Assembly (NCBI GenBank): GCA_944393745.1
Contig: CALYBD010000024.1
Location: 1 to 38,996, forward strand
Length of the DNA: 38,996 nucleotides
Reading direction: 5' to 3'
DNA from: an uncultured Alphaproteobacteria bacterium
GTDB lineage: Bacteria; Pseudomonadota; Alphaproteobacteria; CAAGCB01; CAG-977
In this document: one piece after another, positions 1 through 38,996 of the stretch
Position numbering within the stretch: the stretch's first letter is position 1
Layout: every line of letters starts with the position of its first letter
The notes under the pieces: generated by a model
Seen by the model: only the letters and a program-made list of their open reading frames with translations
What the model was told of the DNA's origin: nothing
Database searches by the model: none
Position numbers and translations under genes: made by a program

Positions 1-227
1 TGTATGCACAGTTCGGTAATCCGAGCGGCGGCATGGTGCATAACGACCTGCCGGCTAAGGACGAAAAATCGGCACCGTCCGGTGATGCGGCACCGAAGGC
101 CGAACCGGCGAAGGAAGGAAAGAAATCCTATTGGCAGGAAGTAAAGGAAATGTATGCACAGTTCGGTAATCCGAGCGGCGGCATGGTGCATAACGACCTG
201 CCGGCTAAGGACGAAAAATCGGCACCG
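1..227 (+). repeat. Two in-frame direct repeats with 150-bp period
   Basis: Bases 1-77 and 151-227 are identical. The 73 bases between them are unique. The period is a multiple of three, so the protein frame is kept. The array may continue beyond the left edge. Confidence 0.95.
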
Positions 228-299
228 AAAGCCGAGACTGCCAAAAATGACGCTGCGGCCAAAGCAGCTGCTTTACGAATTAAAACCGGCGGTCGCTAA
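1..299 (+). CDS. C-terminal end of an unknown protein with 50-residue repeats (5' partial)
   Basis: The reading frame enters from the left edge and stops with TAA at 297-299. The first two bases are the end of an ATG codon, so base 3 is the first full codon. The visible 99 residues are hydrophilic, rich in Ala, Lys, Glu and Pro, and contain two copies of a block starting MYAQFGNPSGGMVHNDLPAK. The repeat period is exactly 150 bp (50 residues), and 77 bases are identical between the copies. Between them lies an Ala/Pro/Lys-rich linker and the sequence SYWQEVKE. The tail is Ala/Lys-rich and ends in GGR. No enzymatic motif is visible and I do not recognise the family. A strong terminator follows 15 bases after the stop. 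The protein could be a surface or nucleoid-associated repeat protein, but nothing in the window decides this. Confidence 0.7.
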   Translation, partial: YAQFGNPSGGMVHNDLPAKDEKSAPSGDAAPKAEPAKEGKKSYWQEVKEMYAQFGNPSGGMVHNDLPAKDEKSAPKAETAKNDAAAKAAALRIKTGGR

Positions 300-314
300 T
301 ACAATAAAGGTAAA

Positions 315-350
315 GGCCCTGCTTTTCAGCAGGGTCTTTCTTTTTGTTTG
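315..350 (+). terminator. Intrinsic terminator after the repeat protein
   Basis: The arms 315-322 and 329-336 pair over eight positions, including a CCCTGC/GCAGGG core and one G-T pair. The loop is six bases and a T-rich tract follows directly. Confidence 0.85.
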
Positions 351-415
351 ATATTTTTGTATCATGATTGGGCACAAACAGCGAATATGCCGTATTTTTG
401 AAAAAGGGATCAAAT

Positions 416-748
416 ATGCAGACACAAATACCGGAACAGAAAAAAACAATAGAGATACAAAAAATAACAGAAGACGGGGTGACGGTTTTAAATCTTAAGG
501 GGTGGCTGGTTTCGGTAACGGCATCCGATTTGGAAAAAGCCATAAATGCTGTTTTGGACGAGGATAATAAACTGATTTTGGATTTTTCCGACGTTGTGTT
601 TATGGCTTCTTCGGGAATTCGGACTTTGTTGCTTATCTCAAAACGTGTTAATCAGGCCAACGGATTACTGATTGTGCGCAATGTTTCGCCCGATGTTATG
701 AAAGTGTTGGAAATGACCGGATTAAAAAATTTTCTGGATATCCGCTGA
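416..748 (+). CDS. STAS-domain protein, anti-sigma factor antagonist type
   Basis: The product is 110 residues and consists almost entirely of one STAS domain. Proteins of this SpoIIAA-like family bind an anti-sigma or switch kinase and are controlled by phosphorylation of a conserved serine. The pattern LILDFSDVVFMASSGIRTLL (about residues 53-72) is the diagnostic strand-loop-helix. Ser65 or Ser66 is the likely phosphorylated residue. The usual Asp before the serine pair is Ala here. I chose ATG 416 because an AAAAAGGGA ribosome site lies just upstream; the frame opens further upstream at 368 but without a ribosome site. The gene stands alone after a terminator, and no partner kinase or phosphatase is adjacent. 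It could act in a general stress or envelope switch; the partner is unknown. Confidence 0.85.
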   Translation: MQTQIPEQKKTIEIQKITEDGVTVLNLKGWLVSVTASDLEKAINAVLDEDNKLILDFSDVVFMASSGIRTLLLISKRVNQANGLLIVRNVSPDVMKVLEMTGLKNFLDIR

Positions 749-926
749 ATATCCGATCGCCGGTTGACAAAATAATCAGGGATAACCGGTGTCCGAACGG
801 TTCGAGTGTTTTAAAACAAGAAGGCGTGTTTTTATAAACATTGTCCCGCATTAAAAAACTGCTTTTTAAAACAGGCGGGCGGAACAGGCATAAAATTTTT
901 TCGTACAGTACGGCACGCATAAAAAA

Positions 927-1004
927 TGGGGCGAAAGATGAGATTCGAACTCACGACATCCGGAACCACAATCCGACGCTCTAACCAACTGAGCTACTTT
1001 CGCC
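927..1004 (-). tRNA. tRNA-His (GTG anticodon)
   Basis: On the minus strand the sequence folds into a full cloverleaf. The acceptor stem GCGAAAG pairs with CTTTCGC, the D arm reads AGCTCAGTTGGTTAGAGC, the anticodon loop is TTGTGGT with anticodon GTG, and the T arm contains GTTCGAATC. An extra G at 1004 (position -1) faces C73 at 930, the identity element for histidyl-tRNA synthetase. CCA is encoded at 929-927. Confidence 0.97.
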
Positions 1005-1016
1005 ACCAGCCTTTTT

Positions 1017-1470
<454 letters not shown>

Positions 1471-1474
1471 TTAA

Positions 1475-1506
1475 GGCTGTTATACCATAAAACCAGCCGC
1501 TTTTTT
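1475..1506 (+). terminator. Weak hairpin with T-run between glnB and glnA
   Basis: GGCTG at 1475-1479 can pair with CAGCC at 1494-1498, followed by GC and six T residues. The 5-bp stem and 14-base loop suggest a leaky terminator or attenuator rather than a full stop. Confidence 0.35.
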
Positions 1507-1521
1507 AAAAAGGGAAAAAAC

Positions 1522-2943
1522 ATGGTTAAAGACATCAAGGATGCTGAAGGCCTGCTGCAGTTTGTAGCAGAAGAATCAATTGTTTACGTTGATTTTCGTT
1601 TTACGGATTATAAAGGAAAATGGCACCACGTCAGCTATCATCATTCCGTTTTAAACGAAGATTTTTTAGAAGACGGTTTGATGTTTGACGGGTCTTCTTT
1701 GCCGGGGTGGTGCACGATTAATGAATCCGATATGCTGTTAAAACCGGATTATTCGACAACGGGGTTGGATCCTTTCGCGGCTCAAAAAACGGCGTTTGTC
1801 ATCTGCAATATTTCCGATCCGATTACGGGGCAGCCGTATCTGCGCGATCCGCGTTCGACGGCCAAAAAAGCCGAAGCTTATTTGGCTTCGACGGGAATAG
1901 CGGATTCCGTTTATGTCGGGGCAGAGGCCGAATTTTTCGTTTTTGACGATGTGAAGACATGTGTTTCGCCTGAAAAGATTTCCTTTGAAATTTCTTCGAT
2001 TGAAAGCGACGGTATGGCAGACAAAAATATCGCCGGCGGCAATTCGGGGCATCGTCCGGGAATCAAAGGCGGTTATTTCCCTTTACCTCCTGTTGATTCG
2101 GCAAACGATCTGCGCGCCGAAATGCTGACGGTTATGGCACAGCTGGGCCTGCCTGTCGATAAACATCATCACGAAGTCGCCGCGGCACAGCACGAACTGG
2201 GTTTTTCTTTCGGTCAAATGATCCAAACGGCTGATAATTTACAGCTGTATAAATACGTTGTGCGCAATGTCGCCGACGAATACGGCAAAACGGCAACGTT
2301 TATGCCAAAACCCGTTATGGGCGACAACGGTTCGGGAATGCATACGCATATGTCACTGTGGAAAGGCGATAAACCTTTGTTCGCCGGAACGGGATATGCC
2401 GATTTGTCTGACAAGGCGCTGTATTTTATCGGCGGCGTGATAAAGCACGCTCATGCCGTGAATGCCTTTACGAATCCGACGACCAACAGTTATAAACGTC
2501 TGGTTCCGGGATTTGAAGCACCTGTTTTGTTGGCGTATTCGGCGCGCAACCGTTCGGCGTCCTGCCGGATTCCGTTCGGTTCCAGCCCGAAATCAAAACG
2601 CGTCGAAATCAGATTCCCCGATCCGACAGCCAATCCTTATCTGGCTTTTGCGGCGCTGATGATGGCCGGATTGGACGGGATTGAAAATAAAATTCATCCG
2701 GGCGAACCGATGGATAAAAACTTGTACGATCTGCCGCCGGAAGAATTAAAAGACGTACCTTCCGTTGCAATAGATTTGCGTCAGGCTTTGGACGCTTTGG
2801 ATACGGATCGCGCCTTTTTGAAAAAAGGCGACGTCTTTACCGACGATCTGATCGATTCATATCTGGAAATCAAACGGGCAGAATTGAAGGAATTTGATAA
2901 AACGCCGCACCCGCTTGAATACAAAATGTATTATTCGTTGTAA
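1522..2943 (+). CDS. glnA: Glutamine synthetase type I
   Basis: The 473-residue enzyme makes glutamine from glutamate, ammonia and ATP as a cytoplasmic dodecamer. Its length fits the type I-beta family (E. coli GlnA is 469). Visible signatures are FDGSSLPGW near residue 55, the metal and glutamate loop [11 protein letters not shown], and [13 protein letters not shown]. The ATP-site block [18 protein letters not shown] and the loop [11 protein letters not shown] are also present. The adenylylation site is Tyr402 in NLYDLPPEE, so the enzyme should be inactivated by GlnE, encoded at 9079-11976. ATG 1522 has an AAAAGGGAA ribosome site. Co-transcription with glnB is likely, with a weak hairpin between them that could adjust the ratio. 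Confidence 0.98.
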
Positions 2944-2947
2944 AACG

Positions 2948-4309
2948 ATGCGTCGCGCCGTTCTGATTTTTGGGCTTGTTTTCTGGCTGAGTATCGGGGC
3001 GGCGCGCGCGCAAAGCCTTTCTTTGGTGCGCGACGAAGAAGTCGAACGCGCCGTTTCTTTTTACCTGACTCCTTTGTTTGAAAAGGCCGGACTGGACGTT
3101 CATAATATGAATGTTCATCTGGTTCAGGACGATTCGATTAATGCCTTTGCCGCCAAAGGATTGCATGTTTTTATTCATACGGGATTGCTGTTAAAGGCAG
3201 ATAATGCCCAAGAAGTCATTGCCGTTCTGGCGCATGAAACCGGGCATATTGCCGGCGGACACGTTGTGCGGTTGTATGAAAATATGCGCATTGCACAGCG
3301 CAGTATGTTGCTGTCAATGGTGCTGGGGGCAGTGGCTGCCGCTGCCGGCGGCGGAGCGGACGCGGCTGTCGGGGCAATGCTGGGCGGTGTTAATTCAATG
3401 CAGGGCGTGTTTGCGGCTTATCGGCGCAGCGAAGAAAACGCAGCGGATCAGGTCGCCGTTTCTTTGTTGGCGCAGACAGGGCATGATTTGTCGGGCTTTG
3501 AAACAATTATGCGCAAACTGCAAACACAGGAAGAGTATCAGTTAACAAATGATTTTGCTTTATGGCGTTCCCACCCGGCGGTCAAGGAACGGTTAAGTTT
3601 TATTTTGGCTCAACAGGAAAAAGAAAAGACGGTTTTTTCCGTTAATGTCAAACGTATTGCGGCGGAAAACGCATTGTTTGAACGCATACGGGCAAAACTG
3701 TACGGGTTTTTATATCCTTCGAAAAAAACGCTGGAACGTTATCCCGAACAGGATACAAGCCTGCCGGCGCGTTATGCCAGAACGATAGCCTTTTATAAAG
3801 ACGGTGAGTTTGAAAAAGCGCTGGCATCTGTCAACGCGTTGATTGCAGATTACCCGGACGACCCCTATTTTTATGAACTGAAAGGGCAGATTCTGTTTGA
3901 AACCGGCCGTGCGGCCGAAGCGGTAAAACCGTATCAAAAAGCGGTTGATTTATTGGCGGATTCTGCCTTAATGCGGGTCGGACTGATTCAGGCACAGATT
4001 GAAAAAGACGATCCTGAAAGTTTGGCGCAGGCACAAAAAGAATTGGCTGCTTTTGCCCATAGGAAACACGAAATCCCGTTGATCTGGCGGTTGCAGGCGA
4101 TTGTTTACGGCCGAACCGGACAACCGGGGTTGGCGGCGTATGCTTTGGCGGAATATAACGTGTCGGTCGGAAATACGAAACAGGCGGAAATGTTTGCAAA
4201 ACGTGCCGTTTCCCTGTTGCCCGACACGCTGCCGGCGTATATGCGTGCTCAGGATATTTTGTACGGTATCCGCACCGATAGTACCGGAAAACGAAAAAAT
4301 GATAAATAA
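2948..4309 (+). CDS. Periplasmic M48-family metalloprotease with TPR repeats (BepA-like)
   Basis: The 453-residue protein starts with a signal peptide ending ARA-Q near residue 21. It then has an M48 zinc peptidase domain with HETGH at residues 96-100. The third zinc ligand is the Glu in the block SEENAADQVA. A Gly/Ala-rich hydrophobic stretch lies between them. The C-terminal half carries TPR-like helices, for example GEFEKALASVNALIADYP and a second repeat starting GRAAEAVKPYQKAV. This is the architecture of BepA/YfgC, which assists or degrades outer-membrane proteins such as LptD. ATG 2948 lies four bases after the glnA stop; the frame extends back into glnA but that part is not a signal peptide. 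The dsbA-family gene downstream fits a role in envelope quality control, since LptD needs disulfides; that link is inference. Confidence 0.92.
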   Translation: MRRAVLIFGLVFWLSIGAARAQSLSLVRDEEVERAVSFYLTPLFEKAGLDVHNMNVHLVQDDSINAFAAKGLHVFIHTGLLLKADNAQEVIAVLAHETGHIAGGHVVRLYENMRIAQRSMLLSMVLGAVAAAAGGGADAAVGAMLGGVNSMQGVFAAYRRSEENAADQVAVSLLAQTGHDLSGFETIMRKLQTQEEYQLTNDFALWRSHPAVKERLSFILAQQEKEKTVFSVNVKRIAAENALFERIRAKLYGFLYPSKKTLERYPEQDTSLPARYARTIAFYKDGEFEKALASVNALIADYPDDPYFYELKGQILFETGRAAEAVKPYQKAVDLLADSALMRVGLIQAQIEKDDPESLAQAQKELAAFAHRKHEIPLIWRLQAIVYGRTGQPGLAAYALAEYNVSVGNTKQAEMFAKRAVSLLPDTLPAYMRAQDILYGIRTDSTGKRKNDK

Positions 4310-4377
4310 GTGTTTTCAGCGCGGCTTTTTTGATTTATTATCCTACTTTAGTTTCTCCACTGAAGAAGGATATTAAA

Positions 4378-5142
4378 ATGCTGCGTAAAGTAGTCGTTAT
4401 GTTTTTATTAGCCGTTGTTTTCCTGCCGTCATCGGCACAGGCTAAGTTTTTTCAGTTTGGTTTAAACGAAGACGAAGTTAAAAATGTCGTCAAGGAATAC
4501 CTGCTGAATAACCCTGAAATTGTTAAGGAAGCTCTGGATAATTATATTTTAAAAGAAGAAGAAGCCAGACAAAAAGCCCAGCTTGAAAAGCTGAAGGCCA
4601 ATCGTACGGCTTTGGAACGTGATCCGAATACACCGGTTTTGGGAAATCCCGACGGTGATATCACGGTCGTTGAATTTTTTGATTATAACTGCAGTTATTG
4701 CAAACTGATGTTCCCGAAGGTATGGGAATATGTTCAAAACGACGGAAATATCCGCTGGGTGTTAAAAGATGTGCCGTCCTTATCTCAGACGTCCGATCTG
4801 GCCGCACGTGCCGGTCTGGCCGCCGAAAAACAGGGCAAGTACTTTGAAATGCATCAGGCGATGATTACGCATAACGGCGAATTGACGGAAGAAGATATTC
4901 TGACGTATGCCAAGGCGTCCGGCTTGGATATGGAAAAATTTGAAAAAGACAGAAAAGATCCGTCTTTGGATAAAATTTTGGATGCCAATCGTCTGTTAGC
5001 GGCTCGTCTGGATTTCCGCGGTATTCCGAACTTTATTATCGGTGATTTTATTTCTCCGGGGGCAATGATGGGCGATGAACTGGACGTCAGTGTCAAGGCT
5101 ATTCGCGAAAATGCTGCCGGCGGTGCTAAAGCGGCCGAATAA
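4378..5142 (+). CDS. Periplasmic DsbA-family thiol-disulfide oxidoreductase (Com1/ScsC-like)
   Basis: The 254-residue protein has a signal peptide ending AQA near residue 22. A helical N-terminal segment follows (about residues 28-80), as in ScsC/Com1 proteins where it drives oligomerisation. The thioredoxin-fold domain carries a CSYC active site at residues 105-108 and the cis-proline loop as RGIPNFIIGD. The protein should form or shuffle disulfides in periplasmic substrates. The oligomerisation segment suggests isomerase more than pure oxidase activity, which is inference. ATG 4378 is preceded by GAAGAAGGA. The upstream open frame to 4330 is not signal-like. A strong terminator follows directly after the stop. 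Confidence 0.93.
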   Translation: MLRKVVVMFLLAVVFLPSSAQAKFFQFGLNEDEVKNVVKEYLLNNPEIVKEALDNYILKEEEARQKAQLEKLKANRTALERDPNTPVLGNPDGDITVVEFFDYNCSYCKLMFPKVWEYVQNDGNIRWVLKDVPSLSQTSDLAARAGLAAEKQGKYFEMHQAMITHNGELTEEDILTYAKASGLDMEKFEKDRKDPSLDKILDANRLLAARLDFRGIPNFIIGDFISPGAMMGDELDVSVKAIRENAAGGAKAAE

Positions 5143-5160
5143 TATTTGATTTTTTATAGA

Positions 5161-5187
5161 AACGCCGGAGCTTCTCCGGCGTTTTTT
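5161..5187 (+). terminator. Intrinsic terminator after the dsbA-family gene
   Basis: A perfect 10-bp stem (5161-5170 with 5174-5183, AACGCCGGAG/CTCCGGCGTT) has a three-base loop and six T residues (5182-5187). It ends only a few bases before the ribosome site of the next gene. Confidence 0.92.
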
Positions 5188-5199
5188 GTTGAGGTGAAA

Positions 5200-5727
5200 A
5201 TGTTGATTATTCTTGGCGGTTTGCCGGGGACGGGAAAGACAACGACGGCAGAAATTTTGGCACGGGCATTGCGGGCGGTTTATTTGCGCATTGATACGAT
5301 TGAACATGCTCTGGCCGATAAATATATTGAAAAAAGGGCAATGAATGATGCCGGATATGTTGTTGCCTATGCTTTGGCCGAGGAAAACCTGCGGCTGGGA
5401 CAATATGTCATTGCCGATTGCGTCAATCCGCTGGAAATGACGCGTCAGTCCTGGCAGCAGGTTGCCGAACGTGCCGGAACGGCATTTTTGGACGTGGAAT
5501 TTATTTGTTCGGATTTGGCCGAGCATCGGTATCGCGTCGAAAACAGAACGTGCAATTTGCCGGGGTTTGTTTTGCCGTCATGGCGGGACGTTATCGAACG
5601 GCGTTATGAACGGCGTACGGATAACCGCCTGGTTTGCGATACGGCCGTGATGTCGGCACAGGCTGCGGCGGATTTTATTTTACGTCATGTCAACGGGCAG
5701 CCGGTTCATGATGCAGAATGTCCGTAA
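5200..5727 (+). CDS. Small P-loop kinase-like ATP-binding protein (AAA_33 type)
   Basis: The 175-residue cytoplasmic protein begins directly with a Walker A motif, GGLPGTGKTTT, near residue 6. The pattern YLRIDTIEHAL resembles the acceptor-binding region of gluconate kinase and zeta-toxin relatives. An Arg-rich lid-like segment (ERRYERRTDNR) lies near the C-terminus. The phosphate acceptor cannot be told from sequence; small metabolite kinases and aminoglycoside-type phosphotransferases share this layout. ATG 5200 has a GAGGTG ribosome site, and the upstream frame would run through the terminator stem. Its last 38 bases overlap the convergent AsmA-like gene, and its stop codon lies inside a short direct repeat. 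Confidence 0.8.
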   Translation: MLIILGGLPGTGKTTTAEILARALRAVYLRIDTIEHALADKYIEKRAMNDAGYVVAYALAEENLRLGQYVIADCVNPLEMTRQSWQQVAERAGTAFLDVEFICSDLAEHRYRVENRTCNLPGFVLPSWRDVIERRYERRTDNRLVCDTAVMSAQAAADFILRHVNGQPVHDAECP

Positions 5728-8700
5728 ATTCCGTTTCCCGGGTCGTCTTTTTATTCGAATGATGAAGCAGGACGTCCGTAAATTCTGTTTGATCGGAAGG
5801 ATCCAGCGGTTCGTAATGTTCCGGTTCGGGCGGTGAATTCGGGGCGGATTCCTGTTCTTCTTCTTCCAGGCTCAGATCCTGATCGTTGTCCGACAGTTTT
5901 CCGAACAAAGAACGAATGGCTCCGGGCGCCAAAGCCGAAAAAGCATTGACGGATATGTCCGGTGCGGGCAATTTTCCTTTGATCGTATAGGTCGGAGCGA
6001 TTAATCCGCCGCCTTTTTCTCCGGAAAAGATTTTACCGATTAAAGGTATTTTGCCCAAAAGACTGTTCAGTGTATAAAACGGAATCAGCGAACCGCGCAG
6101 ATTCAGATATCCCGTCCGACGGTAGTATTTGCCGTTTAACGTAATTCCCAAAGAGGCGCCTGAAATAACGGCGTCATAGACGGTTAAGCTTTCTTTGTCC
6201 GTTGTGTACGGAATCTCCGCTTTATCAAAAAACAGTCCTTCGCCGCGCAGGGTATCGATAATACCGGTTAAAGAGGTCAACATCAGCAATCGCGTAAAGA
6301 TTTGTTGTTCTTCCAGATAGAAATCGGAAATTTCAACGGTTCCTCGGGAGGTGTCCGGAAAAGTATAAATGCCGTTTAATTTTAAATTTCCGCCCTTAAC
6401 CGTTGAGATGTAATCCAAAGCCTTTAGGATATAGCCGGCGTCCTGTGACGTCATGGAAACGGCGTATTTGTTTTTTTCCGCTGTCGGTGTCAGAGATAAC
6501 AACAAAGGAACCTTTTGTTGGCCGATATAGCCGGCAACGTTCATTTTTTTCCAGCCGGACTGATAATGGGCGGAAAAAGAGTTGTTTTCCGAAAAACCGT
6601 CTTTGCTGAGCCATAATTTATCAATGGCGGCCTGAAACAGTAAATTGGGGGCAGTATCGTCCGTTTCTTCCCGGCTGTGTTCGGAATCGGAAAAGGATAC
6701 TCCTTTGCTCAGTAATCCGGAAAGATCCAACTCAGAGCCGTTTAAATCAAAAGAAATTGTCTGATCGGGCAGAAAACGAACCGACAATCCGGCCTTTGTC
6801 CGTCCCGTATGAATGGGGTCTGCATGAATTTGATCGATTTGTCCGGCCTGATTGAAATTAATGTTGCCGCGGATATATGTATTGTCGGCATCCGTTAATT
6901 CGATCAAAGGCATACTCAGCGGCTGTCCGTTATTCATGGTTAAATGCATAACGGCTTTTCCCGGTGTTTTCGACGGCTTGACCCAACCGATTTCCCGAAT
7001 ATCAATATCGGCGTCCGTTAAGTCTGCGGTGATTTCCAAAAAGCCGGAGCCGTCTTTTTTCATTGTCAGATGCAGATCCGTCTGTAAAACGCCGCACAGT
7101 GCCGGCGGAGTGAATAACGGATACTCCATGTAATCCCTGGCGCGTTCGTTTAAGTCAATATGCAGCCGGATATCGGAAGTTATTTCTTTGGATTTATCAA
7201 AGCTTTGAAATACGGAATATTTGGCGGTAGACGTATAAAACAGCGCCGTTCCGTTTAAGCTCAGATCCCGATCGTTTAACTCCAGCCGTAAAATCGCGTC
7301 CTGCAGACCGTATCCCAAAGCAATATCTTCAATATCCGCATTTCGCACATCGGCGTTGGCTTTGATTTTGATTTGATCCGCACTTTGAAAAGCATCGCCG
7401 ACAGGGAAAAATAATTGCAAATTTCCCTGCGCCGTTCCCGTTGTTTTTTGCGGTTTTATCCCCATGTCTGCCGCCAGCTTTAACGGCGGAGCGTCCAAAA
7501 CGGTTAAAATATCGCGTACATTGCCGGATAAATTCAAATCAAGAGCCGCAGAAGAAACAGGCTTGGTTAAATCCAGAAAAGTTAATGTTCCCCCGTCGGC
7601 AATCAGGATACTGTCGGTGTGGCCTTTTGAAACGGTAATGGTAATTTTATCGCGCGTTAAACGAACGTTTCCCGATACGGCATTGATTACCGGCATACCG
7701 TCCATATAGCTGACTTGTGTATCAATGACATTAACCGTCCCGTCCACTTTATCGGCGTCTACGCCGCTTTCGTTTTTCAGTCCCGAAAAATGCAAAGCAA
7801 ATTGCGCATCTGTAATCAATCCGCCTTTCAGGTTTTCCTTAACCCAGGCATGGACGTCCGGACCGATCGAAGCCGGCCAGTAATCCGGCAGCATATCCAT
7901 GGGAATATTTATTGCTTCGGCGTTTAAAGTCGCCTGAATTTTATCCCAGCTGCGGGCGTCAACGGCTTCACCGATGCCGGAAACGGAAAAATTACCCCAG
8001 GCTTTACCGCCGTTTTGCAAGATCAGACGAAAATTGGAAATATCAAAGTTGTTGGCCGATCCGTACCACGAACCGTTCAGTTTAAACCGGCTGAAATTAT
8101 ATCGGGCAATGACGGGATCGGGCAGATTGACAATTCCTTCGCCGCCGGTAATTTCAAAATCTATTTTGTCTATGGCTTCGCGCCAGTCTGTCAAAGAATT
8201 GCCGTTCATTAATGGCAATGCGTCAATTTCCGTATTGATGGCCAGACTGACGGGGGTTGTAAAGTTCTTTAAATACGGATATTTCTGTGCAGCCAGGGAA
8301 TTTGTCAGATCCAGATCATCGATATTAATGGCAAAGACCAATTCTTTTCCTTTGCCTTTCCAGCGTCCGTTCAGGTTAATCATCAACAGTTTATTATTTT
8401 TCATCTGGACGGCCAAAGATCCGTTTAAATGATTTTTTCTGAACCGGCGCGAATAAGTCAGATTGACATCAGGCAAAGACCATTCGGCACCGTGCAGCGT
8501 ATCAGTTATTTTTAAAGCGGCTTCGACCAGGGAAAATTCTGTTAAATGCTCTTCGCGTTTTAACAGGCGGAACATGGTTTTTAAGGAAAATCCCTGTTTT
8601 TCTTCTTCGGCTTCTTTTAATTCCCCTTCTTGGTTGATCTGCAGGTGCAGATACGGGCGGTAAATGGCAATGGTTCGCGGGGCGATCACACCGTGCATCA

Positions 8701-9013
8701 AGGCGTTCAAACTGAAAGAAAACGACATCTGCGGTACGGACAGAATCAAGCGTTTGTCTTCATCAAAAGCTTTGAAGTTTGTTAAATCAAAATCAATCGG
8801 GTGGCGGATTCCGCCCCAGCGCATTTGCGCCGATTCAATGGAAATATCGGCAACACTGTCCGAAGAAGACGATGCCTGTATCAGATAAGGAATGTAGGGG
8901 TTGATATTGATCGGGCCTTTGTGCAGCCGCCAGAAAAAAGCGCCGAGCGCAATCAGCAGAGCAGCAACGGCAATTTGAAAAAAAATTAAAAAAAGTTTGA
9001 AAATCTTGCGCAA
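5690..9013 (-). CDS. Giant YhdP/AsmA-like envelope protein
   Basis: This protein of about 1107 residues has one N-terminal membrane segment (FLIFFQIAVAALLIALGAFF), then a very long beta-strand-rich region typical of AsmA/TamB/YhdP bridges. These are thought to carry phospholipid between the inner and outer membranes. Strand repeats of the type LNLSGNVRD and LNGTALF recur throughout, and the C-terminal AsmA-like block contains SLTGIIDTLRGEGLFFDKAEI. I prefer TTG 9013 as start because AAGGGG lies 10 bases upstream and a TATAGT box at 9047-9042 could give a short leader. ATG 9103 and TTG 9115 are in frame but lack a ribosome site and reach into glnE. The very C-terminus is acidic and holds a duplicated TEFTD motif. 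The 3' end overlaps the kinase gene. Confidence 0.85.
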   Translation of the reverse strand: MRKIFKLFLIFFQIAVAALLIALGAFFWRLHKGPININPYIPYLIQASSSSDSVADISIESAQMRWGGIRHPIDFDLTNFKAFDEDKRLILSVPQMSFSFSLNALMHGVIAPRTIAIYRPYLHLQINQEGELKEAEEEKQGFSLKTMFRLLKREEHLTEFSLVEAALKITDTLHGAEWSLPDVNLTYSRRFRKNHLNGSLAVQMKNNKLLMINLNGRWKGKGKELVFAINIDDLDLTNSLAAQKYPYLKNFTTPVSLAINTEIDALPLMNGNSLTDWREAIDKIDFEITGGEGIVNLPDPVIARYNFSRFKLNGSWYGSANNFDISNFRLILQNGGKAWGNFSVSGIGEAVDARSWDKIQATLNAEAINIPMDMLPDYWPASIGPDVHAWVKENLKGGLITDAQFALHFSGLKNESGVDADKVDGTVNVIDTQVSYMDGMPVINAVSGNVRLTRDKITITVSKGHTDSILIADGGTLTFLDLTKPVSSAALDLNLSGNVRDILTVLDAPPLKLAADMGIKPQKTTGTAQGNLQLFFPVGDAFQSADQIKIKANADVRNADIEDIALGYGLQDAILRLELNDRDLSLNGTALFYTSTAKYSVFQSFDKSKEITSDIRLHIDLNERARDYMEYPLFTPPALCGVLQTDLHLTMKKDGSGFLEITADLTDADIDIREIGWVKPSKTPGKAVMHLTMNNGQPLSMPLIELTDADNTYIRGNINFNQAGQIDQIHADPIHTGRTKAGLSVRFLPDQTISFDLNGSELDLSGLLSKGVSFSDSEHSREETDDTAPNLLFQAAIDKLWLSKDGFSENNSFSAHYQSGWKKMNVAGYIGQQKVPLLLSLTPTAEKNKYAVSMTSQDAGYILKALDYISTVKGGNLKLNGIYTFPDTSRGTVEISDFYLEEQQIFTRLLMLTSLTGIIDTLRGEGLFFDKAEIPYTTDKESLTVYDAVISGASLGITLNGKYYRRTGYLNLRGSLIPFYTLNSLLGKIPLIGKIFSGEKGGGLIAPTYTIKGKLPAPDISVNAFSALAPGAIRSLFGKLSDNDQDLSLEEEEQESAPNSPPEPEHYEPLDPSDQTEFTDVLLHHSNKKTTRETEFTDILHHEPAAR
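5708..5790. repeat. Imperfect direct repeat across the kinase / AsmA-like gene ends
   Basis: About 30 bases around TCCGTAAATTCCGTTT (5721-5736) recur 54 bases later as TCCGTAAATTCTGTTT (5775-5790), with flanking ATGATG...CAG similarity. In the minus-strand gene this gives two copies of TEFTD(V/I)L...HH. In the plus-strand kinase the repeat holds the stop codon. Confidence 0.75.
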
Positions 9014-9078
9014 TCCGAACAAACCCCTTAAAACAGAGTCTACTATAGAATCACCACGGCTTTCTTTCCACAAAGAAG

Positions 9079-11976
9079 ATGAGTTTAGAACAAAAAAACA
9101 CATATTTGTTATCAAAAGACGATCTTTTATACAAAGAATGGATTGACGGGCTGACGGATTTGCCCGAAGAAACGGCTTTGTTTTTTCAAACGGCGCCGGC
9201 AGATGAGTTTGTTCGCCGCCGGTTGGGGTTTTTGAACGGCTTTTCGCCCTATCTGGTGCGTTTGATTTTAACGGAACGCGAATTTTTGGCGAAAATTATC
9301 AAGCAAGGATATCAGCCGGCCTTTAGCACAGTGTTAAAAGAAACATTTTCCCGTTTGTATGCTCACCGGGATATTGACATGATCAGCCGGGAACTGCGTT
9401 TGTTGAAACGTCGTTGTGCTTTATTGATTGCTTTGGCCGATATTGACGGACAATGGGATCTGGGTAAAGTGACATATGCTTTGTCTGTTTTGGCCGAAGC
9501 GTGTGTGCGTATTGCCGTTGCAGCGGTTTTGCTGAAATATCATCACAAAGGCGATCTGTGTTTGTCCGATATTTCCGCACCGGAAAAAGACAGCGGCTTT
9601 TTCCTGATCGCAATGGGAAAACTGGGCGCCAGAGAATTGAACTATTCTTCGGACATTGACCTGATTGTTCTGTTTGATGAAGAAAAAGCCCCTTATACGG
9701 GGAAAAAAGAAATCGGTTCTTTTTTTGTTCGTCTGACGCAGGAAATTATTGCTCTGCTTGATGATAAAACGGCGTACGGCTATGTGTTCAGAACGGATTT
9801 GCGGTTGCGTCCGGATCCGGGATCAACGCCGGTCGCGCTCGGCACGCAGGCGGCGGTCTGTTATTATGAAAGTTTTGCCCAAAATTGGGAACGTGCCGCT
9901 TTTATCAAAGCCCGGGCAATTGCGGGCGATAAAGCCGCCGGAAATGCTTTTTTAAAGGAAATTAAGCCGTTTGTCTGGCGCCGAACAACGGATTTTTATG
10001 CTTTACGTCAAATCGGCGAGATTAAAAATTCTCTGGGCGCCAGAAGCACGGAAATGCCGGATAAGCCGGGATTTAATATTAAATTGGGGCAGGGCGGTAT
10101 TCGTGAAATAGAATTTTTTACGCAGCTTCAACAGCTGCTGTGGGGCGGACGTGACGTCCGTCTGCGGGCACGCGGAACAATCGGCGCTTTAAATGCGCTG
10201 GTAAAAGCCGGCTGGGTTAAACCGCAGGATAGACAGGATCTGGTCGACGCTTATGTTTTTCTGCGCCGCCTGGAACATCGTTTGCAGATGATTGATGATC
10301 AGCAAACGCAGACTTTGCCCGAATCCGCAGATCAACTGGACGCTTTGGCCGGCATTGACGGATTTGAAAATCGTTCTGATTTTCTGCGCATTTTGGCAGA
10401 TCACTGTACCCGGGTGCGCAGAATTTATGATTCTTTGTTTACTCCGGAGGATCATGAAACAGAACGGATTCTTTCATTCAGCGGAACGGAAATTCCTTCG
10501 GAAACGGCAGAATATCTGAAAAATCTGGGATTTAAAGAGCTTGACCGAATCGGTGAAACGGTACGCGGTTGGCTGTCCGGACGCTACAGAGCTTTGCGCA
10601 GCGACCGGGCACGCGAATTAATGACCGATCTGTTGCGGCTGATTTTTAATGCTTTGGGAAAAAACGAAAATCCGGATACGGCTTTTTTTGCTTTTGATGA
10701 TTTTCTGCGGGGATTGCCGGCCGGCGTTCAGCTGTTTGCTTTGTTTCAATCCCGGCCGGCCTTATTGGATCTGTTGACCGATCTGATCTGCACGGCACCG
10801 GCTTTGTCGCGTGAACTGATCCGCCATAATGAACTGTTCGATGCCGTTCTGAACCCGTCCTTTTTTTCCGAATTTCCCGGTGTGCCGGAAATGCAAGCAG
10901 AAGCGGAAACTCTGCTGAATCTGGCAGAAGACGACGAACAGGTGCTGGATGCCGCTCGACGTTTTGTGCGTGAAAAAAAATTCCGTTGTGCCGTTTTGTT
11001 TTTACAGGGATTGATGGATAAAAAAGATCCGGGACGTTGTCTGGCCGATCTGGTTACGACGGTTCTGCGGGCGCTGTGCCCGATTGTTCTGCACAGCTTT
11101 GAAAAACGTTACGGTCGTTTTGAACAATCGTCTTTTTCTTTTGTTTTGTTGGGAAAAGCCGGCAGTGCGGAAATGACGTTTTCTTCGGATCTGGATATTT
11201 TGTTCGTATATGACGTCCGAGACGGCGAAACCGGTTCAATCGGCGGTTCTTCTTCTTTGCTGCCCGGCGTTTATTATGCACGATTGGCACAACGTTTTGT
11301 CAATGCTTTGACCGCAAACACCAAAGAAGGCATTCTTTGGCCCGTTGATATGCGTCTGCGGCCGTCGGGAAATGCCGGACCGGCGGCGGCTTCGTTTGAT
11401 TCTTTTGATTCTTATTATGCGCAATCCGCCTGGACATGGGAGCTGATGGCCTTGACAAAAGCCGGAGTCGTCTGGGGCGAAAAGGAAAAAATAACGGCTG
11501 TCATTCAAAAACATTTGTGCCTTCCGCGTCATTCGGACGAATTGGAAAACGATGTGCGTGCCATGCGCAAAAAAATCAACGATCAATATCGCGCTTCTTC
11601 TGTCGTAAATCAGATTAAATACGGCAACGGCGGCATGGTCGATATTGAATTTTGCGCGCAATTTTTGCAATTAAAATATGCCTGTCAATATCCCGATCTG
11701 CTGCAAAAAGCCGTTGTTCCCGTTTTAACAAAAGCCCGTGAAAACGGATTGATAGAACCGCAGACGGAACGGGCTTTAACACAGGCGTACGAATTATGGA
11801 CGCTGTTGTCGGTTCTGCTGTCTCTGTGCGATGAGGACGCCGATTCCGACTGGGAAAACCTATCCGCGCCGACAATCCGATTGTTATGTCGGTTCTGCGC
11901 CGTCAAAGACAAACAGGCATTGTCGGATTTAATTGAACAAACGGCAAAGCAGGCTGCTTTATACCGGTTGTTCTGA
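9079..11976 (+). CDS. glnE: Bifunctional glutamine synthetase adenylyltransferase / deadenylase
   Basis: The 965-residue protein has the two nucleotidyltransferase domains of GlnE. The N-terminal, de-adenylylating domain carries NYSSDIDLIVLFD near residue 190. The C-terminal, adenylylating domain carries TFSSDLDILFVYD near residue 700. Each domain is followed by its helical partner, with GQGGIREIEFFTQ and GNGGMVDIEFCAQ as matching motifs. It adds AMP to, or removes it from, the tyrosine of GlnA (Tyr402 here) according to PII and glutamine. Length matches the family. ATG 9079 follows an AAAGAAG ribosome site. It is divergent from the AsmA-like gene, with 65 bases between the chosen starts. Its 3' end overlaps the convergent deoA-like gene by 18 bases. 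PII and GlnA are encoded in the same window, so most of the cascade except GlnD is present. Confidence 0.97.
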   Translation: MSLEQKNTYLLSKDDLLYKEWIDGLTDLPEETALFFQTAPADEFVRRRLGFLNGFSPYLVRLILTEREFLAKIIKQGYQPAFSTVLKETFSRLYAHRDIDMISRELRLLKRRCALLIALADIDGQWDLGKVTYALSVLAEACVRIAVAAVLLKYHHKGDLCLSDISAPEKDSGFFLIAMGKLGARELNYSSDIDLIVLFDEEKAPYTGKKEIGSFFVRLTQEIIALLDDKTAYGYVFRTDLRLRPDPGSTPVALGTQAAVCYYESFAQNWERAAFIKARAIAGDKAAGNAFLKEIKPFVWRRTTDFYALRQIGEIKNSLGARSTEMPDKPGFNIKLGQGGIREIEFFTQLQQLLWGGRDVRLRARGTIGALNALVKAGWVKPQDRQDLVDAYVFLRRLEHRLQMIDDQQTQTLPESADQLDALAGIDGFENRSDFLRILADHCTRVRRIYDSLFTPEDHETERILSFSGTEIPSETAEYLKNLGFKELDRIGETVRGWLSGRYRALRSDRARELMTDLLRLIFNALGKNENPDTAFFAFDDFLRGLPAGVQLFALFQSRPALLDLLTDLICTAPALSRELIRHNELFDAVLNPSFFSEFPGVPEMQAEAETLLNLAEDDEQVLDAARRFVREKKFRCAVLFLQGLMDKKDPGRCLADLVTTVLRALCPIVLHSFEKRYGRFEQSSFSFVLLGKAGSAEMTFSSDLDILFVYDVRDGETGSIGGSSSLLPGVYYARLAQRFVNALTANTKEGILWPVDMRLRPSGNAGPAAASFDSFDSYYAQSAWTWELMALTKAGVVWGEKEKITAVIQKHLCLPRHSDELENDVRAMRKKINDQYRASSVVNQIKYGNGGMVDIEFCAQFLQLKYACQYPDLLQKAVVPVLTKARENGLIEPQTERALTQAYELWTLLSVLLSLCDEDADSDWENLSAPTIRLLCRFCAVKDKQALSDLIEQTAKQAALYRLF

Positions 11977-13245
11977 TATTGTTACCGCGCCTTTTAAATG
12001 AATGGCGGCCAGATCGGCTGTTCGGTTATCTTCCGCATGAACAAAAGCCAACGGAACGCGTGCGGAAACGTACATTCCCGGCCGGCAAAGGTTGCTGTAG
12101 CCGGCGGAATAATCAATGCGCTGTTCCTGATACAACCTGCCGGCACCCATTTCCAAAACAGCCAGCCCGATCCATCGCAGATTCATTTTGGAAACATATC
12201 CTTCTTTGTCGGGATAAACAGGCCGAATCACCTGGGCCGTCGGTAAAAACGGCGCCGGATTTGAAATAAAATTCGGCAGGACTCCCTGTTCATACAACAT
12301 TCGATTGAAATGTTCCGCTGCCTGTCCGGATCCCAGCGCGCGTTCGATTTTTTCGACGGCCTGTTCTTTGTTTTCAACAATATGATTTTGTATTAAAACG
12401 GTTGAACAAATGGTAATAATCAATTCGTGCAGCTCCGGATCGCGGGGGCCCGTGCCGGTTAAATAAGCCCAGGCCTCATAAACTTCCAGAGCATTGCCGA
12501 TATTTTGGCCGATAACATGATCCGTTTGTGACAGGATAATGTCTGTTTTTATTCCGAACGCCGGCGCACATTCTTTGATCTTTTGTGCGCACAACTCGGC
12601 TTCTTGAAGCGAAGGCGTAAAAGAACCGCTGCCGACTTTTACCTCAACGGTCAGATTTTTAATACCGCTGGCAATTTTTTTGACCAGCAGCGACATAATC
12701 ATCAAAGGAATACTGCTGACCGTTGCCGTGATATCCCGGATTGATTGTATGCGTAAATCCGCCGGCGCAATCTGTTCCGTCGGCGTCATAAAAGCACAGC
12801 CGCTTTCCCGTAACGTCTTTTTAAACCGTGCCAAAGTCGGTCGGGACGCAAATCCCTTGATGCTGTCCAGCTTGTCCAAAGTCCCGCCGGCATGATATTG
12901 CATTCTTTCGCAAATCATCGGCACATAAATGCCGCAAGCCGCCAGTAACGGCGCGGCAATGATTTCCGATTTGTCCCCGACACCGGGCATTGTATAAACA
13001 GACGCAACGGGACCGTTTAAATCAACGCTGTCCCAGTTTAAAATAATGCCCGTTTCAACAATCGCATTCACGAAAGCAATGATTTCATCATTGTTTAATC
13101 CGTTGATCAACGCGGCCATTAATAACGCGGAAACCTGCCCGTCGGCAATCGACCAATCGTCAATTCCCTGAACGAATTCTTCGATTTCCTGTTTGGTTAA
13201 TGTTATTCCGTCACGTTTTTTACGAATGATGTCCTGCGGCAGCAT
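11959..13245 (-). CDS. Thymidine phosphorylase-like paralogue with altered phosphate site
   Basis: The 428-residue protein aligns without gaps, over at least its first 130 residues, with the canonical DeoA encoded at 14558-15877. The signature DKHSSGG of that protein reads SVYTMPG here. By E. coli DeoA numbering the phosphate ligands Lys84, Ser86 and Ser95 become Val, Thr and Glu, and catalytic His85 becomes Tyr. The Gly-rich loop GRGLGHTGG is replaced by ERMQYHAGG. The base-contacting Arg171, Ser186 and Lys190 are kept, in the segment IRDITATVSSIPL and the following LMIMSLLVKK. The protein may therefore bind a nucleoside or base without phosphorolysis, or use another reaction. ATG 13245 has AAAATAT but no clear ribosome site upstream. 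The gene lies beyond a strong terminator at the end of the deo operon, so it may be expressed separately or by read-through. Confidence 0.85.
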   Translation of the reverse strand: MLPQDIIRKKRDGITLTKQEIEEFVQGIDDWSIADGQVSALLMAALINGLNNDEIIAFVNAIVETGIILNWDSVDLNGPVASVYTMPGVGDKSEIIAAPLLAACGIYVPMICERMQYHAGGTLDKLDSIKGFASRPTLARFKKTLRESGCAFMTPTEQIAPADLRIQSIRDITATVSSIPLMIMSLLVKKIASGIKNLTVEVKVGSGSFTPSLQEAELCAQKIKECAPAFGIKTDIILSQTDHVIGQNIGNALEVYEAWAYLTGTGPRDPELHELIITICSTVLIQNHIVENKEQAVEKIERALGSGQAAEHFNRMLYEQGVLPNFISNPAPFLPTAQVIRPVYPDKEGYVSKMNLRWIGLAVLEMGAGRLYQEQRIDYSAGYSNLCRPGMYVSARVPLAFVHAEDNRTADLAAIHLKGAVTISEQPV

Positions 13246-13266
13246 AATATTTTCCCCGAAAAGCAG

Positions 13267-13296
13267 AAAAAGGGCATTCTGCCGAATGCCCTTTTG
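13267..13296 (-). terminator. Intrinsic terminator after deoB
   Basis: The arms 13268-13279 and 13284-13295 form a perfect 12-bp stem (AAAAGGGCATTC/GAATGCCCTTTT) with a four-base loop. In the minus direction a T-run continues past the stem. It separates deoB from the deoA-like gene. Confidence 0.9.
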
Positions 13297-13305
13297 ATCA
13301 AAGGT

Positions 13306-14538
13306 CTATTTTAAAAACGATTTGCCGTTCTCAAACGGTTCCAGCCCGAAATAATCGGCAATGGTCTGACCGATGTCGGCATACGTTTCGCGTCGGCCGA
13401 TATAACGCGGCGCGATGCCTTTGCCGAACATGATAACGGGAACGTGTTCGCGCGTATGATCCGTTCCTTTGAATGTCGGGTCGCAACCGTGGTCGGCTGT
13501 GATAAAGTAGATATCGCCTTCCTTCATTTCGGCAAACAGTTCGGGCAACCGGCTGTCAAAGTATTCCAGACCGGCCGCATACCCCGATACGTTACGACGA
13601 TGTCCCCAGTCCATGTCGAAATTAACAAAATTCGGGAAAATAATCGTATTGTCCGGCGCTGTTCTAATTTGTTCCAACGTACGGTCAAACAATTGTTCCA
13701 ATCCGACGGCGGGCAAAGCCTGCGTAATGCCCTGAGCCGCAAAAATATCGCTGATTTTTCCGATGGAAACGACATTCCCGCCGGCAGCCTTCATTTTATC
13801 CAGAACGGTCGGTGCGGGCGGCAAAACGGAATAATCGTGACGTCCGCCGGTACGTTTGAACGTTTCTTTTGTTTCGCCTTCAAACGGTCGGGCAATCACG
13901 CGGGCAATCACGCCGTTTTCCGTATGTTCGTTTAAAATATCGCGGGCAATATGGCAGATTTCGTACAAACGTTCCAACCCGAAATGTTTTTCATGGGCGC
14001 AGATCTGGAAAACACTGTCTGCCGAAGTGTAAACAATCGGCTTGCCGGTTTTGACGCTTTCTTCGCCCAGTTCTTCCAAAATGGCCGTTCCGGAAGCCGC
14101 TTTGTTGCCCAAAACGCCCGGAATTTTTGCTTTGGCAATGAATTCATCAATAATGTCCGCCGGAAAACTAGGATATTCCGCCGGGAAATAGCCCCATTTA
14201 AACGTAACGGGAACGCCGGCCATTTCCCAATGTCCCGACGTGGTATCTTTTCCTTTGCTGATTTCTTTGGAAAAGCCGTAAACGCCCGTGATTTCGGAAA
14301 CGGGAATTTCCAGGTTGGGCGCATATTCGCCGTTACATTGTTTATAAAGTTCGCCCAATCCCAATTTACACAGGTTCGGCAGTTTCAGCGGTCCCGTTCT
14401 GCCGTTTTCGGCCTGTCCTTGCGCACAGGCGGCCGCAATATGCCCCAGCGTATTTGCGCCCGTATCCCCGAAAGCTTCGGCATCAGGCGCTTCGCCGCAG
14501 CCAAAAGAATCCATCATCAGAATAATAGCCCGTTTCAT
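13306..14538 (-). CDS. deoB: Phosphopentomutase
   Basis: The 410-residue cytoplasmic enzyme interconverts (deoxy)ribose 1-phosphate and 5-phosphate, linking the phosphorylases to DeoC. It belongs to the alkaline phosphatase superfamily. The first metal-binding Asp lies in [13 protein letters not shown] at the N-terminus, followed by DTGANTLGH. The later metal sites appear as [19 protein letters not shown] and [11 protein letters not shown] chose ATG 14538 because GAGG lies eight bases upstream; the GTG at 14547 would sit on that ribosome site. It is the fifth gene of the operon that starts at cdd, 19 bases after deoA, and is followed by a strong terminator. Confidence 0.97.
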
Positions 14539-14557
14539 TGTGTTCACCTCGTAAAAA

Positions 14558-15877
14558 TTAAACCGTTACAGTTTCATAGACAATCGGTGTTTCAACCGGT
14601 TTTTCATCACTGGTACGGACAGATAATTGTAACTGTTTTTCCGCTTCGGCAAAAGTTTCTTCGTTTGCGGCATGAACAACGGCAATGGGTTTTTCGGCGT
14701 CCAGCTTGTCTCCGATCTGGATAAAGTCCGTAAAACCGACGGAAAGATTCAGCCGTTGATCGAAATTTTTGCGTTGCCCGCCCAAAAGAATCATTGTTCT
14801 GCCGATTCGGCGGGTATCCATCGCACTGACGTATCCGGTCTGATCTGAATAAACCGGCCGGACAATGGCGGCTTTTGGCAGGTAATCCCACGGCTTTTCC
14901 ACAAAATCCGACGGTCCGCCCAAAGCAGCCACCATTTTTGCAAAGCATTCGACGGCTTTGCCCGAATCCAATGCCTGCCGTAATTTTTCACGCGCTTCCT
15001 GTTCGGAAGAGGCCAGCTTTTTCAGCATCAATGCTTCACTGCACAGTGTCATGGTCAGCTCGTTAAAACGCGGATTTCGTCTTTGATTCTTTAAATAGGC
15101 CAAAGCTTCGCCGACTTCAAGAGCGTTACCGACACAATCCCCCAATACCTGATCCATGTTCGTCAGCAAAGCGCGTGCCGATATCCCCGTATTTACGGCA
15201 ACGGTTGTCATGATTTTGGCCAAATTTCGCGCTTCGTCCCGTCCGGTCATGAATGCGCCGTTTCCGCATTTTAAATCAATGACCAGTGCGTCTAAACCGG
15301 CTGAAAGCTTTTTGGATAAAATAGAAGCCGTAATCAACGGAACGGATTCCACAGTCGCCGTTACGTCGCGTATGGGATAAAACCTTTTGTCAGCCGGTGC
15401 CAAGTCGCCGGTTTGCCCGATAATGGCACAACCGGCTTCCTGTGTGACTTTATAAAATTGTTCCAGGGAAGGAATGGTCGTATATCCAGGAATGGATTCG
15501 ATCTTGTCCAAAGTCCCGCCCGTGTGACCCAAGCCGCGGCCGGCAATCATCGGGACATATCCGCCGCAGGCTGCCAGCAGCGGCGCCAAAACCAAGCTGA
15601 CACTGTCACCGACACCGCCGGAAGAATGCTTGTCCAAAACAGGACCGTTCAGATTTTTATCTGCCCAGTTCATAACCTCGCCCGACAATGTCATGGCGCG
15701 CGTTAAAGCGGTGATCTCCTCCAAATCCATGCCGCGCAGGTACACCGCCATTGTAAAAGCAGCAATCTGACATTCGGAAACGGACCAATCCGCCGCTCCT
15801 TTAATGAAAAATTCGATTTCTTCTTTTGTCAGTTTCTGGCCATCACGTTTATGACGAATGACTTCCTGCGCCAGCAT
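14558..15877 (-). CDS. deoA: Thymidine phosphorylase (canonical)
   Basis: The 439-residue enzyme splits thymidine or deoxyuridine with phosphate into the base and deoxyribose 1-phosphate. The signature [16 protein letters not shown] (residues 80-95) holds the phosphate ligands and the catalytic His84, and the loop [16 protein letters not shown] follows. The base-binding region reads [20 protein letters not shown] with the Arg intact, then SILSKK with the Ser and Lys intact. Residue 112, a Ser in E. coli, is Ala. Length and C-terminal domain are normal. The start ATG 15877 lies three bases after the deoC stop, so translation is probably coupled. It sits in the order cdd, PNP, deoC, deoA, deoB, a complete route from pyrimidine deoxynucleosides to glycolysis. 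Confidence 0.97.
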
Positions 15878-15880
15878 ATT

Positions 15881-16633
15881 TTAGTATCCTTTGTTTTCCG
15901 CCGGAGTCGTCGCATATCCCATAGAGGCTAACAGATTATCGCGCAACCCGCTGGCACCGAAACGAAATGTTTTGGGATTAGCCCATTTCGGCCCCATGAT
16001 CTTGTCGGCCAGCGTTAAATAATCCGCCGCTTGTTCCGTTGTGCGGACACCGCCGGAAGCTTTAAAGCCGACGGGTTTGCCGGATTCGCGAATGACTTCC
16101 AGCATGGCGTTAGCTGCTTCCAACGTTGCTGAAACAGGTGTTTTGCCCGTAGACGTTTTCACAAAATCCGCTCCGCATTCAATCGACAGACGGGTTGCAT
16201 CGGCAATCAGGGCCGCATGTGCCAAAACGCCGCTTTCGATAATGACTTTCATCGCTTTTCCTTTGCAGGCTTCGCGCGTGGCTTTCAGTAAAGCGGCGGC
16301 GGTTTCTTTGTCGCCGTCCATAAAAGCCTTGTACGGCAGGACGACATCAATTTCATCGGCGCCGTCGGCAACAGCCTGTTTTGTTTCGGCAACCGTTGCT
16401 TCAATATCCGTACCGCCGTGCGGGAAATTAACGACCGTCGCTACCTTAACGCCGGTACCTTCCAGTTCTTTTTTTGCCGTCTTGACAAAACGCGGCCAGA
16501 TGCAGACGGCTGCCGTTTTGCCGAAATCACCGTGTGCTTTGGCACACAAAGCAACGACCGTTTCTTCGGTATCATTGTCGTTTAAGCTGGTTAAATCCAG
16601 CAAGGACAAAGCTCTTTGAGCAACTTCTTTCAT
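15881..16633 (-). CDS. deoC: Deoxyribose-phosphate aldolase
   Basis: The 250-residue class I aldolase splits 2-deoxyribose 5-phosphate into acetaldehyde and glyceraldehyde 3-phosphate. The Schiff-base lysine is Lys159 in DFVKTSTGK. The proton-relay residues are Asp96 in ADEIDVVLP and Lys191 in VGFKASGGVRT. Length fits the E. coli-type DeoC. The ATG at 16633 lies two bases after the end of the upstream PNP gene, and deoA follows three bases downstream, so the three are almost certainly translated from one message. Confidence 0.97.
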   Translation of the reverse strand: MKEVAQRALSLLDLTSLNDNDTEETVVALCAKAHGDFGKTAAVCIWPRFVKTAKKELEGTGVKVATVVNFPHGGTDIEATVAETKQAVADGADEIDVVLPYKAFMDGDKETAAALLKATREACKGKAMKVIIESGVLAHAALIADATRLSIECGADFVKTSTGKTPVSATLEAANAMLEVIRESGKPVGFKASGGVRTTEQAADYLTLADKIMGPKWANPKTFRFGASGLRDNLLASMGYATTPAENKGY

Positions 16634-16635
16634 TC

Positions 16636-17451
16636 TTAGATCTCCCTGACAAAGCGAGTTAAAATACGCTGCAGTTTTTTGCCGGCTTCGTTGGCCTGAG
16701 CAATTGTTTCATCATGCGTCTGTCTGTCTGCGACCATGCCGGCGCCGTAGTTGGTGATGACGGAAACGCCGACGACTTTCATGCCGCAGTGAACGCCGCA
16801 CAAGGTTTCGGATACCGTGGACATACCGACGGCATCTGCCCCCAGAATGCGGAACATTCTGATTTCGGCAGGTGTTTCAAAGTTGGGCCCCGAAGTCATC
16901 AGATAGACCCCGGAACGCATGTTGATACCTTCCTGTTCGGCTGTTTTCAGCAGCTTTTGCCGCAATTCGGGATCATAGGCATAAGTCATGTCCGGGAAAC
17001 GCGGCCCGACGGTTTCATCGTTCGGCCCGACCAAAGGATTACAGCCCGATAAGTTGATATGATCCGAAATGATCATCAAACTGCCGGGTCCCATATCGAT
17101 ATTCAATGATCCGGAAGCGTTCGTTAAAATTAATTTTTCGATTCCCAGTTTCTTGTAAGAACGGATAACCAAAGCCAAAGCTGCCGGCGGGTGTCCTTCA
17201 TAGAAATGAACACGCCCCTGCATACATAAAACATCAACGCCGTTTAATTTTCCGACGACCAGACGTCCGGCATGACCGGATACGGTTGAACGTGGAAAAC
17301 CTTCGATTTCTTCATAAGGGATAATAACGGGATTTTCGATTGCTTCTGCAACACCGCCCAATCCGCTGCCCAAAATAATGCCTATTTTAGGCGTGTAGCC
17401 GCCGATTTTTGCTTTAATCTGCTGTGCGACCTGGTTGATAGTTTCTTTCAT
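16636..17451 (-). CDS. Purine nucleoside phosphorylase (trimeric, PNP/XapA type)
   Basis: The 271-residue enzyme splits purine (deoxy)nucleosides with phosphate. It belongs to the trimeric PNP family, not the hexameric DeoD family. Evidence includes GIILGSGLGGVAE near residue 24, VSGHAGRLVVGKLNG, the phosphate/ribose block MQGRVHFYEGHPP, and LTNASGSLN. The purine-site segment runs through GPNFETPAEIRMFRILGADA and continues to GMSTVSE. ATG 17451 has an AGAGGAAG ribosome site. Whether it prefers inosine, guanosine or xanthosine cannot be decided by eye. It stands between cdd and deoC in the salvage operon and supplies deoxyribose 1-phosphate to DeoB/DeoC. Confidence 0.95.
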   Translation of the reverse strand: MKETINQVAQQIKAKIGGYTPKIGIILGSGLGGVAEAIENPVIIPYEEIEGFPRSTVSGHAGRLVVGKLNGVDVLCMQGRVHFYEGHPPAALALVIRSYKKLGIEKLILTNASGSLNIDMGPGSLMIISDHINLSGCNPLVGPNDETVGPRFPDMTYAYDPELRQKLLKTAEQEGINMRSGVYLMTSGPNFETPAEIRMFRILGADAVGMSTVSETLCGVHCGMKVVGVSVITNYGAGMVADRQTHDETIAQANEAGKKLQRILTRFVREI

Positions 17452-17482
17452 AAACTTCCTCTTTTTTACAAGCCAATCCGAT

Positions 17483-17884
17483 TTAACCGTTTAAATTTTC
17501 CGGACCGAACGAAACCGGTAAAAGTTCGTCCAGAGTCATGGATTTGCGAACACCGTTCGGATCACAGATATGAACAACGGTATCCGGATCAGCGAATTCG
17601 CGTATCCGCTGGCGGCAGGAACCGCACGGCGAAACCAGATGTTCGCCGTTTCCCATAACGACCATTTCCTGAATTTTTGTGTCTCCGCCCAGAATCATGG
17701 CGGAAATAGCGCCTTGTTCCGCGCAGGAACCGGCAGGATAAGCGGCATTTTCAACATTACAGCCGGCATACAGCCTGCCGCTTTGTGCTTTGATGACGGC
17801 ACCGACGGCGAACCCGGAATAAGGAATATAAGCCCGATCCATTGCCGCACGCGCCATCTGCAACATTTCGTCAAGTGTATTCAT
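17483..17884 (-). CDS. cdd: Cytidine deaminase
   Basis: The 133-residue enzyme converts cytidine and deoxycytidine to uridine and deoxyuridine. It is of the short, homotetrameric type. The substrate motif GCNVENAAYP (Asn43, Glu45) is followed by the zinc ligand and catalytic Glu in CAEQGA (Cys54, Glu56) and by the other zinc ligands in PCGSCRQ (Cys87, Cys90). ATG 17884 is preceded by AAGGTGG at good spacing; the frame is open to 17902 but with no ribosome site there. It is the first gene of the deo-type operon, so its promoter probably drives the whole unit. Its product feeds DeoA and, through uracil, the divergently encoded Upp. Confidence 0.97.
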   Translation of the reverse strand: MNTLDEMLQMARAAMDRAYIPYSGFAVGAVIKAQSGRLYAGCNVENAAYPAGSCAEQGAISAMILGGDTKIQEMVVMGNGEHLVSPCGSCRQRIREFADPDTVVHICDPNGVRKSMTLDELLPVSFGPENLNG

Positions 17885-17911
17885 GAGACCACCTTCACAC
17901 ATATTTTATGC

Positions 17912-17941
17912 ACTCTAAGATATAGGTTAAACTTTCGTCAA
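17912..17941 (-). promoter_or_regulatory. Predicted promoter of the cdd-deo operon
   Basis: A -35 box TTGACG (17941-17936) and a -10 box TAGAGT (17917-17912) are 18 bases apart and about 30 bases ahead of the cdd start. I see no clear operator. Confidence 0.45.
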
Positions 17942-18007
17942 GTCATAAAAATTTTTTTCCGGTGCCCTTTGTTAATTAAAAAATCTTTCAAAATTAAAAA
18001 AATAGGG

Positions 18008-18036
18008 TTGGTTTTCTTTTGTCCGTACTTTATAAC
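18008..18036 (+). promoter_or_regulatory. Predicted promoter of upp
   Basis: TTGGTT (18008-18013) and TATAAC (18031-18036) are 17 bases apart, 41 bases before the upp start. The stretch from 17942 to 18030 is very AT-rich, consistent with divergent promoters. Confidence 0.45.
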
Positions 18037-18076
18037 TCTTTAAATAAGGATTTGGTTTTAACAAAAGGATACTTTT

Positions 18077-18733
18077 ATGCCCAATGATTCCGAATTTCCC
18101 AACCTGCACATTTTAAAACATCCTTTAATTCAACACAAGCTGACTTTGATGCGTGACATGACGACATCGACTCGCACGTTCAGAGAGTTGTTAAAGGAAA
18201 TCGCACTGTTGATGGGATATGAAGTCACGCGCGATCTGCCGCTGACTTTTGAGGAAATCGATACGCCTTTATGCAAAATGAGGGCGCCGGTTATTGCGGG
18301 CAAAAAGCTGGCAGTCGTTCCTATCCTGCGCGCCGGGATCGGTATGGCCGACGGGTTGCTGCAGCTGGTGCCTTCCGCGCGTGTCGGGCATATCGGTCTG
18401 TACCGTGATCCGACAACGTTGCAGCCGGTTGAATATTTGGTCAAGCTGCCTCCCGTCGACGATCGTTTGTTTATTTTGGTTGATCCGATGCTGGCAACGG
18501 GCAATTCGGCTGCTGCTGCGGTTGATACCCTGATAAAACACGGCGTACCGGAAAGTAAAATTATCTTTTTGGCTTTGGTCGCGGCACCGGAGGGGGCACG
18601 GGTTTTTACAAAGCTGCATCCGAAAGTGCCGGTTTATGTTGCGGCATTGGACGAACGTTTAAACGAACACGGCTATATTCTGCCCGGATTGGGGGATGCG
18701 GGGGACAGGCTGTTCGGCACAAAAACCAGATAA
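18077..18733 (+). CDS. upp: Uracil phosphoribosyltransferase
   Basis: The 218-residue cytoplasmic enzyme makes UMP from uracil and PRPP. The PRPP-binding motif reads [18 protein letters not shown], and the substrate-binding signatures [16 protein letters not shown] and the C-terminal [15 protein letters not shown] are intact. Length is close to the family's normal 208-210, with a slightly longer N-terminus. ATG 18077 has an AAAAGGA ribosome site. It is divergent from cdd, so it recovers uracil released by the deo operon. The AsmA gene follows 30 bases downstream and may be partly co-transcribed. Confidence 0.97.
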
Positions 18734-18763
18734 GGCTGTAATCATAACTGCGGAGTCATTTTC

Positions 18764-21700
18764 GTGAAAAAACTTGTCATCATTTTAAGTGTTGTTATTG
18801 TTTTGATCGGAACCGGCGTTTATTTTATTTTGCCGACAAACATTGACTGGGACGAATATATCAAGGAAACGGCAGCAGCCGTTAAGTCCAGAACGGGATT
18901 GACTTTGGCGGTACGGGGGCAGCCGTCTTTTTCCATGAAGCCCTCACCGATTTTAAAGCTGGGACAGATCACTTTAAGCAATATCCAGGACGCTTCTTAT
19001 CCGCAAATGATGACGGCAGCCCGTGCCGAGGTTTTGTTTGATACGGGGTCTTTGTTCCGCAGGCAGATTCGGGTAAGGAAAATCACTCTTTTTGCACCGC
19101 AGTTTTATTTTGAAACGATGCCGGACGGGAAATGGAACTGGCAGATTGCTTTTTTTGACCGGGCGGCGACCGGGGCGTCAATCGGTTTCGACAGTTTGCT
19201 GATGACCGACGGAACGGCAGAGGTCAGAACGGATAAATACACGCCGGCGCAGAAGTGGAATCGACTGAATGCCGAAATATTTGCGGACAGTATTCAGGGA
19301 CCTTTTTTTCTGGAAGGTAATTTCGGGGCTTTGTCTTCCAGTTTCGGTTTTTCTTTAAAGGTCGAAAAGTTCGCGCCGGCACAGTCACCTGATTTTTCTT
19401 TGCGTTTGATTAATGCGGCCGCCGAAGCTTCCTTTGTTTTTACGGGAAAGTACGGCCTGGCGGAAGCGGATCGGGGAATTTTAACGGGCGGATTGACGTT
19501 TGATATTCGCAAACCGGGGCAGTTTTTTACGCTGCTGTATCCGAAAGAAACGCTGTCTCCCGCATTATTTCAGCCGGTTGTCGGAAACTTGAAGCTGCAA
19601 AAAAACGCTCAGACAAGAATATCGGAAATAACGGATATTTTGTTTAAGTATGGGACGTCTTCCGCGACGGGGCGTCTGACCGTACGTTCTTTATCACCCG
19701 AAGAAGCTTCTTCGCTGCAGGCACAGGAAGAAGAAGATATTTTGCAGGCGGAAGATATTATCCTGCGCGATCCGAGTAATCCGTCCGAACCCGTCAGGCT
19801 GGACAGTACGCCGGTCAGACAGACAAAGCTGGCGCAGAATTTGCTGCCGAAAGTCGTTAACGGATCGTTTATTTTTTCGAAACTTGATGCCGATCCGTTT
19901 TTTGACAATATATCGGCAATTGCCATGTTCTTATCCAAAACGGGATATTTTTCGCAGACAAAAGACACGTATGATCTGGATATAACGTTTGATGTCGCAA
20001 ACTATAAAAAAGATGTTATTCATCAGCTGAAAACAAAAATCAGCTCTATTCCGGAAGGAGTGGCGTTTAAGAATTTTTCGGCAACGCTGCCCAGTAATGC
20101 CTATGTAACGGGCGAAGCAAATTTAACGCTGGAAAAGGCGCCGATGTTGTCCGGAAAATTATCGATTCAAGCAGACAATACCGACGCTGTTTTAAATTGG
20201 CTGGCCGTACCGCTGCCGGAAGAAATTCCTCAAAATCTGATGCACCAGTTGAGTGCGGAAACGGAATTTAAGGTGGCTCAGAACGGATTTGTTCTGTCAC
20301 GGTTAAAAGGAACTTTGGATCAGTTGAAATTTTCCGCCGATACGGCCGTCCGGTTGGGCGATCGCAAAGCAATCAGTTTTGTCGGCAATCTTTCGGAAAT
20401 GAATATTGCCCAGTATTTACCGGAAAAAAGCAAACTTTATGCTCAGAAACGCGATGAATTTGCAAAATTGTCCTTTTTGCAAAAGATTCAGAATCTGTTT
20501 AACAGTCTGGCCTTTTTGAATAATATTGATATCAGTTTGAAATTAAAGGCAGATTCTTTTTCCTGGGCAGAAATTAATGCCGATAATCTGAACGCGGATT
20601 TTGCGGTTGTGCGCGGCAAAATGAAAATCAACGAAATGTCGGCGGAAAGATTAATGGCTTCCAATGTAAAACTGCAAGGGGAAACAGAGGGATTCGGCGG
20701 GGATCCGAAATTTAACAATTTCAGTGTTATCGTGGATTCACAGCAGTTGTCGTCTTTGACACAGGCTTTGGGGATTTCTTTGCCGCGTAATGTTTCCGCT
20801 CAGGATAAAATGCGCTTGTCTGCAAAATTAACGGGTACGCTGCAGGCCATGAATATGGATACGGTCGTTGATTTCGGAACATTGCGTTTTTCGGCAAAAG
20901 GCGATGTGCGTCAGGCCGCTACCGGCTTTGAATGGAATGTCGCGGCGGATATCCACCATGAAAATTTCAGGAATTTTGTCCGACTGTTTTCTGATAAATA
21001 CCGCCCGGTTTTGGCTAATCCCGGCGCTTTGAATTTACAGGCGCAGATTTTGAATAATAAAGATTTGCTGCATTTGACGAATATGACGGCACAAATCGGC
21101 AGCAATGAGTTTAAAGGGAATATAAAAGTAACCCGACAGACGGATTCTTCGACCGTTACGGCGGAATTGGATTCCCGGGATTTGGCACCTTTGGGAATGT
21201 TGCCCAGAATAAACTTTATCGAATCGATTGCCGTTGATACGCAAAAAACAGAACCCGAAAACATATTGACCAAAGACGGCGTGTTAAGTCGTTTTGTGAC
21301 AGATTTATCGTTTTCTCAGCGCTCGTTTGATTTTTCGTTTTTAGGAAAATACGAAGCGTCAATCGCATTAAAAACCAACAAATTGTTTCTTAATTCGTTT
21401 GTTTTGTCCGATGTTGACAGCATTATCAAGATAGCGCCGGACAAAGCTGTTGTTGATTTGCGGCGGTCTTTGTGGAATCAGGCGAATTTCGGCGGTATTT
21501 TCAATTTTACATCTGTTGCCGGCGGACAGCTGGATATGCAGGCCGCCGTGCGTTTGTCGAATTTAAACATTCCGGCAAAGTTGTTTGATTCAAAAACTTT
21601 GAATATCGGTGCCGTTGAGGCATTGACCATTAATGCCAATTTAAAGACCGGCGGAAAATCGACAAGCGAACTGGTTTCCTCTTTGTCGGGCAGCGGGACA

Positions 21701-23062
21701 CTGAGTTTTGATAAGGCTGTATTGGATCATTTTAATGCGCAGCAGCTGACAACAAATCTGCAGGGGATTACGCAAGCGCCGAAAGAGACAATTTTGACTC
21801 AGGCAATGCAGGGCAGTACGGAAATCAACCGGTATTCCGCCGATTTGAATATACAGAACGGTTCTGTCGTTTTACAGCCGGCAACGTTTGTTTATAACGG
21901 TGAAGAAAATAAAACGGCGACGTTTTCTTATAATTATTTAAATCAGGTTCTTTCTGCCGGGATTTCTTTTCCTGCGGGAATACAGTCTGTTCCGCAAATG
22001 ACGTTGTCCGTTAATAAGAAAATGAATCAGCCGGCCGTTTTGACACAGAATATTAATGCCGTTATTGATGCGGTTTTTGCTGCCAGAACTCAGCAAAAGG
22101 AAGAAGCTTTGCGTCAGCAGGAACAACAGCGTCAAAGGCAGCAGGAAGCTTTGGAAAAAGCCCGGGAAGCACGGATAGAACGTTTAAACAAACTTGATGA
22201 ACGTCTGACGATCGCTTCGGCAGAACTGACCAAGAAAATTGCTGCCGTGCAGCCTTTGGCGCAAAAGGTATATCAGGTTGAAAAATATTTGCTGACTTTA
22301 AATAATGCGGTTCAGACGCTGGGATCGTTGAATAATGATATTCAAAGAACGCGTTCCGGCGATGAATCCGTATTAACGGACGATGCGGTCGCCAAACTGG
22401 AAAATCAGGCAAAGGAAAATTATTTTGACAAAGAAACTGAAATTAATTCCAGTTACGATACGGCAATGAAAGTTGGTGTTAAAGGCGCTGTTTTTGACGC
22501 TTTGAAACAAGCCAATGATATTTTAAGGCAGGAAGCCAAACTGAAAACATTACATACCGATCTGCCCGAAATAGAACAAAACATCAATGAAATTATGAAA
22601 GAACTGGAAACGATCAAAGGATATCAGACCCAGTCTGAAAGCGATACGATCGGATTGGAAGAATTAACGGTTTTACGCGCGCAGGCCGAAGCCGTTTTAG
22701 AAAAAATCAAATCAATCCACCAGAAAACAACGACAGCCGTTGATCAGAAAAATGCCAGAATTGCCGCGGAAGAAAAAGCAAAACGCGAAGCCGAAGAAGC
22801 AAAGAAAAAAGCTGAGGAAGAAGCCAGAAAAGCGGCCGAAGCTGCCGCTGCGGCAGAAAAAGCCAAGCAGGAAGCCGCTGAACGCGAACGCCAAAGAACT
22901 ATTTTCCGAACGGACGGTCAGTCTTCGTCTGCATCATCTTCTTCGGCCAATCGGTCTGCTCCCGTATTACAGACATTGACGCCGGCGGATCAAAGCAGCA
23001 TAATTCAGGAAGAAGAATCTGAACAAGAAAATAAGGCTCCGGTAATTATCCGCAGACGCTGA
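18764..23062 (+). CDS. Giant AsmA-family protein with C-terminal coiled coil
   Basis: The 1432-residue protein starts with one membrane segment (VIILSVVIVLIGTGVYFIL) followed by the typical AsmA N-terminus, including DWDEYIKETAAAVKSRTG and the segment PSPILKLGQITLSNI. A long beta-strand-rich region runs to about residue 1080, and the second AsmA-like block contains ALTINANLKTGGKSTSELVS. Residues of about 1100-1385 are charged and helical, with Gln/Glu-rich and Ala/Lys/Glu-rich coiled-coil stretches. The end is a Ser-rich, acidic tail finishing IIRRR. AsmA proteins are anchored in the inner membrane and affect outer-membrane lipid balance; the coiled-coil tail is not part of the usual family layout. 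The start is GTG 18764 after CGGAG. An LpoB-like lipoprotein gene follows 29 bases downstream. Confidence 0.88.
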   Translation: MKKLVIILSVVIVLIGTGVYFILPTNIDWDEYIKETAAAVKSRTGLTLAVRGQPSFSMKPSPILKLGQITLSNIQDASYPQMMTAARAEVLFDTGSLFRRQIRVRKITLFAPQFYFETMPDGKWNWQIAFFDRAATGASIGFDSLLMTDGTAEVRTDKYTPAQKWNRLNAEIFADSIQGPFFLEGNFGALSSSFGFSLKVEKFAPAQSPDFSLRLINAAAEASFVFTGKYGLAEADRGILTGGLTFDIRKPGQFFTLLYPKETLSPALFQPVVGNLKLQKNAQTRISEITDILFKYGTSSATGRLTVRSLSPEEASSLQAQEEEDILQAEDIILRDPSNPSEPVRLDSTPVRQTKLAQNLLPKVVNGSFIFSKLDADPFFDNISAIAMFLSKTGYFSQTKDTYDLDITFDVANYKKDVIHQLKTKISSIPEGVAFKNFSATLPSNAYVTGEANLTLEKAPMLSGKLSIQADNTDAVLNWLAVPLPEEIPQNLMHQLSAETEFKVAQNGFVLSRLKGTLDQLKFSADTAVRLGDRKAISFVGNLSEMNIAQYLPEKSKLYAQKRDEFAKLSFLQKIQNLFNSLAFLNNIDISLKLKADSFSWAEINADNLNADFAVVRGKMKINEMSAERLMASNVKLQGETEGFGGDPKFNNFSVIVDSQQLSSLTQALGISLPRNVSAQDKMRLSAKLTGTLQAMNMDTVVDFGTLRFSAKGDVRQAATGFEWNVAADIHHENFRNFVRLFSDKYRPVLANPGALNLQAQILNNKDLLHLTNMTAQIGSNEFKGNIKVTRQTDSSTVTAELDSRDLAPLGMLPRINFIESIAVDTQKTEPENILTKDGVLSRFVTDLSFSQRSFDFSFLGKYEASIALKTNKLFLNSFVLSDVDSIIKIAPDKAVVDLRRSLWNQANFGGIFNFTSVAGGQLDMQAAVRLSNLNIPAKLFDSKTLNIGAVEALTINANLKTGGKSTSELVSSLSGSGTLSFDKAVLDHFNAQQLTTNLQGITQAPKETILTQAMQGSTEINRYSADLNIQNGSVVLQPATFVYNGEENKTATFSYNYLNQVLSAGISFPAGIQSVPQMTLSVNKKMNQPAVLTQNINAVIDAVFAARTQQKEEALRQQEQQRQRQQEALEKAREARIERLNKLDERLTIASAELTKKIAAVQPLAQKVYQVEKYLLTLNNAVQTLGSLNNDIQRTRSGDESVLTDDAVAKLENQAKENYFDKETEINSSYDTAMKVGVKGAVFDALKQANDILRQEAKLKTLHTDLPEIEQNINEIMKELETIKGYQTQSESDTIGLEELTVLRAQAEAVLEKIKSIHQKTTTAVDQKNARIAAEEKAKREAEEAKKKAEEEARKAAEAAAAAEKAKQEAAERERQRTIFRTDGQSSSASSSSANRSAPVLQTLTPADQSSIIQEEESEQENKAPVIIRRR

Positions 23063-23091
23063 AGCCGGCATTGAAAGGAAAAACAACAGTG

Positions 23092-23649
23092 ATGAAACGT
23101 TATGTTTATGCAGCAATTCTTTGTTTGATTGCGGCAGAGATGGCTGCCTGTACAACAACAAAATCGTCCGATACGGATAATCAACAGCCGCAGGTTCCCG
23201 TTGTTGTCAATACGGTTCCCAAACAGCAACAGTCGGTTCAGCAAAAAACGGTTCAGACAAACGAAATTACGCCGGCGGATTTTAAACGTGCCGTACAGAC
23301 GGCCGTACGCAATATGGTGCGGTCCGGATCTTTGGATAATCCGACGGGGGATCGTTACATCGTTACGATTTCCCATATCGTAGATACGACGAAAAAGAAT
23401 TTTGATACGGCGGATATTAAACAAAAACTCAGCACGGACTTGGCTGCCAGCCGAAAGGTACGCGTTGTTTCCGCCGGGGCCAAGAATGTATCGCCGCAAA
23501 TTAATATTTCAGGCAGAATTACACAAAGAACCGCTTATGTCCGCAGCGGCAGAAAACGTCAGGAATACTATTTGCATCTGGTCTTAACCGAGGCCAAAAG
23601 CGGCATTATGCTGTGGGAAAATGTAACGCCGGTCGTTAAGAAAAAATAA
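23092..23649 (+). CDS. LpoB-like outer-membrane lipoprotein (penicillin-binding protein activator)
   Basis: The 185-residue protein starts with a lipoprotein signal peptide ending MAAC near residue 20, followed by a Gln/Pro/Val-rich disordered linker and a compact C-terminal domain. The domain contains GDRYIVTISHIVDTTKKNFD, DIKQKLSTDL and NISGRITQRTAYVRSGRKRQ, and resembles the LpoB/YcfM fold that contacts a bifunctional peptidoglycan synthase from the outer membrane. That assignment is from fold-like pattern, not a diagnostic motif. ATG 23092 follows AAAGGAAAAA; a GTG lies one codon earlier. The stop codon is immediately followed by the stop codon of the convergent pilin-like gene. Confidence 0.75.
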   Translation: MKRYVYAAILCLIAAEMAACTTTKSSDTDNQQPQVPVVVNTVPKQQQSVQQKTVQTNEITPADFKRAVQTAVRNMVRSGSLDNPTGDRYIVTISHIVDTTKKNFDTADIKQKLSTDLAASRKVRVVSAGAKNVSPQINISGRITQRTAYVRSGRKRQEYYLHLVLTEAKSGIMLWENVTPVVKKK

Positions 23650-24258
23650 TCAGATATAATAGCTCCAAGAAATGGTCAAATCTGTTACTCCTGTTCCGCC
23701 GGAGCAGGCTTCTACGGCCGTTGATACTGTCGGCAACAGGGGTAAGGGAGTAGACGTTTCGGTTGTGTTTTCGGAATCGACGGGACGAATATCTTTTTCC
23801 CATTGAAAAACAGAAGTTTTTCCGGCGACTTCCACTTTTATTTCTTTTAATCCCGAAGACGGGTCGTTTCCCCAATCGCCCAACAACAAATCCGGGCATA
23901 CGCTGGAAGGAATATCCTTGTAACTGAAAATAAAATAAGGATTTTCCCCGCTGTTTTCCAATTCCATTGTCATTTCCGTGCCATAGGTGTTCAAAGAAAC
24001 TCCGTCATCGTGAATATTTTTAAAAACACCTATTTCATATAATTGTTCAGACGTAATAGAAGACGGCAGAAACGAAGAAAACTGAGTCCGCATGGCTTTG
24101 ACAATATCGGCGATTTCCGTTTGCGCTTTGGTTAATTTAATTTTTTGATTCATACGGGTGATGCCTGTATACATACCGGTCGCTATGGTCGCCACAACAG
24201 CCAAAACCCCCAGAACTTCTATTAATGTCGCTCCTTTTTCATGAGAATGCAGGGTCAT
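23650..24258 (-). CDS. Type IV prepilin-like protein (PilS/PulG type)
   Basis: The 202-residue protein has a short leader ending EKG, then the processed N-terminus ATLIEVLGVLAVVATIATGM, with the conserved Glu at position 5. This is a clear type III signal for a prepilin peptidase. A helix (KAQTEIADIVKAMRTQF) and a globular head follow. The head has two cysteines, one in SSVCPDLL and one in EACSGG, which could form the usual C-terminal loop. No assembly ATPase, platform protein or peptidase lies in the window. It may be a pilus, pseudopilus or secretion-system pilin. ATG 24258 has an AAAGGAAA ribosome site. A small unknown gene lies 15 bases upstream on the same strand. Confidence 0.85.
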   Translation of the reverse strand: MTLHSHEKGATLIEVLGVLAVVATIATGMYTGITRMNQKIKLTKAQTEIADIVKAMRTQFSSFLPSSITSEQLYEIGVFKNIHDDGVSLNTYGTEMTMELENSGENPYFIFSYKDIPSSVCPDLLLGDWGNDPSSGLKEIKVEVAGKTSVFQWEKDIRPVDSENTTETSTPLPLLPTVSTAVEACSGGTGVTDLTISWSYYI

Positions 24259-24273
24259 TTAAGTTTCCTTTCC

Positions 24274-24516
24274 TTAGACGAGTATATTGACATACGTTCC
24301 GCGCGGAGCGTTTAAAAAATATTTTTTTCCGTTAAGTTCGACAAATTCGGCATTTCGCGGCATCGGTATTTCACGCCTGAAGGCGGAAGCCTGAAAAGCA
24401 GGAGCATCATTATTTGCCTCTGCCGGCTGCACATGCACCCGATTTTGTCTTGATGCCGCGGCGATTCGATCCGTGTTCAGATCCAATCCTGATGTAAAAG
24501 AAGTTACCGGCTTCAT
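24274..24516 (-). CDS. Small protein of unknown function upstream of the pilin-like gene
   Basis: The 80-residue product has no membrane segment or signal peptide. It has a polar, Ala/Asn/Arg-rich N-terminal half and a compact C-terminal stretch FVELNGKKYFLNAPRGTYVN that looks like a short beta-rich motif. I do not recognise it. The case for a real gene is the GGAG ribosome site ten bases ahead of ATG 24516, the tight 15-base spacing to the pilin-like gene, and the absence of another gene here. It is divergent from the ChpT-like gene, sharing a 135-base AT-rich intergenic region, so it could belong to either system. Confidence 0.6.
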   Translation of the reverse strand: MKPVTSFTSGLDLNTDRIAAASRQNRVHVQPAEANNDAPAFQASAFRREIPMPRNAEFVELNGKKYFLNAPRGTYVNILV

Positions 24517-24651
24517 GGCAAATATTTCTCCGAATTCTTAATGGTAAAGATTGTTTAACTTAATTAGTATACAAAAAATAAGCAGACAAGTCGATACCAG
24601 ACTAAACTAAAAAAAGAGTCTGACCTGAGATTTCAAAGAAAGGGGTTTTTC

Positions 24652-25275
24652 GTGCCGCAATGTGATTTTTTATTTGCAAAATCTGCTTTGACCCGATTCA
24701 GCCATGATCTGTCCGGAGTGATCGGAGCCGTATCCAGCAGCTTGTCGCTGTTGTCCGAATTGGGCGGCACGGATAATGAAACGTTGGATCTGGCTTGCGC
24801 CAATGCGGATATTTTGATGGGGCGATTGCGTTTTTTTCGTGCGGCTTTCGGCAACGAAGGGCCTTTGACGGATCTGGCCGTTACACGAAAAATACTGGAG
24901 GATTACCTGCATACATTGGAAAATCGCGTTGTCCGGTTTTCGTGTGTGTGGCAGGCTGACCGTGAATTGCCGATTTTTCTTTTCCGGTTGATGTTGCTGA
25001 CCGGGCAGATTGCGGCGGAAAGTCTGACTCGCGGCGGTGAAATAACGATAAAGGCCAAAGCCGGCAGCAAAGAAATACGCGTTGAAGCAAAAGGAAAAAC
25101 CGTCTGTTTGGATCCCGAAGTGTTAAAGGTTGTTCATAATGAAGCAGATCAGGTTTTGTGTACAAAGACGGTACCTGTCGTTTTTTTACAAAACTGTCTG
25201 GCAGAACAAAATTGGCATTTATCCGTTGTTGACAGTGCTGAAAGTCTGATAATGTTATTAAACGAAAAGCACTGA
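24652..25275 (+). CDS. ChpT-like histidine phosphotransferase
   Basis: The 207-residue protein has a dimerisation helix with RFSHDLSGVIGAVSSSLSLL, matching the RxCHDLxSPxGAxxNGLELL pattern of ChpT. His18 is the predicted phosphoacceptor, followed by the diagnostic Asp. The remaining part (about 90-205) looks like the degenerate, non-ATP-binding catalytic-like domain of this family. In Caulobacter, ChpT passes phosphate from CckA to CtrA and CpdR; other alphaproteobacteria have paralogues with other partners. The start is GTG 24652, with GAAAGGGG seven bases upstream. The CheA-like gene begins 16 bases after its stop, so the two are probably made together. Confidence 0.85.
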   Translation: MPQCDFLFAKSALTRFSHDLSGVIGAVSSSLSLLSELGGTDNETLDLACANADILMGRLRFFRAAFGNEGPLTDLAVTRKILEDYLHTLENRVVRFSCVWQADRELPIFLFRLMLLTGQIAAESLTRGGEITIKAKAGSKEIRVEAKGKTVCLDPEVLKVVHNEADQVLCTKTVPVVFLQNCLAEQNWHLSVVDSAESLIMLLNEKH

Positions 25276-25291
25276 AAAAAGGATTTTGTCC

Positions 25292-27904
25292 ATGTCGGAA
25301 ATGCTTGAAGATTTTTTGAAAGAAACGCAAAGCAGAATTTCTGATTTAGAAAGCCTTTTTGCGTTGTTGGAAAAAAATCCGGCGGACGAAAAGGTGTGGA
25401 CGGCATTGGAATCTTTTTTCTGTTTTGTGCGTGCGGTGGCTCCTTTTGCTGGTTTTATGCGGGCGTATCGTTTGTCGGACGCCGGCGCGGCGGAAATAAA
25501 AGATTATCTGGCCCAAAAAACCGGCATGACGACGCTGCCGGCGATTTTGATGAAGTTTCAACGGATTAAAAAGATCTTTGCCGCTGCCGTTAGTTTAAAA
25601 CGTGAACCGCGGGAATCCGATGATGATTTGCTGCCCGCGGTTGTTGTTCAATCTGCAGAAACGGTGCAGGAAGACAACTTTCAAAATCCGGTTCGTCTTT
25701 CCGCGGAATTAACGGCTCAGGAAGCCGCGCTGGACGAACGCGAAGAACAGCTGGTGTTATGGGCTCAGGCTTTAACGGAACAGGAAAATGCCTTAAAACA
25801 AAAGGAAAATGTCCTGTTTGAGGAAGAACATCGTCAGGCGTTGTCCCAGGAAAAAATAACAGCCGTGATGACACGCCTGAACGAACAGGAAAAGCTGCAG
25901 ACCGATTTGGAAGATCATTTGGCCGAAACGCGTCTGGCGTTGCAGAGCTGTCAGGAAAAACTGGCCGATCAGGAAAGACAGCAGGAACAGGCAATGCGTT
26001 TGTTGGAAGTCAAAAACGAAGCTTTGAACGCAATGAGCCGTAAAATTCAGGATCTGACACGTCTGCTGGGGGAAAAGGAAAATTTAAGCGAACAACGTGA
26101 AGAACAGCTGTATCGCGAATTGCAGCAAAATCACCGCCAGGCTGAAGAATTGCGCATTAACCTGAAAACACTGGAAGAATTTCGTTCCGAAATCAGCGAA
26201 GATCATCGAAAAATGTCGTCTCAGTACAAGGTATTGGAAAAAGAATATCAGGACGCTTTGACACGGCTGGATATCGAAAAAGAAAATACCGAACTGATGT
26301 TAAAGGAAAAAAGGGAACTGGAAAAACAACATGTGGAGTTTAATTCCCGTTTTATTGCTCTGCAGGAAAGCTTAAACACCGAAAAAGAAAATTTAAAGCG
26401 TGCACAAAAGGCGCTGGAACAACAAAAACAGCGTAACGCATTTATTATGGGGGAATTAAAGGCGGCGTCCTGGCCGTATAATGCGGAAAAAATTCAAAAA
26501 GAACTGGCAACTTTGGCGCATCAGGGAGCTGCACAAAAAACGGCCGGCAGCCTGATGGTTTTAAAAGATCTGGTCGGTAATATACGTACGCGCTCTTTTA
26601 TGCAAATTCCGTTCTATTTACGAAAAATAGTACAAAAAGCGGCAAAAAAATATCAGCGTCATTATAAAATAGAAATCAGCAACCGGATCGAAAGCGGCGT
26701 GGATAAAGATACTCTGGTCGTTTTGGAACGTATTTTAAACGAAGTGACGGATAATGCTTTTCGTTACGCTTTCCCTGCCGAAAACGAAGAATTGACTCTT
26801 CGTTTTGCCGCCGAAGAAGAGGGGGCTTTCCTGCGTTTTTCCTTTTGTGATAACGGCTGTTCTTTTGATTTTGATAAATTGTACAAAGCCGTACAGGCTG
26901 CCGGCCTGACAAATAATGAAACAACAATGCCGCCGCAAAAAGATCTGCCGGTGTATCTGTTTCATCACGGCGTTAAATTTCATGAAGAACAACGCGGCCT
27001 GACAACCGTTGTCCGGTTGCTGGAAAAATCCGGCGGGCAGATTCACGGGGTTTTTGAAAACGGATTGTGTTTGTCTTTTTCCATACCAAAAAATTATCTG
27101 TTTGATAAAGTGCTGGTTTTCGGACAGGAAGGAAGCTTGTTTGCTTTGCCGCTGAATGCCGTTGCCGAAACCGTGTTTTTACAGGAAAGCGAATTCGGCA
27201 TTAAAACGCCGGAAGACGGTAAAAATCCCTTCTTTTACTGGAAGGGGCTGACGTTGCCGGTTTTAAATTTTTCTGCCCGGGAAACAACAACGGCGATGAA
27301 TTACGGGTTGGTCGTTCAATCCGGGATATTCTGCGCATTGATTCCCGTCCGTCAGATTTTTGATACGGAGCATCTGCTGGCTTTTTATGAAAAAAGTACG
27401 GGAACGGGGCAACCTTATCTGATTTCCTGTACGCTGTTGGAAAGCGGCAGAGAAGTTTTCTGGATTGATTTGTCAAAATTATGGGAACAGGCCGGATTGC
27501 CGGTTCCTAAAAAAATCGTGTCTGTTCCGGAAAACGCCGCATCGGGTCAGGCGGATACGGAAACGGTTTCTTATTTAATCTTCAGATCCGAACCCAGTGC
27601 ATTCGGTGCGGTTCGTGTTGATGCCGTTTTAAGGGTGGAAGATTTTTCATTTCCGCCGGCCAGTCTGGTTCATAAAAAATACTTTGAAACACAAGGGAAC
27701 CGTCTGCCTTTGAAAGATTCCTGTCCCCGTGACAGCTATCCGTACGCTCAGGCGGTATTGATTTTTGAAACTTTTGCTTTGGCTGTTCAGGAGGTTGTCG
27801 ACATCATCGATATTCCCGGGACGGAAAACGGCGGCGAAGAAACGGGTTTTATTGTGTATCGCGGCAGGAAAGTGCCCGTTTTTTCGATACAGGATCAGAA
27901 ATGA
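25292..27904 (+). CDS. CheA-like protein lacking the phosphoacceptor histidine, with coiled coil and two CheW-like domains
   Basis: The 870-residue protein reads in order as follows. Residues 1-105 are a helical HPt-like region in which the usual H-x-x-K-G segment is replaced by CFVRAVAPFAGF; the first histidine of the whole protein is at 180. Residues of about 133-390 are coiled coil. Residues of about 423-490 match CheA P3/P4 (LVGNIRTRSFMQIPFYLRKI, then RILNEVTDNAFRYAF). An ATPase-like domain follows with Asn488 and a G1-like CDNGCSFD (Asp520), and the usual Gly-rich lid is only QRGLTTVVRLL. Residues of about 606-735 and 759-870 resemble two CheW/P5 modules. ATG 25292 has AAAGGA eight bases upstream. 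The ChpT-like gene precedes it. The protein may use ChpT as its phosphoacceptor, or may be a scaffold without kinase activity. No receptor, CheY, CheB or CheR gene is in the window. Confidence 0.8.
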   Translation: MSEMLEDFLKETQSRISDLESLFALLEKNPADEKVWTALESFFCFVRAVAPFAGFMRAYRLSDAGAAEIKDYLAQKTGMTTLPAILMKFQRIKKIFAAAVSLKREPRESDDDLLPAVVVQSAETVQEDNFQNPVRLSAELTAQEAALDEREEQLVLWAQALTEQENALKQKENVLFEEEHRQALSQEKITAVMTRLNEQEKLQTDLEDHLAETRLALQSCQEKLADQERQQEQAMRLLEVKNEALNAMSRKIQDLTRLLGEKENLSEQREEQLYRELQQNHRQAEELRINLKTLEEFRSEISEDHRKMSSQYKVLEKEYQDALTRLDIEKENTELMLKEKRELEKQHVEFNSRFIALQESLNTEKENLKRAQKALEQQKQRNAFIMGELKAASWPYNAEKIQKELATLAHQGAAQKTAGSLMVLKDLVGNIRTRSFMQIPFYLRKIVQKAAKKYQRHYKIEISNRIESGVDKDTLVVLERILNEVTDNAFRYAFPAENEELTLRFAAEEEGAFLRFSFCDNGCSFDFDKLYKAVQAAGLTNNETTMPPQKDLPVYLFHHGVKFHEEQRGLTTVVRLLEKSGGQIHGVFENGLCLSFSIPKNYLFDKVLVFGQEGSLFALPLNAVAETVFLQESEFGIKTPEDGKNPFFYWKGLTLPVLNFSARETTTAMNYGLVVQSGIFCALIPVRQIFDTEHLLAFYEKSTGTGQPYLISCTLLESGREVFWIDLSKLWEQAGLPVPKKIVSVPENAASGQADTETVSYLIFRSEPSAFGAVRVDAVLRVEDFSFPPASLVHKKYFETQGNRLPLKDSCPRDSYPYAQAVLIFETFALAVQEVVDIIDIPGTENGGEETGFIVYRGRKVPVFSIQDQK

Positions 27905-29847
27905 TAAATTAAGCCCAGACGGCCTTCATGCACATCGCTGCGTCGCAGACTGTCTTCAAACGTGAAAGAAGCTTCCAGTCCCCAGTTTCGTGTCAATGTT
28001 ATCCCGGCGGAGGTATGATAACGCCAGATATCCGCATTTTTTTCGGTATAAAAGATTTTTTCGATTTCTCCTGTCAGACGAAGAAGACCGAAATCCGCGG
28101 CAAACCCGGTCTGCACACCAACGCCGGCCATTGCATTGTGCGGCAGGTATCCGCCGGCTTTGCCGTAAATGTTTGTCATAAAATACGCAATCAGTTCATC
28201 ACAGGGCTGTACTGCCCATCCGCTGCCAAAGCCGGCGTAAAATACGTAACCGTCCTTTTCCCGTCCGGGGTAAAGATAGCTTTCGATACCGGCATTCAGC
28301 TTGAAAGAAAACGGCTTAAACAGCTTGTTTCTGGGGGCTAAAGACGTAATATCAACGAAAGACAGTTTTTGCAGGCGCAAATCGTTGTCGTTTTCATACC
28401 AGCGCAAAGTGGCGTCCATATAGGTAATGGCGCCAAAAGGCAAAAAACCGGCTGTTTCGTCAATTAAAGTGTGATAAGCGGGGCGCACTGAAAAATCGAT
28501 AAAGTTTTTGTGGTTTTTCCGCCCGCCGTATAAACCAACCGTTCCGGATAAATGGCCTTCATCGGGACGTTTTTCGGGAACGGGAACGTCCGTGATGTTC
28601 GATTTTTCTTTAATCGCGCTCAACGGTGTCAGAATTTTTATGGAATCCCGGCGCATTTCGTCCAAGGGAATGTCTCCGGCAATAAAGGCATATTGAATGT
28701 ATTCATAGGCCGTGACCAGAACGTTTGCTTTTTGTTCGTCCGTCAGGGAGGATTTTAAAACGTCTTCAACCCGGCGCGGAGATTTTAATAATTTATGCAG
28801 CTGTTTTTTTTCTGCATCTGATAAAAAGGAATAAGCATGCTTTAATTTAGACTGGCGTGAAGGTCTGTAAACAGCTTCTTTTAAGATATTTTTTTGTTTT
28901 AATACCGTACGGATCGTATCAACGGGAATGGTGTAATTTGAAAAAAACGGTCTGTAAAACGGTTCTGTCAGATCTTGTTCGGGAACGGCGGCGTTTAATG
29001 TTTCCAGCAGCATATAAGAACAGTTTTCCGAAAAGAAAAAATAATTGGCCGAGTTATGCCCCAATTCCCAGATATGCGCAATCAGCCGGTCAATTTGCGC
29101 CGGCGTCAGATTCAATCGGTATTCCCAGATATCCCGGTTTTCCATGTTATTGTAAAGATTGACCGTATCATAATAAGGATAAACCGAAAAAATACCGTCA
29201 TAACCGCCGAAAACGCCTTTGAACATAAAAGACAAACCGCCGTCCGAACCGGTAATCGCGCCGTAATTTAAGGCATGAGACAACAACGGCGTTTTTTCGT
29301 CGCTGTCCAAACGTAACAGCGTATGTCCGAAAAAAGAAGCCGGATTTCCCATATAAGCGCTGGTAAAAATCAATGCCGCACGTCGAGCGTTTAAGGCAGA
29401 TTTGAAATCGTGATAATCTGTGCATTGAACGGGCGGCATCAGATGCGGATCAAAATTCAGCTGTTGGTTCAGCCAAGCGTAACGCGCCGGAAACAGGCAC
29501 TGCGGGTGATTGTAGGTCTTGTCTTTCCCTTTGATTGTTTTGACCTTGTCGATCGGCATAAAAAAAGAACGCAGATCGGCCTGTAATTCTTTATCCGGAT
29601 CGGTCTTTCCGTCGGGGGAAAGGAAAAAAGATGCGGAATCGATTGTGCTTTCTTTGGATCCGAGGCGGTCATGAAAGTGCATCAGCCGCCGCCACTGCGG
29701 TTTTTCGGCCAGCTTTTTGTTTTGCGCCTTATTTTGCAGATCAAGCAGATGAGCGTGCTGTTCTTTTGTCAAAGAAAACGGCTCTGCCGCAGCGATTTCC
29801 CCGCCGGGGCAGAGCCATATCAGCAATACGATCAAGGCAATGCGCAT
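27895..29847 (-). CDS. DUF4105-family protein (Lnb N-terminal periplasmic type)
   Basis: The 650-residue protein has a signal peptide (ALIVLLIWLCPGGEIAAAEP). The central DUF4105 domain carries the motif AYMGNPASFFGHTLLRLD, the block KGVFGGYDGIFSVYPYYD, and ANYFFFSENCSYMLLETLNA. This family has a papain/NlpC-like layout, with Cys276 in SENCSYM and a His in FGHTLLR as likely catalytic residues. The C-terminal third has alternating strand pattern and ends GLIYHF, with a terminal aromatic residue as in outer-membrane beta-barrels. The substrate is unknown; lipoprotein or peptide processing is one idea from Lnb. Its 3' end overlaps the CheA-like gene by 10 bases. The DUF3015 gene lies 28 bases upstream. 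Confidence 0.88.
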   Translation of the reverse strand: MRIALIVLLIWLCPGGEIAAAEPFSLTKEQHAHLLDLQNKAQNKKLAEKPQWRRLMHFHDRLGSKESTIDSASFFLSPDGKTDPDKELQADLRSFFMPIDKVKTIKGKDKTYNHPQCLFPARYAWLNQQLNFDPHLMPPVQCTDYHDFKSALNARRAALIFTSAYMGNPASFFGHTLLRLDSDEKTPLLSHALNYGAITGSDGGLSFMFKGVFGGYDGIFSVYPYYDTVNLYNNMENRDIWEYRLNLTPAQIDRLIAHIWELGHNSANYFFFSENCSYMLLETLNAAVPEQDLTEPFYRPFFSNYTIPVDTIRTVLKQKNILKEAVYRPSRQSKLKHAYSFLSDAEKKQLHKLLKSPRRVEDVLKSSLTDEQKANVLVTAYEYIQYAFIAGDIPLDEMRRDSIKILTPLSAIKEKSNITDVPVPEKRPDEGHLSGTVGLYGGRKNHKNFIDFSVRPAYHTLIDETAGFLPFGAITYMDATLRWYENDNDLRLQKLSFVDITSLAPRNKLFKPFSFKLNAGIESYLYPGREKDGYVFYAGFGSGWAVQPCDELIAYFMTNIYGKAGGYLPHNAMAGVGVQTGFAADFGLLRLTGEIEKIFYTEKNADIWRYHTSAGITLTRNWGLEASFTFEDSLRRSDVHEGRLGLIYHF

Positions 29848-29875
29848 CAGTACGGCCTTTTGCCTTTCGATATTG

Positions 29876-30322
29876 TTAAGCCAGCAGTTCGGAAACTTTC
29901 AACGTAACCGTAACGGCGGAAACGTCATGGCTGTTAAAAATGAACGCAAAATTTTCTTTAACGACTTCACCGACTTTGTCCGAAGATTTTCCGGTCAAGG
30001 CGGCGATTGTATCAATTGTTTCGCCTTGGCCGCGTGCGGCATCAACGGCGAATTGTTCCAGATTTTTTTCCAAAAAAGCAAAAATTCTGCCGGTTCCGCC
30101 CGAAACACGACCGTTTTGGTCACAACCGGACGTTCCCAAAGAAATACCGAACGTCTGCGTGCCTAAAGTGCCGTTTGTCGTAACAGCCAAAAGCTGAGGA
30201 ATCGTTCCGGCCTGTCCTTTGAAAATGATGGATCCCAAACCGCAACCCGTGCTGTCCAGAGCAAACGCTTGGGAAACAGAAAAAACAGCGGCAAAAACAG
30301 ATAAAACTAAAAACTTTTTCAT
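29876..30322 (-). CDS. DUF3015-family secreted protein
   Basis: The 148-residue protein has a signal peptide ending AFA near residue 21. The mature protein begins with the family signature TGCGLGSIIFKG and continues LLAVTTNGTLGTQTFGISLGTSGC. These two cysteines could form a disulfide. The C-terminal half is helical and polar. DUF3015 proteins are periplasmic or surface proteins of unknown role. I chose ATG 30322, with AAGGAA upstream; the frame opens two codons earlier with no better site. The DUF4105 gene follows 28 bases downstream and is probably in the same transcript. Confidence 0.9.
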   Translation of the reverse strand: MKKFLVLSVFAAVFSVSQAFALDSTGCGLGSIIFKGQAGTIPQLLAVTTNGTLGTQTFGISLGTSGCDQNGRVSGGTGRIFAFLEKNLEQFAVDAARGQGETIDTIAALTGKSSDKVGEVVKENFAFIFNSHDVSAVTVTLKVSELLA

Positions 30323-30360
30323 TGGCAAATTCCTTTAAAAGCTAGCTGAAACTTTTAGTG

Positions 30361-30389
30361 ACAATAAAATAAAAAAGCCTTAAAATCAA
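30361..30389 (-). promoter_or_regulatory. Predicted promoter of the DUF3015-DUF4105 pair
   Basis: TTGATT (30389-30384) and TATTGT (30366-30361) are 17 bases apart, 38 bases ahead of the DUF3015 start. Confidence 0.4.
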
Positions 30390-30421
30390 CCCCGAACTGT
30401 AATGTTTCAGAGGGAATAAAC

Positions 30422-31534
30422 ATGAGGACGCTTTCGCATAAAACGGCGGACTGGGTAAAAAACGGTTTGATTTCCGAACCTCAGGCGCAGGGTATTATTG
30501 CGTTTGAAAAAAACAGAAAATCGATTTTTTCGTTATTTTCCGTTATTTTGTTTTTGGGCTTTTTTTCTGTCGTAATCGGTATTATTGCCGTTGTTTCTTC
30601 GAATTGGTTTTTAATTTCAAACGAAATGAAAATAGCGGGGTTGTTCGTTTTTTTGATCGGCGCGGCGCTGGTTTTGGCGCACGTCAGGGAAAAACACCCC
30701 GTCGGATTTGAAGGCGGGCTGTTCTTTTATATGTTGCTGCTGTTCGCGGCTATCGGTTTGGTCGGACAGGTGTATCATTTGAAAAGTGATACGTATAAAG
30801 CGTTTTTGTTCTGGTCCGCTTTGGCTTTTCCGTTGTTGTTTTTGACGCGTAAAGTTTTTCAGGGCTTTATTTGGGAAATTATTTTTATCGCGGCTTTTTC
30901 GTGTTCGCCGTGGGGCAAGGAATTCTGGGAATTCTTTTTTGAAACGTTCTCTTCGCTATTAATGTTGTCTTTCTTTGCTATGGTGCTGTTTTTTGTTTTG
31001 TTGCGTTTTAAAACGGCGCCCGTTTTTATCGTTCCCTTACGGACGATGGCGGCTTATTTTACATTGTTTTGCCTGATGTTTGACGAATATGATTATTCGT
31101 TTTTTGTTTATGATACTGTCTCGGGGCCGATTTTGTTTTTGATGATTGCGGCGGGGTTTGCGGCGTATGTATGGAAATATGCGCCCTTCGGCCGATCCGA
31201 AAAACAGGCGGTTCTGGGGATAACGGGTTTGTATGTTCTGTTTTATTTGTGTCCCGCATTTAAATCCGTCAATTATTTCTTTCAGCTGATCATTTTAATC
31301 GGTTTTGTTTTTACGGCATATCGGTTCGGCAGTGAAAAAATGGCTCGTCTGCTGGCCGTGGTAACGGCTTTCAGAATGCTGATCGCTTTCTTTTCGTTGT
31401 TCGGAACTTTGCTGTATACGGGGGTCGGACTGATTGTTTCCGGGCTGGTTATTCTGGGAATTGCTTATGCTTGTTGGAAAACGGAGTCTTATTTGAAATT
31501 AAATACGGCCGGGAAAGGAAAAAGCGATGAATAA
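30422..31534 (+). CDS. DUF2157-family polytopic membrane protein
   Basis: The 370-residue protein has a cytoplasmic N-terminus (LSHKTADWVKNGLISEPQAQ, the DUF2157 signature) followed by about nine or ten hydrophobic helices and a short basic tail. Function is unknown. The family usually sits next to a GDYXXLXY-domain gene, as here. ATG 30422 is preceded by AGAGGGAA. It overlaps the next gene by eight bases, so translation is coupled. Confidence 0.88.
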   Translation: MRTLSHKTADWVKNGLISEPQAQGIIAFEKNRKSIFSLFSVILFLGFFSVVIGIIAVVSSNWFLISNEMKIAGLFVFLIGAALVLAHVREKHPVGFEGGLFFYMLLLFAAIGLVGQVYHLKSDTYKAFLFWSALAFPLLFLTRKVFQGFIWEIIFIAAFSCSPWGKEFWEFFFETFSSLLMLSFFAMVLFFVLLRFKTAPVFIVPLRTMAAYFTLFCLMFDEYDYSFFVYDTVSGPILFLMIAAGFAAYVWKYAPFGRSEKQAVLGITGLYVLFYLCPAFKSVNYFFQLIILIGFVFTAYRFGSEKMARLLAVVTAFRMLIAFFSLFGTLLYTGVGLIVSGLVILGIAYACWKTESYLKLNTAGKGKSDE

Positions 31535-32042
31535 AACAAAAATACTGTTGTTTATACCGGTTATTATTTTATTGGGCTGGGTTGTTTCAATCCAGACGGC
31601 CGTATCGACGGGAACAACGATTGTTCTGCCTGTCCGGGGATTTGATCCGCGCGATATCTTTGCCGGACGTTATTTGGCCGTTTCCGTTGATTACGGCGCT
31701 TTTGAATCCGAATGCGCCGTCAAACAGGGAAAAGAACGTTGGAAAAAGACAGAGGCTTTTTTCTGTCCCGATATTCAAAAAATTGTTTTAAACAAGCCGG
31801 CAGAGTGTGCCGTTTTTATCAAAGGGTATTGTCGTTACGGTCGTTTTAACGATAATGTCAGCCGTTTTTATATTCCCGAAAAGTTATCACGGCCGCTGGA
31901 ACAAGCCGTGCGCAATCCGGAAAACAAGCCTCAGCTGCGCTTGCGTGTTTCCCGAAACGGCCGGGCGTATCCGCAGGATTTGATTTTAAGCGATCTGCCT
32001 TTTGAACAATGGCTGGAAAAAAATAAAAGCCCTTCGAAATGA
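31527..32042 (+). CDS. GDYXXLXY-domain protein
   Basis: The 171-residue protein has an N-terminal membrane segment (ILLFIPVIILLGWVVSIQTA) and a periplasmic domain. The family hallmark appears as GFDPRDIFAGRYLAVSVDYG at residues 38-57. The strict G-D-Y-x-x-L-x-Y is relaxed here to G-R-Y-x-x-V. It partners the DUF2157 gene, which it overlaps by eight bases. The stop codon lies inside the loop and arm of a bidirectional terminator. Its role is unknown. Confidence 0.85.
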   Translation: MNKTKILLFIPVIILLGWVVSIQTAVSTGTTIVLPVRGFDPRDIFAGRYLAVSVDYGAFESECAVKQGKERWKKTEAFFCPDIQKIVLNKPAECAVFIKGYCRYGRFNDNVSRFYIPEKLSRPLEQAVRNPENKPQLRLRVSRNGRAYPQDLILSDLPFEQWLEKNKSPSK

Positions 32043-32058
32043 AGGGCTTTTATTTTTA
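32024..32058. terminator. Bidirectional intrinsic terminator
   Basis: A 12-bp perfect stem (TAAAAGCCCTTC, 32024-32035, with GAAGGGCTTTTA, 32041-32052) has a five-base loop and T-rich sequence on both sides. It can end transcripts of the GDYXXLXY gene (plus) and the secreted unknown (minus). Confidence 0.88.
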
Positions 32059-32061
32059 AGA

Positions 32062-32871
32062 CTATTTTGGCGGCGGCGGAACGGCCGGATCCGATTCGGG
32101 CGGCGTTTCGACGGGTTCCGGTTTAATGACCCGACGTCCCCACATTTTGGGAGCAGCCGGCTTTTCGGGTTCGGGGGCTGCTTCTTCCGCAGGATCCCGT
32201 TTTTTAAACATATGAGCAGCGGCTTTTTCCGTTTCTTCGGGATTGAGCGGTTCCAGATCTTTGGAAATCGCGTCAATAAATGTATCCAGCCAATCTTTTA
32301 TCGGTTTGGCGGAAAATTCTTTTGTATCACCGCCGTATAAAAACAAAACGGCGGGGCAGTTACCGCCCGATAAAATAATGTCAACGAAATCGAATCCTTT
32401 TCTGAACCGCAACGCCAGCTTTGGCGTCGTGACGCAGGAAACGATTTTTGTAACATTCAGGTCATAGCTTTCCGCTTTAAACAATTTATTTTGAACTTCG
32501 GTCATTCCGGTTTCGTTCAAAGAGCCGCAATTGCCGGTATGGGCATATCCGTCTATGGTTTCGCTGCGCTTTTTCGGGCTTTTTCTGGCAATGCCGTAGC
32601 AAAGCGCTTCATCAGGTTCGCCGATGATATAGGCGGCATCGGCGCGAATACGTTCGCGTATTTCTTTGGCAACGATTTGTTCATAAGGTTCTTCTTCTTT
32701 ATTGGGATCTTCGCTTTCGTCCGATGTCGAACGCAAAGAGCTTCCGCCGTGGGAAGAAGATCCGGTTGAATCAAAACCCGTGCCGGCATTGTAAAACATT
32801 TGTGCCGCGGCAGGGGCTGCAGACAGCAAAAACAAAATGCCGCAAATCAGAAAATAAGATATTTTTTTCAT
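32062..32871 (-). CDS. Secreted protein of unknown function with acidic Pro-rich tail
   Basis: The 269-residue protein has a signal peptide ending AAA-Q near residue 24, then a Ser/Gly-rich low-complexity stretch. A folded domain of about 150 residues follows, with four cysteines in the contexts ALCYG, GNCGS, VSCVT and GNCPA, enough for two disulfides. After residue 215 the tail is Glu/Pro/Lys-rich and ends in PPPPK. I do not recognise the family. It starts three bases after the M23 peptidase gene ends, so it is the last gene of the tadA-xseA-M23 run. A periplasmic role, perhaps alongside the peptidase, is the most that context suggests. Confidence 0.8.
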   Translation of the reverse strand: MKKISYFLICGILFLLSAAPAAAQMFYNAGTGFDSTGSSSHGGSSLRSTSDESEDPNKEEEPYEQIVAKEIRERIRADAAYIIGEPDEALCYGIARKSPKKRSETIDGYAHTGNCGSLNETGMTEVQNKLFKAESYDLNVTKIVSCVTTPKLALRFRKGFDFVDIILSGGNCPAVLFLYGGDTKEFSAKPIKDWLDTFIDAISKDLEPLNPEETEKAAAHMFKKRDPAEEAAPEPEKPAAPKMWGRRVIKPEPVETPPESDPAVPPPPK

Positions 32872-32874
32872 GTA

Positions 32875-33762
32875 TCAGCTCCTTTTTTTGGGAGGTTTGG
32901 GTGCTTTTCGGGCAGCTTTTTTTGGTGCGGGCGGGCAGAATTTTTCAGAATTTTTCAGAAAAGCCTGCGGATCAATTCGTTTGTTTTTCCAGGAAACACC
33001 CCAATGCAAATGAGGTCCCGTTGCCCGGCCGGTCATGCCGATGCGTCCGATTTCCTGGCCTTTTTTTATTTTTTGACCTTCTTTGACGGCGATTTTGCTC
33101 ATATGAATATAGCTGGAAACAACGTCTTGTCCGTGACCGATCAGGACGGTTTTGCCGGATAAAAACATATCTTCGTGAACCAGCAGGACGATCCCGTCGG
33201 CCGGTGCCGTTATTTTTGTTCCTTCTTTATTGGCTATATCCAAAGCGCTGTGAATGTTGCCGGGCGTGCCGTTCATAATGCGCTGAGATCCGAAAACACC
33301 GGAAATTCTGCCTTGCACCGGCATGGAAAAGCATAACGGCAACGGCATATCCGCCTTTTTTTGCCGCGCTTTTTGAGTTAAAACGGCTTCTTCAATGATT
33401 CGTTTTTCTTCTTGCGCAGAAGGCGTGACCGTGTTTTGCGGCAGGCCGTCAACGCGCTGAATATCCCATTTTCTGGGAGAAACGGGATAAGTACGTACGG
33501 TTTTTTGTCCGTCTTTTTCAGCGCTGAACGTCAACGTTCCCGTCTCGTCCCGTCCGATTCCAAAGGCGAACCAGCCGTCTTTGCGAGGAGTAATTTTTTC
33601 CCCGTTGACGCGCAGTTCGGCGCCCGGCGTCACAAAACCGAACAGCATTTCGCCCTGACGCATTTTACCCTGAAAAAACAAAACGGGATTCTCTGCTTCG
33701 GCTGCGGCCGGTACTGTTCCCGCAGAAAGTAAAAACATAAAAATCAGAAAAAGGCGTTTCAT
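32875..33762 (-). CDS. M23-family (LytM) peptidoglycan endopeptidase
   Basis: The 295-residue protein has a signal peptide ending AEA near residue 23, an N-terminal beta domain, and a C-terminal LytM domain. The zinc ligands are intact: His171 and Asp175 in HSALDIAN, and His253 in GPHLHWG, with His220 (SYIHM) and His251 as the other active-site histidines. It should therefore be an active endopeptidase that cuts peptide cross-links in the cell wall. The tail is strongly basic (PKKAARKAPKPPKKRS), possibly binding wall or anionic polymers. Its ATG overlaps the xseA stop by four bases (ATGA). Confidence 0.95.
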   Translation of the reverse strand: MKRLFLIFMFLLSAGTVPAAAEAENPVLFFQGKMRQGEMLFGFVTPGAELRVNGEKITPRKDGWFAFGIGRDETGTLTFSAEKDGQKTVRTYPVSPRKWDIQRVDGLPQNTVTPSAQEEKRIIEEAVLTQKARQKKADMPLPLCFSMPVQGRISGVFGSQRIMNGTPGNIHSALDIANKEGTKITAPADGIVLLVHEDMFLSGKTVLIGHGQDVVSSYIHMSKIAVKEGQKIKKGQEIGRIGMTGRATGPHLHWGVSWKNKRIDPQAFLKNSEKFCPPAPKKAARKAPKPPKKRS

Positions 33763-35240
33763 AATAGTCGTCCTTGTTTGTCGTCTTCGATTTTTTTTCG
33801 TTTTTTCCGGACGGGCGTTTTTTGCGCCGCGGTCTGCGTGGATACGCGCAGGACATTGTCCGAAAATTTCAGCATCAATTCTTGATGTGCCCCGGCTTCG
33901 GCCGCCGTTGCCAGCGGTTTTCCCTGTTCGCTTAACGCCAGGACAAATCCGCGTTCCAAAATACGTTCGTATGAAAAACTGTCTAGCAGACGAGCGGCCG
34001 TTTGAAAACGATTTTCTGTTTGAGTCAGAAAAGTTTTTATTTGTGCGGTTAAAGGAAAAGCGGTTTTAAACAAGTTGTTATTGGCTTTTTCCAGCAAAAA
34101 ATCGGGGCGTGTCAGACGCAGGGCAGAGGTTTTTAAGGAATTGCTTTTTTCGCTCAGACAAGTTTTTAAAGCATTGTCCAGCCGTTCCGTTCTGTCGTCC
34201 AGACGCTGGGTTTGTTCTTCTACGATTTGTTCCAAAGACGGCAGACCGCGCGTCAATCCGGTCAGAATATTGGATTGTTCGTTGATCAGTCTGTTGACGG
34301 TCGTTTTCAGTCGCATTTCGGATTCGCAAAGCAATTGACTTAATTCCCGGCGTACGGGGACGGCCTTTTCTGCCGCTCCGGTCGGAGTCGGCGCTCGCAG
34401 ATCAGCTGCATAATCAATCAGGGTCGTATCTGTTTCATGACCGACGGCGGAAATAAGGGGAATCTGAGAATCGGCAACGGCACGTACGACGATTTCTTCG
34501 TTAAAAGGCCATAGATCTTCCAAAGAACCGCCGCCGCGCGCGACAATCAAAACGTCCGGGCGCGGGATCAGTCCGTCGGGTGTTGGTAAACCGTCCGGCG
34601 GAATGGCATTAAAGCCGCGAATGGCTTTGGCAACTTGTTCGGCGGCTTCTTCTCCCTGCATCAGGGACGGCCACAACAGCACACGGCGGGGAAAACGGTC
34701 GTTCAGTCGATGCATGATATCGCGAATCACGGCACCGGTCGGCGAAGTGATAACGCCGATAACGTCGGGTAAAAAGGGGATTTTCTTTTTACGTTCGGGG
34801 GAAAACAGACCTTCGGATTCCAGTTTTTTACGTCGTTCTTCCAGCAGTTTTAACAAAGCGCCGATTCCGGCCGCCTGCATGGTTTCAACGATCATCTGGT
34901 ACTTTGATCGGCCGGGATAAGTCGTGATTTTGCCGCTGCATATGACTTCCAGTCCGTCTTCCGGAACAATGCTCAGCTTTGCGGCACTGCCCCGCCAGCA
35001 AACGCCGTCCAGAACGGATTCTTCGTCTTTTAAAGAAAAATACATATGCCCGGAGGCGGCTTTTTTAAAACCGGAAATTTCGCCTTTAACCCGAACAAAA
35101 CCGAAATTGTTTTCAACGATTCCTTTTAAGGCCGCGGAAACGGCGGAAACGGACAGGGCTTCGGGCTGAACCTCTTGCACGGCGGGCATTTTTTCCGCAG
35201 TTGTCTGAAGCATATCGGCAAATAAAGGCTTTGAGGTCAT
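33759..35240 (-). CDS. xseA: Exodeoxyribonuclease VII large subunit
   Basis: The 493-residue enzyme forms, with several XseB subunits, a single-strand-specific exonuclease. An N-terminal OB fold (about 30-125) contains FVRVKGEISGFKKAASGHMY. The catalytic region follows with DVIGVITSPTGAVIRDIMHR, DVLIVARGGGSLEDLWPFNE and VGHETDTTLIDYAADLRAPT. A long helical region comes next, and a basic C-terminus (PVRKKRKK). I chose ATG 35240 because GGAGACGG precedes it and it overlaps the tadA stop as ATGA; the frame extends to 35360 inside tadA. No xseB gene is visible in the window. Confidence 0.96.
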   Translation of the reverse strand: MTSKPLFADMLQTTAEKMPAVQEVQPEALSVSAVSAALKGIVENNFGFVRVKGEISGFKKAASGHMYFSLKDEESVLDGVCWRGSAAKLSIVPEDGLEVICSGKITTYPGRSKYQMIVETMQAAGIGALLKLLEERRKKLESEGLFSPERKKKIPFLPDVIGVITSPTGAVIRDIMHRLNDRFPRRVLLWPSLMQGEEAAEQVAKAIRGFNAIPPDGLPTPDGLIPRPDVLIVARGGGSLEDLWPFNEEIVVRAVADSQIPLISAVGHETDTTLIDYAADLRAPTPTGAAEKAVPVRRELSQLLCESEMRLKTTVNRLINEQSNILTGLTRGLPSLEQIVEEQTQRLDDRTERLDNALKTCLSEKSNSLKTSALRLTRPDFLLEKANNNLFKTAFPLTAQIKTFLTQTENRFQTAARLLDSFSYERILERGFVLALSEQGKPLATAAEAGAHQELMLKFSDNVLRVSTQTAAQKTPVRKKRKKIEDDKQGRLL

Positions 35241-35707
35241 TTTCCGTCTCCGCGCAGTGTCTGAAAAAAGTCCTTCAGCAAAGCGGCACAGCGTGTCTGT
35301 GCTATTCCGCCGTAAATTTCCGGCACATACAGGTTCGGTGCTTTTTGATAAATCCGGCAACCGTGTTCGACGCCGCCGCCCTTAACGTCATAAGCGCCGA
35401 AATACAACCGGCGCAAACGGGCAAAAGAAACGGCCGCCGCGCACATCGGACACGGTTCTAGGGTAACATAAATATCGTATCCGTGTAAGCGGGTCTGTTG
35501 AGTTAAACGGCAGGCTTTGCGTATGGCTAAAATTTCGGCATGCGCCGTCGGATCCCGGCCGCGTTCGGTGCGGTTAACCGCCGAAGCAAGAATTTTTTTG
35601 TTTTCCGGATCGAAAATAACGGCACAAACAGGGATTTCCCCGGCTTTTGCCGCTGATTTTGCTTTTTTTAAAGCGATGTCGGTAACATTTTTTAAAAAAC
35701 TATCCAT
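35237..35707 (-). CDS. tadA: tRNA adenosine deaminase (A34 to inosine)
   Basis: The 156-residue enzyme converts the wobble adenosine of tRNA-Arg(ACG) to inosine. The zinc and catalytic motif is HAE at residues 56-58 in DPTAHAEILAIR, with the remaining ligands in TLEPCPMCAAA (Cys86, Cys89). The neighbouring FGAYDVKGG fits TadA rather than guanine or cytosine deaminases. It is the first gene of a coupled minus-strand run with xseA and the M23 gene. It is divergent from the SLT gene; between them lies a small inverted repeat, ATCAAT/ATTGAT (35763-35781). Confidence 0.95.
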   Translation of the reverse strand: MDSFLKNVTDIALKKAKSAAKAGEIPVCAVIFDPENKKILASAVNRTERGRDPTAHAEILAIRKACRLTQQTRLHGYDIYVTLEPCPMCAAAVSFARLRRLYFGAYDVKGGGVEHGCRIYQKAPNLYVPEIYGGIAQTRCAALLKDFFQTLRGDGK

Positions 35708-35812
35708 ATAATGAATGTAAAACGTCTTGTGAAAAAAAGAAAGTCAGGAAAAAATTCTTTTAATCAATTCGGCGGATTGATATACTGCAGTGTCTATTAA
35801 AAGGATATAAGT

Positions 35813-36976
35813 GTGGCGGCAGATGTAGCAATTGAAAATACTGTTTATAAGATCGGCGGTTTTAAGGTCGACCGGGAAATCGTTCGCTATATCCGGGAAG
35901 CCAGTGAAATCAGCGGTGTCAGCTTTGATTACATGATGGCTAAGGCCGGCCATGAAAGCCGGTTTGAGGTTAACGCCGCCGCCGAACGTTCCAGCGCGGA
36001 AGGGTTGTATCAATTTACGGCCGATACTTGGTTACAACAGATGAAACTGCACGGGGCAAAATACGGATATGCCCGTTTGGCTTCGCAGATTTATCGTGAC
36101 GGCCGGGGGCGTTATCGCGTTAAAAATCCGCAGGATCGGGAAGAAATTTTATCACTGCGTCGTTCGCCGCGGATATCGGCTTTGCTGGCAGCCGAATTTG
36201 CCAAAAGCAACCAAAAAATTTTAAGCGATCAGATCGGCGGAAAAATCAGTCCGGTGGATTTGTATCTGGCGCATTTTATGGGGCCTTCCGGGGCGGTTAT
36301 GTTGTTGCGCGCGGATAAATTTACGCCGTATAAGTATGCGGCCGATTTGTTTCCAGAGGCTGCTTTGGCCAATCCGCCCATCTTTTATACCGAAAAGAAA
36401 AAGATGCGCACGGTCCGTCAGGTTCGTCAGCGGATTGAAGAGATTTTTCAGGATAATATTGACCGTTTTGCCGTTTTGCCGAAATCTTTAAAGGTCTGGC
36501 TGGATAAGCAGCCGGCAGAGCGTAAAAACAAAAAATCTTCCGTGGTTGTCGAAGCGCCCATTTTAAAAATGGAAGCCGGATTGACCGGGGCATCGGGCAA
36601 AACGTCTGCTCCGATGCCTAAGGTTGTCGAAGGGTTTGAATTGGCTAAGATTCTGCCCGGCGAAGGCATTAATCTGGACGATGAACAGGCTTTGGCCGCC
36701 TTAAAGCAGAATACATTTAAGCTGGAGGCTGTTTCCGGTACAAACGATATGGTTTCCGCTGACTTTTTGCCCTCTGTTCATGCCAGTTATCAGCTGAAAG
36801 GGATCACGTCGTTGGAAACAGAAATCGATCCCGAAAAAAAACCGGTTTATACGGCCGATCAGGTTACTTTTTTTGAAACGGACGATTATGTTGTTCGTTC
36901 GGCGTTGCCTGTTTTAATGACGGCCAGTACTTTTCCCGCGGAACCTTTTGATCAACAAAGCCGAGAAACCAGATGA
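35813..36976 (+). CDS. SLT-type transglycosylase domain protein without signal peptide
   Basis: The 387-residue protein has a lysozyme-like SLT domain near the N-terminus. The catalytic Glu is residue 48 in MMAKAGHESRFEV, followed by the family motif EGLYQFTADTWLQ and, further on, LYLAHFMGPSGAVMLLRA. The C-terminal half has no recognised domain. The start is GTG 35813 after AAAGGAT; an in-frame TAA at 35798-35800 rules out a longer N-terminus, and no signal peptide or membrane segment is visible. Export would need a special route, or the protein may act only after lysis or through a secretion machine. The next gene overlaps it by four bases. A TATACT box at 35781-35786 may be its -10. Confidence 0.85.
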   Translation: MAADVAIENTVYKIGGFKVDREIVRYIREASEISGVSFDYMMAKAGHESRFEVNAAAERSSAEGLYQFTADTWLQQMKLHGAKYGYARLASQIYRDGRGRYRVKNPQDREEILSLRRSPRISALLAAEFAKSNQKILSDQIGGKISPVDLYLAHFMGPSGAVMLLRADKFTPYKYAADLFPEAALANPPIFYTEKKKMRTVRQVRQRIEEIFQDNIDRFAVLPKSLKVWLDKQPAERKNKKSSVVVEAPILKMEAGLTGASGKTSAPMPKVVEGFELAKILPGEGINLDDEQALAALKQNTFKLEAVSGTNDMVSADFLPSVHASYQLKGITSLETEIDPEKKPVYTADQVTFFETDDYVVRSALPVLMTASTFPAEPFDQQSRETR

Positions 36977-37725
36977 ATACGCCGAAAGCAGAAAGAATAG
37001 CCAAGGTCGTTGCCCGCGCCGGTGTTTGTTCGCGTCGCGAGGCCGAACGTTACATAGAACAGGGGCGGATTGCCGTTAACGGTCAGGTGTTGGAATCGCC
37101 GGCCGTTGTCGTAACGCCGGCAGATGTGATTACCGTGGATCAAAAGCCTTTGCCGGCAAGGGAAAAAACGCGTGTCTGGCGGTATTATAAACCGGTCGGA
37201 CTGCTTACATCGCACAAAGATCCGGAAGGCCGGCCGACGGTCTTTGATTCTTTGCCGCAATCAATGCCGCGTGTTATTTCCGTCGGACGACTGGATCTGA
37301 ATTCCGAAGGTTTGCTGCTGTTAACCAATGACGGGGAATTAGCACGTCGGTTGGAATTACCTTCTACGGGCTGGATTCGACGTTATCGGGTGCGCATTCA
37401 CGGCGAAATGACGACGGAAATTATGGAAAAATTAGCGGCGGGCGTCAGTATTGACGGCGTGCGTTATGCCGGCGTTCAGGTTGTGATTGATAAAAAACAG
37501 GGATCAAACACATGGCTGACGGTTGCTTTGAAAGAAGGCAAAAATCGTGAAATTCGACGGTTGATGGAATTTTTCGGTTTTCAGGTAACCCGGTTAATTC
37601 GTATTTCTTACGGACCGTTTCAGCTGGGAAATCTGGCCAAAGGTGCCATTGATGAGATTTCAGCCAAAACTTTGCAAGAACAGATCGGCATCGGTAATGA
37701 AAAACCGGCGCGCCGGAAAAGATAA
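36973..37725 (+). CDS. RluB/RsuA-family 23S/16S rRNA pseudouridine synthase
   Basis: The 250-residue enzyme isomerises a uridine in rRNA. The N-terminal S4 RNA-binding domain (about 6-55) contains AGVCSRREAERYIEQGRIAV, and the catalytic domain holds Asp108 in SVGRLDLNSEGLLLLTND. Later family motifs are GKNREIRRLMEFFG and VTRLIRISYGPFQLGNL. It is close to RluB, which modifies U2605 of 23S rRNA, but RluE or RsuA cannot be excluded by eye. It starts inside the last codons of the SLT gene (ATGA overlap). rsmD follows after a terminator. Confidence 0.93.
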   Translation: MNTPKAERIAKVVARAGVCSRREAERYIEQGRIAVNGQVLESPAVVVTPADVITVDQKPLPAREKTRVWRYYKPVGLLTSHKDPEGRPTVFDSLPQSMPRVISVGRLDLNSEGLLLLTNDGELARRLELPSTGWIRRYRVRIHGEMTTEIMEKLAAGVSIDGVRYAGVQVVIDKKQGSNTWLTVALKEGKNREIRRLMEFFGFQVTRLIRISYGPFQLGNLAKGAIDEISAKTLQEQIGIGNEKPARRKR

Positions 37726-37730
37726 AAGAA

Positions 37731-37766
37731 GGGGGAGATTTTAAAACCTCCCCCGAAGTTTTTTGG
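37731..37766 (+). terminator. Intrinsic terminator after the pseudouridine synthase gene
   Basis: GGGGGAG (37731-37737) pairs with CTCCCCC (37748-37754) across a 10-base AT loop, followed by GAAG and six T residues. Confidence 0.75.
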
Positions 37767-37942
37767 GAAAACGAAATGAAAAATTATTTTTCGGAACCTT
37801 TGAGTCGGGAACATCGCCAAATATCGATTTCCCCGCGGTTTTTTATGCTTAATACCTCAGGCAACCCTGTTATATGAATAAGATTCATAATCAAAAAAAG
37901 ATGCCGGTTTAAGCATGAAAACCTGTGTTCTTCAGGAATATC

Positions 37943-37979
37943 TTTGACAAAAATAACGGATTTTGTCTTTTTTGTCAAA
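37943..37979. repeat. 11-bp perfect inverted repeat upstream of rsmD
   Basis: TTTGACAAAAA (37943-37953) is mirrored by TTTTTGTCAAA (37969-37979) across 15 bases. A second right arm, TTTTGTC (37961-37967), can pair with GACAAAA of the same left arm. The left arm also holds a TTGACA -35-like box. It ends 19 bases before the rsmD start. Confidence 0.7.
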
Positions 37980-37998
37980 CAAAAAAAGAGGTCAGGAA

Positions 37999-38556
37999 AT
38001 GCGTATTATTGCAGGAAAATACCGTGGCAGGAAACTGACGGCACCCGAAGGAACGGTGACACGTCCGACGTCGGACAGGGCGCGGGAAGCTGTTTTTAAC
38101 GTGTTGGATTCTCGGTTGCGTAAAAACGGCACGGCGTGGTCGGATCTGGCGGTTTTGGATATGTTTGCGGGGACGGGCGCTTTGGGGGCGGAGGCTTTGT
38201 CCCGTGGAGCAAAGGCTTTGTTCGCGGCAGAAAAAGATCCGGCTGCCGTGCGTTGTTTTTATCAAAATATCGATCCGTTTATCAAGGACGGCGTACCGGT
38301 GTTTTTGTTTCCCGATGCGTTGGATCCTCCGCCGGCGCGTGCCGTAGCCGGAATAGTGTTTATGGATCCGCCGTATAACAAAGGGTTGGTGGCACCGTCA
38401 TTAAAACAGTTGCTGCAAAAAGGCTGGATAGATCAAAATACCCTGTGTGTTATTGAAAAAGAACGTCACGAACAAAATATTTTACCGCCGGGTTTTGAAT
38501 TATTTGACAGCCGTGTTTATGGCAAAGCGGAAATTTTATTTTCCGGCCTGATCTGA
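37999..38556 (+). CDS. rsmD: 16S rRNA (guanine966-N2)-methyltransferase
   Basis: The 185-residue enzyme methylates G966 of 16S rRNA using S-adenosylmethionine. The N-terminus MRIIAGKYRGRKLTAPEG and the RPTSDRAREAVFN block are diagnostic for RsmD. The SAM-binding motif is VLDMFAGTGALGAEALSRG (Asp54), and the catalytic motif is DPPY at residues 123-126. I chose ATG 37999, preceded by GAGGTCAGGAA; the open frame to 37963 crosses the inverted repeat. Together with tadA and the pseudouridine synthase, it makes an RNA-modification neighbourhood. Confidence 0.96.
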   Translation: MRIIAGKYRGRKLTAPEGTVTRPTSDRAREAVFNVLDSRLRKNGTAWSDLAVLDMFAGTGALGAEALSRGAKALFAAEKDPAAVRCFYQNIDPFIKDGVPVFLFPDALDPPPARAVAGIVFMDPPYNKGLVAPSLKQLLQKGWIDQNTLCVIEKERHEQNILPPGFELFDSRVYGKAEILFSGLI

Positions 38557-38640
38557 AATCTTTTTTTTATTTACCGTACGAAGAATCATTGAAAAATATC
38601 AACATATATTAAGAAAATTCTTTTGCTCTTTTTCTGTCCC

Positions 38641-38741
38641 ATGCGGGCGGGTGTCGGCTGAATACGGCTATGTGCCCAATAGGTCGAGCCGTAAATCTCT
38701 ATACGGTTTGTAACATCCGCCCACCTTTTCAGGTGGGTTTT
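38641..38741 (+). ncRNA. Candidate structured RNA of unknown family with terminator
   Basis: A 10-bp closing stem pairs 38645-38654 (GGGCGGGTGT) with 38713-38722 (ACATCCGCCC), with one G-T pair. Inside, TACGGCT (38663-38669) and AGCCGTA (38687-38693) form a perfect 7-bp hairpin with a 17-base loop containing GCCCAATAGG. The terminator hairpin CCCACCT/AGGTGGG (38720-38737) shares three bases with the closing stem, so the two compete. I recognise no known RNA family (not SRP, 6S, RNase P, tmRNA or a common riboswitch). The strand is inferred from the terminator T-run. Confidence 0.5.
38720..38741 (+). terminator. Intrinsic terminator of the candidate RNA
   Basis: A 7-bp stem (38720-38726 with 38731-38737) and a four-base loop are followed by TTTTGTTT. 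Confidence 0.8.
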
Positions 38742-38996
38742 GTTTAACCGACAAAATAAAGGCTTGTTCCATAAAGCTCAGCTTGTGCTGGTGTTTATAG
38801 TTTGTTTCTGTTATAATTTTTTTAAGTCGTTTCAATCAACGGCCCAGGGCATACAAACCCTTTTGAAGGCAGTCGCAAAGCATATGGCGACTTTAAATAA
38901 TCATGCCGATCTCTGCTTAGCAGGCGGATCAACCCAGTTAAAAAGTATCATTTTTAAGATCGTCTTTTAATCGAGCATTTAAACGTATAATGAATT

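Follow-up and report, generated by a model that had tools for sequence, protein, structure and literature searches.

DivL is a pseudokinase in the CckA-ChpT-CtrA pathway (PMC4211667), and in R. sphaeroides CheA4 phosphorylates the P1 domain of CheA3, the two forming a split kinase (PMC3591291). A pseudokinase in the relay (DivL) and a CheA that lacks P1 (CheA4) are already known. Here we describe a locus comparable with both. It lies in a 38,996-nucleotide stretch of DNA from an uncultured alphaproteobacterium (the window), where a gene for a ChpT-like histidine phosphotransferase precedes a gene for a CheA-like protein.

The CheA-like protein shares with DivL the loss of the phosphoacceptor and a histidine kinase fold that appears to have become a regulator of the CckA-ChpT-CtrA relay. 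However, DivL is HisKA-derived and has PAS domains, whereas the protein in the window is CheA-derived, carries receptor-coupling domains and gives no HisKA or PAS match in Pfam. Furthermore, the window's genome encodes another protein as its DivL-like candidate (L153:2892-5285, minus strand), a 798-aa PAS histidine-kinase-like protein that lacks a His box and reads KEINPQL in place of the usual HELRTPL. As in the CheA3/CheA4 system, this is a CheA without a working P1. CheA4, though, has a P4 that works and a P1-bearing partner, whereas here P4 is damaged and no Hpt partner was found in 11 of the 12 genomes that make up the family.

The protein also resembles the CheAs encoded beside chpT in other Alphaproteobacteria (Hpt-P3-P4-CheW-CheW-REC): it adjoins chpT, has the same domain order and matches them in profile along its whole length. 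It differs from them in having no P1 histidine, ATP lid, G2 box or REC domain, in carrying a long coil at the P2 position, and in no longer having cheW, cheY, cheB and cheR alongside. In the part of the literature covered by our search, we found no paper on the chpT-cheA neighbourhood, and nothing that deals directly with a CheA pseudokinase or with this bacterial group. Nor did we find, in the same part, a description of a family-wide CheA that lacks phosphoacceptor and ATP lid and adjoins chpT in genomes with one receptor and without adaptation enzymes.

Domain architecture and the nucleotide site

The ChpT-like gene is related to ChpT and diverged. The initial annotation had placed a ChpT-like gene with an intact RFSHDL motif 16 bases upstream of the CheA-like ATG, and the ORF, the motif and the spacing all stand. 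The protein matches PF10090 (HPTransfase; E=1.7e-14, Pfam profile search) and, in a PDB sequence search, ChpT structures (4qpj, E=1.3e-8; also 4fmt and 4fpp), with which it shares its fold family and its His-Asp pair. The pair is retained in all 12 family members. Despite this likeness, its score of 50.6 bits falls below the NCBIfam equivalog cut-off of 225, the NCBIfam ChpT models representing, going by their names, Caulobacter and Brucella/rhizobial groups. The ChpT of a ChpT-CheA cluster (L034) likewise falls below its NCBIfam cut-off (172 vs 240).

The CheA-like protein is colinear with CheA, in the order P1, coil in place of P2, P3, P4, P5/CheW and a second CheW-like module (Table 1). An alternative TTG start at 25286 is also open and would give 872 aa. 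Pfam detects CheW (PF01584, E=1.8e-6) and, weakly and under the cut-off, HATPase_c (E=8.7e-4); it finds no Hpt and no H-kinase_dim, and a PDB sequence search returns a coil match only. Profile-profile alignment against ChpT-linked CheA (hhalign) gives E=2.4e-33, colinear across P1, P3, P4 and both CheW regions, and the AlphaFold model finds the CheA core unit in Foldseek (6s1k, E=5.9e-20). The similarity to CheA proposed in the initial annotation is borne out by profiles, that to HATPase weakly.

Table 1. Features of the chpT-cheA locus, with positions in the window.
Feature	Position	Strand	Evidence
Conserved element 5' of chpT, GTAAAGATTGTTTAACTTAATTAGTATAC	24544..24572	+	Near copies in genus
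ChpT-like histidine phosphotransferase, 207 aa, intact His-Asp (RFSHDL)	24652..25275	+	PF10090, PDB ChpT matches
CheA-like protein (putative pseudokinase), 870 aa from ATG	25292..27904	+	hhalign to ChpT-linked CheA, Foldseek
P1-like (HPt) domain, residues 1-118; phosphoacceptor His column occupied by the Cys of CFVRAVAPFAGF	25292..25645	+	AlphaFold, Foldseek, alignment
Coiled coil, about residues 137-390, P2 position	25700..26461	+	AlphaFold helices 137-260, 294-391
Invariant Trp394-Pro395 and P3-like dimerisation helices, about residues 391-470	26462..26701	+	Invariant columns, AlphaFold, alignment
P4-like domain, about residues 471-605, with deletion of ATP lid and G2 box near 557-569	26702..27106	+	Alignments, Foldseek
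P5/CheW-like module 1, about residues 606-735	27107..27496	+	PF01584, E=1.8e-6
CheW-like module 2, about residues 736-870	27497..27901	+	hhalign; relatives with two CheW domains and REC

Structural models indicate that the P1 fold is kept. The P1-like domain is predicted as five helices (pLDDT 92), and its top Foldseek matches are the CheA P1 domains 1tqg and 2ld6 (probability 1.00, E 0.02-0.03; best match 1tqg, TM 0.78 on the target, E=0.02). The alignment behind this model of the N-terminal 118 residues included real P1 domains, which may aid the resemblance. A full model with family members alone as input gives the same helices in this part. As the initial annotation had claimed, the HPt motif is replaced: in alignment with real CheA P1 domains, CFVRAVAPFAGF falls on HTIKGTCGFLGL with Cys at the His column, and the earliest histidine of the protein is exactly residue 180. 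This column is H in 8/8 full CheAs, and in only one of the 11 family P1-like domains (G004); it is C in the window and D/D/D/D/K/E/S/E/G in the other members. In one further member (G007, L054:6989-9639) the P1-like domain is wholly lost, the stretch from coil to CheW is kept and the chpT and cheA frames abut.

The linker at residues 119-138 is free to vary; the coil, of about 250 residues as first described, is the most conserved part of the protein within the genus and differs in length among species. The P3 dimerisation profile (PF02895) has no match in any of the 12 genomes, yet the region is predicted as two helices (398-432 and 438-454), aligns with the MRMQP region of P3 and is part of the colinear profile alignment. 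Both annotated CheW-like modules are present, the second being missed by Pfam and supported by the profile-profile match to CheA and by AlphaFold strands. It is a homologue of the second CheW domain in ChpT-linked CheA; the REC domain of those proteins has been lost here.

The P4-like domain retains its fold and has lost part of its nucleotide site. Foldseek matches it to CheA P4 (1i59/1i5b, TM about 0.78), and N box Asn488 and G1 Asp520, both pointed out in the initial annotation, are invariant in the 11 aligned family members. What had been missed is that the ATP lid and the G2 box are both gone. The F box-to-G2 stretch measures 20 residues in all full CheAs vs 13-15 in the family members that cover the region; 5-7 residues of the lid and G2 are deleted, and GRGVG (GxGxG) has shrunk to RG or GG. 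The G1 glycines are partly lost in the family, down to DNV, DNS or DNA in some. Since GHKL kinases rely on the lid and G2, both deleted here, to hold the phosphates of ATP, catalysis by the CheA-like protein appears very unlikely. The invariance of Asn488 and Asp520 suggests that it may still bind nucleotide.

Origin and conservation of the chpT-cheA pair

The CheA-like gene derives from an arrangement that is common outside the family. In other Alphaproteobacteria, chpT is followed by a full CheA with Hpt, H-kinase_dim, HATPase_c, two CheW domains and REC. The initial annotation did not know the window's arrangement as a described system; the pairing itself is not special to this genome, the two genes being adjacent in 13 of the 20 sampled genomes outside the family that have a CheA together with a ChpT-sized match. 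Downstream of several of these pairs are frames reading like cheW, cheY, cheB and cheR, with ctrA and fliI in two loci, the unprofiled ORFs being named from their sequence starts.

A profile of the family separates two kinds of CheA. A class of about 900 aa scores 104-161 bits (19 proteins); the ordinary CheAs, about 700 aa long, score 41-69 bits (nine proteins); chpT adjoins 12 of the former and none of the latter. These class-wise scores, together with the colinear profile-profile alignment, indicate that the CheA-like protein descends from the ChpT-linked class, a placement drawn from profile scores, domain order and synteny and not from a tree. In the CheA tree, the family's stem is so long (several changes per site) that its exact branching point is not placed. 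The tandem CheW-like ends, first described as allowing array or receptor-like assembly, are indeed present; comparison with full-length CheA indicates that they were inherited and not gained. Gone from the family are the che genes that cluster with the pair elsewhere, and the CheA REC domain.

The pair is conserved as a unit. The CheA-like gene and a single ChpT were found in each of the 12 family genomes of the search set, none of which has an ordinary CheA or any H-kinase_dim match. At every family locus read, the CheA-like gene adjoins chpT, in surroundings that are mostly the same. Named family records are MAGs of rumen, faecal and other uncultured Alphaproteobacteria. The gene is a long ORF in each of the 12 genomes, at 28-68% identity, with a stop flagged in the G004 match. 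In G001 it is split over two contigs (L047:3-3200 and L048:12196-12804), the break falling inside a longer repetitive coil.

We show purifying selection on the gene in every structured domain, which speaks against decay. When the two closest genomes are compared, each structured domain has a pN of 0.13-0.29 against a pS of 0.55-0.80, ratios that are rough because synonymous sites are near saturation.

Signalling partners and possible roles

The family has a reduced chemosensory repertoire. An MCP signalling domain gives a single match per genome in 11 of the 12 genomes, the exception being a genome that is 88% complete, and the MCP tip motif is conserved across the family. The single MCP-like protein (L067:6007-8166, minus strand) is 720 aa long, has HAMP and signalling domains and terminates in a conserved acidic sequence (LPTYEE or similar). 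No CheR or CheB is recognisable in any of the 12 genomes. Stand-alone CheW was found in none of them, the CheW domain occurring within the CheA-like protein only, although the CheW profile gives no match in five genomes, missing even the CheW of the CheA-like protein, and a diverged CheW could hide. A co-conserved normal Hpt protein, raised at the outset as a competing acceptor, was not found: Hpt (PF01627) occurs in one genome of the 12 (G008), outside the CheA-like gene, in a 643-aa frame with further matches to HATPase_c and a receiver domain, and in a 170-aa frame.

Components of the CtrA relay and of the flagellum are present in the window's genome. A CckA-like protein (L120) has its HDF histidine and REC intact and scores 589 bits, below the cut-off of 1000; CtrA (L115) scores 391 bits against a cut-off of 350, has its Asp intact and adjoins fliI/fliJ-like frames. 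The genome also holds FlbD-like, FliM and flagellin-like genes, and a CheY with intact Asp lies beside fliM, an association seen in ten genomes including this one. Several flagellin-like matches cluster in long frames of 474-629 aa (G000:C40:13097-16380), with several in other family genomes too. In G009 and G010 (L144, L145), the N-terminal CheY-binding motif of FliM and CheY itself are drifting.

We see about an even chance that the CheA-like protein is a pseudokinase, derived from ChpT-linked CheA, that acts as an adaptor or scaffold between the single receptor and the remaining relay. Such a protein would be catalytically dead and would still dimerise, and its P5/CheW-like modules would bind the tip of the single chemoreceptor. 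It would alter the flow of phosphate from CckA through ChpT to CtrA, making none itself. A possible second outlet would be relay to the CheY beside fliM, modulated via the CheA-like protein. By analogy with DivL, which modulates CckA (PMC4211667), it would modulate ChpT, or CheY, in response to the one receptor. Against an adaptor count the His in the phosphoacceptor column of G004, the invariance of Asn488 and Asp520, and the possibility of a missed, diverged CheW. Taken further, and tentatively, an array with a pseudokinase CheA may feed CckA-ChpT-CtrA, ChpT-CheY or both; CtrA output and the flagellar motor would then be under the control of one receptor, with neither CheA kinase activity nor methylation adaptation.

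The initial annotation had proposed a kinase or scaffold feeding ChpT; the scaffold fits as the better alternative, and the kinase is unlikely. For P4 to bind ATP still and phosphorylate ChpT in trans, with transfer on to CheY or CtrA, would accord with ChpT being the sole His phosphotransfer protein recognised in 11 of the 12 genomes, with the two invariant residues, and with the real precedent of CheA3 and CheA4 (PMC3591291). However, CckA is a ready phosphate donor for ChpT, the G1 glycines are partly lost, and deletions have removed the ATP lid and the G2 box from all members with that region. Because of these deletions, the protein is unlikely to phosphorylate ChpT in trans, or to have kinase activity, and we regard this route as improbable.

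The protein might instead be a structural relic that organises the single receptor, for example at the pole, and plays no part in phosphotransfer, its place beside chpT being inherited synteny. We consider this somewhat unlikely. The chpT-cheA synteny is ancestral, the coil is better conserved within the genus than any other part, and G007 has dispensed with the P1-like domain while retaining everything from coil to CheW; yet the pair stayed together when the other genes of the che cluster disappeared, and the P1-like domain is under selection in the genus. It is highly improbable that the gene is a decaying pseudogene on its way out. The very long stem branch, the several catalytic losses and the drift of the FliM motif and CheY in G009 and G010 would suit decay, but a long ORF persists in every family genome at the identities given above, and pN is well under pS in each structured domain.

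If the adaptor reading is true, the family would hold a natural CheA that has neither phosphoacceptor nor ATP lid and is kept by selection, with one receptor and no adaptation enzymes. This would make testable what role a receptor-CheA assembly has beyond kinase control, and why chpT and cheA adjoin in so many Alphaproteobacteria. Their adjacency may point to an ancient connection of chemoreceptors with the CtrA relay.

The region upstream of chpT

The conserved element upstream of chpT, GTAAAGATTGTTTAACTTAATTAGTATAC, resembles the CtrA site TTAA-N7-TTAAC with one mismatch. Near copies occur in 7/7 genomes of the genus, and weaker copies in others. Each chpT-upstream CtrA-like site taken singly is not above shuffles (4-21%), and the window's genome has no second exact copy; we therefore dropped the element as a CtrA regulon motif.

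An 80-aa ORF (24274-24516, minus strand) runs divergently to chpT; it is conserved in the family and belongs to no Pfam family. A 73-aa relative (E=4e-4) in a distant genome also lies divergently upstream of chpT (L036:1150-1368, minus strand). The adjoining gene, likewise conserved in the family, encodes a pilin-like protein (23650-24258, minus strand) with an N-terminal methylation motif and a weak match to PF07963.
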